This document shows positions 1-56,681 of a stretch of DNA of 56,681 nt, piece by piece. Every line of letters starts with the position of its first letter. Positions within the stretch are counted from its first letter, which is position 1. The DNA comes from Actinomycetes bacterium. Its GTDB lineage: Bacteria; Actinomycetota; Acidimicrobiia; Acidimicrobiales; RAAP-2. The stretch covers positions 1 to 56,681 of the forward strand of contig JAJYGN010000080.1 of NCBI GenBank assembly GCA_021790675.1. Reading direction: 5' to 3'. The notes under the pieces were generated by a model, which worked only from the letters and a program-made list of their open reading frames with translations, searched no databases and had not been told where the DNA came from. Position numbers and translations under genes: made by a program.

Positions 1-134
1 GCGTCGGCCTCGGCCGCGTCGATGGCGCCGACCAGCTCGCGCAGCATGGTCGCGCTCAGCGCGTTGCGCCGCTCGACGTCGACCAGGCGAAGGGTGGTGA
101 CCCCACGCTCGTGGAACACCTCGAGCACGCTCAC
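1..134 (-). CDS. Enoyl-CoA hydratase/isomerase family protein, N-terminal fragment
   Basis: The reverse strand reads from a GTG at 134 into an open frame that leaves the window at base 1. The 44 visible residues begin VSVLEVFHERGVTTLRLVD and continue through VERRNALSATMLREL. This is the beta-strand plus N-A-L-S start of crotonase-fold enoyl-CoA hydratases, which hydrate trans-2-enoyl-CoA in fatty or branched acyl-CoA oxidation. The start overlaps the TGA of the upstream gene by 4 bases (GTGA), so it is the fifth visible gene of the carboxylase/AtuA operon. That context suggests hydration of a methyl-branched, AtuE/LiuC-like acyl-CoA. Substrate and catalytic Glu residues cannot be seen because the gene is cut. 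Confidence 0.75.
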   Translation of the reverse strand, partial: MSVLEVFHERGVTTLRLVDVERRNALSATMLRELVGAIDAAEAD

Positions 135-919
135 GTCGACCTCGGCGCCGGGCCCGTGGTTGGCCCTCCGGCGAAGGCCTGGGCGCGCAGCATCCAGTGT
201 CGTCCCCACTCGCCCGTGACGAGGGCCGTGTCGTCGACGTGTCGTCGCTGCGTGACGACCAGACAGAAGTCGAGCGCCGGGCCGGTGAGAACTTCCTCGG
301 CGTCGCTCGGGCCGTGCTGGTAGGTTCCGTCCGCTCCGTCGAGGCGAACCGCGATCGAGACCTCGGGCGTTGACTCGGCGCGCACCCGATAGGACCAGTC
401 GCGCGTGATCACGCCGAGGCGCACGATGTGCGCGAGACGCGCCGAGTCGCTCGGGGCGACGCCGAGGGCGTCGGCGACGTCCACGCCGTGGGCCCAGGTC
501 TCCATGAGCCGCGCGGTGAGAAATGATCGCCCGCTCATGTCGGGCCCGTACCAGGGAACGCGCGACTCTCGCGTGAGACGACGGGCGGCCGCCTTCAGCG
601 TCGCGCGGTTTTCGCGCCAGGCGGCGAGAACGAGCGCGGGCGTCATCTCGCGAAATGGACGCAGGGTGAATTCGTCGACGCCTTCGGCGAAGGCGGCCCG
701 CACGAGTTCGTCGCGGACCACCAAGAAGGCGGCGGAATCGGTGATGGCCTGCGCGGCGGCCGCGTCGAAGTAGGCGAGGTGGGCGATCTGGTCGCGCACG
801 CACCAGCCGCGCGCGGGTGTGTCGCGGAGCCAGTCAGACTCGTCGAGCCCGGCCACGAGTTTGTCGAGGGCCCCTTGCTCGTCGGCCAGGTCGCGCGCGA
901 GTTCGTCGAGCTCGTTCAC
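131..919 (-). CDS. TIGR03084-type DinB-fold metal-binding protein
   Basis: This 262-residue protein resembles the TIGR03084 family, related to mycothiol-dependent maleylpyruvate isomerase-type (DinB-like) four-helix proteins. An N-terminal bundle carries RDQIAHLAYFD (His47) and a later METWAHGVDVADALG segment, the His positions expected to bind a divalent metal. The C-terminal part is a separate alpha/beta domain. The start is GTG at 919, which overlaps the TGA of the AtuA gene (GTGA). The open frame extends further upstream, but only as an overlap with that gene. The exact reaction is unknown. Members of this family often sit beside acyl-CoA carboxylase and AtuA genes in actinobacteria, so a role in the same acyl-CoA pathway is inferred. 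Confidence 0.75.
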   Translation of the reverse strand: MNELDELARDLADEQGALDKLVAGLDESDWLRDTPARGWCVRDQIAHLAYFDAAAAQAITDSAAFLVVRDELVRAAFAEGVDEFTLRPFREMTPALVLAAWRENRATLKAAARRLTRESRVPWYGPDMSGRSFLTARLMETWAHGVDVADALGVAPSDSARLAHIVRLGVITRDWSYRVRAESTPEVSIAVRLDGADGTYQHGPSDAEEVLTGPALDFCLVVTQRRHVDDTALVTGEWGRHWMLRAQAFAGGPTTGPAPRST

Positions 920-2664
920 AGTAGGACCTCGGGCACGTCGACCACGCGGGCGCGCAGCCACTCGCCGAGCCCTTTGGCTTGCGCGTCCTGGCGCGACGCA
1001 GCGGCGACGCCCTCGTCCAGCAGATCGTGGACCACGAAGTTGAGCGAGCGCAAGGCCGGGAAGCGGAAGCGCTCGACGTCGAGCTCGCGGATCTCGGGGA
1101 GCAGTTCGCGCAGGCGCTCGACGCTGAGAAAGTCGTCGAGCCAGTTGAACGCGTCGTCGCGTCGCGCGAAGACGCCCAGGTTGGCGTGACCGCCCTTGTC
1201 GCCCGATCTCGCTCCCACGAGTCGTCCCAGGGGCACGCGGCGTGTCGCGCCGGCGGGCGGGGTCGCAGGCGCGGGCACGTCGACGGTGATGTCGCGGGGT
1301 CCGGGCGGGGCGACCGAGTCGACGACACTGGTCGGGCCGTCGAGGACGTGCACGAACTGGGGGACGAGGTCGGCCGGCACGCGAGCGGGCACGTAGACGC
1401 CGTAGGGCCGCGCGGGACCGGGCGCGAGGCCCACACCGAAGTAGCCGGGGGTGGCGGCTAGGGCGATCTCGACCGCGGCGTTGGCCACCGCGCGGCCCAC
1501 CTTGTTCTCGTCGGGATCCTTCAGGGTTAGCCGCCACAGCGCGACCGCTTCTTCGTTGGTCGCGGGGTCGGTCTTGTCGGTGCGAGAGACGCGCGTCGTC
1601 ACACTCGCGATGTCGCTCTTGGCGACCGGGGACTGCTCCCAGAAGGCCCGCTCCACGAGGGAGGCCTTCTCCTCGATGTCGAGCCCCGTAAGGCCCACCG
1701 TGAGGTCCTGGCGGTACCCGCCGAGCTTGTTCATGGCGACCTTGAGTGTCGACGGCGGCGCCTCGCCGCGCACGCCGGAGATCGCCACGCGATCCGGTGC
1801 GACTTGGGTCAGGCGGATGGTGTCGAAGCGCGCGGTCACGTCGGGGCCGAAGTAGCGCGGTCCGCCGATCTCATAGAGAAGCTGGGAGGTCACCGTGCCG
1901 ATCGAGACCTCGCCGCCGGTGCCGTCGTGCTTGCCCACGACGCACGATCCGTCGGCCGCGATCTCGACCCAGGGGAAGCCAACGTGGGACATGTCGGCGA
2001 CCTCGGTGAAGAACGAGTAGTTGCCCCCGGTCGCCTGGGCCCCGCACTCGATGACGTGGCCGGCGACGACGGCCCCGGCGAGGGCGTCGAAGTCGTCGCG
2101 CGCCCATCCGTGGTGCCAGGCGGCTGGCCCGCAGACGACGGCCGCGTCGGTGACCCGACCCGTCACCACCACGTCGGCGCCCTGATTCAGCGCCTCGACG
2201 ATGCCAAAGCAGCCGAGGTAGGCGTTGGCCGAGACGACGCCGTCGCGCGTCACGGGACTACCCGTCTCGAAGTGGGTGAGCGCTACGGCGTGCTCGCCGT
2301 CGAGGCGCCCGAGCAGGTCGTCGCCGTTCACGTAGGCGACCCGTGCCGAGAGCCCCAGGCGTGCCGCGAGAGCCGCCACCTCCTCGGCCAGGCGGTCGGG
2401 ATCCAGGCCGCCGGCGTTGGAGACGATCTTGATGCCGCGCTCCAGACACGGCCCGAGGACGCCCTCCAACTGGGTCAGGAAGCTGCGCGCGTATCCCGCG
2501 CCAGGGTGCTTGGCGCGCGTGCGCGCGAGGATGAGCATGGTCAGCTCGGCCAGCCAGTCACCGGTCAGGACGTCGATGGGCCCGCCCTCGACCATCTCGG
2601 CCGCCGCGCTGAGTCGGTCCCCGTAGAAGCCCGAGCAGTTGGCGACGCGAAGGGGGTCGTTCAC
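916..2664 (-). CDS. atuA: Acyclic terpene utilization AtuA family protein
   Basis: This 582-residue protein matches the AtuA/DUF1446 architecture. The long N-terminal domain starts with the typical VANCSGFYGDR stretch and includes DVLTGDWLAELTM and SNAGGLDP. A smaller C-terminal ferredoxin-like domain (about residues 470-582) carries GRLVGARSGDKGGHANLGVFAR. AtuA is required for citronellol/geraniol catabolism in Pseudomonas, but its chemistry is not firmly established. Here it lies between the biotin carboxylase and the TIGR03084 gene with 4-base overlaps on both sides, so it is translationally coupled to the carboxylase. The start is GTG at 2664. The true substrate could be a terpenoid or another branched acyl-CoA. 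Confidence 0.88.
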   Translation of the reverse strand: MNDPLRVANCSGFYGDRLSAAAEMVEGGPIDVLTGDWLAELTMLILARTRAKHPGAGYARSFLTQLEGVLGPCLERGIKIVSNAGGLDPDRLAEEVAALAARLGLSARVAYVNGDDLLGRLDGEHAVALTHFETGSPVTRDGVVSANAYLGCFGIVEALNQGADVVVTGRVTDAAVVCGPAAWHHGWARDDFDALAGAVVAGHVIECGAQATGGNYSFFTEVADMSHVGFPWVEIAADGSCVVGKHDGTGGEVSIGTVTSQLLYEIGGPRYFGPDVTARFDTIRLTQVAPDRVAISGVRGEAPPSTLKVAMNKLGGYRQDLTVGLTGLDIEEKASLVERAFWEQSPVAKSDIASVTTRVSRTDKTDPATNEEAVALWRLTLKDPDENKVGRAVANAAVEIALAATPGYFGVGLAPGPARPYGVYVPARVPADLVPQFVHVLDGPTSVVDSVAPPGPRDITVDVPAPATPPAGATRRVPLGRLVGARSGDKGGHANLGVFARRDDAFNWLDDFLSVERLRELLPEIRELDVERFRFPALRSLNFVVHDLLDEGVAAASRQDAQAKGLGEWLRARVVDVPEVLL

Positions 2665-4586
2665 CCGTCGGCCTCGCTCACGGCGAGCAGTGTGGTACCC
2701 CGGTCCACCTGCTGAGAGGGCGCGACGAACACGTCGGTGACGACGCAGTCGTGCGGCGCGGTGATCACGTGCTCCATCTTCATGGCCTCGAGCACGACCA
2801 GGGTGTCGCCGGCGCGCACGCGCTGGCCGATCTCGGCGCGCACCGCGAGAACCACGCCGGGCATCGGTGCGATGAGGCCGCCGTGGATCTCCTCGGATCC
2901 GGGCACGACGAAGCGCGGCACGACCTGGAAGGTCGCGGTGCCGCGGCGCACCTGGACGTGGAGGTGGTCGCCGTCGGCGGTGACGCGCACGTTGGCGCGT
3001 CGGCCGTTGAACTCGAGGTCGATGGCCCGATCGCTCCAGGAGCGCACGCGTGCGAGTCCCGCGTCCACGTCGAAAGCGCCGTCGCGTCGGCGCCGGTACG
3101 TCACGACGTGGTCGCCCTGGCGGCGCAGAGTCACTCTCTCGCGCGGCAGTCGCGCGTTGCGCCAGCCGCTGGGCACGAAGGCCAGCACGGGCGCGTTGGC
3201 CCGGTTCCTCTCCTCGAGCCAGAGCGCGGCCGCGGTCGTGGCGAAGGCCGTCTCGTCCTCGTCGAGGACGAGCTCGCGGGCCGGCTCGTAGCGAGCGATG
3301 AAGTCCGTTGTCGTGTCTCCGGTGAGGAATCCCTCGTGGCGAAGGGTGGCGGCGAGGAAGTCGCGATTGGTCGTCACGCCGCCCAAGTGCAGCCCCTCGA
3401 GGGCCCGCGCCAGGGTGGTGGCGGCCTCGACGCGCGTCGGGGCGACCGCGATGATCTTGGCCAGCAGGGGGTCGAAGGAGACGCTGACGCGTGAGCCGAC
3501 CTCGACACCGGACTCGACGCGCACCGGCGGATATAGCGCCGGCTCGAAGGCCGCGATCGTACCCGTCGCGGGCAGGAAGCCGTTCGCCGGGTCCTCGGCG
3601 CAGAGACGCACCTCAATGGCGTGGCCCCGGCTCACAACGTCGTCTTGGTCCATGTCGAGCGGTTCGCCCGCCGCGATTCGCAGCTGGGTGCGCACGAGGT
3701 CCACGCCAGTCACCTCCTCGGTCACCGGGTGCTCGACCTGCAGGCGGGTGTTGACCTCGAGAAAGAAGAACTCGCGGGTCTCGTCGTCGACGAGGAACTC
3801 AACGGTGCCCACCGAGTGATAGTTGATGGCTCGCGCGAGGTTGAGGGCTGCCTCACCCATGGCCGCGCGCATTGGCGCGGTCAGGGCGCTCGAGGGAGAC
3901 TCCTCGACGAGCTTCTGGTGGCGACGCTGGATCGAGCACTCGCGCTCGCCCAGGTGGATCAGGTTGCCGAAGTGATCGCCGACGATCTGGATCTCGACGT
4001 GGCGTGACGCGGCGACGTAGCGCTCGACGAACACCCGGTCGTCCCCAAAGGCGCTCGCGGCTTCGCGCTGGGCGGCCGCGAGCGCGTCGTCGAAGTCCTC
4101 TCGGCGCGTGACGACGCGCATGCCCTTGCCGCCGCCGCCAGCGGCCGCCTTGATCAAGAGGGGATAGCCCACCTGATCGGCCGCTGTGGGATCGTCGCTC
4201 GAGAGCAAGACAGCGACGCCGGCCTCGCGAGCGAGCGCCTTGGCCGCGATCTTGTCGCCCATCGCGCGAATGACGCGCGCCGGCGGCCCCACCCACGTGA
4301 GCCCAGCCTCTTCGACCATCGTGGCGAAGAGGGCGTTCTCCGAGAGGAACCCGTAGCCGGGATGGATGGCCTGCGCGCCGCTGGCGCGCGCGGCGGCGAC
4401 GATGGCGGCGCCGTCAAGGTAGGACGTCTCGAGCAGGACCGCCTCGTCGCAGTCGGCAATGAAGGGTTCGTTCGCGTCGGCCTCGACGTAGACGCCGATG
4501 ACGCGCAGCCCCATCTCGCGACCGGCACGCGCGACCCGCCGGGCGATCTCGCCGCGATTGGCGATGAGAAGCGTGTCGAAACTCAT
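2661..4586 (-). CDS. Acyl-CoA carboxylase biotin-carboxylase/BCCP (alpha) subunit
   Basis: This 641-residue alpha chain of a biotin-dependent acyl-CoA carboxylase carboxylates enzyme-bound biotin with ATP and bicarbonate. It opens with the biotin carboxylase N-terminus (SFDTLLIANRGEIARRV). The ATP-grasp glycine loop GYPLLIKAAAGGGGKGM is near residue 145, and HRLQVEHPVTEE-type active-site sequence appears as NTRLQVEHPVTEEV. The C-terminal biotinyl domain has the EAMKMEH motif with Lys603 as the biotin attachment site. The start at 4586 (ATG) overlaps the carboxyltransferase stop as ATGA; the 21-residue upstream extension lies inside that gene and was discarded. Size and pairing resemble methylcrotonyl-, geranyl- or propionyl-CoA carboxylases; the AtuA neighbour favours a geranyl/methylcrotonyl-type substrate. 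Confidence 0.93.
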   Translation of the reverse strand: MSFDTLLIANRGEIARRVARAGREMGLRVIGVYVEADANEPFIADCDEAVLLETSYLDGAAIVAAARASGAQAIHPGYGFLSENALFATMVEEAGLTWVGPPARVIRAMGDKIAAKALAREAGVAVLLSSDDPTAADQVGYPLLIKAAAGGGGKGMRVVTRREDFDDALAAAQREAASAFGDDRVFVERYVAASRHVEIQIVGDHFGNLIHLGERECSIQRRHQKLVEESPSSALTAPMRAAMGEAALNLARAINYHSVGTVEFLVDDETREFFFLEVNTRLQVEHPVTEEVTGVDLVRTQLRIAAGEPLDMDQDDVVSRGHAIEVRLCAEDPANGFLPATGTIAAFEPALYPPVRVESGVEVGSRVSVSFDPLLAKIIAVAPTRVEAATTLARALEGLHLGGVTTNRDFLAATLRHEGFLTGDTTTDFIARYEPARELVLDEDETAFATTAAALWLEERNRANAPVLAFVPSGWRNARLPRERVTLRRQGDHVVTYRRRRDGAFDVDAGLARVRSWSDRAIDLEFNGRRANVRVTADGDHLHVQVRRGTATFQVVPRFVVPGSEEIHGGLIAPMPGVVLAVRAEIGQRVRAGDTLVVLEAMKMEHVITAPHDCVVTDVFVAPSQQVDRGTTLLAVSEADG

Positions 4587-6217
4587 AGGCGAAACACCCC
4601 GAAGGACGACGCGCCCTCGATGGGCTTGGAGCGCACGACCGACAGGCACAGCCCGAGGACGGTGCGGGTGTCGCGCGGGTCGATGATGCCGTCGTCGCTC
4701 ACCGCACCCGTCGCGACCAAGGCGAGGGATCCCTGCTCCTGGTTCTCTTCGACCATGGCGACGACCTTGGCGTCCTCGTCCTCGTCAAAGGGCTCGCCCT
4801 TGCGCTCGGCCGCGGCGCGTCGGACCTGGCTCATCACGCCGGCGATCTGCTTGGGGCCCATGACGGCGATCTTGGCGGTCGGCCATAAGAAGGTGAAGCG
4901 GTTGCCGAAGGCACGTCCCGACATGCCGTAGGTGCCGGCGCCGTAGGAGGCCCCGAGGATCACGGTGAGGTGCGGGACGCTCGAGTTGGTCACCGCGTTG
5001 AGCATCTGTGAGCCCTTTTTGATGATCCCCTCGGCCTCGGCCTCGCGGCCCACCATGTAGCCGGTGATGTTCTGCAAGAAGATGAGGGGCACGTCGATCT
5101 GATTGCACAGCTGGATGAACTGGCCGGCCTTCTCGGCGGCGCGCGGCTGGATGACCCCGTTGTTGCCGAGGATCCCCACCGGATATCCGTGGATCGACGC
5201 CCATCCGCACACCAGGGTCTCGCCGTAGCGAGCCTTGAACTCCTCGAAGCGCGAGTCGTCGACCACGCGCGCGATCACGTCGCGCACGTCGACGGCCTGG
5301 CGCAGGTCGCGACTGATCAGACCGAGCAGCTCCTCGCTGTCGTATCGCGGGGGGGCGCTCACGATGCTCGGACCCGGGCCGCGCTTTCGCCAGTTGAGGT
5401 GCCCCACTACTTCGCGACAGATCCGCAGCGCGTCCATCTCATCCTCGGCGAAGTAGTCGCCGAGCCCCGAGACCTCCGCGTGCAGTCGCGCGCCGCCGAG
5501 GGTCTCGTCGTCGGACTGCTCGCCGGTGGCCATCTTGACAAGGGGCGGACCGGCCAGGAACACCTTGGACTGGTCCTTGACCACGATGTTGTAGTCCGAG
5601 AGTCCCGGCTGGTAGGCGCCGCCGGCCGTCGATGAGCCAAAGACCACGCACACCGTGGGCACGCGCATCTTGGACAGTTCGATGAGGTCGTAGAAGAAGC
5701 GACCGCTCTCGGCGAAGTGGCCGGTGCCCATGCGCCCGCTGCCGCCCCCCACGCGCAGGTCGGCGCCGGCGGACTCGACGAAGCTGACGTAGGGGATCTC
5801 GTTGTCGCGCGCGATCTCGAGCGCGCGCATCCACTTCTTGGCCGAATACGCCGTGAGCGCCCCCCCGAGGACCGAGGGGTCGTTGGCCATGATGACGCAC
5901 TCGGTGCCGGCGATCACGCCGATGCCTACCACCATGCCGCCGCCGATGGCGTAGTCCGAGCCGTAGCCGGCGAGCGGGGAGATCTCGAGAAAGGGCGAGT
6001 CGGGATCGAGAACGGCAGCGATGCGCTCGCGCACCGGCATCTTGCCCCGGCTGCGCATCCGGTTCATGGCGGCCTCACCGCCGCCGGCCTCGGCCTGGTC
6101 GAGCAGGTCGTCGATCACGGCGAGCTGCTCGAGCATGTCCGCGCGGTTGGCGAGGAAGCGCTCTGAGGTGGTGTCGAGCGCTGAGCCGAGAGGCGGGGCG
6201 ATTCCGGGACGCTCCAT
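4583..6217 (-). CDS. Acyl-CoA carboxylase carboxyltransferase (beta) subunit
   Basis: This 544-residue carboxyltransferase transfers CO2 from carboxybiotin to an acyl-CoA. It shows both crotonase-like halves: the N-terminal half with RMGTGHFAESGRFF and the oxyanion-forming SSTAGGAYQPG, and the C-terminal half with GILGNNGVIQP, GASYGAGTYGMSGRAF and the MGPKQIAGVM segment. Length and motifs match the methylcrotonyl/geranyl-CoA carboxylase beta family (MccB/LiuB/AtuC). The frame stays open well upstream, but the ATG at 6217 gives a normal N-terminus and leaves a 68-base divergent spacer to rpiB that holds a 14-base dyad. It is the first gene of the operon. Confidence 0.92.
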   Translation of the reverse strand: MERPGIAPPLGSALDTTSERFLANRADMLEQLAVIDDLLDQAEAGGGEAAMNRMRSRGKMPVRERIAAVLDPDSPFLEISPLAGYGSDYAIGGGMVVGIGVIAGTECVIMANDPSVLGGALTAYSAKKWMRALEIARDNEIPYVSFVESAGADLRVGGGSGRMGTGHFAESGRFFYDLIELSKMRVPTVCVVFGSSTAGGAYQPGLSDYNIVVKDQSKVFLAGPPLVKMATGEQSDDETLGGARLHAEVSGLGDYFAEDEMDALRICREVVGHLNWRKRGPGPSIVSAPPRYDSEELLGLISRDLRQAVDVRDVIARVVDDSRFEEFKARYGETLVCGWASIHGYPVGILGNNGVIQPRAAEKAGQFIQLCNQIDVPLIFLQNITGYMVGREAEAEGIIKKGSQMLNAVTNSSVPHLTVILGASYGAGTYGMSGRAFGNRFTFLWPTAKIAVMGPKQIAGVMSQVRRAAAERKGEPFDEDEDAKVVAMVEENQEQGSLALVATGAVSDDGIIDPRDTRTVLGLCLSVVRSKPIEGASSFGVFRL

Positions 6218-6252
6218 TCGCCCGATCCTAGTGAAGGCTCTCACGATCAGAA

Positions 6253-6266
6253 GACCGTGAACGGTC
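6253..6266. promoter_or_regulatory. Perfect dyad in the carboxylase/rpiB divergent spacer
   Basis: GACCGT-GA-ACGGTC is an uninterrupted inverted repeat with 6-base arms and a 2-base centre. It sits in the 68-base spacer between the divergent carboxyltransferase gene and rpiB. The geometry suits a TetR- or GntR-type operator for the acyl-CoA operon. No regulator gene is adjacent, so this is inference. Confidence 0.4.
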
Positions 6267-6285
6267 GACGGGTAGGGTGGGAGCG

Positions 6286-6747
6286 ATGCGTGTGGCCCTG
6301 GGATCCGACCACGCCGGCTACGACGTGAAGAGCCTGCTGGCGACGACGCTGGCCGACTGGGGTCATGAGGTGCTCGACTTCGGGACCGATTCGTCGACCA
6401 CGTCGGTGGACTACCCCGACTTTGCCGCCGCCGCGGCGCGCGCCGTGGCCGCGGGCGACGCCGACCTCGGCGTCGTCGTCTGTGGCTCGGGGATTGGTGT
6501 CTCGATCGCCGCCAACAAGGTCCCCGGGATCCGCGCGGCCCTCGTGCATGACGTGACCTCGGCACACCTCGCGCGCGAGCACAACCACGCCAACGTGCTC
6601 TGCCTCGGCGCCCGCTTGATCGGCGAGTCCGTGGCGGTCGAGGCCCTGGCGGCATGGCTCGCGGCTGTGCCCGGCGAGGGACGCCACCTCCAACGCATCG
6701 TGAAACTGTCCGCGCTCGACGCGGCCCTGACAGAGAGGCAGCCGTGA
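6286..6747 (+). CDS. rpiB: Ribose-5-phosphate isomerase B
   Basis: RpiB interconverts ribose 5-phosphate and ribulose 5-phosphate in the non-oxidative pentose phosphate pathway. The 153-residue protein starts MRVALGSDHAGYDVK, the RpiB/LacAB signature with an Asp-His pair. It carries the active-site loop VVCGSGIGVSIAANKVPGIRAA and the DVTSAHLAREHNHANVLCLG motif. ATG at 6286 is preferred over the in-frame GTG three codons upstream because it begins at the conserved MRVALGSDH. The stop overlaps the glyA GTG by 4 bases, indicating a bicistronic unit as in other actinobacteria. Confidence 0.95.
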   Translation: MRVALGSDHAGYDVKSLLATTLADWGHEVLDFGTDSSTTSVDYPDFAAAAARAVAAGDADLGVVVCGSGIGVSIAANKVPGIRAALVHDVTSAHLAREHNHANVLCLGARLIGESVAVEALAAWLAAVPGEGRHLQRIVKLSALDAALTERQP

Positions 6748-8030
6748 GCTCACCTTTTGACGCCTGGATCACCAATGACGACGAGGTGTCCGGCCTCCTC
6801 GCCCAAGAGTGGCAGCGCCAGACCACGACGCTGCAACTCATCGCCAGCGAAAACTTCGCTTCGCCCGCGGTGATGGCCGCGACCGGATCGATCCTCACGA
6901 ACAAGTACGCCGAGGGCTATCCCGGGCGCCGCTACTACGGAGGCAACCAGGTCGTCGACGAGGTCGAGGACCTCGCGCGCCGTCGTCTGACCGCTCTCTT
7001 TGGCGCCGACCACGCCAACGTCCAGCCCCACAGCGGAGCCAACGCCAACGTCGCGGTCTACCAGGCGCTGCTCGACGCGGGCGACACGATCCTCGCGATG
7101 CGCCTCGACCAGGGCGGGCACCTCACGCACGGCTCGCCCGCGTCAATGACCTCCAAGGCCTGGCACTTCGTCTCCTACGGCGTCACGCCGCGTTCGGACG
7201 ACCCCGAGGCGCCGGGCGAGATCATCGACTTCGACAACGTGCGCGACCTGGCTCTCGCGCACCGGCCCAAGCTGATCGTCGCCGGCGCGACCGCCTACGC
7301 CCGACGCATCGACCCGGCGCCCTTTCGCGAGATCGCCGATGAGGTGGGGGCGCTTCTCATGTTCGACTCGGCCCACGTGGCCGGACTGATCGCCGGTGGC
7401 TCGCACCCCAACCCCGTGCCCTACGCCGACGTGGTGGCCTTCACGACGCACAAGACCCTGCGCGGACCGCGCGGCGGGGCGATCTTGTGTCGCGAGGAGT
7501 ACGCCAAGAAGATCGACTCGGCCGTCTTCCCGGGTCAGCAGGGCGGCCCCCTCGAACACTCAATCGCGGCCAAGGCCGTGGCCTTCCGCGAAGCGGCCCA
7601 GCCGTCGTTCTCGACCTACACCGAGCAGATCGTGAAGAACTCGGTCGCCTTCGGCGCCGCGCTCGCCGCCGAGGGATTCCGCATGGTTTCGGGCGGCACC
7701 GAGAACCACATGGTGCTATTAGACCTTCGCACCTTCGACGAGGAGCTCACCGGCAAGGAGGCCCAAGAGGTCCTGGACCGCGCCGGCATCACCACGAACC
7801 GCAACACGATTCCCGACGATCCGCGCAGCGCCTTCATCACCTCAGGCCTGCGCGTAGGCACCGCCGCCGAGACGACGGCCGGCCTGCGCGAAGACGAGTT
7901 CGCCCGGGTGGCCACCTTGATGGCCCGCGCGTTGCGCGGGCGCGCCGACGAGGCCCAGATCGGCGCCGTGCGCGCCGAGGTGGGCGAGCTCTGTCGCAGA
8001 TTCAACCCGTACGGCGCCTTCACGAACTAA
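6744..8030 (+). CDS. glyA: Serine hydroxymethyltransferase
   Basis: GlyA transfers the serine hydroxymethyl group to tetrahydrofolate, making glycine and 5,10-methylene-THF. The 428-residue protein has the LQLIASENFASPAVMAATGS N-terminal signature, the EGYPGRRYYGGNQVVD folate/PLP segment, the AHVAGLIAGG region and the PLP-lysine loop VVAFTTHKTLRGPRGG. GTG at 6744 overlaps the rpiB stop. The frame is open upstream inside rpiB, but homology begins at SSPFDAWITNDDEV. The stop is followed after two bases by the GTG of wecA, so transcription probably continues into the wecA-atp unit. Confidence 0.96.
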   Translation: MSSPFDAWITNDDEVSGLLAQEWQRQTTTLQLIASENFASPAVMAATGSILTNKYAEGYPGRRYYGGNQVVDEVEDLARRRLTALFGADHANVQPHSGANANVAVYQALLDAGDTILAMRLDQGGHLTHGSPASMTSKAWHFVSYGVTPRSDDPEAPGEIIDFDNVRDLALAHRPKLIVAGATAYARRIDPAPFREIADEVGALLMFDSAHVAGLIAGGSHPNPVPYADVVAFTTHKTLRGPRGGAILCREEYAKKIDSAVFPGQQGGPLEHSIAAKAVAFREAAQPSFSTYTEQIVKNSVAFGAALAAEGFRMVSGGTENHMVLLDLRTFDEELTGKEAQEVLDRAGITTNRNTIPDDPRSAFITSGLRVGTAAETTAGLREDEFARVATLMARALRGRADEAQIGAVRAEVGELCRRFNPYGAFTN

Positions 8031-8032
8031 CC

Positions 8033-9175
8033 GTGAACAACCTTGCGGCCTACGCGGTGGTGATGGTCGTCGGGGCACTGGTGACGATGCTCGCCGACCG
8101 GCCGGCGCGCGCGATCTCGATCAAGGTGGGCTACACGGCCCAGCCTGACGAGCGCAAGGTCCACCAGGCCGTCACCCCCTACGGCGGGGGAGCGGCGATG
8201 TTCATCGGACTGTGCGTCGCGCTGATCGTCGCGGTGGCTATCACGCCGCTGCGCGCGGTGATTTCCTCGAGCCACGAGATGGTCGGCGTCCTCATCGCCG
8301 CCGGGGTCATCTTCGTGGTGGGCGTCGTCGACGACTTTCGCGAGATGAGTGCCCCGGCGAAGGTGGCCGGCCAGTTCCTCGCCGCGTCGGTGCTGTACTT
8401 CTCGGGCGCCACGATGTACCAGCTCAAACTGCCCTTCGCGGGATTCGTGGTGCTCGGCCCCTCGATCCTGCCGGTCATCACCGCGGTGTGGGTCTTCGCG
8501 CTGTCCAACGCCGTGAATCTCATCGACGGGCTCGACGGCCTGGCGGCGGGGATCGTCACGATCGCCTCGGGGACTTTGTGCGTCTACGGGCTGCGCCTCG
8601 AGGACTTGGGCTTGCTGCCGGTGAGCAACGTCGGCCCGCTGGTGGCCGCGATCACCTGCGGGATCAGCCTGGGCTTCCTGCGCGACAACTTCCACCCGGC
8701 GAAGCTCTTCATGGGCGACGCGGGGGCTCTGATGCTCGGGCTCTTGATGAGCGCCTCGACGATGGTCATCGGCGGAAGGACGCCGCCGGCGAGCGGGGTC
8801 ACCTTCTTCTTCTTCGCGCCCCTGCTCATCCCCGTCTTCATCCTTGGGGTCCCTTTGATCGACGCGACGTGGGCCTTCGTGCGCCGCACGCTCTCCGGGC
8901 AGGGCTTTCACACCCCGGACAAGAACCACATCCACCACCGGCTCATGCGCCTGGGTCACGGTCATCGGCGCACCGTGGTGATCTTGTGGCTCTGGACGGC
9001 GCTGCTGTGCGCCTTCGTGCTCTTTCCCCTCTTCGAGCCCGCGATCAACGTCTTCATCCCCATCGGCGTCGCGCTGATGCTGGTCGCGCTCTTCACGTGG
9101 TTCTCGCCGCTGGCGGCACGCCTGGCGCACCGGCGCCCCGACGCCGACGAGAGCCCCGAGCGGGTCCATCAATGA
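8033..9175 (+). CDS. wecA: Polyprenyl-phosphate HexNAc-1-phosphate transferase (WecA/Rfe type)
   Basis: This 380-residue polytopic membrane protein of the MraY/WecA family would attach an N-acetylhexosamine-1-phosphate to a polyprenyl phosphate carrier for cell-wall polymer or arabinogalactan-type linker synthesis. It shows the acidic catalytic motifs VDDFRE (about residue 100) and NLIDGLDGLAAG, plus FMGDAGALMLG and the cytoplasmic HIHHRLMRLGHGHRR His motif that separates WecA-like enzymes from MraY. About ten hydrophobic segments are visible. GTG at 8033 follows glyA by two bases, and the stop overlaps the next ATG. The position just upstream of the atp operon matches rfe/wecA in mycobacteria. 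Confidence 0.88.
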   Translation: MNNLAAYAVVMVVGALVTMLADRPARAISIKVGYTAQPDERKVHQAVTPYGGGAAMFIGLCVALIVAVAITPLRAVISSSHEMVGVLIAAGVIFVVGVVDDFREMSAPAKVAGQFLAASVLYFSGATMYQLKLPFAGFVVLGPSILPVITAVWVFALSNAVNLIDGLDGLAAGIVTIASGTLCVYGLRLEDLGLLPVSNVGPLVAAITCGISLGFLRDNFHPAKLFMGDAGALMLGLLMSASTMVIGGRTPPASGVTFFFFAPLLIPVFILGVPLIDATWAFVRRTLSGQGFHTPDKNHIHHRLMRLGHGHRRTVVILWLWTALLCAFVLFPLFEPAINVFIPIGVALMLVALFTWFSPLAARLAHRRPDADESPERVHQ

Positions 9176-9429
9176 GTGGGCCGATCGAAGAACCCCACGA
9201 CCAGGCAGAACCGGATCGGTTTCACCGCCCGACGCGCGACCTGCCCGGAGTGGCGGTCTTCGCCACCATGGGCATGACTATCGCCCTGTGCGAGGCCGCG
9301 GGCGTCACGCTGGGGCTGTGGATCGATCACGTCCTGAACATCGCTCCGGGGGGTTTGCTGTTCGGGGTAGTGTTGGGGACGGTCGTCGCCGTGCTGAGCG
9401 TAGTGAAGCAAGTCCGACGTTTCCTCTAG
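9172..9429 (+). CDS. Small AtpZ/AtpI-like membrane protein
   Basis: This 85-residue protein has two hydrophobic helices. The first (GVAVFATMGMTIALCEAAGVTLGLWID) contains the small-residue and acidic pattern seen in AtpZ/AtpI-type accessory proteins; the second is GGLLFGVVLGTVVAVLSVV. AtpI-family proteins help c-ring assembly or cation supply for the F-type ATP synthase. It overlaps the wecA stop by 4 bases (ATGA) and sits first in the atp gene group, which supports the assignment more than its short sequence does. Confidence 0.7.
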   Translation: MSGPIEEPHDQAEPDRFHRPTRDLPGVAVFATMGMTIALCEAAGVTLGLWIDHVLNIAPGGLLFGVVLGTVVAVLSVVKQVRRFL

Positions 9430-9438
9430 AGAAACCCA

Positions 9439-9852
9439 TTGCTTGTGCTCGAAAACCTACCCGCCCAGACCCTCCCGCGCCTGCTTCGTCGCACTACTTT
9501 GTCGGCCATTCTCGTGGGCTTCGTGGGCTTTCTCGTCGCCGCGTTCGTGGCCCCGCCACTGGCCGCGCTCGGCGTGGCCCTCGGCATCGCTCTGGCCGTG
9601 ATCAACCTGCGCTTCCTCGACCGTCAGGCCGCGCGCGTCGAGCTAAAGGGCGAGCAGTCCAACAAGGCGGTGCGCCGCCAGCTCGGGGGAAAGACCGCCT
9701 CTCGCCTCGTCGTGATGACCATTGTCATTTTGGGCGCCGTTTGGCTGAGCGCACCCTTGGGAATCGGTATTGTGTCAGGGCTTGTGCTTTATCAGATCGT
9801 GTTCGTCATGAACGTATTGCGCGTGGTGGCGGATAAGGGAGGAATCGAGTGA
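9439..9852 (+). CDS. atpI: ATP synthase subunit I-like membrane protein
   Basis: This 137-residue protein has four predicted membrane helices (about residues 22-42, 44-60, 92-110 and 112-130), the layout of the poorly conserved ATP synthase I/AtpI family. TTG at 9439 is the longest start; GTG two codons later is an alternative, and neither has a clear ribosome-binding site. The end carries a strong Shine-Dalgarno (AAGGGAGGA) for atpB and overlaps the atpB GTG, so it is part of the operon. Its function as a c-ring assembly factor is taken from the family. Confidence 0.7.
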   Translation: MLVLENLPAQTLPRLLRRTTLSAILVGFVGFLVAAFVAPPLAALGVALGIALAVINLRFLDRQAARVELKGEQSNKAVRRQLGGKTASRLVVMTIVILGAVWLSAPLGIGIVSGLVLYQIVFVMNVLRVVADKGGIE

Positions 9853-10625
9853 GGACGCTGTACGCGGCCAAGGAGATCCACGTCGGCGTCCACCCGATGA
9901 TCCACATCTTTGGTCTGGCGATCGACGCCGACATCGCGACATCCACGCTCCTCGCCGCCGCGATCTTCCTCGCCTTGGCCTTTCGCATGCGCGCCAAGGT
10001 CACCTCGGGCGTGCCGGGCAAGCTCCAGCTGATCTGGGAGCTGCTCTATGAGCAGGTCAGCGACCTCGCCGCCTCGGCGATCGGGCCCAAGGGCCGCCGA
10101 TTCGTGCCGATCGGCATGACGGTCTTCATGTTCGTGCTGATCTCGAACTGGATCGGCTTCATCCCCTCGGCCCTGCAGCCGGGCGTCTCGGCTGAGATCC
10201 TGCCCTCGCCCACGAGCGACGTCAACCTGCCCCTCGCCATGGCGCTGCTCGTGATCGTCTGGGTGCACGTCGAGTCGGTGCGCGCGCGCGGGATTCGTGG
10301 TTACCTGCGCCACTACGCCCAGCCCTACACGGCGCTGGCGCCCATCAACATCATCGAAGAGATCACCAAGCCCATCACGCTGACCTTCCGTCTCTTCGGC
10401 AACATCTTCTCCGGCGGCCTCATGATCCTCGTCATGACGACCCTGCTGCCGATCTACGTCGTGCCCTTCGGCGAGATCATCTGGAAGCCCTTCGACCTGT
10501 TCATTGGCGCCATTCAGGCATTCATTTTCATGCTGCTGACGATCTTGTACTTCGGCATGGCGATGAGCAACGACCACGCCGACGAACATGAACCGGCCTC
10601 GACCGAGGCCCTGACGGCCTCGTAG
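9849..10625 (+). CDS. atpB: F1Fo ATP synthase subunit a
   Basis: Subunit a forms the proton half-channels of Fo beside the c-ring. The 258-residue protein has several membrane helices and the conserved helix [21 protein letters not shown], whose Arg is the essential residue facing the c-ring carboxylate. A conserved [14 protein letters not shown] loop lies near residue 95. GTG at 9849 has a good ribosome-binding site at 9835-9843 and overlaps the preceding stop as GTGA. The acidic, His-containing tail is short. Position and length are normal. Confidence 0.95.
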
Positions 10626-10651
10626 TAACCCAACCCAGGAGGAATGACACA

Positions 10652-10918
10652 ATGGCAAATGCTTCAGACATCTCGTCGGCGGTACGCGTCGCCGGCGCGC
10701 TGGTCGGCGGTGGACTCGCCCTCGGAGGCGGCGCCATCGGTGCGGCCATTGGTGACGGTCTGGCCGGTAGCCAGACGATCGCGGCCATCGCCCGCCAGCC
10801 CGAGATCGAGAACAAGGCCCGTCAGTACTTCTTCTTGACCGTTGGTCTGGTCGAAGCCATGTACTTCATCAACCTGCTGTTCATGGTCGTCTTCGTCTAC
10901 GTCTTCAAGACGCAGTAG
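10652..10918 (+). CDS. atpE: F1Fo ATP synthase subunit c
   Basis: This 88-residue hairpin protein forms the proton-driven rotor ring. Helix 1 is Gly-rich ([18 protein letters not shown]), the polar loop has the conserved ARQPE (Arg48-Gln49-Pro50), and helix 2 carries the ion-binding Glu68 in [10 protein letters not shown]. No Gln is present in helix 1 and Ala follows the Glu, so the sodium-binding pattern is missing and the ring should be proton-specific. A strong AGGAGG Shine-Dalgarno precedes ATG 10652. Intergenic gaps on both sides are longer than elsewhere in the operon, as is common for the highly translated c subunit. Confidence 0.96.
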
Positions 10919-10963
10919 CCAGGCGCCGTCAACCGACGGCATCGTGAAAGAAGGTCGAAAGAG

Positions 10964-11485
10964 ATGATGTTCGCTGAGTCCGTGTTCCTGCTTCCCAACG
11001 GGACGTTCTTCGTCGAATTGCTCGTGGTGGCAGTGATCCTGTACCTGGTCACCAAGTACATCGTGCCGCCCATCAACGGTGCGCTCGAGGCGCGACAGGA
11101 GAAGATCCGCACCGCCCTCGAGGCCGCCGACGCCGCGCGGGCCGAGGCCGCCGCCTCCGACGACGAGCGTCAGCGCATCCTCAACGAGGCGCGCGACAAC
11201 GCCCGTGAGATCGTGGCCGCCGCCCAGGCGACCGCGGACCAGCTCAAGGCCGAGGCCGGCGGACGCGCTCAGGCCGAGTACGACCGTATCGTTGCCTCGG
11301 CCCAGGTCGAAGTCGCCGCCGCGCGCCAGCGCGCCGTCGACGAGGCCTCGGCGCGAATCGGTGAGATCGTCTTCGACCTCGTCGCGACGATCGTCGGACG
11401 CGAAGTGGACCAGAGCGCTCACCAGGAGCTCGTGCGCGAGGCCGTCGCGGCCATCGGTGCCCAGACTCGCGGGACGGATGACTGA
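10964..11485 (+). CDS. atpF: F1Fo ATP synthase subunit b
   Basis: This 173-residue peripheral-stalk subunit has one N-terminal membrane helix (LLVVAVILYLVTKYIVPPI, about residues 19-37). An Ala/Glu/Arg-rich helical arm from about residue 42 to 150 forms the right-handed coiled-coil stator. Two adjacent ATG codons (10964 and 10967) could start it; an AAGAAGG site lies upstream. It is a stand-alone gene, not fused to delta as in Mycobacterium. Two bases separate it from atpH. Confidence 0.93.
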   Translation: MMFAESVFLLPNGTFFVELLVVAVILYLVTKYIVPPINGALEARQEKIRTALEAADAARAEAAASDDERQRILNEARDNAREIVAAAQATADQLKAEAGGRAQAEYDRIVASAQVEVAAARQRAVDEASARIGEIVFDLVATIVGREVDQSAHQELVREAVAAIGAQTRGTDD

Positions 11486-11487
11486 TC

Positions 11488-12396
11488 ATGCAGCCTCGGC
11501 TCGAAGGATTTGCCAGCGCGCTGTTGGGTGCGCTCGACGATGCGGGACGAACTCGCGTCGCTGGGGAGCTGACCAACCTCGAGCAGACGGTTCTCGCCCG
11601 CGCGGACCTGCGCGGCTTCCTGGCCGACACCTCGCTGAGTGGCGTGACACGAGCCAACGTGTTGAATGACCTTTTGGTCGACAAGGTAGAGGCGACGACG
11701 CGTCGCCTCGCCGTGTACGCCGCGGCTCGGGTCCCCGCTCAGGAGGTCGCCCACGCCTTCGCCGAGCTCGCGGTGATGGCCCGCACGCTCTCAGAGACCG
11801 GCGCGCTCGAGCTCGCCGGCCTGGCTCTGCTGGGTGCTCGCGCGCGTGTCGCGGGCTTTGCCGATGCACTGCTCGAGGACACCCCGACCGAGGACTTCAC
11901 GCGCATCGGTGACGAGCTCTTCGCCTGGGCGCGCGCCGTCGAGTCCCACGACGCCCTGCGCCGGCTCCTCCTGGACCGCGACGCGGATCTGGCGGCACGC
12001 CGGGGGGCGACTGACCAGCTCCTCGAGGGCCGCGTCGATGACACGACGCTCGCCCTAGCGCGCTTCGTGGTCGAGGGCGGACGCCCGCGAGACTTGGTGG
12101 GCACCCTCGACTTCCTGGTTGACTTTGTCGCCCGGGCCCACGACTGGCGCGTGGCGCGCGTGCACAGCGCGCGAGCCCTCGACGAGACCAGCCGCGACGA
12201 GCTGTCGACGTCGCTCTCGACCTTGACCGGTCACTCGGTCGAGCTGCTCGAGGTCGACGATGCCTCGCTGCTCGGCGGCGTCCTGGTCGAAGTGGGCGAC
12301 CTGCGCCTCGATGCGACGACGCGCGGACGCCTCGGCGTGCTGCACGACGCGTTGGCCCAGGGCCGCCTCTATGACTCCCTCTCAAGCAACGAATAA
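11488..12396 (+). CDS. atpH: F1Fo ATP synthase subunit delta, long duplicated form
   Basis: The delta subunit (OSCP equivalent) joins the F1 alpha-subunit tips to the b stalk. At 302 residues it is about 120 longer than the usual 180. The extra length is an internal repeat of the helical N-terminal domain. Residues 8-95 ([11 protein letters not shown], then [10 protein letters not shown], then [16 protein letters not shown]) align with 124-211 ([12 protein letters not shown], then [10 protein letters not shown], then [16 protein letters not shown]). The C-terminal domain (about 215-302) ends with the usual [20 protein letters not shown]. Long delta chains occur in streptomycetes and in the mycobacterial b-delta fusion, so this is a lineage trait rather than a cloning artefact. 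Confidence 0.93.
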
Positions 12397-12412
12397 CCAA
12401 AAGGACACTGTG

Positions 12413-13930
<1,518 letters not shown>

Positions 13931-13953
13931 GTCTCGGAAGGAGAGGAGGAGCC

Positions 13954-16288
<2,335 letters not shown>

Positions 16289-16290
16289 TC

Positions 16291-16719
16291 GTGGCCACCC
16301 TGCGCGTCGAGATCGTGACCCCCGAGGCCGCCCTCTTTGCCGGCGAGGCGACGTCCGTCGTGGCGCGCTCGAGCGCCGGCGAGTTCATGGTCTTGCCCGG
16401 GCACACGGCCACGGTGGGCGACGTCGTGCCTGGCGTGGTGCGCGTGCAGACCCCCGAGGGCGAGATCGCCTTCGCCGTGCACGGCGGCTACTTCCAGGTG
16501 GGTACGGCTGGTGAGGGGGTGACCCTGGTCACCGTGCTCGCCGGGGTGGCCGAGAACGTCGCTGACATCGATGTGGCGCGCGCGCAGGCGGCCAAGGACC
16601 GTCTCGAGGCCGAACTGGCCTCGAGCACCGCGGCCAATCCCGATGACCACGCGCCGCACCTGGCCGCGCACGCGGCGCTTGCGCGCGCGGAACTGCGCCT
16701 GCGCGCGGCCGCCAAATAG
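16291..16719 (+). CDS. atpC: F1Fo ATP synthase subunit epsilon
   Basis: This 142-residue subunit of the rotor controls ATPase activity. The N-terminal beta-sandwich (LRVEIVTPEAALFAGEATSVVARSSAGEFMVLPGH) is typical, followed by an Ala-rich two-helix C-terminal domain (about residues 88-142), the part that can extend to inhibit hydrolysis. It closes the atp operon. The TAG stop at 16717-16719 directly abuts the stop of the convergent CBS-domain gene, leaving no intergenic space; no hairpin terminator is visible at this junction. Confidence 0.93.
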   Translation: MATLRVEIVTPEAALFAGEATSVVARSSAGEFMVLPGHTATVGDVVPGVVRVQTPEGEIAFAVHGGYFQVGTAGEGVTLVTVLAGVAENVADIDVARAQAAKDRLEAELASSTAANPDDHAPHLAAHAALARAELRLRAAAK

Positions 16720-17151
16720 CTAGCGGGCGTTCACGTAGTCGATCAGCTCGCGGCGCTCGCGCTCGAGCTCATCCACGCGCGCTTTGACGACGTCGCCGAT
16801 GGAGACCAGCCCTACCAGGGCCGCGTCGACGACGACCGGCACGTGACGGATCCGCCGTTCGGTCATCAGCGCCATCAGCTCGTCCACCGAGGTCTCCTCG
16901 GCGCAGGTCGTGACCGTCGTGCTCATCAGGTCCGACACCGCCATGTCGAGGGCGGCGGCGCCGTGGACGGCGAGCGCGCGCACGATGTCGCGCTCTGAGA
17001 CGATGCCCGACAGCGGCGCCACTGACGAGGTGACGACGATCGCGCCGATACCGTGCTCGCGCAAGACGGCCAGCGCGTCGGCCACCGTGCGCTCCTGGGA
17101 GATCGTGGCGACCTCGCGGCCCTTCACGGCCAATAGGTCAGATACGTGCAT
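16720..17151 (-). CDS. Tandem CBS-domain protein
   Basis: This 143-residue protein consists almost entirely of two CBS motifs (about residues 1-60 and 72-130), with VSERDIVRALA and IRHVPVVVDAALVGLVSIGDVVKARV as the characteristic ends. Such stand-alone CBS pairs bind adenosyl ligands (AMP, ATP, NADH or SAM) and sense energy state. Its position against the ATP synthase operon is suggestive, but a link is inference. The ATG at 17151 has an AAGGAGGG site seven bases upstream. It is convergent with atpC with directly abutting stops. Confidence 0.85.
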   Translation of the reverse strand: MHVSDLLAVKGREVATISQERTVADALAVLREHGIGAIVVTSSVAPLSGIVSERDIVRALAVHGAAALDMAVSDLMSTTVTTCAEETSVDELMALMTERRIRHVPVVVDAALVGLVSIGDVVKARVDELERERRELIDYVNAR

Positions 17152-17219
17152 GACAACCCTCCTTGTCCGACGATGCTCCTACGCGGAGACTACGTGCGCG
17201 CGAGCGCTCGCGCAACGGG

Positions 17220-18209
17220 TCAGAATCCGGCGTTGGTGAACTCGGAGAGCTTGTCGTGGCGGTGGAAGGTCTCGACGGTGCGTACGGTGCCCGAACCCGA
17301 ACGCACGACTAGGGATTGGGTCGTCGCACCGAAGTCGTAAAAGCGCACGCCGCGCAGGAAGTCGCCGTCGGTTACCGCGGTCGCGGCGAAGAAGCAGTCC
17401 TCGCTCGCCACGAGGTCGTCGGTGGTGAGCACGCGGGTCAGGTCGTAGCCCAGGGCTTCGGCGGTGGCTCTTTCGTCGTCGTCGCGCGGGTGCAGGACGC
17501 CCTGGATCTCGCCGCCGAGTCCCTTGATGGCGGCCGCGGCGATGACGCCTTCGGGGGTGCCGCCGATGCCGAAGAGCACGTCGACGCCCGAGTTGGGCCA
17601 GCCCGTCGCGATGGCGCCGGCGACGTCGCCGTCGGAAATGAGCAGGATCCGCGCCCCGGCCTCGCGCACCTCGGCGATCAACTCGTCGTGGCGCGGCCGG
17701 TCCAAGATGACGACCCCCAGCTCCTGGATCGGCTTCTTGAGTCGGCGCGACAGCTCCTGAAGATTTTCGGTTGGGGTGGCGTTGATGTCGATGGCGCCAC
17801 GCCCGCGCGGGCCGACGGCCACCTTTTTCATGTAGACGCACGGACCCGGATTGAACATCGTGCCTCGCTCGGCGAGCGCGATAACACTCAGCGCGCCCTT
17901 GCGCCCGGTTGCGGTGAGCGTCGTGCCGTCGATGGGGTCCACCGCGACGTCCACCAGCGGCGGGCGACCATCGCCGATGTGCTCGCCGTTGTAGAGCATC
18001 GGCGCCTCGTCCTTCTCGCCTTCGCCGATCACGACGATGCCATCCATGGCGACGGCGCCCAGGACGAACCTCATGGCGTCCACGGCCGCGCCGTCGGCGG
18101 CGTTCTTGTCGCCGCGTCCGGCCCAGCGGGCCGCGGCGATAGCCGCCGCCTCGGTGACGCGAATCAATTCCAGGGCGATATTGCGGTCCGGCCGCGATGG
18201 TGGTTGCAC
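17220..18209 (-). CDS. glpX: Class II fructose-1,6-bisphosphatase GlpX
   Basis: GlpX removes the 1-phosphate of fructose 1,6-bisphosphate, the committed gluconeogenic step. The 329-residue protein has PDRNIALELIRVTEAAAIAAARWAGRGDKNAADGAAVDAM, the IGEGEKDEAPML metal/phosphate loop, the VDPIDGTT motif of the lithium-sensitive phosphatase superfamily, and the ISDGDVAGAI and GIGGTPEGVIAAAAI segments. GTG 18209 is taken because homology begins within a few residues of it. An ATG at 18236 and a GTG at 18251 remain possible but run closer to the divergent murA promoter. The CBS gene lies downstream on the same strand with a 68-base gap. Confidence 0.93.
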   Translation of the reverse strand: MQPPSRPDRNIALELIRVTEAAAIAAARWAGRGDKNAADGAAVDAMRFVLGAVAMDGIVVIGEGEKDEAPMLYNGEHIGDGRPPLVDVAVDPIDGTTLTATGRKGALSVIALAERGTMFNPGPCVYMKKVAVGPRGRGAIDINATPTENLQELSRRLKKPIQELGVVILDRPRHDELIAEVREAGARILLISDGDVAGAIATGWPNSGVDVLFGIGGTPEGVIAAAAIKGLGGEIQGVLHPRDDDERATAEALGYDLTRVLTTDDLVASEDCFFAATAVTDGDFLRGVRFYDFGATTQSLVVRSGSGTVRTVETFHRHDKLSEFTNAGF

Positions 18210-18274
18210 GTAGGCAGAATACCCCGGTGTCCTCATCGGACCGGGGCCCACCGCGCCTCGGCCATACTTGATGG

Positions 18275-19534
18275 GTGAGTTCTCTCCTGGTCAAGGCCGC
18301 AGGCCCCCTCGCGGGCGAGGTGCGCGCCCGCGGCGCCAAGAACGCGGTCCTCAAGCAGATGGCGGCCTGCCTGCTGGCCTCGGGCCGGCACTGGCTCGGC
18401 AATGTCCCCGACATCACCGATGTCGCGAGGATGAGCGAGCTGCTCGTGGCGCTCGGATGTGAGGTCACGAGCGCGCCGCACGAGCTGGTGATCGACGTGC
18501 CCGACGCCGCGGACCTGCACCCGGTAGCTCCGGCTCACCTCTTCGAGGCGATGCGCGCCTCGATCGTCGTGCTCGGACCGCTGCTCGCGCGCTGTGGGGA
18601 GGCGTCGATGGCCCTGCCCGGCGGAGACGACTTCGGCCAGCGACCCATCAACTTTCACACCGAGGGACTCGGTGCGATGGGCACGACTTTCGAGAACGAC
18701 CGCACCTCGATCCGCGCGCGCCGCACGCGAGAGCGTCTGCACGCGACGCGTATCACGCTCGAGTATCCGAGCCACACCGCGACTGACAACCTGATGATGG
18801 CCTGCGTGCTCGCCGAGGGCCGTTCGGTGATCGACAACGCCGCGCGCGAGCCCGAGGTCGAGGACCTGGGACGTCAGCTGATCGCGATGGGCGCGCGCAT
18901 CGAGGGCCTGGGCACGTCGCGGCTCACCATCGACGGCGTCGCCGAATTGACGCCGACCGACCACGAGGTGATCAGCGACCGCGTCGTGACCGCAACCTAT
19001 CTGGCGGCCGGACTAATCACCGGCGGCGAGGTACGCGTCGTCGACGCGCGCGCCGAGCACATGGAGATGCTGCTGCGCAAGCTCGAGTCCATGGGCGCTC
19101 TGGTGGACGAGTCTGGACCGGGGGTGAGCGTCGTCGGCGCGCGTCGCCCGCTGGCGTGTGACGTGGCGACGTTGCCCTATCCCGGCGTGGCCACCGACTA
19201 CAAGCCCCTGATCACGACGGTGCTCTCCGTCGCCGACGGCGTCTCGGTGGTCACCGAGAACCTCTTCACCGGACGCTTTCGCTACGTCGACGAGCTGATC
19301 CGTCTCGGCGCCGACATCCAGACGGCCGGGCATCACGCGGTGATTCGCGGCGTCGACCACCTGACGGGCACTGACGTGCGCGCGAGCGACATCCGCGCCG
19401 GGGCCGCACTGGTCCTGGCCGGCCTGGTCGCCGAGGGCGAGACGCGCGTGGCGGGATACGAGCACATCGCGCGCGGCTACGAGGACTTCGTGGGTCAGCT
19501 GCGCTCCCTGGGCGCGACGGTGGAGCTCGCGTGA
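18275..19534 (+). CDS. murA: UDP-GlcNAc 1-carboxyvinyltransferase MurA, Asp-type active site
   Basis: MurA transfers enolpyruvate from PEP to UDP-GlcNAc, the first committed step of peptidoglycan synthesis. The 419-residue protein has the RARGAKNAVLKQM substrate loop (Lys22-Asn23), the TDYKPLITTVLSVADG region and the GTDVRASDIRAGAALVLAGL signature. The active-site loop reads ALPGGDDFGQRP, so Asp118 stands where most bacteria have Cys (E. coli Cys115). This Asp form is known from mycobacteria and chlamydiae and confers intrinsic fosfomycin resistance. GTG 18275 is used. The stop overlaps the meaB GTG. Confidence 0.94.
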   Translation: MSSLLVKAAGPLAGEVRARGAKNAVLKQMAACLLASGRHWLGNVPDITDVARMSELLVALGCEVTSAPHELVIDVPDAADLHPVAPAHLFEAMRASIVVLGPLLARCGEASMALPGGDDFGQRPINFHTEGLGAMGTTFENDRTSIRARRTRERLHATRITLEYPSHTATDNLMMACVLAEGRSVIDNAAREPEVEDLGRQLIAMGARIEGLGTSRLTIDGVAELTPTDHEVISDRVVTATYLAAGLITGGEVRVVDARAEHMEMLLRKLESMGALVDESGPGVSVVGARRPLACDVATLPYPGVATDYKPLITTVLSVADGVSVVTENLFTGRFRYVDELIRLGADIQTAGHHAVIRGVDHLTGTDVRASDIRAGAALVLAGLVAEGETRVAGYEHIARGYEDFVGQLRSLGATVELA

Positions 19535-20490
19535 TCGCGCGCGACCCCGTTGAACTGATGGCCGGCGCCGCGACGGGATCGCGCACGGCCCTGGCCCGAC
19601 TGATCACCTATGTCGAGTCGGGCGGCGAGCGCCAGCGTGAGGTCGCCGCGCTGGCCTATCGCACGGCCGCGCCCTACGTGGTCGGCCTCACCGGCCCGCC
19701 CGGCGCGGGCAAGTCGACGCTGACCGACACGTTGATCGCGGCACTGCTCGCGCGCGGGGGCCTCGGCGCGATCTCCTGTAAGGAAGTCGGCGTGCTCTGC
19801 GTGGACCCGTCGTCGCCGTTCTCGGGCGGGGCGATCCTGGGCGATCGCATCCGCATGCAGAGCCATGCCACCAACGACGCCGTGTTCATCCGCTCGATGG
19901 CGACGCGCGGCAACCTGGGCGGGCTCAGTCTCGCGGTGCCCGACGCACTGAGGGTGCTCGGCGCGGTGGGCTTCGCCGTTGCTCTCGTCGAGACCGTCGG
20001 CGTCGGCCAGATGGAGGTCGACGTCGCCTCGGCTGCGGACACGACGGTGGTGGTGACTAACCCGGGCTGGGGCGACGCCATGCAGGCGAACAAGGCGGGC
20101 CTGCTCGAGGTCGCCGACATCTTCGTCATCAACAAGGCCGACCGTGCCGGGGTGGCCGAGACGCGCCGCGACCTCGAGCAGATGCTGGACCTCGGCGGGC
20201 CCTACGAGTGGCGCCCGCCGATCCTCGAGGCCATCGCCACGACCGGCGACGGGGTGGAGGGGCTTCTCGAGGCGATCTCGTCGCACGCGCAGTTCCTCGC
20301 CGAGGGTCGCCTAGGCGAGCACCGGCGCCGCCAGGCGGCGCGCGGGCTCGATCAGGTCATTGCCGCATCCCTACGAGCACGTGTGGCCGATCTCGCCCAC
20401 GGTGAGGCCTACGAGCGCGCGCTCGAAGAGATCGTTGCGTTGCGCACTGACCCGTATCACGCGGCCGAGCAGTTACTGTCGGAAGGATGA
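19531..20490 (+). CDS. meaB: MeaB/ArgK-type G3E GTPase, methylmalonyl-CoA mutase chaperone
   Basis: MeaB-family GTPases protect and load the B12-dependent methylmalonyl-CoA mutase. The 319-residue protein has the Walker A GLTGPPGAGKSTL (about residue 53), the VLCVDPSSPFSGGAILGDRIRM switch region, the VETVGVGQMEVDV switch and the NKAD base-recognition motif. GTG 19531 overlaps the murA stop, and its own stop overlaps the next ATG. No mutase subunit is in the window, so the partner enzyme must be encoded elsewhere. The acyl-CoA carboxylase operon at the left end is a plausible metabolic relative. Confidence 0.92.
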   Translation: MIARDPVELMAGAATGSRTALARLITYVESGGERQREVAALAYRTAAPYVVGLTGPPGAGKSTLTDTLIAALLARGGLGAISCKEVGVLCVDPSSPFSGGAILGDRIRMQSHATNDAVFIRSMATRGNLGGLSLAVPDALRVLGAVGFAVALVETVGVGQMEVDVASAADTTVVVTNPGWGDAMQANKAGLLEVADIFVINKADRAGVAETRRDLEQMLDLGGPYEWRPPILEAIATTGDGVEGLLEAISSHAQFLAEGRLGEHRRRQAARGLDQVIAASLRARVADLAHGEAYERALEEIVALRTDPYHAAEQLLSEG

Positions 20491-20939
20491 TCGGCGTCAC
20501 GGTCGGCTACGACCTGCTCTTTCTTATTCACGTGGTGGTCGCGGTCGCGAGCCTGACCGTTCTGGTCGTGATGCGCTCGAGCGCCATGGCCATCGTGCGC
20601 GGCGCCGACAGCTCGACCCAGAGGACCCGCTTTCCCCGGCGGCGTAACTGGGCGGCCCGGCTGGTGCACATCCTGCCCCTCACGGGGCTCGCGATGTCGC
20701 TCTCGGGAACCAGCGACGTGTCGCTGACGCGCCCGTGGATCATCGTCGGGATCCTCTGCTACCTCGCCGCGGCCGGCCACCTCGAGGCGCGCACCCTGCC
20801 GCTCGAGCGGGTGGTCGCCGAGGTGATCGATCACGACGGCGTCGCCTCGCCCGAGCGGGGACGACAGCTCGTGCGCTCAGTCGACACGCTGCTCGCGATC
20901 ATCGCGGTCGCCCTGCTCGCGATGCTGATCCAATTCTGA
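20487..20939 (+). CDS. Small four-helix membrane protein of unknown function
   Basis: This 150-residue protein has four hydrophobic segments (about residues 9-29, 57-75, 82-98 and 130-149) with a basic loop RFPRRRNWAARLVH between the first two. It resembles small DUF2269-like integral membrane proteins, but the match is not strong enough to name a function. ATG 20487 overlaps the meaB stop, so it is co-transcribed with murA-meaB. The acetyltransferase gene follows after one base. Confidence 0.6.
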   Translation: MIGVTVGYDLLFLIHVVVAVASLTVLVVMRSSAMAIVRGADSSTQRTRFPRRRNWAARLVHILPLTGLAMSLSGTSDVSLTRPWIIVGILCYLAAAGHLEARTLPLERVVAEVIDHDGVASPERGRQLVRSVDTLLAIIAVALLAMLIQF

Positions 20940-20940
20940 C

Positions 20941-21678
20941 GTGGACGAGAGCCACCGCGACCACGACGCGGTGGCCGCGGCGGTGCGCAGTCGCTACTGG
21001 ACACCAGCGCCCTCGATGGGATACCTCGTGGAGCCGCGCCCCTATGGGGCTCTCGCGACGCTCGGCGGCGCGCGTCGCGCCATCGTCGGCGTCGATGACC
21101 TGTCCGACGGCGACGTCGCGGTGCTACTGGCCGACGATGCCACCCAGGTGTGGGTTGAAGTCCGCCAGCGCGATGAGCCTCTGACCCCGAGGCTCGCGAA
21201 CGCGGGGTACGAGGCGGGACCCGCGACGACGTATCGCGCGCTGGTGGGCGAGGTGCGCGCGGTAGCGCCCGCGGGGCTGGTGCTGAAACCGGCGCGCGAT
21301 CCCGTGGACTTCGCCTGGCGCAAGCTCACCTACTTCGCTGACGGCTCGCCCCCGAGCGAGGACGACCTGGCCCGCGAGATGGCCACGCGCGAGGGCGAGC
21401 GTGACCTGGCGGACTTTTACCTCGTTCAAGTGCACGGCGAGGTGGCGGCGATCCTCGCGGCCTATCGCGGTGAGGACGTGACGGCCTACCTGCTCGCGAG
21501 CGACCCGACCCGCCGCGGCTGCGGCGTGGGCTCGGGCGCGCTGGCGGCCTGGGTGAAGTCGACGCCGGCGCGCTCGCACGTGATCAACGCGCTCGACGGC
21601 GGTCGTCCGGAACAGCTCTATCGGCGTCTGGGCTTCACCGATGAGGTCTACTGGTACCGGCGCTTCGAGAGGGCCTAG
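20941..21678 (+). CDS. GNAT-family N-acetyltransferase
   Basis: The C-terminal half of this 245-residue protein holds the GNAT acetyl-CoA motif RRGCGVGSGALAAWV (about residues 191-205) and ends with the typical LYRRLGFTDEVYWYRR, so it should move an acetyl group from acetyl-CoA to an amine. The N-terminal 100 residues look like a degenerate second GNAT fold. The substrate is unknown. GTG 20941 follows the membrane-protein gene by one base. Its TAG stop overlaps the convergent cysN stop in a CTAG tetranucleotide. Confidence 0.8.
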   Translation: MDESHRDHDAVAAAVRSRYWTPAPSMGYLVEPRPYGALATLGGARRAIVGVDDLSDGDVAVLLADDATQVWVEVRQRDEPLTPRLANAGYEAGPATTYRALVGEVRAVAPAGLVLKPARDPVDFAWRKLTYFADGSPPSEDDLAREMATREGERDLADFYLVQVHGEVAAILAAYRGEDVTAYLLASDPTRRGCGVGSGALAAWVKSTPARSHVINALDGGRPEQLYRRLGFTDEVYWYRRFERA

Positions 21679-22931
21679 GCGAGGAACGAGGCGCGTCCGA
21701 CCATGCCGGCGGCCACCGTCGCGTTGGTCACCTCGTCGATCAAGACGAAGCTGCCGGTCACGCGGTTGTCGCGGTAGTCGTCGACCGCGAGCGCGTCAGC
21801 GGTCGCCAGACGCGCCAGGCCGATCTCGTTGGTCGAGAGCTCATTGGTCGCCTCGACGTTGAGCGTGCCGATGTCGATCACTCCGTCGAGCGAGGCCACG
21901 CGCGCCGGGGTGGTGCGTGTGGTGTGCTTGACGCGAAGGCGGTGTCCCGCCTCGAGGGGGGCGTCGCCGAACCAGCAGATGGTCGCGTCGATCTCGCGGG
22001 TGACCCGCGGCAGGGGAGCGATCGCGAGCAGGTCGCCGCGCCCGGCGTCGGTGTCCTCCGCGAGGGCCACGTCGACCGAGAGCCCGGCGACGGCGTCGTC
22101 GCGCTCTCCGGTGCCCGAGCGGATCGCGGTCACGGTCGTCGTTACGCCCGCCGGCAGCAGGGTCAACGTGTCGCCGACGCTGAGCGTGCCGCCGTTCATC
22201 ATGCCGGCGTAGGTGCGCCCGCCGCCGTCTTGGCGCAGGACCCACTGGATCGGCAAGCGCGCGGCGCTGGCGCTCTCCCAGACGCCGGCGTCGGCGGCCT
22301 CGAGGGCCGCCAGTACCGTCGGACCGTCGTACCACGGGCTCTCGGTGGAGGGGTCGACGACGTTGTCACCATAGAGGGCCGAGACTGGCACGCACAGGTG
22401 ACTCGAGAATCCCAGCTCGGCGGCGATGGTGTCGACCTCGTCGACCACGCCCTGGTAGGCGGTGGGCGACCAGTTGACGCTGTCCATCTTGTTCACCGCG
22501 ACGACGAGGCTGCGCACGCCGAGCAGGGCGGCGATTACCAGGTGGCGGCGCGTCTGCTCCTTGAGGCCGTGGCTGACGTCGACGACGACGAGCGCGAGGT
22601 CGGCGGTTGAGGCGCCGGTGGCCATGTTCCTCGTGTACTGGACGTGGCCAGGGCAGTCCGCGATGATGAACTTTCGTGTGGGCGTGGCCGCGTAGCGGTA
22701 GGCGACGTCGATGGTGATGCCCTGCTCGCGCTCGGCGCGCAGCCCGTCGGTCACGAAGCTGAGGTCGAGATCGCCGACGCCGCGTTTTTGCGAGGCGTGC
22801 ACGACCGCGTCGAGCTGGTCGTCGAAGAGCTGGCGGGTGTCGACTAGCAATCGGCCGATCAAGGTCGACTTGCCGTCGTCGACCGAACCGATCGTCGCCA
22901 GGCGTAGCAGGTCCATGGTGGTCTCGCCCAT
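21675..22931 (-). CDS. cysN: Sulfate adenylyltransferase subunit 1 (GTPase)
   Basis: CysN is the GTPase that drives CysD to make adenosine 5'-phosphosulfate from ATP and sulfate. The 418-residue protein has G1 GSVDDGKSTLIGRLL, the REQGITIDVAYR switch, G3 DCPGH and G4 NKMD, followed by two EF-Tu-like beta-barrel domains. There is no C-terminal APS kinase (CysC) extension, unlike many actinobacterial CysNC fusions, and no cysC is in the window. This favours direct APS reduction by the nearby CysH. ATG 22931 follows the cysD stop immediately. Confidence 0.93.
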   Translation of the reverse strand: MGETTMDLLRLATIGSVDDGKSTLIGRLLVDTRQLFDDQLDAVVHASQKRGVGDLDLSFVTDGLRAEREQGITIDVAYRYAATPTRKFIIADCPGHVQYTRNMATGASTADLALVVVDVSHGLKEQTRRHLVIAALLGVRSLVVAVNKMDSVNWSPTAYQGVVDEVDTIAAELGFSSHLCVPVSALYGDNVVDPSTESPWYDGPTVLAALEAADAGVWESASAARLPIQWVLRQDGGGRTYAGMMNGGTLSVGDTLTLLPAGVTTTVTAIRSGTGERDDAVAGLSVDVALAEDTDAGRGDLLAIAPLPRVTREIDATICWFGDAPLEAGHRLRVKHTTRTTPARVASLDGVIDIGTLNVEATNELSTNEIGLARLATADALAVDDYRDNRVTGSFVLIDEVTNATVAAGMVGRASFLA

Positions 22932-23855
22932 TTAGAAGTAGCCCTCGCGCTTGCGGTCTTCCATCGCGGTCTCGCTGAAGCGGTCGTCGGCGCGCGTCGC
23001 GCCGCGCTCAGAGACGTTGGCGGTTGAGACCTCGTGAACGATCGCCGCGAGCGTGTCAGCGCTCGACTCGACGGCGCCGGTGCAGTTGGCGTCGCCGACG
23101 GTGCGAAAGCGCACGGTTTTCCACTCGGTCGTCTCGCCCTCGCGCGGCACCACGTGGGGCCCGACCGCGAGCCACATCGAGTCGCGGCGCAGCACTTCGC
23201 GCCGGTGCGCGAAGTAGATGGAGGGCAGATCCATGCGTTCGCGCTCGATGTACTGCCAGACGTCGAGTTCGGTCCAGTCCGAGAGCGGAAAGGCCCGCAG
23301 GTGCTCGCCGTGGTTCACGCGGCCCTGGTAGAGCTGCCAGAGCTCGGGGCGCTGGGCGCGTGGGTCCCACTGGCCGAAGCTGTTGCGAAAGGAGAGGATC
23401 CGCTCCTTGGCCCGCGCCTTGTCCTCGTCGCGGCGCGCACCACCGAAGGCGGCGTCGAATCCGTGCTCGGTGATCGCGTCGAGCAGGGTCACGCTCTGGA
23501 GCCGGTTGCGGCTGCCGAGCGGGCCGGGGTCGACCACGCGGCCCTTGTCGATTGAGTCCTGCACGCTGGCTACAACGAGGCGCGCGCCGAGGCGCTCGAC
23601 CGTGCGGTCGCGGAACTCGAGGACCTCGGGGAAGTTCTGGCCGGTGTCGACGTGCATGACCGGGAAGGGGAGCCGCTGGGGGCTGAAGGCCTTGACGGCG
23701 AGGTGCAACAAGACGGCGGAGTCCTTGCCACCGGAAAAGAGCAGCACCGGCCTCTCGCATTCGGCCGCGACCTCGCGCAGGATGAACATCGCCTGGGATT
23801 CGAGGGCGTCGAGGTGGTCGAGGGAGGGGTGAGTGCGCAGAGGGGTGACAGTCAT
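22932..23855 (-). CDS. cysD: Sulfate adenylyltransferase subunit 2
   Basis: This 307-residue catalytic subunit of ATP sulfurylase is a PP-loop protein: VLLFSGGKDSAVLLHLAVKAF (about residue 38) is the pyrophosphate-binding loop. Family segments VMHVDTGQNFPEVLEFRD, AFGGARRDEDKARAKER and PLSDWTELDVWQYI are all present. It is the first gene of the cysDN operon and is divergent from cysH across a 67-base AT-rich spacer with a long dyad. ATG 23855 has a GGGAG site upstream that lies in the left arm of that dyad. Confidence 0.95.
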   Translation of the reverse strand: MTVTPLRTHPSLDHLDALESQAMFILREVAAECERPVLLFSGGKDSAVLLHLAVKAFSPQRLPFPVMHVDTGQNFPEVLEFRDRTVERLGARLVVASVQDSIDKGRVVDPGPLGSRNRLQSVTLLDAITEHGFDAAFGGARRDEDKARAKERILSFRNSFGQWDPRAQRPELWQLYQGRVNHGEHLRAFPLSDWTELDVWQYIERERMDLPSIYFAHRREVLRRDSMWLAVGPHVVPREGETTEWKTVRFRTVGDANCTGAVESSADTLAAIVHEVSTANVSERGATRADDRFSETAMEDRKREGYF

Positions 23856-23866
23856 GACTAAGGGAA

Positions 23867-23918
23867 CTCCCGGGATACTCTATTAATCCACTAGATTATA
23901 GTAGAGATATCTCGGGAG
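23867..23918. promoter_or_regulatory. Divergent cysD/cysH control region with nested dyads
   Basis: The 67-base spacer is unusually AT-rich. Outer arms CTCCCGGGATA (23867-23877) and TATCTCGGGAG (23908-23918) are inverted with one mismatch and carry the Shine-Dalgarno of each divergent gene. Inside lies TAATC-CACTA-GATTA (23884-23898), and GAGATATCTC (23904-23913) is a perfect palindrome. TATAGT (23898-23903) is a possible -10 for cysH. This looks like a shared operator for a sulfur-responsive repressor; the regulator is not identifiable here. Confidence 0.55.
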
Positions 23919-23922
23919 ACCC

Positions 23923-24585
23923 ATGATTTCAGCAGAGCCCAGACTACTAGAGCACCTGACGAAGGCCGCGGCGCGTCTCGAGCACGCCAGCCCGCACGAG
24001 ATCCTCGATTGGGTGTTCGTCAACTACTCCGACGTGGCCATGGCCTGCTCCTTCGAGGACGTTGCGCTGTTGCACATGGTTCGTGAGGTGCGTGCGAACA
24101 CTCCGATCATCTTTCTCGACACCGGTGGACACTTCCCCGAAACGCTCGAGTTCATGCGCCGCCTCGAGCGCGACTGGTCGCTCAACGTCGTGGTCACCAC
24201 GGCGCCCGCGTCGGCGCCGGTGTGCGGTGAGACCGGCTGCTGCGCCGCGCGTAAGGTCGAGCCGCTGCGAAAGGCCCTCGCTGGTCGCGACGCGTGGGTC
24301 ACCGCGGTTAAGCGAGTGGACGCGGTGACGCGTGCGCAGATGCCCGTCGTCTCCTGGGACGAGAAGTTCGAGTTGGTTAAGGTCAATCCGCTCGCCACGT
24401 GGAGCGATGACGACGTGAGTTACTACCTCACGGCGAACGATTTACCGACGCACCCACTGTGGAGCGAGGGCTACGCGTCGATCGGCTGTGCGCCCGTCAC
24501 TCAGAAGCCCCTCGACGCCCGCGATCGACGTTCGGGACGCTGGGCGGGATCGGCCACGATGGAATGTGGCCTCCACGAGGCCTAA
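23923..24585 (+). CDS. cysH: APS-type adenylylsulfate reductase CysH
   Basis: CysH reduces adenylylsulfate to sulfite with thioredoxin. The 220-residue protein has the CSFEDVALLHM PP-loop region, LDTGGHFPETLEF, the Cys pair GCCAARKVEPL (Cys106-Cys107), the actinobacterial VKVNPLATWSDDDV segment, and the catalytic ECGLH at 214-218. In APS reductases four Cys (CC and CxxC) hold a 4Fe-4S cluster. Here the second pair reads GCAPVT: Cys189 is kept, but position 192 is Val, encoded by GTC. An extra Cys101 precedes the first pair and might compensate. With no cysC nearby, the APS substrate is likelier than PAPS. Confidence 0.9.
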   Translation: MISAEPRLLEHLTKAAARLEHASPHEILDWVFVNYSDVAMACSFEDVALLHMVREVRANTPIIFLDTGGHFPETLEFMRRLERDWSLNVVVTTAPASAPVCGETGCCAARKVEPLRKALAGRDAWVTAVKRVDAVTRAQMPVVSWDEKFELVKVNPLATWSDDDVSYYLTANDLPTHPLWSEGYASIGCAPVTQKPLDARDRRSGRWAGSATMECGLHEA

Positions 24586-24659
24586 CATCCACCATTTTCG
24601 AAATCTTCGGCAGTACATTTGACGGCAATGTCACGTGGATTACTTGGGGAGTTCGCCGA

Positions 24660-25463
24660 ATGATCCTGGTCATCCTCGCTCTGGCGTGGATCGTGTTTCT
24701 CGCCCCCGTCGTCGTGCGAAAGATTCGTGACATGGGATCGGATCGATCGATCGACCACTTCCACGCCGAGCACGAGGTTCTCAGCCGCCAGGGATACGCC
24801 GTCGAGCCCGCCTACCGCCTCGACGAGTACGCCTCGGCACAGCCCGCGCCCGTTCGCCGCGCGCCGGTTGCCGAGGCTCGCCCCGCGCGTCCGCGTCTGA
24901 CCGTTGTCAAGGACGATGACACCTACCGGTCACTGGAGTCGCGCCAGTCCTGGCAGGAGTGGAGCGAGGACTACGACTACGACCGCACTGAGACATCTCG
25001 ACCGGTGCGCGAGAACCGCTACGCCTCGGCCTACTCCGCGGTGCCGCGCGAGTTGCCTCTCGAGACCCGTCACGAGCCGGTGCGAGCTGCACGCTCGATG
25101 CGCCGGCGTCGGCGGGTCATGATCACCCGCTTGGCTCTGGCGACGTTCGTCATCACCGCGGCGGCACTGGTGTCGGGTATCTCGCTGGTCTTCGACCTCG
25201 CCGTCGTGACCTGGCTGGCCGACGTCTGCTACCTCGCCCTGGCCCTCTTCGCCCTCTCCCAGGGGTACCTGTCCGAGGCGTCGGTGGGACTGGGACGTTC
25301 GCGCCACCTCGCTCCGGTCGAGCCGCTCTATCGCGACGACGACGAGGACGGGCGTGGCCACGCGGCCGGTGGTTACGAGCGCTACGAGCAGTACGAGGAC
25401 TACGAGCACGTCGCGGGATCGGGCTGGGCCCACGCGACATCGCCCCGCTACGCCCTGGGTTAA
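24660..25463 (+). CDS. SepX/GlpR-like divisome membrane protein
   Basis: This 267-residue protein opens with a membrane helix (MILVILALAWIVFLAPVVVRKIRD) followed by SIDHFHAEHEVLSRQ. A long, charged, low-complexity linker (about residues 45-150) follows, then a basic patch MRRRRRVMITR, two membrane helices (about 155-205) and an acidic, Tyr-rich tail with YERYEQYEDYEH. This order matches the actinobacterial SepX/GlpR family, which binds the gephyrin-like protein Glp and supports FtsZ-ring function. ATG 24660 has GGGGAG upstream. The frame runs further back into cysH, but without coding character. The assignment rests on architecture, so moderate certainty. Confidence 0.65.
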   Translation: MILVILALAWIVFLAPVVVRKIRDMGSDRSIDHFHAEHEVLSRQGYAVEPAYRLDEYASAQPAPVRRAPVAEARPARPRLTVVKDDDTYRSLESRQSWQEWSEDYDYDRTETSRPVRENRYASAYSAVPRELPLETRHEPVRAARSMRRRRRVMITRLALATFVITAAALVSGISLVFDLAVVTWLADVCYLALALFALSQGYLSEASVGLGRSRHLAPVEPLYRDDDEDGRGHAAGGYERYEQYEDYEHVAGSGWAHATSPRYALG

Positions 25464-25477
25464 ACTGGTGATCCCTC

Positions 25478-25553
25478 GGGGGTGTAGCTCAATTGGTAGA
25501 GCGCTACGTTCGCAATGTAGAGGCAGTGGGTTCGAATCCCATCACCTCCACCA
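25478..25553 (+). tRNA. tRNA-Ala (anticodon CGC)
   Basis: A full cloverleaf can be drawn: acceptor stem GGGGGTG with CACCTCC (one G-T pair), D arm AGCTC-AATTGGTA-GAGC, anticodon arm CTACG-TTCGCAA-TGTAG and T arm GTGGG-TTCGAAT-CCCAT. Discriminator A and an encoded CCA end follow. The anticodon CGC reads the Ala codon GCG. It begins 14 bases after the SepX-like gene and marks the border between housekeeping genes and the accessory carbohydrate region. Confidence 0.95.
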
Positions 25554-25555
25554 CG

Positions 25556-25629
25556 GGGCCGGCCGTCTCCTTCGTCCGCCGCACTGGGCGCTAAGGCCCG
25601 CTGCGCGCTGTCGCCGCCGGCCCGTATTT
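25556..25629 (+). terminator. Possible terminator after tRNA-Ala
   Basis: Arms GGGCCGGC (25556-25563) and GCCGGCCC (25616-25623) are perfectly complementary and enclose about 50 GC-rich bases that can fold further; GTATTTCT follows. The T-run is weak, so this is only a candidate end for the tRNA transcript. Otherwise the 137-base gap to the next gene shows nothing. Confidence 0.3.
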
Positions 25630-25690
25630 CTGGCGCGTGGCGGCATCGGCCGCAACCGTTCCGTCTGAGGGACGACCCTACGCTTGGTGT

Positions 25691-26266
25691 GTGAGCCGTG
25701 CGTACACTTACGCGTTGTACAGCCAGTTGACCTTGCTCGTCTTCGTCGGAGTCTGCCTCGCACTGCACCCAGGGTTAGTGCTCAAGTGGAACGAAGCGGG
25801 ACTGAGCAACTACGGCATCCACATTCGCACCGCGATTCCCTACTCGCTCGCCTTTGCCGGCAGCGCGGCCCTCGCCGTGATGGCGGCGCGAGCCACTCCC
25901 ACCGATACGCGAGCGCGGATCGTCCTGCGCGCGATACTTCGCGCCTACGCACTCGTGAGCGTGCTCGCCCTTTTCAGCACGTACGGCTACACGATGAATT
26001 CAACGCTCCGCCACGTTCACATGGCGGCGGGCATCACGGTCATGGCTTTTGAACCGCTCGCCTCCGTTTGGCTCTACCGACAGCTCCGCGGGTTCCGCCA
26101 CGACGCGCTCTGGCTAATCCTCGAGCTCGCGGGACTGTTGCTCGCCGCGATCGATCTGCTCGCCTTACTGCACGTGCTCTTCCTCGCCCAGGCCCTGACC
26201 GGCGTCAGCTTCGGCGTCCTCCTTGTACACGCGACCCAGCGGATCGCAGTCCCCACCCTGAGGTGA
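25691..26266 (+). CDS. Hypothetical six-helix membrane protein
   Basis: I do not recognise this 191-residue protein. It has about six hydrophobic segments (residues 7-28, 48-68, 82-102, 112-135, 144-165 and 166-185) with short loops, and no obvious catalytic motif, so an integral membrane protein is all that can be said. GTG 25691 (VSRAYTYALYSQL) is preferred; an earlier frame extension to 25637 lacks hydrophobic or conserved character. It is convergent with the MFS gene, with one base between stops. Confidence 0.55.
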   Translation: MSRAYTYALYSQLTLLVFVGVCLALHPGLVLKWNEAGLSNYGIHIRTAIPYSLAFAGSAALAVMAARATPTDTRARIVLRAILRAYALVSVLALFSTYGYTMNSTLRHVHMAAGITVMAFEPLASVWLYRQLRGFRHDALWLILELAGLLLAAIDLLALLHVLFLAQALTGVSFGVLLVHATQRIAVPTLR

Positions 26267-26267
26267 G

Positions 26268-27446
26268 TCAGCTCGACGTCGCGCTGCGGCCAAAGCGCAG
26301 CACGCTCGCGAAGAGCGCCAGGTCGACGCACGCCAGTACGGCGATCGCGAAGGGGACGACCCGCACCCCCTGATGTGCGACGAGGAGGTCGATCGCCCCG
26401 GGACCGAGGATGCCGCCAGCCATGTTGAAGAGGATGAGCAGCGACATGCCGTCGCTGTCGTGGGGGGTGACGATCGAAAACCACATCAGGCCCATCGGAA
26501 AGACTGACGCCAGGATCATCCCCAGCGCGGGATAGCCGACCGGCGCGACGGCGCTCGAGGAAATGGACAGCCCCGCGATGATCGCGAGGATGAGGCTGCC
26601 GAGGACGACGGCCTGCGCCGAGAAGAGACGGTGTAAGACACCTCCTAGGGATCGAATCACGGTCATGCCGATCCAAAAGCCCGCGGTGACCACGATCGCC
26701 ACGTGGTCGCTGTAGCCCGCGCCGTGCAACTGACTGGCCATCCACCCCGACGAGCTCGACTCGAGCGCTTCGTAGAACACATAGGCGACGATGAACGTCG
26801 CGAGAATCCGGCGGCGTCTCGCGGCGTCGATGCTCGAGCGCACGCGCGACTCTTCGCGATGCGGTCGCGCGTGCACTCCGCCGGTCGCGACTGCGAGCAG
26901 CGCGGAGAGGACTGCGAGCGTCGCGAAGACGCCGGGGTAGTGGGCGGGCTTGATGGCCGCGAGGACTAGCGGCGTGATGATCGCCCCCACGCCATAGGCC
27001 GCGTTGGCGACACTTAGGCGAACCGCGCGACCAACCTCGGGCGTACGCGCGAGCAACGTGTTGACCGTGATCGTGACCGCGCCGAAGCCGAGTCCCAGGA
27101 TGAAGATGCTCGCGAGGAGGAGACTCCAGCGCGTCGCGAATGACGCTCCGCCCGCTCCGAGGGCGATGACGAGCAAGGCAACGCGCAAGACCCTCCCGCC
27201 CGCGAGGCGCTTGACGCCGAGCCATCCGGGGACGACGCCCAGGAGAGCGCCGGCGAAGAAGACGCTGAGGATCCGGCCTGCGACGGCGGGCGAGATTTGG
27301 AACCGCTGCCCGAAAGTGATGAGCAGGGGGCCGAGTAGCGACGCGCTCGCGCCGATGAGGATGAAGCTCAGCGCCGTCGCGGCGAATCCCGCGCGCGTCA
27401 TGATGACAGTGGTGGGGGTTTCGAGGGCGGGGGGCGAAGGATCCAC
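26268..27446 (-). CDS. MFS transporter
   Basis: This 392-residue carrier has about twelve membrane helices and the MFS loop 2-3 region GWLGVKRLAGGRVLR, with a charged central loop (RPHREESRVRSSIDAARRRR, about residues 194-213) between the two six-helix halves. The general pattern recalls FucP/NagP-like or other sugar permeases, but the substrate cannot be read from sequence. GTG 27446 is used; an ATG at 27401 is an alternative. It is divergent from a glucokinase-like gene across 63 bases, which makes a sugar the favoured cargo. Confidence 0.8.
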   Translation of the reverse strand: MDPSPPALETPTTVIMTRAGFAATALSFILIGASASLLGPLLITFGQRFQISPAVAGRILSVFFAGALLGVVPGWLGVKRLAGGRVLRVALLVIALGAGGASFATRWSLLLASIFILGLGFGAVTITVNTLLARTPEVGRAVRLSVANAAYGVGAIITPLVLAAIKPAHYPGVFATLAVLSALLAVATGGVHARPHREESRVRSSIDAARRRRILATFIVAYVFYEALESSSSGWMASQLHGAGYSDHVAIVVTAGFWIGMTVIRSLGGVLHRLFSAQAVVLGSLILAIIAGLSISSSAVAPVGYPALGMILASVFPMGLMWFSIVTPHDSDGMSLLILFNMAGGILGPGAIDLLVAHQGVRVVPFAIAVLACVDLALFASVLRFGRSATSS

Positions 27447-27509
27447 GACGAGCGCGAGTCTAGGTAGCGCTGGCTCCTCGGGCGAAGCGAGACTCTCTAC
27501 ACTGCCTGC

Positions 27510-28280
27510 GTGACTCTTTCGTCGCGCGACGTGCGCGAGGCCATCTTGTCGGTTGACATCGGTGCGACCTCGATCAAGCTCTGCGTGTTAGACGAGCGCG
27601 GTGAACTTGTCGAACCGCTGCAGACGGTGCCCACCCCCTACCCGTGTCCGCCGTCGCGCTTGATCGAGGTCGTCGTCCGCCAGATCGATGAGCGTGGCTG
27701 TGACCGAGTCGGCGTGGGCTTTCCGGGGGATATGGTCGAGGGCCGGGTGCTCGAGCCGGGCAATCTGGCGCGCGTGGGTGGAATCACGACACCAGTGGAC
27801 CCGGACATCGAAATCCAGTGGCGCGACTTCGATCTGCAGGCGGCGTTGCGCGCAGCGACCCATCGTGACGTTCGCGTCGTCAACGACGCCACGTTGGCGG
27901 CTTACGGCTGTACCGAGGGGCGCCACGTGGAACTGGTCTTCACACTAGGAACCGGCTTTGGTATTGCGCTAGTCGTCGACGGACACCCGGTGAAGATTCG
28001 CGACGTTGGCGCCGAGATGTTCGTCGACGGCGAAACCTACGACGAGGCCCTGGGCGAGCCGTCGCGGGCGGCCGACGCGGTTCGATGGCGCGAACGACTG
28101 CACGAGGCCGTAGCCGGCTTCTGCACCGAATTTTCGGCTGACGTGATCCACTTCGCCGGGGGTAACGCCCGCCACGTCGAGCCATCGGACTTCGGTGATG
28201 TGGGAGTGCGCGTGGTGGTGAACGATAATCTGGCGACGATGCGCGGAGCCCTGCGGCTCTTTCACATGGTGGACTCGTAG
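27510..28280 (+). CDS. ROK/polyphosphate-glucokinase-like sugar kinase
   Basis: This 256-residue protein of the ASKHA sugar-kinase fold has the phosphate-1 motif AILSVDIGATSIKLCVLD (Asp16), the catalytic-base segment RVVNDATLAAYG (Asp126) and the glycine loop VFTLGTGFGIALVVDG. Its short length and the absence of the ROK zinc motif CxCGxxGC resemble polyphosphate glucokinases (PPGK) more than NagK or GlkA. However, the polyphosphate-binding segment is not recognisable. It should phosphorylate a hexose or amino sugar at O6. It leads into the SIS-domain gene 66 bases downstream; GTG 27510 is the start. Confidence 0.75.
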   Translation: MTLSSRDVREAILSVDIGATSIKLCVLDERGELVEPLQTVPTPYPCPPSRLIEVVVRQIDERGCDRVGVGFPGDMVEGRVLEPGNLARVGGITTPVDPDIEIQWRDFDLQAALRAATHRDVRVVNDATLAAYGCTEGRHVELVFTLGTGFGIALVVDGHPVKIRDVGAEMFVDGETYDEALGEPSRAADAVRWRERLHEAVAGFCTEFSADVIHFAGGNARHVEPSDFGDVGVRVVVNDNLATMRGALRLFHMVDS

Positions 28281-28346
28281 CGGGAACGACGGGCGCGAAG
28301 AGCGCCGCTACGCTACGTGCATCTAACGAACCTGTGGTGGGACCCG

Positions 28347-29372
28347 ATGACGACGCACTTCGAAGATGAGATCAGGTCCCAGGGCGCTGTACTGCGCTCA
28401 CGCGCCGCGGCGGGAGCGACGCAGGCCGAACGCGTCGCGGGTTCGTGGGCGTCGGTGACCCACGCTCTGGTCGCCGCGCGCGGCTCGTCGGACAACGCCG
28501 CGCGCTACTTCCAGTACGTGGCGGGTCAGGAGTGCGGACTCCTCGTCGCCCTGGCCGCTCCGTCGCTCTTCGAGGGTGTGAGTCCGATACGACTTGCCGG
28601 CGCGGGCGTGCTCGCCATCTCCCAGTCGGGTCGATCGCCGGGGATGGGCGAGGTCGTCGCCGTGGCACGTGCGCAGGGGCGGCCCAGCGCCGCACTGACC
28701 AATGATCCCGACTCGCCGCTCGGTCGCGCGGCCGAACTCACGATCGATCTCGCGGCCGGACCGGAGAGGGCGATCGCCTCCACCAAGACCTTCTCGGCCA
28801 CCTGGCATGCCCTCAGTCAGTTGGTCGGCGCCCTTCGTCGCGCGCCCCTGGAGGGCATTGACGACCTGGCCGACGCAGTCGACGCCGTTGTCGACTGGGC
28901 GCTCGGCGCGTCGCTGCCGGTGGACCTGCTCGACGTGCCGCGCGGCCTCACGTTCCTCGGTCGCGGGGTGGGCTACGCGGCGGCCAGCGAGGTCGCCCTC
29001 AAGGTTCGCGAGGTCACGGGGGTGCGCGCCGAGGCGTTCTCCGTCGCCGACTTCCTCCACGGACCGATCGGCGCCGATGGCGAAGCTACGGCGACGATAC
29101 TCGTGGTCACCGACGAGGTCAGTGACGCCATCGCTGACGAGGTGCTCTCGACGAGCCGACGTCTGGGCGCGGCGACCGTCGTGATCCGCCCCCCGAGTCG
29201 CCGCAGCCTCGCCGCTGACGCCGAGATCGTGCTGCCCGGCGCGAGCGCCAATTGGTCCACTGGATTGTTCGGGGTCATCCTCGGTCAGGTGCTCGCCCTT
29301 CGCCTGGGGCAGCGCCGGGGCCGGGCGATCGACACCTCACCGGTGCTTAACAAGGTCACCCTCAGCGCCTGA
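28347..29372 (+). CDS. Double SIS-domain glucosamine-6-P deaminase/isomerase-like protein
   Basis: This 341-residue protein has two sugar-isomerase (SIS) domains (about residues 25-165 and 190-320), like the C-terminal isomerase half of GlmS without its glutaminase. The phosphosugar loops are AARGSSDNAARYFQY, AISQSGRSPGMGEVVAVA and STKTFSATW. Stand-alone forms act as NagB-II deaminases (glucosamine-6-P to fructose-6-P plus ammonia) or AgaS. With the GH20 enzyme and the kinase nearby, a role in GlcNAc/GlcN use is likely. ATG 28347 gives the MTTHFEDEIRSQ start typical of the family; ten extra upstream residues are not supported. Confidence 0.82.
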   Translation: MTTHFEDEIRSQGAVLRSRAAAGATQAERVAGSWASVTHALVAARGSSDNAARYFQYVAGQECGLLVALAAPSLFEGVSPIRLAGAGVLAISQSGRSPGMGEVVAVARAQGRPSAALTNDPDSPLGRAAELTIDLAAGPERAIASTKTFSATWHALSQLVGALRRAPLEGIDDLADAVDAVVDWALGASLPVDLLDVPRGLTFLGRGVGYAAASEVALKVREVTGVRAEAFSVADFLHGPIGADGEATATILVVTDEVSDAIADEVLSTSRRLGAATVVIRPPSRRSLAADAEIVLPGASANWSTGLFGVILGQVLALRLGQRRGRAIDTSPVLNKVTLSA

Positions 29373-29424
29373 TGCCACCGCGCGACCGCACCCCGATGGT
29401 GAGAGGTGAGAATAGTTCGCGCCG

Positions 29425-29445
29425 ATTTAACAGGTTTTGTTAAAT
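29425..29445. promoter_or_regulatory. Dyad upstream of the family-5 binding-protein gene
   Basis: Two perfect 8-base arms, ATTTAACA and TGTTAAAT, flank a 5-base centre. It is AT-rich in a GC-rich genome and lies just upstream of the promoter-like block at 29459-29492. It suits a repressor or activator site for the chitooligosaccharide importer. The 235-base spacer 29373-29607 holds no gene. Confidence 0.5.
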
Positions 29446-29458
29446 TCTCTCACTTTTG

Positions 29459-29492
29459 GGTTGCTAGATGTTAAGAGTTCACATATTGTGAC
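29459..29492 (+). promoter_or_regulatory. Promoter/operator block shared with the DeoR gene (copy 1)
   Basis: GGTTGC, ten bases to TGTTAA-GAG-TTCACA (29469-29483) and then CATATT form a promoter-like unit with a dyad between the two boxes. The same layout, GGTTGC then TGTTAA-AAA-TTTACA then CATAAT, occurs at 37694-37728. Alignable sequence extends without gaps back to 29438 and 37673. A shared regulator, most simply the DeoR protein, is inferred. Confidence 0.5.
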
Positions 29493-29607
29493 TTCGTGGG
29501 CGGTGCCATCAGCGACTCGTCGGGCAGTAATGTCCTGCGATCAAACGGTGCGCCGAGCGCAATGTGAACTGGGGATTCGCGGATTCCCACTAGGGAGGAG
29601 TTTCACT

Positions 29608-31281
29608 GTGAGGAAAAAGATACGGGCGGGCCTGTTCAGTTCAGCGCTCGCACTGGTCGCGGGGGCCTGCATAGCGGTAACTCCCGGTGTGCTCGCCTCG
29701 AGCACGGCGGGCGCGGCGACGCAGGTGCCGCTGAACCTGGCCAACGAGCAGGGCATGCTCTGGCCCTGCACGTTCAACCCGTTCATCCCGTCGTCGGCGC
29801 CCTATTCGGTGGGCGTGACGTACGAGACGCTCGAGTTCGTTAACTCGCTCCAGAGTGGCAAGGTGACGCCGTGGCTCGCGACGTCCTCGGCCTGGAGCAA
29901 CGACAACAAGACGTTGACCTTCACGATCCGTCCAGGCGTGAAGTGGTCCGACGGTAAGCCCTTCAGTGCGGCCGACGTCGTCTACACCTTCAATCTCTTG
30001 AAGAAGTACCCGGCCCTTGACTCCAACGCGGTGTGGTCGGTCCTTTCGCACGTCAAGCAGTCGGGTGCGAACAAGGTGATCTTTACCTTCTCGACCTCGG
30101 CGGTGCCGTACTTCTACTACGTGGCTGGTCAGGTACCTATCGTCCCTCAGCACCTATGGAGTTCGATCGCCAATCCGGTGACCAACCCGATCTCGCACCC
30201 TGTGGGTACGGGAGGGTACCTGATGAGCAAGTGCACTCCGCAGAACATCCAGTGGACGAACAACCCGCACTACTGGCAAGCGGGCAAGGCCGTTGTCAAG
30301 ACCGTCAACATGCCGGCGTTCCTGTCGAATAACACCTGCAACGAGTACCTGGCCACCGGTCAGTCGCAGTGGGGCTCGCAGTTCATCCCGAACATCCAGA
30401 GCTACTACGTGGCTAAGAAGCCTGGCAACAGTTACTGGTTCCCGCCGGTGGCGAACGTGTCGCTCTTCCCGAACCTGACCACGGCGCCGCTGAATGACGT
30501 CGCGGTGCGCCAGGCGATCAGCTACGGCATAAACCGGCCGACGGTGTCAAAGATCGGCGAGTATGGCTACGAGCCGCCCGCGAGCCAGACGGGAATCGTC
30601 GCCCCGACCTTCAAGTCCTGGTCATCACCGGCCGCAACCGCGGCTTTCGGCGCGTCGTACAACCCGACCAAAGCCAAGTCGATCCTCAAGTCCGACGGTT
30701 ACAAGCTCGGTAGCGACGGTGTCTTCGCCAAGAACGGCAAGAAGCTCGCCGTGACCATCATCACCAACGGCGGTTACTCCGACTGGGTGGCGACGGTCCA
30801 AGTGATTGCTGCGGAGCTGAAGAAGATCGGCATCGCCGCCACGGTGAGCCCGATCGCGTCGACCAACTTCTACTCCGACGTCTACGCCGGCAAGTTCCAG
30901 CTGGCCTACAACGTCGAGACCGGCGGGCCAACGCCGTTTTACGAGATGCGTCAGTGGATGTACTCGAAGAACTCCGCGCCGATTGGTACAGCAGCGGCGT
31001 CGAACTGGGAGCGCTTTAATAGCCCCAGCGTCGACAAGTTGCTCGCGGACTACGGCGCGACTACCAGCGTCGCCAAGCAGCACACGATCGTCAACAAGCT
31101 CCAGATGGTGATGATCAAGCAGTTGCCGGTGATCCCGGTGCTCGAAGAGGTCGACTGGTTCCAGTTCAACTCGAAGGCCTTCACGGGCTTCCCGAGCGCG
31201 TCGAACCCGTACGCACAGCCTGGGTTGTACAACATCCCGGACTGGGGCTACGTGCTCGACAACCTCAAGCCGGTCAAGTAG
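29608..31281 (+). CDS. ABC transporter family-5 substrate-binding protein
   Basis: This 557-residue secreted or surface binding protein of the oligopeptide/chitooligosaccharide family (SBP_bac_5) has a basic start and hydrophobic signal (VRKKIRAGLFSSALALVAGACIA) with a likely cleavage after STAGA. Family landmarks are TFTIRPGVKWSDGKPFSAADVVYTF (about 110-135), VGTGGYLM, and LNDVAVRQAISYGINRP. GTG 29608 follows a strong GGGAGGAG site; the frame is open upstream, but only through the promoter. Despite the family name, Vibrio chitin-oligosaccharide and Thermotoga cellooligosaccharide binders belong here, and the GH20 gene in the same operon supports a chitooligosaccharide ligand. Confidence 0.88.
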   Translation: MRKKIRAGLFSSALALVAGACIAVTPGVLASSTAGAATQVPLNLANEQGMLWPCTFNPFIPSSAPYSVGVTYETLEFVNSLQSGKVTPWLATSSAWSNDNKTLTFTIRPGVKWSDGKPFSAADVVYTFNLLKKYPALDSNAVWSVLSHVKQSGANKVIFTFSTSAVPYFYYVAGQVPIVPQHLWSSIANPVTNPISHPVGTGGYLMSKCTPQNIQWTNNPHYWQAGKAVVKTVNMPAFLSNNTCNEYLATGQSQWGSQFIPNIQSYYVAKKPGNSYWFPPVANVSLFPNLTTAPLNDVAVRQAISYGINRPTVSKIGEYGYEPPASQTGIVAPTFKSWSSPAATAAFGASYNPTKAKSILKSDGYKLGSDGVFAKNGKKLAVTIITNGGYSDWVATVQVIAAELKKIGIAATVSPIASTNFYSDVYAGKFQLAYNVETGGPTPFYEMRQWMYSKNSAPIGTAAASNWERFNSPSVDKLLADYGATTSVAKQHTIVNKLQMVMIKQLPVIPVLEEVDWFQFNSKAFTGFPSASNPYAQPGLYNIPDWGYVLDNLKPVK

Positions 31282-31306
31282 TTGTTTGCTGAGCTGAGTC
31301 GGGGAG

Positions 31307-32290
31307 ATGAGATTTCTAGTTCGCCGCGTGGGCTTCCTCTTGGTAGCTCTCTGGGCCGCACTCACGGTGAACTTCTTCATCCCCCGACTCATGCCCGGCA
31401 ACCCGGCGCAGGCCATGATGGCCCAGTTCCGGGGACACGTGAATCCCAGCGCGCTGGGCGCTCTCGAAGCGGCCTTTGGGGTTAACACCCACCAGAGCTT
31501 GTTGTCTGCCTACGTGTCCTATGTCGGAAACACGTTCCAGGGCAACTTCGGCATCTCGACGAGCTACTTCCCGCTGCCGGTCAGCTCGGTCATTATGCGA
31601 GCGCTGCCGTGGTCGATCGGTCTCGTGGGCCTCAGTACCGTGTTGGGCTTCATCATCGGCACCGCGATCGGCGCGATTTCCGCGTGGCGACGCGGCGGAC
31701 TGCTCGACAGCGCGCTGCCGCCGGTGTTCATCATCATCTCCGCGTTTCCGTACTTTTGGGTGGGCCTGCTCTCGATCTGGTTCTTCGCTCTCACCCTGAA
31801 CTGGTTCCCGCTGCTCGGGGGTTACTCCGAAACGGCGACACCCGCGTGGACCTGGTCGTTCGTGGGCGACGTCTTGATCCACGCGGTGCTACCGGCGTTC
31901 ACGATCCTCATCACGTCGATCGGCGGTTGGATCCTCACGATGCGCAACAACATGATCACCGTCGTGGCCGAGGACTACGTGAAGATGGCCCGGGCCAAGG
32001 GCCTCAAGCCCCGTCGAATCCTCTGGCATTACGCCGGGCGCAACGCCCTGCTGCCCAACTTGACCGGCTTTGCCATGTCCCTCGGTTTCGTGATCTCCGG
32101 CGCCATTTTGGTCGAGTATGTCTTCAACTATCCGGGGCTGGGTTTCATGCTGCTCCAGGCGGTCCAGAGCGAGGATTATCCCCTCATGCAGTCGCTCTTT
32201 CTTCTCATCACCGTCGCGGTCTTGTTCGCAATCTTCCTCTCCGACGTTGCTACGGCGATCCTGGACCCGCGGACCCGGAGCAGCACGTGA
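31307..32290 (+). CDS. Family-5 ABC transporter permease (DppB type)
   Basis: This 327-residue inner-membrane permease has the DppB/OppB N-terminal helix with NFFIPRLMPGNPAQA, further helices, and the cytoplasmic EAA-type coupling loop VVAEDYVKMARAKGLKPRRILWHYAGRNALLP, which contacts the ATPases. Only 25 bases separate it from the binding-protein gene, with CGGGGAG before ATG 31307. Its stop overlaps the next GTG. Confidence 0.92.
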   Translation: MRFLVRRVGFLLVALWAALTVNFFIPRLMPGNPAQAMMAQFRGHVNPSALGALEAAFGVNTHQSLLSAYVSYVGNTFQGNFGISTSYFPLPVSSVIMRALPWSIGLVGLSTVLGFIIGTAIGAISAWRRGGLLDSALPPVFIIISAFPYFWVGLLSIWFFALTLNWFPLLGGYSETATPAWTWSFVGDVLIHAVLPAFTILITSIGGWILTMRNNMITVVAEDYVKMARAKGLKPRRILWHYAGRNALLPNLTGFAMSLGFVISGAILVEYVFNYPGLGFMLLQAVQSEDYPLMQSLFLLITVAVLFAIFLSDVATAILDPRTRSST

Positions 32291-33183
32291 ACATCCTCCT
32301 CAGCGTCGGACGCGCGTTGCGCCGTGGCGCGGCCTTCTTGCGCCGCGACAAGAAAGCCGCCGCGGGGTCGATCATTCTCTTCATTTTGCTCGTCATCGCG
32401 ATCTTCCCGAACTGGTTCACTCCCCATGACCCGGCGGCCGAGGTCTTCACCCCGGGCGTCGGACTGTCCTGGTCGCACCCGCTGGGCACCACGTCCTTCG
32501 GCCAGGACGTCTTCAGCCAATTGATTGCGGGCACTCGCCAGAGTGTTTTCATCGCCTTGATCGTTGGCCTCTTTTCGACGGTGATCTCGGTGATCGTCGG
32601 GGTCAGCGCCGCCTACATCGGCGGCTGGCTCGACGATCTACTCTCGATGCTCACCGACGTCGTCCTGGTCATCCCCACGTTCCCTCTCATTATCGTGATC
32701 ACCGCGTACTTGAAGAACGCGAGCTTCTGGCTGATGGTGGGCGTGCTCGTCTTCACCGGATGGTCCTACGGCGCGCGCCAACTGCGCGTTCAAGCCCTGT
32801 CACTGCGAAATCGCGACTACCTGCTCGCCGCCAGGGCCCGTGGCGAGTCGAGTTGGTACGTGATCGTCGTCGAGCTGCTACCGCCGATGACCTCTCTGAT
32901 CGTGGCGAACTTTCTCGGTGCGGCCCTGTACGCGGTGCTCGCGTCGGCGGGTCTGCAGTTCGTGGGGCTCGGCAACATCAACACTGAGTCCTGGGGCACG
33001 ATGCTCTATTGGGCCCAGAACAATGAGGCGCTGGCGACCGGACTGCCCTTGTGGGCGCTGGCGCCAGGTATCGCCATTGCCGTCTTGGGCAGCGCCCTCG
33101 CCCTGCTCAACTACGCGTTTGACGAGGTCGCCAATCCGGCGCTTCGTCCGGTGACGCGCCGACGCGCCAAGGCGGTGGCGTGA
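32287..33183 (+). CDS. Family-5 ABC transporter permease (DppC type)
   Basis: This 298-residue second permease has the DppC pattern: an N-terminal helix after RRDKKAAAGSIIL, then the periplasmic HPLGTTSFGQDVFSQLIAGTRQS motif. The coupling loop is RQLRVQALSLRNRDYLLAARARGESSWYVIVVELLPPM. GTG 32287 overlaps the DppB-type stop; the longer open frame upstream overlaps that gene and is rejected. Together with DppB-type it forms the heterodimeric channel. Confidence 0.92.
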   Translation: MNILLSVGRALRRGAAFLRRDKKAAAGSIILFILLVIAIFPNWFTPHDPAAEVFTPGVGLSWSHPLGTTSFGQDVFSQLIAGTRQSVFIALIVGLFSTVISVIVGVSAAYIGGWLDDLLSMLTDVVLVIPTFPLIIVITAYLKNASFWLMVGVLVFTGWSYGARQLRVQALSLRNRDYLLAARARGESSWYVIVVELLPPMTSLIVANFLGAALYAVLASAGLQFVGLGNINTESWGTMLYWAQNNEALATGLPLWALAPGIAIAVLGSALALLNYAFDEVANPALRPVTRRRAKAVA

Positions 33184-34145
33184 GCAGCCTGCTGAGCGTG
33201 CGCGATCTGCGCGTGGACTACGAGACCCCGGCTGGCCCGGCACGGGCGGTGAGCGGCGTGTCCTTTGATTTGGCGCGCGGCGAGTTCCTCGCGATCGTCG
33301 GTGAATCGGGATGCGGCAAGTCGACAATGCTCTTCGCAATCGCCCAACTCCTGACTTATCCGGCGAGTCAGGTCGGCGGCACCGTGACCTTCGAAGGCGT
33401 GGACTTGACCACGCTCAGACCCGAAGAGCTGCGCCAGCATCGCTGGCGGGACTTCTCGGTCGTCATGCAGAGTGCGATGAATGCGCTCAATCCGACGATG
33501 TCCATCGGCGCACAGTTGGCCGACGTGTGTCGAGCCCACACCGACTGGGACGCCGCCCGCATCACGCAGCGCTGTGCCGAAGTCCTGGCCATGGTTTCGA
33601 TCGACCCCGCTCACCTCAAGAGTTACCCCTTCCAACTGTCGGGTGGTATGCGACAGCGCGCGATGATCGCAATGGCCCTGCTACTCGAACCCAAACTGGT
33701 GATCATGGACGAACCCACGTCGGCGCTCGACGTCGTGGCCCAGCGCTCACTGATGCGCCAGGTCCAGGCACTGCGAGAGCAGCTCGGTTTCTCGGTCCTC
33801 TTTGTGACCCACGACATGAGTGTGGTGTCGCACTTCTCGGATCGCCTCGCCGTGATGTATGCCGGTGAGGTGGTGGAAATGGGCTCGACCCGTGCGGTCT
33901 TCGACGACCCCCAGCACCCGTACTCGCACGGACTGATGGACGCCTTTCCGTCGCTGCTGGGCGCGCCGCGCGTATTGACCGGCATCGCCGGCAATCCGCC
34001 GTCCCTGGTGAATCCGCCGGGGGGCTGCCTGTTCGCCGCGCGCTGCGCGCAGGTCATGGACGTGTGTCGCAGTGTGCACCCCGAACTCCTCGAGGAAGAC
34101 GGGCGCACGGTGCGTTGTCACCTGTTCCATCCGGTGGCGTCGTGA
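33180..34145 (+). CDS. Family-5 ABC transporter ATPase (DppD type)
   Basis: This 321-residue ATPase has Walker A GESGCGKST, a Q-loop in VVMQSAMNALNP, signature LSGGMRQRAMIAMALL, Walker B LVIMDEPTSALD and the switch His in FVTHDMSVV. The C-terminal oligopeptide-transporter extension contains CLFAARCAQVMDVCR, the Cys cluster typical of DppD/OppD. GTG 33180 overlaps the DppC-type stop as GTGA. Confidence 0.94.
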   Translation: MSSLLSVRDLRVDYETPAGPARAVSGVSFDLARGEFLAIVGESGCGKSTMLFAIAQLLTYPASQVGGTVTFEGVDLTTLRPEELRQHRWRDFSVVMQSAMNALNPTMSIGAQLADVCRAHTDWDAARITQRCAEVLAMVSIDPAHLKSYPFQLSGGMRQRAMIAMALLLEPKLVIMDEPTSALDVVAQRSLMRQVQALREQLGFSVLFVTHDMSVVSHFSDRLAVMYAGEVVEMGSTRAVFDDPQHPYSHGLMDAFPSLLGAPRVLTGIAGNPPSLVNPPGGCLFAARCAQVMDVCRSVHPELLEEDGRTVRCHLFHPVAS

Positions 34146-35107
34146 GCGAGACCATCCTCGGCGTCGCGGGCCTGTCGCGCTTCTTTCGCGTGGGCGGATT
34201 CCGCTCTCGCGGTATCTTGCACGCGACTGATGACGTCTCCTTCAAGGTCGGCGCGGGTGAGATCGTAGCGTTGGTGGGCGAGTCGGGTTCGGGCAAGTCG
34301 ACAATCGCTCGCGTCCTCGCCGGCCTCTATCCGCCCACGGCAGGTTCGATCACCTTTGAGGGCCAATCGGTCGGGCGTCACTCGAGCCGACGGGTGCGCG
34401 GTCGCATGCCGATGGTCTTCCAGGATCCCTTCGGTTCGATCAATCCTGTGCTGCGAGTCGGGCATAGTCTCGAGCGCTCGCTCAAACTGCACCGCAGCGA
34501 ACTGAACGCCGCCGCGCGCTACGAGGAGGCGATCGCCCTCGTCGAGCGGGTCGGTCTGACCCCGGGGGCCGAGGTCCTACGTCGATTCCCCCACGAACTT
34601 TCCGGCGGCCAACGCCAGCGACTGGGCTTCGCGCAGGCGCTGGCATCGCGTCCGTCGTTGATCCTGGCCGATGAGCCGGTCTCGATGCTGGACGTGTCAA
34701 TCCGCATCGGACTGCTCAACGTGATGAAGGACCTGCGTGACCGCGAAGGCGTCTCGCTCCTCTACATCACCCATGATCTCGCCAGCGCGCGCTACGTGGC
34801 GGACCGGATGATAGTCCTCTATGCCGGGCGCATCGTCGAAGAGGGGTTGACCGAGGAAGTCATCTCCTCGCCCCAACACCCTTACACGCGCCTGCTGATG
34901 TCGACGGCTCCCGACCCACGACTGCCGTTATCCGACGACGCGAGCCTGACCGACTTGGGTGAGCCGCCCAAGGTCATCAACCCCGGACCGGGCTGTCGCT
35001 TCGCACCGCGTTGTCCGCTCGCGATGGACCAGTGTCGCGCGTCGACGCCGACGGCCGTAGCTCTCTCGCCCACTCAGCGGGTCGCCTGCTACGCGGTTAC
35101 GCCGTGA
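34142..35107 (+). CDS. Family-5 ABC transporter ATPase (DppF type)
   Basis: This 321-residue partner ATPase has Walker A GESGSGKSTIARVLAGL, Q-loop VFQDPFGSINP, signature LSGGQRQRLGFAQAL, Walker B LILADEPVSMLD, the switch His in YITHDLASARY and the C-terminal CRFAPRCPLAMDQCR cluster. Both ATPases keep complete catalytic motifs. GTG 34142 overlaps the DppD-type stop, and its own stop overlaps the GH20 start, so importer and hydrolase are translationally coupled. Confidence 0.94.
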   Translation: MSETILGVAGLSRFFRVGGFRSRGILHATDDVSFKVGAGEIVALVGESGSGKSTIARVLAGLYPPTAGSITFEGQSVGRHSSRRVRGRMPMVFQDPFGSINPVLRVGHSLERSLKLHRSELNAAARYEEAIALVERVGLTPGAEVLRRFPHELSGGQRQRLGFAQALASRPSLILADEPVSMLDVSIRIGLLNVMKDLRDREGVSLLYITHDLASARYVADRMIVLYAGRIVEEGLTEEVISSPQHPYTRLLMSTAPDPRLPLSDDASLTDLGEPPKVINPGPGCRFAPRCPLAMDQCRASTPTAVALSPTQRVACYAVTP

Positions 35108-36630
35108 GTGGACTCCTGCCGCGACCGAGACTCTTCTCGCCGTTAGAGGGCGTGGTTACCTGGACCTCGCCCTTGCGTGTGGTGGCCGATGCCGCCCTCG
35201 AGGGGGCCGCGCGACGCTTCGGCGCGGACCTCGCCGGCGCTCTTGGCTGGGAGGTCGTCGTCGACGTCGGGGACGCGGACGGCCAGATTGTGGTGCGCCA
35301 GACAGGCGACCTTGGTGACGAGGGTTACCGCCTTCAGGTCGATGACGTGACGATCATCGAGGCGACGTCGGCGGCGGGGGCGAGCTACGCGCTGACCACT
35401 CTGCGCCAGCTCGCCCCGGCGATCGCGTGGTCGAGCGCGCTCGCAATCGTGGGGTCCCTCGACGTCGCGCGCGCGAGCTGCGAGGACGCGCCGCGCTTCG
35501 CGTGGCGAGGGGTCCACCTCGACGTTGCGCGCCACTTCTTCGACGTGGCGACAGTGATGCGCTTTATCGACTTGATCGCCGCGCACCGACTGAACCGCCT
35601 GCACTTGCACCTCAACGACGACCAGGGCTGGCGCGTCGAGGTGCCGGGGTGGCCGCGACTCACAAAAGTGGGTTCGACGCGCCGCTCCTCGCCGGTGGGC
35701 CACGAGCGCGACGGCCTCGACGACGGCGTGTTTCACGGTGGGTTCTTCACTGACGACGACCTGGTGAGTCTGCGCGAGTACGCGGCGAGCCGCCACGTCG
35801 TCATCGTTCCCGAGATCGACCTGCCGGGACACGCTCAGGCGGCGATCGCCGCTTACCCCGAGTTGGGCAACACGGACGAGACCCTTGAGGTGTGGACGCG
35901 CTGGGGGATCTCCGAGCACGTCCTCAACGTCGAGGAAGCGACCTTCGCCTTCGCCGAGGCGGCGGTCGGGCACGTTGCTGACCTCTTTCCCGCGAGCCCA
36001 GTGCACATTGGCGGTGACGAGTGTCCGACTGTCGAGTGGGAGAACAGTCCCGCGGCGCAGCGCGTGATGGTCGAACGGGGCCTCACGTCGACGCGTGAAC
36101 TCCAAGGCCTCTTCACGACGCGCCTCGGAACCCTGCTGCGACGGCGCGGGCATGAAGTACTCGCTTGGGACGAGGTCCTCGACGCTGACGTGCCCGACGG
36201 CACCGTGATCGTGGCCTGGCGCGAGGCCGCCAAAGGCGTCGAGGCGGCGCGCCGCGGATACGACGTCGTGATGGCGCCAATGCAGTCGCTCTACTTCGAC
36301 TGGCTCAACAGCGGCGAGCTCGCAGAACCCGTCGCCATCGCGCCGGCACCCCACGTGACGACCTGGGAGAGCGTCTATGGCTTCGAGGTTGTCCCCGCGC
36401 GGCTCGAGGCGGAGTTGGCCCACCACGTGCGTGGTGCCCAGGCTCAGCTCTGGACCGAGTACATCGCGACGCGCGAGCACCTGGACTACATGGCCTTCCC
36501 GCGCCTGTGCGCGTTCAGCGAAGTTGTCTGGGGAACCGCCGGCGATCTCGAGGAGTTCCGCGGGAGATTGCGGACACACCTGGCCCGCCTCGACGCCATG
36601 GGAATCGCCTATCGGGCACTCGAGGGCTGA
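35104..36630 (+). CDS. GH20 beta-N-acetylhexosaminidase, cytoplasmic
   Basis: This 508-residue glycoside hydrolase family 20 enzyme removes terminal GlcNAc (or GalNAc) from oligosaccharides by substrate-assisted catalysis. An N-terminal GH20b-like domain (about 1-125) precedes the TIM barrel starting RFAWRGVHLDVARHFFDV. LHLHLNDDQGWRVEV, VIVPEIDLPGHAQAAIAAYPEL and the catalytic pair HIGGDECPT (Asp305-Glu306) are all intact. No signal peptide is present. Coupling by GTGA overlap to the importer ATPase indicates that intact oligosaccharides are imported and cut inside the cell. The start is GTG 35104. Confidence 0.94.
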   Translation: MSGLLPRPRLFSPLEGVVTWTSPLRVVADAALEGAARRFGADLAGALGWEVVVDVGDADGQIVVRQTGDLGDEGYRLQVDDVTIIEATSAAGASYALTTLRQLAPAIAWSSALAIVGSLDVARASCEDAPRFAWRGVHLDVARHFFDVATVMRFIDLIAAHRLNRLHLHLNDDQGWRVEVPGWPRLTKVGSTRRSSPVGHERDGLDDGVFHGGFFTDDDLVSLREYAASRHVVIVPEIDLPGHAQAAIAAYPELGNTDETLEVWTRWGISEHVLNVEEATFAFAEAAVGHVADLFPASPVHIGGDECPTVEWENSPAAQRVMVERGLTSTRELQGLFTTRLGTLLRRRGHEVLAWDEVLDADVPDGTVIVAWREAAKGVEAARRGYDVVMAPMQSLYFDWLNSGELAEPVAIAPAPHVTTWESVYGFEVVPARLEAELAHHVRGAQAQLWTEYIATREHLDYMAFPRLCAFSEVVWGTAGDLEEFRGRLRTHLARLDAMGIAYRALEG

Positions 36631-37619
36631 TGGCCGTCACGGCGACTATCGCGGCCATGCGCTCGGGACTCACCCGGGAGCGCGCCGCAACCCCCGACGC
36701 GCTGCGTCGCGTCGACGTGGCGCAGATTGCCGAGACTCTCGTTGACCTTGGCCTGCCCGAGGACGACGTGCGCGAGGCCGTGAACCGCTGGGGTGACGTT
36801 GTGGCGAGCGAGGAGTGGACCAATTTGCTGGCGGGGATGCTCGCGATGATCGAACGTCAACGCGGCCAGATCGATGAACCCATCGCCATCTGGGATGACC
36901 TCGATGACGCGGGTCCCCCGGGGCGGCTCTTCTACGTCTATCTCGTGGCGCTCGCGAGTGCCGGAACCCGCGCCTTCCTCCGCCGCGCGGGCTTTCCCGA
37001 GGGTGTGGTGCGCGACAGTTTCGCGACCTTCGCGCGCCACGTCTCGTTGCATCAGCGCAAGCACGCGAGTTTCGGGGTGGACGCCGGGTGGTGGATGGTG
37101 CCGCTGTTGCGCGGTGAGCTCGTCTCCGTCGGCAGCCTGCAGTACCACCGGGTCACGCTCGGCGTGGGCAGCCTCGCGCCGCGTCCTTGGTACGGGGTTG
37201 ACGACGTCGAACGTCTCGGCACTGGCTTCGCTCCCGGCGACCCTTCGATCGGACTGCACATCCCTGACGGCGCGGATCTCTCACCGCCTGCGGTGATGGA
37301 CTCGCTCGAGCGGGCACGATACCTCTTGCAGCGAACCTGGCCCGTCGCCCAGCGCCGCTTGGTCACCTGTCAGTCCTGGATGCTTGACGATCGACTCGGC
37401 GACTGGATTGGCGAGGGGAATCTCGTCGCGTTTCAGCGTCTCTTCACACTCGTGAACGAGTGGCACGACGACGACGAGGATGTGCGCGAATTCGTGTTCC
37501 GCCCGCGCGAGAGCGCTCGGGCGACGGCCCTTCAGGACGTGGTGACGCGCCTCTTAAAGAGCGGCGGCCACTGGCGCAATCGCACTGGGTGGATCGCCTG
37601 GGACGTGCGCGACGAATGA
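36630..37619 (+). CDS. GNAT-like acyltransferase domain protein (NAT_N/GNAT_C type)
   Basis: This 329-residue protein resembles the 'acyltransferase domain-containing' family with an N-terminal NAT_N-like helical domain (about 1-125) and a GNAT-like C-terminal domain. Recognisable segments are RLFYVYLVALASAGTRAFLRRAGFP, VGSLQYHRVTLG, IGLHIPDGADLSP, CQSWMLDDRLGDWI and the C-terminal LLKSGGHWRNRTGW. Substrates of this family are not established. Its ATG shares one base with the GH20 TGA stop, so the two are coupled, and acetylation of an amino sugar is a reasonable guess. No acetyl-CoA P-loop of the classical type is obvious. Confidence 0.7.
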   Translation: MAVTATIAAMRSGLTRERAATPDALRRVDVAQIAETLVDLGLPEDDVREAVNRWGDVVASEEWTNLLAGMLAMIERQRGQIDEPIAIWDDLDDAGPPGRLFYVYLVALASAGTRAFLRRAGFPEGVVRDSFATFARHVSLHQRKHASFGVDAGWWMVPLLRGELVSVGSLQYHRVTLGVGSLAPRPWYGVDDVERLGTGFAPGDPSIGLHIPDGADLSPPAVMDSLERARYLLQRTWPVAQRRLVTCQSWMLDDRLGDWIGEGNLVAFQRLFTLVNEWHDDDEDVREFVFRPRESARATALQDVVTRLLKSGGHWRNRTGWIAWDVRDE

Positions 37620-37644
37620 TGAGACCTGATGTCGTCAAACCGGT

Positions 37645-37662
37645 ACTTTCGGACACGAAAGT
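37645..37662. promoter_or_regulatory. Perfect dyad upstream of the DeoR gene
   Basis: ACTTTCG-GACA-CGAAAGT has 7-base perfect arms around a 4-base centre. The TTTCG...CGAAA core is reminiscent of operators of DeoR-family repressors such as GlpR. It lies about 30 bases upstream of the promoter-like block at 37694-37728 and could mediate autoregulation. Confidence 0.5.
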
Positions 37663-37693
37663 GGGAAGAACCTGTGAAATTTTCTCAATAAAT

Positions 37694-37728
37694 GGTTGCA
37701 GAGTGTTAAAAATTTACATAATCTGGAC
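37694..37728 (+). promoter_or_regulatory. Promoter/operator block shared with the binding-protein gene (copy 2)
   Basis: GGTTGC is followed at the same spacing as at 29459 by TGTTAA-AAA-TTTACA (37704-37718) and CATAAT. In the 33 positions compared without gaps, roughly two thirds are identical between the copies. The DeoR ATG starts two bases after the block, so the transcript would be leaderless or nearly so. The match argues for joint control of the importer operon and the DeoR operon. Confidence 0.5.
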
Positions 37729-37730
37729 CC

Positions 37731-38516
37731 ATGGACTCTAAGACCCGTCGGGGGATCATCGCCGAACGCCTTCGCCGCGAGGGCGAGGCGTCGATCGCCG
37801 AGCTCGCGGTCCACTTCGGCACGTCGGAGATGACCATTCGCCGCGACCTCGACCTGCTCGAGATGGAGGGGTTGGCACGACGCGCGCGCGGCGGCGCGAT
37901 CTCGGTCCAGAGTCGATCCTTCGAGCCGCCAGTCCTCCAGCGCGCGGCGCACCAGGCGGAGGCTAAGCGACGCATCGGCGCAGCCGCGGCTGCGATGTTG
38001 CGCGAGAACGAGACCATCGTGCTCGACGTGGGAACCACCACCCACGAGATGGCCAAGGCGATCCCCGAGACCCTATCTGTAACCGCGATCACCAGTTCGC
38101 TGTTGATCGCCACCGAGCTGGCGAGTAAGCCTCTCGTGCGCACGATCGTCACGGGTGGCGTGGTGCGCCACGGCGAGATGAGTCTGGTGGGCTTGCGGGC
38201 TATCAACTCCTTTGCAGACTTGCACTGTGACGCCGTGTTCCTCGGCGTGGCTGGCGTCAGTGAGGACGCCGGGCTGACCGAGTACAACCTCGACGACGCC
38301 GACGTTAAGCGTGCGGCACTCGCTTCGGGGCGACGCAAGATCGTGCTGGCCGACGCGTCCAAGATTGGTCGCGTCGCCCTCGTGACCATCGAGCCGGTCA
38401 GTGCGATCGACGTCCTGATCACCAATGCTTCACCCGACAACGAGGTCATCCGTCGCCTGCGCGACCAGGACGTCGAAGTCATCCACGTAGAGCCCTTCGC
38501 AGAGGAGAACGAATAG
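37731..38516 (+). CDS. DeoR-family transcriptional regulator
   Basis: This 261-residue sugar-responsive repressor has the N-terminal winged helix RRGIIAERLRREGEASIAELAVHFGTSEMTIRRDLDLLEMEGLARRARGGA. The DeoR C-terminal sensor follows, with DVGTTTHEMAKAI, VTGGVVRHGEMSLVG and DASKIGRVAL, the loops that bind a sugar phosphate. It starts a unit with the BtpA, FGGY and SDR genes (its stop shares one base with the BtpA GTG). Two operator-like dyads lie in its 111-base leader. The ligand is unknown; a phosphorylated product of the FGGY kinase is likely. Confidence 0.93.
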   Translation: MDSKTRRGIIAERLRREGEASIAELAVHFGTSEMTIRRDLDLLEMEGLARRARGGAISVQSRSFEPPVLQRAAHQAEAKRRIGAAAAAMLRENETIVLDVGTTTHEMAKAIPETLSVTAITSSLLIATELASKPLVRTIVTGGVVRHGEMSLVGLRAINSFADLHCDAVFLGVAGVSEDAGLTEYNLDDADVKRAALASGRRKIVLADASKIGRVALVTIEPVSAIDVLITNASPDNEVIRRLRDQDVEVIHVEPFAEENE

Positions 38517-39319
38517 TGTCCCGGTTCCTCCAGTTATTTCCCAACGTCGCCAAGCCTCTCATCGCGATGGCTCACGTACCCCCGTTGCCGGGAACGCCAC
38601 TCTACGACGCCGCGGCCGGCGTCCAAGGCCTGATTGATCACGTCAAGCGTGACACCGCGGTCCTGCTCGAGGGAGGATTCGACGCCGTTCTCTTCTGCAA
38701 CGAGGGCGACCGGCCCTACCAGCTGCACGCGGGGCTCGAGGCTTCGGCGGTGATGACTCGCGTGGTCACCGAGTGCCGTCCGAGTGATCGTCCCTTCGGC
38801 GTGGACTTCCTTTGGGACGCGCAATGCGCGCTAGCGATCGGGGTCGCCACCGGAGCGGCGTTCATGCGCGAGGTCATCACCGGTTCCTGGGAGTCCGATA
38901 TGGGTGCCTGGAACCCGGACGCCGCGGCGCTACTGCGCAATCGGCACAACTTCGGCCGCGACGACCTGGCGATCTTCGCCAACGTGACGCCCGAGTTTGC
39001 CTCGAGCATCGGCGGACGTTCACCCGCGCAGATGGCGCGCTCGACCGTCGTTTCGAGTTTGGCCGACGCGATCCTCGTCTCTGGTCCGATGGCGGGTAGC
39101 GAGCCCGACGTCGGGACCGTCGCCGACGTGCGCGACGCGCTCGATCCGTCGATCCCCGTGTTGCTGAACACCGGGGCCAAGGCCGGCACCATTCAGAGTT
39201 ATCTCAAGCACGTCGATGGCTGCATCGTGGGCAGCGACCTCAAGCGCGACGGCTACACCTGGAACGAGGTCGATCCCGAACGCGTCAAGCGCTTCGTTGA
39301 CGCGGCACGAAGTGCCTGA
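38516..39319 (+). CDS. BtpA/SgcQ-family TIM-barrel protein
   Basis: This 267-residue protein matches the BtpA/SgcQ family: IAMAHVPPLPGTPLYD at the start, DAVLFCNEGDRPY, PFGVDFLWDAQCALAIGVATGAAFMREVITG, ANVTPEFASSIGGR, and TGAKAGTIQSYLKHVDGCIVGSDLKRDG at the phosphate-binding end. The family has an unsettled function. BtpA affects photosystem I in cyanobacteria, whereas SgcQ sits in an E. coli sugar-catabolic cluster. Here, between a DeoR regulator and an FGGY kinase, a phosphosugar lyase, isomerase or epimerase role is inferred. GTG 38516 overlaps the DeoR stop. Confidence 0.85.
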   Translation: MSRFLQLFPNVAKPLIAMAHVPPLPGTPLYDAAAGVQGLIDHVKRDTAVLLEGGFDAVLFCNEGDRPYQLHAGLEASAVMTRVVTECRPSDRPFGVDFLWDAQCALAIGVATGAAFMREVITGSWESDMGAWNPDAAALLRNRHNFGRDDLAIFANVTPEFASSIGGRSPAQMARSTVVSSLADAILVSGPMAGSEPDVGTVADVRDALDPSIPVLLNTGAKAGTIQSYLKHVDGCIVGSDLKRDGYTWNEVDPERVKRFVDAARSA

Positions 39320-40802
39320 CCCGACCCTCCTGCTCGGAGTCGATCTGGGCTCCTCGGGGGTGAAGGCAGTGTTGTTGGACCCGACCCGCGGGATCATCGC
39401 CTCGTCCTCGCGTGAAGTCACACTCTTCAGCGATCACGTCGGGTGGGCCGAGGCCGACCCGGACCAGTGGTGGCGAGCGATCTGTGAACTGGTGCCTGAG
39501 CTGTTAGCACGTGCTGTGGCGAGTGCGGGCGACGTGGCTGCGGTGGCGGTGTCCGGGATGGTGCCCGCAGTCCTCGTGACCGACGTGAACGGGCGGCCGC
39601 TGCGCCGGGCGATTCTCCAGAACGACGCGCGCGCGACGACCGAGATCGCCGAACTCCGCACGGCTCTCGCCGACGTCGACCTCTTGCACCTCACGGGATC
39701 GGTGCTCTCCCAGCAGTCGGTGGCCCCCACACTGCTGTGGCTCGCTCGCCACGAGCCCGACGTCTGGACCCGCACCGCCGTCGTCCAGGGCTCGTACGAC
39801 TGGCTCGCGCGCGCCCTCGGGGCCGAGGTGCACGTCGAGGAGAACTGGGCCCTCGAGAGCGGACTCTTCGGACTGGATTGTGAGCCGCTGTCAGTGGTCG
39901 TCGATGCGATATCCGCCGACGTGCCGACCCCGCCGCCGGTTCGCGCGCCGGGCGAGGCGGTGGGCATGGTGAGTATGCACGCCGCGCGCGAGACCGGTCT
40001 CGCTGCGGGAACCGTCATCATCGTCGGCGGGGCTGATCACGTCCTCTCAGCGTTTGGCGCGGGTCTCGTCGAGCCCGGCGACTGCCTGGTCAAGCTCGGC
40101 GGGGCCGGTGACATCCTCGCGGTCAGCGAGGATGTCTTCGTCGACGAGCGCCTCTACCTTGACAAGCATCCCCAGCCCGGGACCTGGCTGCCCAACGGCT
40201 GCATGGCGACAAGCGGGTCGCTGCTGCGCTGGGAGCAGTCGCTCCTCGGCGGTGTCAGCCTGGTGGACCTCGACTCCGAGGCCGACGTCAGCCGACCCGG
40301 AACGCTGTTGGCGTTGCCCTATTTCCTCGGCGAGAAGACGCCGCTGCACGACCCGGACCTGCGCGGGGCGATCCTCGGGTTGCATCTGGCTACTACGCGC
40401 GGCGACGTGCACCGGACCTTCCTCGAGGCGATCGCCTACGGCTTTCGACATCACTTTGACGTTTTCGCTGACGGTGGCCTCGCGATCGGGCGTACGTGGG
40501 TCACTAATGGGGGATCGCGTTCTCGGCTGTGGCGCCAGATTCTCGCCGACGTCTTGAATCGCGACCTGGTGTCGATAATCGACCACCCCGGAGCGTCATT
40601 CGGCGCCGCGGTCATCGCCGGTGTGGGCAGCGGCCTGATCGCCGACTGGAGTTACGTCGAGGGCGCCCTCGAGCCCGACGAGGTGATCTCGCCCGACCCC
40701 TCGCACGTCGCCCTCTACGAGGAGCGCTACCACCAGTTCCTGGAATTCACTGACGTGACCACGCCGTTGGCTCACGCCCTAGCAAGGAGACAAAATGGCT
40801 AA
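39312..40802 (+). CDS. FGGY-family carbohydrate kinase
   Basis: This 496-residue ATP-dependent sugar kinase related to xylulokinase has the N-terminal phosphate loop LLLGVDLGSSGVKAVLLD, the VGWAEADPDQWW motif, VIIVGGADHVLSAFGAG, the FLEAIAYGFRHHFDVF helix and the C-terminal TNGGSRSRLWRQILADVL adenosine motif. This suits phosphorylation of a ketopentose, ketohexose or polyol. GTG 39312 overlaps the BtpA stop by 8 bases; its stop overlaps the SDR start by 8. The substrate is probably the sugar whose phosphate is recognised by the DeoR protein. Confidence 0.92.
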   Translation: MPDPTLLLGVDLGSSGVKAVLLDPTRGIIASSSREVTLFSDHVGWAEADPDQWWRAICELVPELLARAVASAGDVAAVAVSGMVPAVLVTDVNGRPLRRAILQNDARATTEIAELRTALADVDLLHLTGSVLSQQSVAPTLLWLARHEPDVWTRTAVVQGSYDWLARALGAEVHVEENWALESGLFGLDCEPLSVVVDAISADVPTPPPVRAPGEAVGMVSMHAARETGLAAGTVIIVGGADHVLSAFGAGLVEPGDCLVKLGGAGDILAVSEDVFVDERLYLDKHPQPGTWLPNGCMATSGSLLRWEQSLLGGVSLVDLDSEADVSRPGTLLALPYFLGEKTPLHDPDLRGAILGLHLATTRGDVHRTFLEAIAYGFRHHFDVFADGGLAIGRTWVTNGGSRSRLWRQILADVLNRDLVSIIDHPGASFGAAVIAGVGSGLIADWSYVEGALEPDEVISPDPSHVALYEERYHQFLEFTDVTTPLAHALARRQNG

Positions 40803-41556
40803 TCCGACCGCGGTCGTGACGGGCGCCGGCAGCGGCATCGGCGCGGCCATCGCGCGCGAGCTCGCGCGCCGTGGGCACTACGTCGTCGCCACCGACGTCA
40901 ACCTCGACGCGGCTGTGGCCGTGGCCGCGTCGATCGGCGGCCGCGCTCTGAGCCTTGACGTCACCGACCCGGTGGCGTGCGAGGCCGTGGCTGGGGAGGT
41001 CGCCAACGAGCATGGGTCGATCGACGTGTGGATCTCCAACGCCGGGATCTCCAAGATGCAGGGCTTCCTCGAAGTGTCGCCCGCGGACCTCGTTCGCACC
41101 TTTGAAGTGAACACCTATGGCGTCTTCTACGCCGGCCAGTCGGCCGCGCGCGAGATGATCGCGCGCGGGACCCGCGGCTGCATCGTCAATACGGCCTCCA
41201 TGGCCGCCAAACAGGGCCGGGTGCCGTTCCTCTCTGACTACGTGGCGAGCAAGTTCGCGGTGCTCGGGCTCACTCAGGCGATGGCTTACGAGCTCGCCCC
41301 CCACGGCATCAGGGTCAATAGCGTGTCGCCGGGATTCGTGGCGACCCCTATGCAGGAACGCGAGCTCGAGTGGGAGGCGGCGCTGCGCGGCACCGATGCC
41401 GCCGCGGTGCGGTCGATGTGGATCAACGACACGCCCCTCGGTCGGCTCGAGACGCCCGAGGACGTCGCCAAGGTCGTCGCCTTCCTCGTCTCCGAGGACG
41501 CCGCGTTCATCACCGGCGAGTCGATTTCGGTCAACGGCGGCGCGTTCATGGACTAG
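40795..41556 (+). CDS. Short-chain dehydrogenase/reductase
   Basis: This 253-residue Rossmann NAD(P)-dependent oxidoreductase has the TGAGSGIG cofactor loop, the ATDVNLDAAVA segment whose Asp suggests NAD preference, ISNAGIS (NAG motif), the catalytic Ser of NTASMAA, the YVASK Tyr-Lys pair, and SVNGGAFMD at the C-terminus. A typical polyol or sugar dehydrogenase. A strong AAGGAG site precedes ATG 40795 inside the FGGY gene. It ends the DeoR unit and is convergent with the zinc dehydrogenase, with no bases between stops. Confidence 0.92.
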   Translation: MANPTAVVTGAGSGIGAAIARELARRGHYVVATDVNLDAAVAVAASIGGRALSLDVTDPVACEAVAGEVANEHGSIDVWISNAGISKMQGFLEVSPADLVRTFEVNTYGVFYAGQSAAREMIARGTRGCIVNTASMAAKQGRVPFLSDYVASKFAVLGLTQAMAYELAPHGIRVNSVSPGFVATPMQERELEWEAALRGTDAAAVRSMWINDTPLGRLETPEDVAKVVAFLVSEDAAFITGESISVNGGAFMD

Positions 41557-42552
41557 TTAGTCGCGAACGCGCACCACGACCTTGCCGCGCGGCTCAGCCT
41601 CGCCCAGTGGCCCGCGCAGGGCGCGCACCGCGTCGTCCGCATCATCGAGGGAGAAGCGATGCGTGATGAGAAACCCGGGGGAGAGTTCGCCCCGATTGAC
41701 CAGTTCGACGACGGCTGCCCATGCGGCGCGCGTGTAGGAGAAGCTGCCTTGGAGGATGATGTCGTTGTTCACGAGGTGATCGGGGGCCAGTGGCACGGTC
41801 GTGCCGTGGGCGGGCAGGCCCAGGAGGATCACCTGGGCGCCGCGCGCGGCGAGGGAGAGTGCGTCGCTGACCGCGGTGGCGACACCGGCTGCCTCGATTA
41901 CTAGATCGAAGGTCTCCGGTGGGGGAGTGATCAGAAAGTCGTCGGCCCCGGCGCGCAGCGCAAGGTCGCGTTGGGCGCCCCGTCGGCCCACGACGACGAC
42001 GCGAGAGGGCGCGAATCGCCGCACCAGGTGCGCGGTCAGCAACGCCACGGTGCCGTCGCCGACTACCGCCACGCGGGCGCCGTCGGGAATCGCGAGGCGC
42101 GTCAGTGCCCGCCAGACGACGGCCATGGGCTCGACGAGCACGGCGTCGTCGTTGCTGACGTGCTCGGCGAGAACGTGGACGGCGCATGCGGGTACTTTTA
42201 CGAGGTCGGCCAACGCGCCGGGGCGGGTGAAGCCGATCTCGTCGTAGACCACGCAACGATTCGTGTCGCCGCGCCGGCACTCGGGGCACCGGCCGCACGT
42301 GAGGACGCCCTCGACGACCACGTGAGTGCCGGTCGGACCGAGGGCGTGACCTTCGCGGAGTCGTCCGACCCACTCGTGGCCGATGACGAGGGGGTGGCGC
42401 ACGTACGCCGGGTCGATGGTGTGATCAATGATCTCGAGGTCAGTGCCGCACACACCCACCAGGAGCGGTTCGACGAGGATCTCGCCGGCCGCGGCCGTCG
42501 GCTCGGGCCAGTCGCGGACCCCGGCGTCGTGGTCGACGACGAAGGCCCTCAT
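41557..42552 (-). CDS. Zinc-dependent alcohol (polyol/sugar) dehydrogenase
   Basis: This 331-residue medium-chain dehydrogenase has the catalytic-zinc Cys in VGVCGTDLEI, GHEWVG, the structural-zinc motif CGRCPECRRGDTNRC (about residues 86-100) and the Rossmann loop VAVVGDGTVALLTAH. It resembles glucose dehydrogenase/sorbitol dehydrogenase-type MDRs that oxidise an aldose C1 or polyol. Its ATG overlaps the IclR stop, so both are co-transcribed leftward from the 43347-43438 spacer, divergent from the M24-like operon. It could supply the sugar-to-lactone step before the SMP-30 enzyme. Confidence 0.9.
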   Translation of the reverse strand: MRAFVVDHDAGVRDWPEPTAAAGEILVEPLLVGVCGTDLEIIDHTIDPAYVRHPLVIGHEWVGRLREGHALGPTGTHVVVEGVLTCGRCPECRRGDTNRCVVYDEIGFTRPGALADLVKVPACAVHVLAEHVSNDDAVLVEPMAVVWRALTRLAIPDGARVAVVGDGTVALLTAHLVRRFAPSRVVVVGRRGAQRDLALRAGADDFLITPPPETFDLVIEAAGVATAVSDALSLAARGAQVILLGLPAHGTTVPLAPDHLVNNDIILQGSFSYTRAAWAAVVELVNRGELSPGFLITHRFSLDDADDAVRALRGPLGEAEPRGKVVVRVRD

Positions 42553-43346
42553 CGCGCCGCTCCGCGCAGTAGTGAGGTGAGGCGGTTGGCGTGTTCACGG
42601 ACGATCGTGCCCAGGCGTTGGACGTCGTGCAAAGAGACGTCCACCTTGAGACCCGTGACGCTGAGGGCGCCCACCACGTGGCCCTGATGATCGAAGATCG
42701 CCGAGCCCACACAGAACACTCCCTCGGCCTCCTCCTCGTCGTCGACGGCGAAACCGATGGTGCGCACCCGCGTCAGCTCGGCGCGTAGGTCGTCGGGGTT
42801 CGTGACGGTGTTGGCCGTGTAGCGGGGCATGCCCGACTCCGCCAGGATGTCGGCGACTTCGTCGTCGGGCAGGTTGGCGAGGATGGCCTTGCCGGCTGCC
42901 GTTGCGTGGGGCTGCTCGCGCTGACCGAGTGGAGCGTGAAAGCGCACTGAGCCCGAGCCGTCGATGCGCTCGACGAACACGGGAAAGCCGTTCTGGTTCA
43001 TCGCCAGTCGGACGGTCATCCCGGTTGTGGAGGCGAGGTCACGTAGCACGGGCAGCCCCACCTCGGCGATCGAGGTCTGTTGGCCGACGAGGTCGCCGAG
43101 GCGCAGCAGTGTCAGGCCCAACACGTAGCGCGGGCCGGGGTCGACCGAGCGCAGGTAGCCCGACGCCGTGAGGGTTCGCGCCAGGGCGAGCGCGGTGCTC
43201 TTGGCGACGCCCAGTCGCTCGGCCATCTCCGTGACGTTCATTCCGCTCGGTCCCGAGTCGGCGATCATGTCGATGATGGCGAGGGCGCGGGCGACGGACT
43301 GCACTTGGTAGCGCTCGGCCTGCGGAGGGGTGGCAAGTTTCGGCAT
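42549..43346 (-). CDS. IclR-family transcriptional regulator
   Basis: This 265-residue regulator has an N-terminal winged helix (SVARALAIIDMIADSGPSGMNVTEMAERLGVAKSTALALARTLTASGYL) and a GAF-like IclR effector domain from about residue 90. The effector domain has the GMTVRLAMNQNGFPVFVERIDG and PLGQREQPHATAAGKAILA segments. It is divergent from the M24-like/IlvD/ABC operon and is the obvious local regulator of sugar-acid catabolism. The 92-base spacer contains an inverted repeat close to the start codon. Confidence 0.92.
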   Translation of the reverse strand: MPKLATPPQAERYQVQSVARALAIIDMIADSGPSGMNVTEMAERLGVAKSTALALARTLTASGYLRSVDPGPRYVLGLTLLRLGDLVGQQTSIAEVGLPVLRDLASTTGMTVRLAMNQNGFPVFVERIDGSGSVRFHAPLGQREQPHATAAGKAILANLPDDEVADILAESGMPRYTANTVTNPDDLRAELTRVRTIGFAVDDEEEAEGVFCVGSAIFDHQGHVVGALSVTGLKVDVSLHDVQRLGTIVREHANRLTSLLRGAAR

Positions 43347-43350
43347 TACG

Positions 43351-43385
43351 CAACACTATACAGTAATTCCGATGAATCTGTGTTG
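43351..43385. promoter_or_regulatory. Inverted repeat beside the iclR start
   Basis: CAACAC (43351-43356) and GTGTTG (43380-43385) are perfect inverted arms separated by 23 bases; ACAG and CTGTG near the inner edges add further symmetry. The position, five bases upstream of the IclR ATG in the divergent spacer, is suitable for autoregulation by IclR. Spacing is wide, so confidence is low. Confidence 0.35.
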
Positions 43386-43391
43386 ACTGAC

Positions 43392-43420
43392 TTGACGCTC
43401 CTGTTGTTTCATGGTTTTAT
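43392..43420 (+). promoter_or_regulatory. Candidate promoter of the M24-like/sugar-acid operon
   Basis: TTGACG (43392-43397) and TTTTAT (43415-43420) are separated by 17 bases, close to sigma-70-type consensus. Transcription would begin about ten bases before ATG 43439, giving a nearly leaderless message, in agreement with the lack of a ribosome-binding site there. Confidence 0.4.
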
Positions 43421-43438
43421 GGTGTCATTCCTACCGAC

Positions 43439-44584
43439 ATGAGTTTTGTATTACCGAACAGACGGTCACGCATCGGTGACCGGGCCGCCACGGCACGTCT
43501 CCGGGCGAGCGAATTGATCGAGCGGCGCACGGCACGCGGACTCCTGCTGACGCGACCCGGTGGCGTCAACTGGCGCACCGGAGGTCTCTCGGACCCGATC
43601 GATCTCGCGGCCGCGAGTGATCCCGTCTGGACGCTTGACACACCATCGGGTGCTGCACTCATCACCAGCGAGATCGAGGCGCCGCGCCTGGAGCGCGACT
43701 TTCGTGTCGCCGAGCTCGGATGGGAGCTGGTGGCGGTGCCCTGGTACGACCACGCGGCACCCGCGCGTGCCGCGAGTGAGTTCGCCGGCTGTGCGGTCGC
43801 GGATCTTCTCTGTGATGACGTGACGCTCGGGCGTGCTGCACTTGACGACGTCGTCGCGGCACGACTGGTCCTTAGCGACGGCGAGTGCGCCGACCTGGTT
43901 GAGTTGGGAGACCTCGTGGGTCGCGCCTTGGCCGAGGGCGTGGAGGCGTGGACCCCGGGCGCGACGACGGACTACGACGTGGCAGCGGTTGTTTCGGCGG
44001 CCCTTGCACGCGAGGGAGCGGCGGCGGTGTGTCTGATCGTCGGGGGCGACGAGCGACTGCGCCAGGTGCGCCACCCGCTCGCCGTGGGCGAGGTCGTGCG
44101 CGAGGCGTTGATGGTCGTGGTCGTAGCCCGCCGTGCCGGCCTGCACGCGGCCGCGACGCGCCTCGCCGTAACGCACGCGGACGATGAAATCGTCGATCTC
44201 TCTCGCCAACTCGACGCGGTCGACGAGGCGGTGCTCGCCGCGTCGCTACCTGGCGGGACGTGGGGCGAGACTATCGATGCGCTCGCGCGGGCCTACGAAA
44301 GCATCGGGAAGCCCGGCGCCTGGCGCGAGCACTTCCAGGGTGGGCCGATCGGTTTCGAGCAGCGCGAGTTCGAGCTCGCTCCGGGCCAGCACGACGACCC
44401 CTTCTGGCACGTCGTGCGACGAGCGGGCACCGCGGTGGCGTGGAACCCGAGCCTCGCGGGCGGAGCGAAGATCGAAGACACTTACGTGGTGGGCGAAACG
44501 GCGGTCGAGCTCGTGACGCCGAGCCCCTCGTGGCCGATGAGCGCTACGGGCCGCAACACGGTACTCGTGAAGTCGCAGCGGTGA
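43439..44584 (+). CDS. M24 (creatinase/prolidase-fold) protein with degenerate metal site
   Basis: This 381-residue protein has the two-part layout of Xaa-Pro peptidases/creatinase. An N-terminal creatinase-like domain (about 15-135) is followed by a pita-bread domain with VDLSRQLDAVDEAVLA and a final KIEDTYVVGETAVELVT. The metal ligands of true M24 peptidases are mostly missing. The VxIDxG...GYxxD region reads LMVVVVARRAGLHAAATRL (about 224-242), the GHGIG loop reads EHFQGGPIG (297-305) and the EPG loop reads WNPSLAGG; only Glu346 remains. It is probably not a metallopeptidase; creatinase itself uses this fold without metal. As first gene of a sugar-acid operon, an unusual catabolic or regulatory role is possible. 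Confidence 0.7.
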   Translation: MSFVLPNRRSRIGDRAATARLRASELIERRTARGLLLTRPGGVNWRTGGLSDPIDLAAASDPVWTLDTPSGAALITSEIEAPRLERDFRVAELGWELVAVPWYDHAAPARAASEFAGCAVADLLCDDVTLGRAALDDVVAARLVLSDGECADLVELGDLVGRALAEGVEAWTPGATTDYDVAAVVSAALAREGAAAVCLIVGGDERLRQVRHPLAVGEVVREALMVVVVARRAGLHAAATRLAVTHADDEIVDLSRQLDAVDEAVLAASLPGGTWGETIDALARAYESIGKPGAWREHFQGGPIGFEQREFELAPGQHDDPFWHVVRRAGTAVAWNPSLAGGAKIEDTYVVGETAVELVTPSPSWPMSATGRNTVLVKSQR

Positions 44585-44596
44585 GAAAGGAAGACG

Positions 44597-45538
44597 ATGT
44601 CCTACGGTGAGGGAAGCCCGAGAGGTGCCGCCGCCATGCGCCGTCACGTCGGCGAGATGGTTGACGGCGCTCCACATAGTGCGGCGCGATTCGCTGACGG
44701 CGCCCACTTTCGCATTGAGATCCCGAGCGTGGAGAACCCGACGGCCCTTCGTGCGGTGGTCGAGGAGGCGCACGTTCGTAATGTCACGGTGCACCGCACG
44801 TCCCAGGGAAGCGGAGCGATGCTGCTCACCCGCGACGAGTTGCGTGAGATGGCCCGAATCGGGGCCGACGAGGGACTCGAGGTCAACCTCTTCGTCGGAC
44901 CGCGCGAAGAGTTTGGCATCGGTGGCGCGGTGCGCTCGCCCGACGGGCTGCTCCTGTCGGGCCGGCTGCGCGGATCGCACCAGTTGCGCTACGCCATCGA
45001 AGACGTTGAGCGCGCGGTCGAATCGGGAATCCGGGGCTTTCTCATCGCCGACACCGGCCTGATGGAGATCCTCACTGCGATGCAGCGTGAGGGCGAACTG
45101 CCGCGCTCGATCGTCTGGAAGATCTCGGCAGTCCTCGCTCCGTCGAACCCGATCGCCTTTCGTCAACTCGTTGAGGTCGGCGGTACGACGGTGAATGTGC
45201 CCAGTGACATGAATCTGCACGAGCTCGCCGAGCTGCGCGCACTCTCGGATGCGCCGATCGACCTCTACCTCGAAGCGCCTGACTCCCTCGGCGGCGTGGT
45301 GCGCGGTCACGAGTTGGCCGAGATCGCCCTTGTCGCGGCGCCCCTCTACGCCAAGTTCGGCCTGCGCAACGCGCGCGCTGTTTATCCCGCCGGCGGGCAT
45401 CTCGACGACGCCGTCGTGGGAAACGTGCGCGAGAAGGTCCGCCGTGCGCAGCTCGCCCTCGAATGGCTGGACGCCTCGGGAGTGGATCTCGTCATGTCCA
45501 AGCTTGGCGCCGAGGGCATCGGAGTTCCCGAGCCGTGA
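44597..45538 (+). CDS. TIM-barrel-like protein, distant U32-peptidase resemblance
   Basis: I recognise this 313-residue protein only loosely. The pattern of alternating short hydrophobic strands and helices (ALRAVVEEAHVRNVTVHRTSQGSGAML, MARIGADEGLEVNLFVGPR, SGIRGFLIADTGLMEIL, GTTVNVPSDMNLHELAELRAL and IDLYLEAPDSLGG) suggests an eight-fold beta/alpha barrel, and some segments recall U32-family proteins. The start MSYGEGSPRGAAAMRRHV is Gly/Arg-rich. No U32 Cys cluster or other catalytic signature is visible. AAAGGAAG precedes ATG 44597, and the stop overlaps the IlvD-type GTG, so it is coupled to the dehydratase and may act on the same sugar-acid intermediates. Confidence 0.5.
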   Translation: MSYGEGSPRGAAAMRRHVGEMVDGAPHSAARFADGAHFRIEIPSVENPTALRAVVEEAHVRNVTVHRTSQGSGAMLLTRDELREMARIGADEGLEVNLFVGPREEFGIGGAVRSPDGLLLSGRLRGSHQLRYAIEDVERAVESGIRGFLIADTGLMEILTAMQREGELPRSIVWKISAVLAPSNPIAFRQLVEVGGTTVNVPSDMNLHELAELRALSDAPIDLYLEAPDSLGGVVRGHELAEIALVAAPLYAKFGLRNARAVYPAGGHLDDAVVGNVREKVRRAQLALEWLDASGVDLVMSKLGAEGIGVPEP

Positions 45539-47241
45539 ACTTGCGCAGCGACCGCTGGGTGCGAGGCGACAACGAGGTCGCCCTCGATAGTCGCGTCGCC
45601 TTGCGCATGGCCGGTTCGGCCGTCACGCGCGAGGGTGGTCGCCCCCTGATCGGACTCGCCACGTCGGCGAGCGATCTCAATCCCTGCAATCAGCCCCTCG
45701 CTGCTCTCGTCGCGCCGTTGCGCGAAGGTATCGAGTCGGCGGGCGGATTCGCCCTCGAGTTCCCGGTGATCTCCCTCGGCGAAGATCTCATGAAGCCGAC
45801 CGCCATGCTCTATCGCAACCTGCTCGCGATGGAGGTCGAAGAGTCCCTGCGCAGCCAGCCCCTCGACGGTTTGGTCGTGCTCGCGGCCTGTGACAAATCG
45901 GTGCCGGGCGCCCTGATGGGGGCGTTTTCGACGAACCTGCCCGTTCTCGTGCTAGTCGCCGGCCCCCGGCCCGTTGCAACGTATCAGGGACGACGCGTCG
46001 GTACCGGGACCGACCTGTGGCGTCAGTGGGATCTGCGACGGCGCGGGGCGACCACTGACGCGGACTGGTCGGCGTTCGAGGACGCTCTCACCCTCGGACG
46101 GGGGACGTGCAACACCATGGGAACCGCGTCCTCGATGGGCGTGGTTGTTGAAGCCCTCGGCCTCGCCTGGCCGGGATCGACCTCGATACCCGCGGGCGAC
46201 AAGAGGCACCACGACGTCGCCCGGCGCGTCGGCACACGCATCGTCGAACTGGTCACCTCCGGCGCGAGCGGTGCCCGGCAGGTGAGCGACGAAGCGATCG
46301 CCAACGCACTGGCGTGCCTCTGCGCGGCCGGGGGCTCGACCAACGCCGTGATCCACTTGACCGCGCTGGCGAGCCGCCTCGGGCGCACTCTCACCCTCGA
46401 CGACGTCGACGCCACCGCGCGGCGCGTGCCCGTGCTCGTCGACGTCGAGCCATCGGGTAACGCGCTGATGGACGACTTCGACGCCAGCGGCGGTGTCCCT
46501 ACGCTGATGGCGGCGCTCGGCAATCTCCTCTCGCCCCAGGTGGTCCTCGCCGACGGTCGCACGACCCGTGAGATCCAGGCCGAGTCGGGAGCCGCGCGCG
46601 GTGTCGTCCGCGACCTCGCCGCGCCGGTGGACGGCGCTGGGGCCTTTCGCGTCGTGCGCGGCAACCTTGCCCCGGACGGGGCTCTGATCAAGCGCAGCGC
46701 CGCGACGCCCGAGCTGCTCGCTCACCGCGGACCGGCCTACGTGATTGAGGCTGACCAGGTCGAGCAGCGCACGGGTCCTACGTCGAGCGCGACGCGCGAC
46801 GCGGTGCTCGTCCTGCGCGGCGCGGGCCCGGTGGGCGGGCCCGGTATGCCCGAGTGGGGCATGGTGCCCATCCCCGAGCCCCTGCTCGCCTCCGGGGTGA
46901 GTGACATGGTGCGCGTCACCGACGCGCGCATGTCGGGGACCAGCTACGGAACGGTCTTCTTGCACGTCGCGCCGGAGTCGGCGATCGGCGGCCCGCTCGC
47001 GAGGGTGCGAGATGGCGACATCATCGTGGTCGACGCCGACGCCGGTCAGCTCTACGCCGACGTCGACGCGGCCGAGTGGGCTGCGCGCGAGGTGGCGATG
47101 CCCCTTCTTGACGCGCGTGGCTACGTATCGCTATATCGGCGCCACGTGACCCAGGCGCCATTGGGCTGCGACTTCGATTTCTTGGCTCAGCCGACCGGCG
47201 TGGATCCGTCGCTCGATGAGCCGGTGGTGGGCAGGTCTTGA
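45535..47241 (+). CDS. IlvD/Edd-family sugar-acid dehydratase
   Basis: This 568-residue Fe-S dehydratase turns a sugar acid into its 2-keto-3-deoxy derivative or, in the IlvD branch, dihydroxy acids into 2-oxo acids. The cluster and metal residues are in place: NPCNQPL (Cys51), AACDKSVPG (Cys119, Asp120 and the carbamylatable Lys121) and GTCNTMGTASSM (Cys192), plus TDARMSGTSYGTVFLHVAPE near the C-terminus. The neighbouring sugar importer, lactonase and semialdehyde dehydrogenase favour a pentonate/hexonate substrate over valine-isoleucine synthesis. GTG 45535 overlaps the preceding stop as GTGA. Confidence 0.9.
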   Translation: MNLRSDRWVRGDNEVALDSRVALRMAGSAVTREGGRPLIGLATSASDLNPCNQPLAALVAPLREGIESAGGFALEFPVISLGEDLMKPTAMLYRNLLAMEVEESLRSQPLDGLVVLAACDKSVPGALMGAFSTNLPVLVLVAGPRPVATYQGRRVGTGTDLWRQWDLRRRGATTDADWSAFEDALTLGRGTCNTMGTASSMGVVVEALGLAWPGSTSIPAGDKRHHDVARRVGTRIVELVTSGASGARQVSDEAIANALACLCAAGGSTNAVIHLTALASRLGRTLTLDDVDATARRVPVLVDVEPSGNALMDDFDASGGVPTLMAALGNLLSPQVVLADGRTTREIQAESGAARGVVRDLAAPVDGAGAFRVVRGNLAPDGALIKRSAATPELLAHRGPAYVIEADQVEQRTGPTSSATRDAVLVLRGAGPVGGPGMPEWGMVPIPEPLLASGVSDMVRVTDARMSGTSYGTVFLHVAPESAIGGPLARVRDGDIIVVDADAGQLYADVDAAEWAAREVAMPLLDARGYVSLYRRHVTQAPLGCDFDFLAQPTGVDPSLDEPVVGRS

Positions 47242-47302
47242 GGAGTTATCCGCAAGAACCAGGGTTCATGGTGAATCTTGGGGGACGAAGGGAGAATCAC
47301 CA

Positions 47303-48598
47303 GTGAAGAAACTAAGGACCAGGGGGGTCGGAGCGGTCGCCGCCGCGCTGCTCGCCGGCTTGTTCTACGCCGCCGTGCCCGCGTCGGCCAGCGCCAAGGT
47401 GACCTTGACGCTCTGGCAGAACTACGGCACCGAGCAGAACGCGGTCGCGACCAACAATCTCGTCAAGGCCTTCGAGAAGGCCAATCCGAACATCACTATC
47501 AAGGTGGTCGCCCAGCCGGCGTCGAACTATTTCGCCCTCTTGCAGGCGGCGTCGATCTCGCATAACGGGCCGGACCTCGCGGTGATGTGGACGGGCCTCT
47601 ATGACCTGCAGTACTCGAGCTTCCTCACGAACCTCAAGGGCAAGGTTCCGGCGGCCGATCTGGCCAAGATCGGCGGGCTGCAGTGGGAGTCGCCGAACTT
47701 CAACGCGGCCAACGGCCCGCTCGTGATGCCGCTCGAGACGCAGTTCTACATTGGGTTCTACAACAAGTCGCTCTTCAAGAAGGCTGGCATCACCCGCGTG
47801 CCGACCACGTGGAGCCAGCTGAGCAGCGCGTGTACCAAGCTCAAGGCCATCGGGGTCACCCCACTGGTCTACGGCAACGGCGGCCAGGCGCTCGGCGCGG
47901 AGTTCTATCCGTGGTACGACATGAGCTACATGATGATCGGCGCGCACTCGCTGCCGCAGTGGAAGGGTCTCTATGACGGCTCCATCAAGTGGACCGCACA
48001 GAGCAACCTCGCCCAGTTGAACAAGTGGCACTCGCTCTACACCGGTGGCTGCACCAATAAGGACGTCCTGACCAAGACCAACAACATGCAGGACTTCGAG
48101 AAGGGTAAGGCCGCGATGATGGTCGACGGCACGTGGGACACTGCGCAGTACACGTCGACGATGAAGTCCAACGTCGCCGCGTTTGTTCCGCCGTTCTCCA
48201 CCACCCCGATCAAGGGCGTGGTCGAGTACCCCGGTGACGGCTTCTCGGTGATGAAGTACTCCCAGCACCAGAAGGAGGCCTTCAAATTCCTCGACTTCAT
48301 GACGACTCGGGCCGCCGGCAACATCATCAACGCGGCCGGTTTGATCCCGGACATCGCCGGGATGTCGACGTCGAACCCGGTGAACCAGCAGATGCTGAAC
48401 TTCGTTAACGTCCAGCACATGACGCCGTACCCGATGCTGGACAATTACATCCAGGTCAACGTCGTCAACGCCGGCAGCAAGGTACTGCCCGCGGTGCTCG
48501 CCGGTCAGCAGTCGGCGCTCTCGGCGATGAAGAACATGGCTCAGGCCTGGCAGCAGCTGCCGGCCAATCAGCGCAGCTCGAAGAGCTTTAACGGGTAG
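47303..48598 (+). CDS. Sugar ABC transporter substrate-binding protein (family 1)
   Basis: This 431-residue MalE/UgpB-type binding protein has a signal peptide with a basic start and AAALLAGLFYAAVPASASA, cleaved about residue 31. No lipobox Cys is present, so it may be released or held otherwise. Family segments include VTLTLWQNYGTEQ, PDLAVMWTGLYDLQ, MPLETQFYIGFYNKSLFKKAGI, FEKGKAAMMVDGTWD and VEYPGDGFSVMKYSQHQKEAFKFLDFM. GTG 47303 follows GGGAGA. It is separated from its permeases by a strong hairpin at 48604-48643, a common way to keep the binding protein in excess. The ligand is an unidentified sugar. Confidence 0.92.
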   Translation: MKKLRTRGVGAVAAALLAGLFYAAVPASASAKVTLTLWQNYGTEQNAVATNNLVKAFEKANPNITIKVVAQPASNYFALLQAASISHNGPDLAVMWTGLYDLQYSSFLTNLKGKVPAADLAKIGGLQWESPNFNAANGPLVMPLETQFYIGFYNKSLFKKAGITRVPTTWSQLSSACTKLKAIGVTPLVYGNGGQALGAEFYPWYDMSYMMIGAHSLPQWKGLYDGSIKWTAQSNLAQLNKWHSLYTGGCTNKDVLTKTNNMQDFEKGKAAMMVDGTWDTAQYTSTMKSNVAAFVPPFSTTPIKGVVEYPGDGFSVMKYSQHQKEAFKFLDFMTTRAAGNIINAAGLIPDIAGMSTSNPVNQQMLNFVNVQHMTPYPMLDNYIQVNVVNAGSKVLPAVLAGQQSALSAMKNMAQAWQQLPANQRSSKSFNG

Positions 48599-48603
48599 TC
48601 CAC

Positions 48604-48643
48604 GTCGTCGTCCCGGCCCTTCCCCCGGGGCCGGGACGACGAC
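48604..48643 (+). promoter_or_regulatory. 16-bp intercistronic hairpin
   Basis: GTCGTCGTCCCGGCCC (48604-48619) pairs perfectly with GGGCCGGGACGACGAC (48628-48643) around an 8-base loop. No T-run follows, so a complete terminator is unlikely. Such stem-loops after binding-protein genes protect the upstream message from 3' exonucleases and lower permease expression. Confidence 0.8.
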
Positions 48644-48663
48644 GGCAGTAGAAACGGTAGAAC

Positions 48664-49557
48664 GTGAGCTCCACAATGAAGGCCCGCCGATTGACTCTCA
48701 GTCAACGCCGCCAGTTGGCCGGCGTAGTGTTCGCCCTGCCCGCGCTGGCGCTCGTCATTGGGCTCATCGGCGTGCCGATCGGTCAAGCGGTCTACTACTC
48801 CTTCACCCAGTGGGACGGGATCACCACGACGTGGATCGGTCCGTCGACGTGGAGCCAAGCGTTTCACAACTCGGACCTGTGGACGGCGTTGAAGAACAAC
48901 GCCGCGCTGCTCATCTGGGTACCGGTCGCCCTGGGACTACCGCTCGCCATCGCCGTCTTGTTGCACCAACGCGTCGCTGGATGGAAGATCTTTCGTTCCA
49001 TCTACTTCCTGCCCACCGCGATCTCCTGGGTCGTGCTCGGACTGGTCGCCGAGCGATTCTTCGCCTACCAGGGCACCCTCAACTCGATCATCCACGCGAT
49101 CGGACTCTCCGGAGTCACCACCAACATGCTGGGCAATGAGTCGACGGCGCTCTCCGCGCTCGGCATCACCTTCGTCTTCACCATGATCGGCACCAACACC
49201 ATGCTCTTTCTCACCGGCCTGGCGACGCTGGATCCCAGCCTCGAAGAGGCGGCGCGCATCGATGGCGCGGGGCGCTGGCGCATCTTTCGCCACATCACCC
49301 TGCCGCACCTCAGCCGCTTCATCCAACTCGCCTTCGTGATGACGGTGATCGCCCTCTTCTCGGCCCTCTTCAGTCTCATCTTCGTCATGACCGGCGGTGG
49401 CCCGGGGTACGCCACCACGACGATGGAGTTTCTGATCTATCAGACCGGCTTCTCCCAGGGTCAGTTCGGCACCGCCGCGCTCTATGGACTCATCCTCTTC
49501 GCGATCACCGGAGTGGTCGGCATCGTGCAACTGCGCCTGATCGGATCGGACTTGTGA
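48664..49557 (+). CDS. Sugar ABC transporter permease (MalF/UgpA type)
   Basis: This 297-residue permease has six membrane helices and the EAA coupling loop LEEAARIDGAGRWRIFRHITLPHLS (about residues 196-220). The N-terminal RRQLAGVVFALPALALVIG and the PGYATTTMEFLIYQTGF segment are usual for CUT1 permeases. GTG 48664 is used, with ATG 48676 as an alternative. Its stop overlaps the second permease start. Confidence 0.93.
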   Translation: MSSTMKARRLTLSQRRQLAGVVFALPALALVIGLIGVPIGQAVYYSFTQWDGITTTWIGPSTWSQAFHNSDLWTALKNNAALLIWVPVALGLPLAIAVLLHQRVAGWKIFRSIYFLPTAISWVVLGLVAERFFAYQGTLNSIIHAIGLSGVTTNMLGNESTALSALGITFVFTMIGTNTMLFLTGLATLDPSLEEAARIDGAGRWRIFRHITLPHLSRFIQLAFVMTVIALFSALFSLIFVMTGGGPGYATTTMEFLIYQTGFSQGQFGTAALYGLILFAITGVVGIVQLRLIGSDL

Positions 49558-50372
49558 AGACCCGCCGCTCCGTCTCGCCGGGGCGCATCGCGCTCTTCGT
49601 CACGATGCTCGCCATCGCCGTGGCGATGCTCTACCCGTTCTGGGTGATGATCACCGACAGCCTGCACACGCAGTCTCAGTTCATTTCGGGTTCGGGCTTC
49701 TCCCTGGGCAGCTGGCGCCAGCTCAGCGCGGCCCTGCCCGTCGGCCGCCAGGTCCTCAATTCGACGTTGATCTGCACCGTGTCGATTTTCGTGATCCTCG
49801 CGGTGGGCCTGCCCGCGGGCTTCGCCTTCGCCAAGCTGCGCTTTCGAGCGTCGTCGCTCGTTTTCCTCGGCGTCGTCTCGGCGATGATGGTCCCGCTGCA
49901 GGCCATCGTGATGCCCGAGTTCGTCAACATCACGCGCATCGGACTGACCAGCGGCTACTTCGGCGCGGTCCTCGTCTACGCGGCCCTCGGTACGCCCTTT
50001 TCGATCTTCCTCTTCACGACGTACTTTCGTGGCGTGCCCGACGAGCTGGTCGAGGCCGGCATCGTCGACGGCCTGGGCTACGTCGGCGCCCTGTGGCGTC
50101 TGGTGGTGCCGATCGCGGTGCCGGCCATTGCCACCGTGACGGTCCTGCAGTTCATCCAGATCTGGGACGACCTGCTGGTGGGCCTGCTCTTCATCCAAAA
50201 CACCGCGGACCGACCCATCACGGTCGGACTCGCCGCGCTCGCCTCGGGACGCACCACGTCGATTCCCCAGCTGATGGCCGGCTCGTTCGTCTCGGCCCTG
50301 CCGGCGATGCTCGTCTACCTGGGATTTCAGCGCTACCTGGTCAAGGGCCTCACGATGGGCATCGACCGATGA
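49554..50372 (+). CDS. Sugar ABC transporter permease (MalG/UgpE type)
   Basis: This 272-residue second CUT1 permease has MLYPFWVMITDSLHT after the first helix, the GFAFAKLRFR segment, the coupling loop ELVEAGIVDGLGYVGALWRLVVPIAVPAI and a C-terminal QRYLVKGLTMGIDR, the standard MalG ending near the ATPase. GTG 49554 overlaps the first permease stop as GTGA. Confidence 0.93.
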   Translation: MKTRRSVSPGRIALFVTMLAIAVAMLYPFWVMITDSLHTQSQFISGSGFSLGSWRQLSAALPVGRQVLNSTLICTVSIFVILAVGLPAGFAFAKLRFRASSLVFLGVVSAMMVPLQAIVMPEFVNITRIGLTSGYFGAVLVYAALGTPFSIFLFTTYFRGVPDELVEAGIVDGLGYVGALWRLVVPIAVPAIATVTVLQFIQIWDDLLVGLLFIQNTADRPITVGLAALASGRTTSIPQLMAGSFVSALPAMLVYLGFQRYLVKGLTMGIDR

Positions 50373-50402
50373 CGCTCGCTTCACGAAAGGACCCGTGCCC
50401 CT

Positions 50403-51494
50403 ATGGCCGCCATCACCTTTGACGGTGTCACCAAGATCTTCGCCGGCAAGCCGGCGGTGGACTCGCTCTCGTTGCACATCGACGACGGGGAGTTCATGGT
50501 TCTCGTCGGGCCGTCGGGCTGTGGCAAGACCACGGCTCTGCGCATGCTGGCCGGCCTCGAGGAAATCACCACGGGCCGCCTCTTGATCGGTGACCAGGTC
50601 GTGAACAATGTCCTGCCCAAGGACCGCGATGTGGCGATGGTCTTTCAGAACTACGCGCTCTACCCGCATATGAGCGTCGCCCAGAACATGGGCTTCGCGC
50701 TCAAGATCCGCGGCGAGTCGAAGGACGTGATCAGGAGCAAGGTGAGCGACGCGGCCGAGATCCTGCGCCTGACCGACTACCTGGATCGTCGACCTCGCGC
50801 CCTTTCGGGCGGCCAGCGCCAGCGCGTGGCCATGGGCCGGGCGATCGTGCGCAGCCCGCAGGCCTTCTTGATGGACGAGCCCCTGTCGAACCTCGACGCC
50901 AAGTTGCGCGTGGAGATGCGACTCGAGATCGCGCGCATCCAGCGCCTCCTCGGCGTGGCGACCCTCTACGTGACCCACGACCAGGTTGAGGCGATGACGA
51001 TGGGCGACCGAGTGGCCGTGATGCGCGACGGCCAGCTCCAGCAGGTCGCTCGGCCCCAGGATCTCTACGACCGGCCGGCCAATGACTTCGTGGCCGGCTT
51101 TATCGGCTCGCCGCCGATGAACCTGCTGCGCGCGGGCGTCGCGCGCGACGGTGACGTCACCCTCTCCATCGCGGGCCAGAGCGTCACGCTGCCCGAACGC
51201 CTCGCTTCCCCTTATCACCTGGCCAACGGCGAGGTCACCTTCGGCATCCGTCCCGAGGACATCGTGGTGGGCGCGACGGGACTGCGCGCGCGCGTCGAGC
51301 GCTGCGAGGCGCTCGGCGCCGAGACCCTCGTGCACCTCAGCCTGAACGCTAAGGGCGCGAGCCAGCATCTCGTAGCCAAGGCCGGACCACGCACGACAAT
51401 CGTCGCCGGCGACGACCTCGCGGTCACCTTCGCCCTCGAGCACGCGCACTTTTTCGACGTCACGAGTGGAGCCACACTGCGGGTGGGTTCGTGA
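50403..51494 (+). CDS. Sugar ABC transporter ATPase (MsmK/UgpC type)
   Basis: This 363-residue CUT1 ATPase has Walker A GPSGCGKTTALRMLAGL, Q-loop VFQNYALYPHMSV, signature LSGGQRQRVAMGRAI, Walker B AFLMDEPLSNLD and the switch His in YVTHDQVEAMTM. A C-terminal OB-type regulatory domain (about 240-363) contains FGIRPEDIVV. Many actinobacteria share one MsmK between systems, so a dedicated copy in this operon is notable but not rare. Thirty bases separate it from the permease; ATG 50403. Confidence 0.94.
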   Translation: MAAITFDGVTKIFAGKPAVDSLSLHIDDGEFMVLVGPSGCGKTTALRMLAGLEEITTGRLLIGDQVVNNVLPKDRDVAMVFQNYALYPHMSVAQNMGFALKIRGESKDVIRSKVSDAAEILRLTDYLDRRPRALSGGQRQRVAMGRAIVRSPQAFLMDEPLSNLDAKLRVEMRLEIARIQRLLGVATLYVTHDQVEAMTMGDRVAVMRDGQLQQVARPQDLYDRPANDFVAGFIGSPPMNLLRAGVARDGDVTLSIAGQSVTLPERLASPYHLANGEVTFGIRPEDIVVGATGLRARVERCEALGAETLVHLSLNAKGASQHLVAKAGPRTTIVAGDDLAVTFALEHAHFFDVTSGATLRVGS

Positions 51495-52315
51495 CGATCA
51501 TTCCCGCGGCGCTCGATCGGCACGTGCTGACCGGGGGACTGGACCACGCCGAGGGAATCTGCTGGGATCCCGCGCGTGGCTGCCTCTGGGCCGGCGGAGA
51601 GGCTGGGCAGGTCTATCGGATCGAACTCGACGGATCCGCCGAGGTCGTCGCCGCCATCCCCGGCGCGGCGCTACTCGGGCTGGCCCTCGACGGTGATGGC
51701 GCGATCTACGCGTGCGACCCGGCGGGACACCAGGTCTGGCGGGTGCGAGAGGACGGCGTCGTCGAAGCCTTCGGCGAGCCGATCGACTATCCCAACTACG
51801 CGGCCTTCGCGCCCGACGGCGCGCTCTACGTCTCCGATAGCGGCTCGTTCCTCGAGGCGACCGGTCGGCTCTGGCGCATCGAGCCCGACGGCACGACGAG
51901 CGACGTGACGCCGCGGCCCATTCGCTACGCGAACGGACTGTGCGTGGAGGGCGACACCCTGTGGATCGTCGAGTCGGCAGCGCCCGGGGTGAGCCGCATG
52001 GATCTGGCCAGCGGAGCGATCGAGTTCGTGGTCGCGATGGAGCGCTGCCAGCCCGACGGGCTCGCCCTCGACGCCGAGGGCGGGCTGATCATCTCGTGCT
52101 ACCAACCCAACCAGATCTTCCGCTACCACGAGGGCCGCCTCGACCTCGTCGTCGAGGACTGGAGCGGCGAGTTCATCCTCTCGCCGACCAACGTCGCTTT
52201 CTACGGCGAGGACCTCGATCGCCTCGCACTGGCTTCGCTGTGCGGCCACGACGTGGTGAGCATCCGCCCCCCCGCACCGGGTCGCCCGGTGCCGATCCCT
52301 AGGAGTGCGTCATGA
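51491..52315 (+). CDS. SMP-30/gluconolactonase-family lactonase
   Basis: This 274-residue six-bladed beta-propeller of the SMP-30/gluconolaconase family would hydrolyse a sugar lactone to the acid before the IlvD-type dehydratase. Metal-site residues appear in GGLDHAEGICWDP (Glu), RYANGLCVEGDTLWIVES (Asn) and CQPDGLALDAEGGL (Asp). Start residues are MTIIPAALDRHVLTGG from GTG 51491, overlapping the ATPase stop. No signal peptide is present, so it acts in the cytoplasm. Confidence 0.88.
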   Translation: MTIIPAALDRHVLTGGLDHAEGICWDPARGCLWAGGEAGQVYRIELDGSAEVVAAIPGAALLGLALDGDGAIYACDPAGHQVWRVREDGVVEAFGEPIDYPNYAAFAPDGALYVSDSGSFLEATGRLWRIEPDGTTSDVTPRPIRYANGLCVEGDTLWIVESAAPGVSRMDLASGAIEFVVAMERCQPDGLALDAEGGLIISCYQPNQIFRYHEGRLDLVVEDWSGEFILSPTNVAFYGEDLDRLALASLCGHDVVSIRPPAPGRPVPIPRSAS

Positions 52316-53832
52316 TCACGAGCCTCAACCCGGCCACCGGCGAGGAGCGGGTCCTCGACGTCGAGGAGACCACTCTCGACCAGGTCGCCGCGATCTGCGA
52401 GCTCGCCCACCGTGCGACGAGCGAACTCGCGACGCGATCGCTCACCTGGCGCGGGTCGATGCTGCGCGCGATGGCCGACGCGCTCGAAGAGAGCGGCGAA
52501 AGCATCATCGCCGCGGCCGACTTCGAGACCGCTCTGGGCCGTGCGCGACTCAAGGGCGAGTTGCGCCGCACGGCGTTCCAACTGCGCTTCTTCGCCGACG
52601 TCGTCGAGGACACGACGTTCCTCGCCGCGTCCATCGACCACGCCACCGACTCGCCGATGGGACCCCTTGCGGACATGCGGCGCCTGCGCGTGCCCTTAGG
52701 CGCGGTGGCGGTCTTTGGCAGCTCGAACTTCCCGCTCGCCTTCTCGGTGCCCGGTGGCGACACCGCGTCGGCCCTCGCCGCGGGATGCGCCGTCGTGGTG
52801 AAGGCCCATCCGGCGCATCCGCACACGAGCGCCCTGTGCGCGGCGGCCCTGCGCGAGGGCGCGCGGCGCGTCGGCGCCCCCGAGGGCACCCTCGAGGTCG
52901 TCTACGGCTTCGCGGCCGGCACGGCGCTCGTCACCGACGCGAACATCGCGGCGGTTGGCTTCACCGGTTCACTCTTCGCCGGACAGGCGCTCTGGCGACT
53001 CGCCAACGAGCGTCCCGTGCCGATCCCCTTCTACGGTGAGCTCGGCTCGGCCAACCCGCTAGTCGTGACGCCGAGCGCGGCGCGCGTTCGAGCGCGCGAG
53101 ATCGGTGCGGGCGCCGCGGGCTCGATGACCCTCGGGGTCGGGCAGTTCTGCACCAAGCCTGGACTGCTGTTCGTGCCGGAAGGTTCCGACGGCGACGCGC
53201 TGGTCAACGCCCTCGTCGAGAGCCTGGTGGCGACCTCGACCTTCACGATGCTCACCGGTGGCATCGCCGCGCACTTTCGCGAGAGCGTCGCAGCGATCGC
53301 CGCCCACGAGGACGTCGTCGCCCTCGTCGCGCCGGCGCCCGAGGCGGGCACCACGGTGCGCGCCCAGCTCTTTGGCGTCGACGCGCGCACCTTCGCGAGC
53401 GAGGCCGCGCGCGATCTGCGCGAGGAGTGCTTCGGGCCCCTCGCCCTCGTCGTGCGCTACGAGTCGAGCGACGACCTCTTCGCCGCGCTGCGCGCGGCGA
53501 GCGCGTCGCTCACCCTGAGTGTCTTCGCCGAGGCCGAGGATCCCGACGCCGCGGGCCTCGTCGACTTCGCCGCGACGCGCGCGGGACGCGTGATCGTGAA
53601 CGGCTATCCCACCGGGGTCGGGGTGAGCTGGTCGATGCACCATGGTGGGCCGTGGCCGGCCACGACCGCGCCGCTCGCCACCTCCGTCGGCGCCGCCGGC
53701 ATCGAGCGCTGGCTGCGCGCGCTAACGTATCAGTCGGTGCCCGAGGCCTTGTTGCCCGCACCTCTCAGGGATGAGAACCCGTGGGGCGTCGCGCGTCGCG
53801 TCGACGGAGTCCTGGTCGCGAGGCCCGTCTAG
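52312..53832 (+). CDS. 2,5-dioxovalerate (ketoglutarate semialdehyde)-type aldehyde dehydrogenase
   Basis: This 506-residue NAD(P)-dependent aldehyde dehydrogenase has the FGSSNFPLAFSVPGGDTASALAAGCAVVVKAHPAHP cofactor region, a Glu in FYGELGSANPLV and the catalytic Cys in GVGQFCTKPGLLFVP. The GSSNFPLAFS and SANP segments with the short FCTKPG loop are characteristic of 2-ketoglutarate semialdehyde dehydrogenases of pentose and hydroxyproline oxidation. Product would be 2-oxoglutarate. A TAGGAG site precedes ATG 52312, which overlaps the lactonase stop. It is the last gene of the run. Confidence 0.88.
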   Translation: MITSLNPATGEERVLDVEETTLDQVAAICELAHRATSELATRSLTWRGSMLRAMADALEESGESIIAAADFETALGRARLKGELRRTAFQLRFFADVVEDTTFLAASIDHATDSPMGPLADMRRLRVPLGAVAVFGSSNFPLAFSVPGGDTASALAAGCAVVVKAHPAHPHTSALCAAALREGARRVGAPEGTLEVVYGFAAGTALVTDANIAAVGFTGSLFAGQALWRLANERPVPIPFYGELGSANPLVVTPSAARVRAREIGAGAAGSMTLGVGQFCTKPGLLFVPEGSDGDALVNALVESLVATSTFTMLTGGIAAHFRESVAAIAAHEDVVALVAPAPEAGTTVRAQLFGVDARTFASEAARDLREECFGPLALVVRYESSDDLFAALRAASASLTLSVFAEAEDPDAAGLVDFAATRAGRVIVNGYPTGVGVSWSMHHGGPWPATTAPLATSVGAAGIERWLRALTYQSVPEALLPAPLRDENPWGVARRVDGVLVARPV

Positions 53833-54346
53833 CCCATTGCTGTGCAAAAGGTGGGCCTAACTAGTTGTTATCTCCGCCTAAAGCAAGTAATTCGGTGGAA
53901 AAGGCCGAAACTTCTGGGCAAAAGTCTGTGATTTGACGATTTCGGTTTGCGCCCGCCATCGTGCTCTGGCACAGTGATCCTCGTAGTTCACGTAGTACCG
54001 GTCGACGATCGGCGGAACCGAAAGGGGAAGCCGACGGAGAGGTGAGGGACCTCGCAAGAGGGACGGAGCCTCCACCGGGCAGCGAAGTTCGGTTCGCTGT
54101 TCGCACGACGAATGACGTGAAGTACCCGCCGTCAAACGGTGGCCTGTCCGACACGGGCCAGCGGGCGACGTGCCTTCGGGAACCCCGAGGGGCTGGGGAG
54201 TTTCGGCTCACTGGTCACTCGGGGTTTTCGGCGTCCGGGGCCGTATTTGCCGGAGCGTTCAAGGGTTACCTTCGGCTGCACGGACGACGACCGTGTCGAG
54301 TGTTCGAAATCGCGATGGTCACGTCGTGCGGTTCGCACGCGGGTAG
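53833..54346. other. 514-base gene-free region
   Basis: No convincing protein gene occurs between the aldehyde dehydrogenase and the SRAP gene. The first 145 bases are comparatively AT-rich and plain; they contain AACTAGTT and no clear terminator. From about 53978 the plus strand is dense with hairpins (next entry). CGTGCG-GTT-CGCACG at 54325-54339 lies eight bases beyond the SRAP stop and could end that transcript on the minus strand, though no T-run follows. Frames through the region have no recognisable motif. Confidence 0.7.
53978..54346 (+). ncRNA. Candidate structured RNA of unknown class
   Basis: The plus strand folds into a string of hairpins with stable tetraloops. CCGGT-CGACG-ATCGG is at 53998. 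CCGAAAGG at 54018 has a GAAA loop. GGTGAGG (54041) pairs with CCTCCACC (54069), enclosing CCTC-GCAA-GAGG (54050-54061). CAGCGAA-GTTCGG-TTCGCTG is at 54080-54099, CCGCCGT-CAA-ACGGTGG at 54126-54142, a GGCC stem at 54141-54159, and CCTTCGGG-AAC-CCCGAGGG at 54173-54191. Loop types (GNRA, UUCG) point to the plus strand as the RNA. The class is not identified: it lacks RNase P, tmRNA, SRP and group II domain V signatures. HEARO/omega-RNA-like is one possibility, but no IscB/IsrB gene is near. Confidence 0.45.
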
Positions 54347-55033
54347 TTAGAACAGCTCGGCGGGTCCCGTCGGCTCGATGAGTTGGGGCCCGTCGTTGCG
54401 CACCGAGCCCACCGCCGCACTGACGGGGTGGTGCACGAGAGTGCCGGTCGGCGCCGGGCGCAGCAGGAGCGCGCGATCGGCGTTGTCGACGTCGAGCCAC
54501 TCGTCGACGTCGTGGTGCGCGAGCACGACCGGCATGCGGTCGTGCAGCTCGTCCATGTCGGAGTTGGGCGTGGTCGTGATGACCGTGCAGGTGGCGAGCA
54601 CCGCCTCGTTCGCCGGATCGCGCCAGTGCTCGAAGAGCCCCGCGAGCAGGACCGGCTCGTCGTTACTGCGGTGGAAGTAGTGGGCGGCCTTGGCGCGTCC
54701 GGGGCGGTGGTCCCACTCGTAGAAGCCGTCGACGGGGATCACGCAGGGTCGCTTGGCGAAGGCGCTGCGAAACGAGGGCTTCTCGGCGACGGTCTCGGCG
54801 CGCGCGTTAAAGAGTCGGTTCGCGATGGAGGGGTCCTTGGCCCAACTGGGCACGAGGCCCCAGCGGTAGCGCTCGAGGAGTCGGCCCGCGTCGGACTCGT
54901 GGGCGGCGAGCAGGTGGCGCAGGGGGCCGATGTTCCAGCTGGGCTCGATCGTCTCGAGCCCCGCCGCGAGGCTCGCCTCGAGCAGGCGCGCGAGGCGGGT
55001 CGGGGGAGTGAAGAGGGCGATGCGTCCGCACAC
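54347..55033 (-). CDS. yedK: SRAP-domain abasic-site processing protein (YedK/HMCES)
   Basis: This 228-residue SOS response-associated peptidase-fold protein forms a covalent thiazolidine link with abasic sites in single-stranded DNA and so shields them. The reactive Cys2 follows the initiator (MCGRIALFTPP), exposed once Met is removed. WNIGP, WGLVPSWAKD, NARAETVAEKPSFRSAF, the Glu of PVDGFYEW and the His of LHDRMPVVL complete the active site. GTG 55033 has an AAGGAG site and places Cys at position 2; an upstream extension would bury it. It is divergent from imuA' with the SOS box in the 71-base gap. Confidence 0.94.
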   Translation of the reverse strand: MCGRIALFTPPTRLARLLEASLAAGLETIEPSWNIGPLRHLLAAHESDAGRLLERYRWGLVPSWAKDPSIANRLFNARAETVAEKPSFRSAFAKRPCVIPVDGFYEWDHRPGRAKAAHYFHRSNDEPVLLAGLFEHWRDPANEAVLATCTVITTTPNSDMDELHDRMPVVLAHHDVDEWLDVDNADRALLLRPAPTGTLVHHPVSAAVGSVRNDGPQLIEPTGPAELF

Positions 55034-55097
55034 GGGATCTCCTTTTTCCCTGACGATAGGGCCCACTGGCGGACGTCACGGCGACTGGTTACTCTTA

Positions 55098-55111
55098 CGA
55101 ACATATGTTCG
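55098..55111. promoter_or_regulatory. LexA/SOS box
   Basis: CGAACATATGTTCG is a perfect 14-base palindrome and matches the actinobacterial LexA operator (CGAAC-N4-GTTCG). It lies between the divergent yedK and imuA' genes and contains the imuA' ATG (55105-55107). It is expected to repress imuA'-imuB until DNA damage and may also act on yedK, whose start is 64 bases away. Confidence 0.92.
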
Positions 55112-55761
55112 CTTTTTCCCCTCCACGACCCCCGTTGCCGGCCGATCTCCTGGCTAAGGTGCGCCCTGTCTCCCTCGCCGGCTCGCGCCGCCTGCCCCTG
55201 GACGAGCCCTGGTCCGGCCTCGTTCCCGGAGCCAGCCTGCGCCGCGGTTCGCTGGTCGTCGTCGAGGCGGCACCGGGCCTGGGCGGGCTCAGCCTCGCGC
55301 TCAGCCTGCTCACCGGCGCCTCGCGCGCGGGGCACTGGGCGGCCGTGGTCGGCGTGGACGACCCCGGGGTGATGGCTATGGCCGAGCTCGGCGTGGACCT
55401 GCGCCGCGTGCTCTTCGTCCCGCGTCCGCGCGGCGCCTGGGCCGAGTCCGCGGCTGATCTCCTCGACGGGGTGGACCTGTTGGTGGTGCGCCCGCCGGGG
55501 CGCGCCGCTTCGTCTTCGGCGCGGCGCCTGGTGGATCGCGTGCGCGAGTCCGGCGTCGTGCTCGTCGTGCTCGCCGAGACCCGCGCGGCGTGGCCGACGC
55601 CGGCCGACCTCTCCTTTACGATCACCCGGGCGCGCTGGGAGGCGTCGTCGCGCCTCGACGCGCGCTACCTGAACGTGCGCGTGGGCGGTCGTGGCGAGGC
55701 GAGCCGCGTCGGTGAGCACGTGATCGTCCTACCCGGCCAGCGCGGTCGCGCGGAGAGCTAG
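55105..55761 (+). CDS. imuA': ImuA'-type RecA-fold mutasome accessory protein
   Basis: This 218-residue protein of the ImuA' group helps recruit the DnaE2 error-prone polymerase in the actinobacterial SOS mutasome. The core reads GASLRRGSLVVVEAAPGLGGLSLALSLLTGAS (about residues 42-73), a RecA-like fold with a degenerate P-loop, then AAVVGVDDPGVMAMAELGVDLRRVLFV and DGVDLLVVRPP. The ATG at 55105 lies within the SOS box and has no ribosome-binding site, so the message may be leaderless. A GTG at codon 19 is a later alternative. The stop overlaps the imuB GTG. Confidence 0.82.
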   Translation: MFAFSPPRPPLPADLLAKVRPVSLAGSRRLPLDEPWSGLVPGASLRRGSLVVVEAAPGLGGLSLALSLLTGASRAGHWAAVVGVDDPGVMAMAELGVDLRRVLFVPRPRGAWAESAADLLDGVDLLVVRPPGRAASSSARRLVDRVRESGVVLVVLAETRAAWPTPADLSFTITRARWEASSRLDARYLNVRVGGRGEASRVGEHVIVLPGQRGRAES

Positions 55762-56681
55762 TGGAGCGGCTCCTCGCGGTCTGGGTCGAGTCGCTCGCCG
55801 TCGAGTCACCTGATGGATCGACGTGGCGCGACTTCGCGGCGCTCTTCGACGCGCTCAGCGTGCTCTCGCCCTTTACCGAGGCGGTGCGGCTGGGGCTGTG
55901 CGTGATCCCGGTGCGCGGGCCGAGCCGCTTCTTCGGCGGCGAGGGCGCCGTGCTCGAGGCGGTGGCCAGCACGGTGCGCGACGTGACCGGCCGCGAGGCC
56001 GCTCTCGGCGTGGCCGACGGGCTCTTCCTCGCCGAGCTCGCCGCGAAGTCGCACCGGGTGGTGCCCGTGGGACAGAGCGAGGCCTTCCGCCGCGCCCAGC
56101 GCCTCGACGTGCTCGGGCGCGCCGACCTCGCCGCGACGTGCGCGCGCCTCGGGATCCGCAGCGTCGGGGCCTTCGCTGACCTCGCCCCGGCGAGGGTCGC
56201 CGAACGCTTCAGCGCGCCGGTGGTGGCCCTGCACCGGGTGGCGCGCGGCGAGGTCGCCGAGCTCGCCGGCCAACGCGACGCGCGCATCCACGAGCGCCTC
56301 GCGGCCGTGCGCGGGACGACGCTCACCCGTTCCGAACAAGGGGGATTCTTCGGTGAGAACGCGGCCGGCGACGAGCGGGCTGCGGCTGCCGCGCACCGGG
56401 TGCGCCGGCGCCTCGGGGCCGAGGGCGTCGTGGTCGCGGCCCTGCGCGCGGGCCGCGTCCCCGAGGACCGCGCGGTGCTCGTGCCCTGGGGGGCGCCGGC
56501 CGAGGCCGAGCGCGACGACGCGCCCTGGCCGGGACAGCTGCGCGCGCCGAGTCCCGCGACCACCCTCGCGCGCCCGGTGCCGGTCGAGCTGCGCGACGCC
56601 AACGGGGCGCCGCTGCGCGTGGCGCCGCGCGGGGGGCTGACCGGCGAGCCGGCGACGTTGTGGTTCTCGCACGCGATTCGC
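55761..56681 (+). CDS. imuB: ImuB-type Y-family polymerase homologue, 5' part
   Basis: The frame opens at GTG 55761, sharing one base with the imuA' stop, and remains open to the end of the window (307 residues seen). It begins VERLLAVWVESLAVESPDG. FDALSVLSPFTEAVRLGLCVIPVRGPSRFFGGE is the ImuB form of the Y-family palm, followed by LGVADGLFLAELAAKS, LGIRSVGAFADLAP (helix-hairpin-helix region) and a little-finger-like part. The Asp/Glu catalytic triad of true Y-polymerases is absent, as known for ImuB, which acts as a beta-clamp-binding hub for DnaE2. The C-terminal clamp motif and dnaE2 lie beyond the window. Confidence 0.85.
   Translation, partial: MERLLAVWVESLAVESPDGSTWRDFAALFDALSVLSPFTEAVRLGLCVIPVRGPSRFFGGEGAVLEAVASTVRDVTGREAALGVADGLFLAELAAKSHRVVPVGQSEAFRRAQRLDVLGRADLAATCARLGIRSVGAFADLAPARVAERFSAPVVALHRVARGEVAELAGQRDARIHERLAAVRGTTLTRSEQGGFFGENAAGDERAAAAAHRVRRRLGAEGVVVAALRAGRVPEDRAVLVPWGAPAEAERDDAPWPGQLRAPSPATTLARPVPVELRDANGAPLRVAPRGGLTGEPATLWFSHAIR

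Follow-up and report, generated by a model that had tools for sequence, protein, structure and literature searches.

A candidate gene for a structured non-coding RNA downstream of DnaA-box-like sites in Acidimicrobiales

In the gap between two protein genes of an acidimicrobial genome, we found what is almost certainly, judged by sequence comparison, a plus-strand gene for a structured non-coding RNA of ~250 nt. The whole stretch of DNA that we analysed (hereafter, the window) comprises 56,681 nucleotides and is one contig of a host draft genome of 2.04 Mb in 117 contigs. Comparison with related genomes points to a covarying fold, to conservation with no conserved reading frame, to a stand-alone layout, and to an upstream box array that is almost private to the RNA gene. 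Our preferred explanation, to which we would give an even chance of being right, is that the gene has its own promoter, that three DnaA-box-like sites likely control it, and that the structured RNA of ~250 nt would act in trans. Taken separately, control of the RNA gene by DnaA is a closely balanced call, and a replication-linked role of the RNA in trans ranges from evenly balanced down to distinctly less probable.

The gap is gene-free and spans 514 bases, from the end of an aldehyde dehydrogenase gene (52312-53832, plus strand, PF00171) to a SRAP gene (54347-55066, minus strand, PF02586), which confirms what an earlier sequence-only reading of the window had noticed. That reading placed an array of tetraloop hairpins at 53978..54346. 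The RNA (53982-54230) does lie inside this interval; the last ~115 bases fall outside the RNA, since it ends in a terminator-like hairpin, and a conserved upstream region (53841-53975) lies mostly outside the interval. The hairpins singled out at that time, CCTC-GCAA-GAGG (54050-54061), one with a GAAA loop (54020-54023) and CAGCGAA-GTTCGG-TTCGCTG, are all present. The GCAA hairpin was said to be nested in a longer stem, and here the inner stem stands whilst the outer one has a different partner: by covariation, 54037-54042 pairs with 54069-54073 and the next column. The elements of the RNA are as follows.

53982..54230, plus strand: structured non-coding RNA of ~250 nt, with predicted start and end; 54/61 genus genomes, 10 covarying helices, no Rfam match
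53987-53993 with 54115-54121, plus strand: P2, a long-range helix closing the 5′ multibranched domain; top covarying pair 53993-54115, 98.7% of cells paired
54001-54004 with 54106-54109, plus strand: P3; 86.8% of cells paired, two-sided changes in 3/4 pairs
54009..54034, plus strand: P4 hairpin with a GAAA tetraloop; two-sided changes in 5/5 outer pairs, 82.3% of cells paired
54037..54073, plus strand: P5 hairpin with inner CCTC-GCAA-GAGG; two-sided changes in 6/6 outer pairs, 85.4% of cells paired
54078..54101, plus strand: P6 hairpin with the conserved loop GTTCGG; two-sided changes in 7/8 pairs
54128-54134 with 54166-54173, plus strand: P7, enclosing P8; 94.6% of cells paired
54140..54160, plus strand: P8 hairpin with the near-invariant apex UGU-CCGAC-ACG; 96.7% of cells paired
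54181..54230, plus strand: P9 terminal hairpin; its internal-loop bases are invariant, and a short T-rich tract follows; 99.6% of cells paired

With a computed energy of -182 kcal/mol, the plus-strand fold of 53960-54350 outperforms each of 100 dinucleotide shuffles (z -2.77), and the minus strand of the same interval is unremarkable (z -0.40; 37/100 shuffles as good). The sequence-only reading had taken the plus strand as the transcript from its types of tetraloop. The RNA-aware alignment proposed at that time as a check was made with 57 copies, 56 of them distinct. The structure that we counted was joined by hand from RNAalifold helices and from long-range helices identified by APC-corrected covariation, and comprises 69 pairs in 10 helices. 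Standard pairs occupy 94.7% of cells (shuffled mean 86.0), two-sided changes occur in 42/69 pairs (26.3 in shuffles), 376 cells have changes on both sides (108.5 in shuffles), and 0/500 shuffles were as good on any of five measures, a control that is inflated by the relatedness of the sequences. When partners were slid by 1-3 columns, pairing dropped to 38-46% (maximum 45.8%); this control keeps the relatedness but favours a structure drawn from the same sequences. Given compensatory change in 69 pairs and 10 helices across 57 aligned copies, we consider the fold to be well beyond chance.

In the resulting layout, a 5′ multibranched domain closed by P2 holds P3-P6, and is followed by P7, which encloses P8, and then by P9. 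The last of these is likely an intrinsic terminator, to judge by its bases; the 15 nt after CTCGGGG contain on average 6.9 T (range 4-9) in the 57 copies. A further helix, P1, in which GGCA (53968-53971) would pair with UGCC, was dropped, as P7 makes better use of that partner and GGCA overlaps the predicted -10 element.

A search of the whole window with Rfam at gathering scores returned only a tRNA at 25478-25550, and the region 53800-54400 gave no match at E<=10. The earlier statement that the locus holds no recognisable housekeeping RNA therefore stands, and RNase P and tmRNA were found elsewhere in the genome (C16:23654-24006 and C52:183-531, respectively), which rules out both as its identity. 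The same is true of the raiA RNA (RF03072), with its own copy at C41:18881-19121. As an aside, of 37 genus genomes searched, 34 have a raiA (ModT) RNA match, which exceeds the family cut-off in 32. The 6S RNA model (RF00013) gave no match at the locus or in 41 genomes, which is not informative since the model was also silent in an actinobacterial control genome; we rejected 6S RNA on the fold, which consists of 10 covariation-supported helices in a multibranched arrangement and not of a single long hairpin with a central bubble. A riboswitch leader is not supported. A riboregulator, which the sequence-only reading had also offered, is possible. The RNA was not described among the matches listed in the literature searched, so that its fold, lineage and box-linked layout are new as far as Rfam and that literature go; stand-alone structured RNAs as such are a known kind.

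BLASTN with 53850-54360 against 100 genomes of the order matched 54/61 genomes of the genus, including the source genome, and 0/39 genomes of other genera. One of the seven genus genomes that gave no BLASTN match (G039) was recovered by a covariance model. A core pattern of the RNA was found in 78 stretches of named records, four of which contain two matches each. The titles of 73/78 read Acidimicrobiaceae, Acidimicrobiales, Actinomycetes, Actinobacteria or Actinomycetota; we take the other five (three Acidobacteria/Acidobacteriota, one Burkholderiales and one Saccharibacteria) to be mislabelled bins. Many carriers have isolate names like bog, palsa and fen, which suggest a peat habitat. Two blocks are conserved, one at about 53965-54232 and a separate one at 53841-53935, and conservation ends after about 54235. 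Covariation and distribution together support a lineage-specific plus-strand RNA, another of the options first put forward from the letters alone.

The separate upstream block and the bases that follow it contain the elements below.

53841..53849, plus strand: B1, DnaA-box-like, TGTGCAAAA; consensus TGTGgaAAA, reverse complement of TTTTCCACA, with TGT and the final AA each in 52/53 copies
53862..53870, plus strand: weaker element between B1 and B2, consensus TGGTTGATA; G53864 and T53865 kept in 48/53 copies
53894..53902, plus strand: B2, DnaA-box-like, GGTGGAAAA; consensus GGTGGATAA, first base G
53915..53923, plus strand: B3, DnaA-box-like, TGGGCAAAA; the least canonical, 7 of 9, consensus TGGGcAAAA
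53930..53934, plus strand: conserved GATTT; each base in 43-49 of 53 copies
53947..53952, plus strand: predicted -35, TTGCGC; 19/53 copies have TTG 16-18 bp upstream of the -10
53970..53975, plus strand: predicted -10, CACAGT (CAnnGT); A at position 2 in 53/53 copies, T at position 6 in 52/53

B1, B2 and B3 share one orientation and resemble what we take to be the DnaA-box consensus, TGTGGATAA in the direction of the array; in the window, B1 and B2 reach 8/9 and B3 reaches 7/9. The element between B1 and B2 may possibly be a degenerate fourth box. Spacing is regular in terms of the DNA helix: B1 and B2 are 53 bp apart in 46/53 copies (about five turns), and B2 and B3 are 21 bp (38/53) or 22 bp (15/53) apart (about two turns). 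From B3 to the -10 the distance is 55 bp in 40/53 copies and 65-66 bp in 5/53, where an insertion adds 10-11 bp, or about one turn.

To count boxes, we scored 9-mers that match TGTGGA[TCA]AA at >=8/9 in 56 upstream regions. A fixed consensus was used because an unsupervised motif search of oriC returned overlapping broad motifs, including TGTGGATAAC and TTGTGGATAA, and no clean single motif. The 56 regions hold 93 forward and 4 reverse boxes, against a forward mean of 6.3 and a maximum of 14 in 200 shuffles, counts that overstate significance since the sequences are related and not independent (thinning hardly reduced them, from 59 to 56) and the limits of six divergent upstream regions were set by eye. 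A cluster of DnaA-box-like sequences, by which a DnaA-responsive locus may be recognised, is thus present here. The upstream regions of 14 controls (five RNase P, five raiA and four tmRNA genes) contain 1 box at >=8/9. At this threshold the RNA has 11.9 boxes per kb on the forward strand, and oriC has 8.4 per kb with both strands counted. At >=7/9 there are 202 forward and 33 reverse matches (shuffles 49.0 and 17.5), and the density on both strands is about 30 per kb at the RNA versus 37.0 at oriC, which is then the denser. In a 550 kb sample (540 kb of G382 and 9.5 kb of G307) we counted 44 sites at 8/9, and nowhere did three of them fall inside 150 bp.

The pattern formed by B2 and B3 is present at 63 places in 61/99 genus genomes (reversed control, 1/99); the exact pattern is missing from the other 38, at least one of which (G382) has variant boxes at the RNA. 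Where the place could be checked, i.e., in genomes with the RNA mapped, 47/48 lie at the RNA, the exception being G037:C91, and 15 further places are in genomes without a mapped RNA. Given these 47 places, the arrangement is almost private to the RNA. Since B2 and B3 are non-canonical, a protein other than DnaA could bind them. With regard to the origin itself, the gap after dnaA (L100-L107, L190-L195), likely the oriC of the genus, contains CTACTACTA in 14/14 genomes inspected; in 10/14, by eye, an ATCCACA box directly precedes it. We assume that CTACTACTA is likely what has been called a DnaA-trio unwinding element.

The conserved CAnnGT and TTG bases are predicted, from their sequence and spacing, to form the promoter of the RNA, and the same bases may also have a structural role. 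TTG stands at the -35 distance in 19/53 copies versus a mean of 4.1 and a maximum of 11 in 500 shuffles; the predicted -10 is without its usual first T. An RNA start near 53982 follows from reading CAnnGT and TTG as -10 and -35. The GTGA at 53974, which the sequence-only reading had used as one hint of a HEARO/omega-RNA-like element, falls between the predicted -10 and the start, inside the predicted promoter and not at an end of the RNA.

Two genes follow the RNA in the window.

54347..55066, minus strand: SRAP gene, convergent with the RNA; PF02586, E 2.7e-65
55105..55761, plus strand: ImuA′ gene; NF058630, 109.4 bits (cut-off 65)

Of the 52 loci with the RNA mapped, 44 have SRAP downstream on the opposite strand, and 39 have ImuA′ beyond SRAP. 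Genes for an NTP transferase, KAS III and a threonine aldolase take this place in 5/52, and in 3/52 neither gene set is found in the stretch examined. The locus is therefore syntenic across most of the genus, and different lineages have different genes downstream. SRAP, NTP transferase, KAS III and PHP/polymerase domains were assigned by Pfam, ImuA′ by an NCBIfam match that exceeds its cut-off, and the threonine aldolase by eye. For the ImuB-like gene no family scored above cut-off, and its name comes from position alone; that of the DnaE2-like polymerase comes from an NCBIfam match of a fragment (636.8 bits) that is under the model's cut-off of 939. Together, SRAP, ImuA′, the ImuB-like gene and the DnaE2-like polymerase form a conserved mutasome neighbourhood adjoining the RNA in most of the genus (window 54347-56681 and other loci). 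Among the representatives profiled, the identified neighbours (ALDH, SRAP, ImuA′ and DnaE2-like polymerase, or NTP transferase, KAS III and cation efflux) include no nuclease.

In four genomes (G025, G040, G041 and G052) the RNA is duplicated in tandem together with its upstream boxes, ~500 bp apart. These copies (L068, L069, L070, L050) are nearly identical in 3/4, and G046 has an additional partial match to the RNA at a contig start. The varied downstream genes and the tandem copies with boxes of their own make it unlikely that the RNA serves one fixed neighbour as leader or antisense. Together with the terminator-like hairpin, these properties argue for a stand-alone gene.

Of 26 genomes searched, two have dnaA and the RNA on one contig: G382, an assembly of 1.96 Mb in three contigs, where they are 480 kb apart, and G039, of about 1.7 Mb, where they are 376 kb apart; a pair of genomes is too few for a rule. 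In these, the RNA locus is not at oriC. The GC skew of sampled stretches of G382 was too noisy for placing the origin or terminus.

The box array could also be read as the main object of selection, in which case the locus would be mainly DNA, a DnaA-titrating or -recharging site like datA or DARS of E. coli, and transcription of the RNA would only tune box occupancy. A cluster about as dense as that at oriC, yet away from it in G382 and G039, speaks for this; however, a DNA site has no need of purifying selection on an RNA fold of ~250 nt, and the distances to dnaA come from two genomes only, and we regard this explanation as rather improbable. We would put at the same level a growth-phase RNA that binds RNA polymerase or ribosomes, in the manner of 6S/Ms1 or raiA/ModT, with a regulator other than DnaA acting on the boxes. 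Size, a predicted promoter and terminator of its own, and wide presence in the genus all agree with such an RNA, and no 6S match was obtained in 41 genomes, which leaves the role open. On the other hand, the RNA folds into several branches and not into a single long hairpin with a bubble at its centre, a separate raiA RNA is present, and the boxes are similar to those at oriC in this genus. Less probable again is a local regulator, working through convergent transcription or antisense read-through, of the convergent SOS-mutagenesis genes (SRAP, ImuA′, the ImuB-like gene and the DnaE2-like polymerase). The frequent position of SRAP and ImuA′ downstream (44/52 and 39/52 loci) would fit, and P9 is near-symmetric and could end both transcripts, but five loci adjoin NTP transferase, KAS III and threonine aldolase genes instead, three have none of these genes in the stretch examined, and in the window the RNA and SRAP do not overlap.

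The sequence-only reading had offered an orphan HEARO/omega RNA as one hypothesis, and a guide RNA of some other transposon-type nuclease would be of the same sort. HEARO/omega RNAs are multi-stem RNAs with tetraloops, and the multi-stem layout and GNRA loops found here are indeed similar. In contrast to those RNAs, the locus gave no profile match in Rfam (53800-54400, E<=10), has no nuclease among its identified neighbours, and bears no sign of mobility: it is mostly syntenic, its extra copies are tandem and not scattered, and no match was obtained in phages and plasmids with blastn or in viral contigs with one exact core pattern. We regard this idea as very improbable. The least credible explanation of all is that the region is a decayed protein gene, a possibility that the sequence-only reading had set against its own proposal, or the leader of an operon that follows. 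ORFs called mechanically, 116-129 aa long, do overlap the RNA, but no reading frame is open in all 53 distinct copies (the best in 22/53), copy lengths are not constant modulo 3, RNA covariation is strong, and the next gene is on the opposite strand.

Under the preferred explanation, that of an RNA gene controlled by DnaA, the RNA would be transcribed from its own predicted promoter and DnaA would bind B1-B3 upstream. Bound in helical phase with the promoter, DnaA would raise or lower transcription, so that the level of the RNA would follow the replication cycle. The RNA might then act in trans, with the near-invariant P8 loop (CCGAC) and the internal loop of P9 offered to a protein or RNA partner. 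If DnaA binding to the array sets RNA output in this way, the RNA would report the replication state. A further and more doubtful step, which we put forward tentatively, is that the locus founds a new RNA family switched by DnaA, as a cell-cycle RNA gene partway along a chromosome arm. Were this true, its output would track both DnaA activity and duplication of the locus by the fork, and the replication state of these actinobacteria would be readable by a folded RNA. Large structured bacterial RNAs kept genus-wide are often important, and few non-coding RNAs are tied to the replication initiator; a phased, oriC-like box array almost only beside an RNA offers a direct and testable link between replication and RNA in a poorly studied bacterial order.

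In design, the precedent that comes nearest is CcnA of Caulobacter crescentus, and we do not claim membership. According to excerpts of its description, CcnA is 182 nt long and is encoded within the origin; CtrA presumably activates it, three weak DnaA boxes lie within the gene, and CcnA modulates CtrA and GcrA (PMC8959179). Both loci combine a non-coding RNA gene with DnaA boxes (box-like here), and a cell-cycle role in trans is what we propose here. Our locus departs from CcnA as excerpted in having its box-like sites upstream, in its distance of ~0.4-0.5 Mb from dnaA (two genomes) and in its covarying, multi-domain fold. The datA, DARS1 and DARS2 loci of E. coli modulate DnaA from non-coding positions on the chromosome outside oriC and are described, in the portions of the source consulted, as DNA sequences (PMC5010248). 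Our locus is likewise non-coding, away from oriC and, by prediction, DnaA-linked, again with no claim of membership; it differs in its structured RNA product, none being mentioned for datA/DARS in those portions of PMC5010248.

The raiA/ModT RNA (RF03072) is a stand-alone, highly structured RNA of 215-260 nt in C. difficile with its own promoter, and occurs in Bacillota and Actinomycetota, as stated in excerpts of PMC11706538. The RNA described here is similarly stand-alone, of like size and highly structured, with its own promoter (predicted here), but belongs to a different family, as the same genome has a separate raiA RNA. Ms1 of Actinobacteria is a stand-alone RNA of about 200-300 nt with a central bubble and HAD-hydrolase synteny, again as given in excerpts (PMC9130861). 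Ours is also a stand-alone actinobacterial RNA of this size, whereas neither the central bubble nor the HAD-hydrolase synteny reported in those excerpts is the rule here; a HAD-like gene, named by reading the sequence, stands at 3 loci (L063, L064, L074).

For more divergent relatives, we searched with two covariance models of the 3′ domain, R1 (39 sequences) in 397 genomes of the order and R2 (24 hand-picked sequences) in 396 of the phylum; as only 9-10 candidates per genome were scored, misses by the models are not evidence of absence. R1 matched 17/397 genomes, comprising 14/14 of the genus sample, 2/4 genomes from other genera of the family, and G307 from another family. R2 matched 10/396, including G767 and G627, whose matches (34.6 and 37.5 bits) look like chance or other hairpins and were excluded from the relatives. 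We also excluded a pattern match in G301, located in what reads as coding sequence. The P8 apex is present in 8/9 divergent copies, with changes beside the loop in L224 and L225 and with no apex in L223, and P9 is kept in 9/9.

Upstream of these copies, L163, L164 and L226 have boxes that read TGTGGATTA, TGTGGACAA or TGTGGAAAG. L223, from the other family, has TGTGCAC repeats and one GGGGACAA box at 8/9. In L131 the box matches reach only 7/9, L136 resembles L164 by eye, and the upstream region of L172 is cut by the end of the stretch. L224 and L225 have no clear boxes in the upstream stretch looked at. Boxes and RNA have thus stayed together in several lineages, including one from another family, and not demonstrably in all. 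Three of the relatives (L163, L131 and L172) have a cation-efflux (CDF) transporter gene (PF01545) adjoining the RNA, identified by profile for L163 and L172 and by eye for L131.

In L131 (about 4230-4370) and in L224/L225 (upstream of 1501), the 5′ part consists of repeated units like GNRA hairpins (GCCGCAAGGCGGAACC; GGAGGAACTGGGGCAACCCGGGGAGGCC), and from these repeated 5′ units the RNA may have grown by duplication of modules. The stretch from the distant actinobacterium G627 (L252, 1501-1603) has a P9-like internal-loop hairpin just after a promoter-like TATGAT, and this hairpin is possibly the 5′ end of another RNA. In G767, from another family of the class, the minus strand of L253 (1441-1995) is a GCAA-rich, terminator-ended intergenic stretch that resembles the RNA in style.
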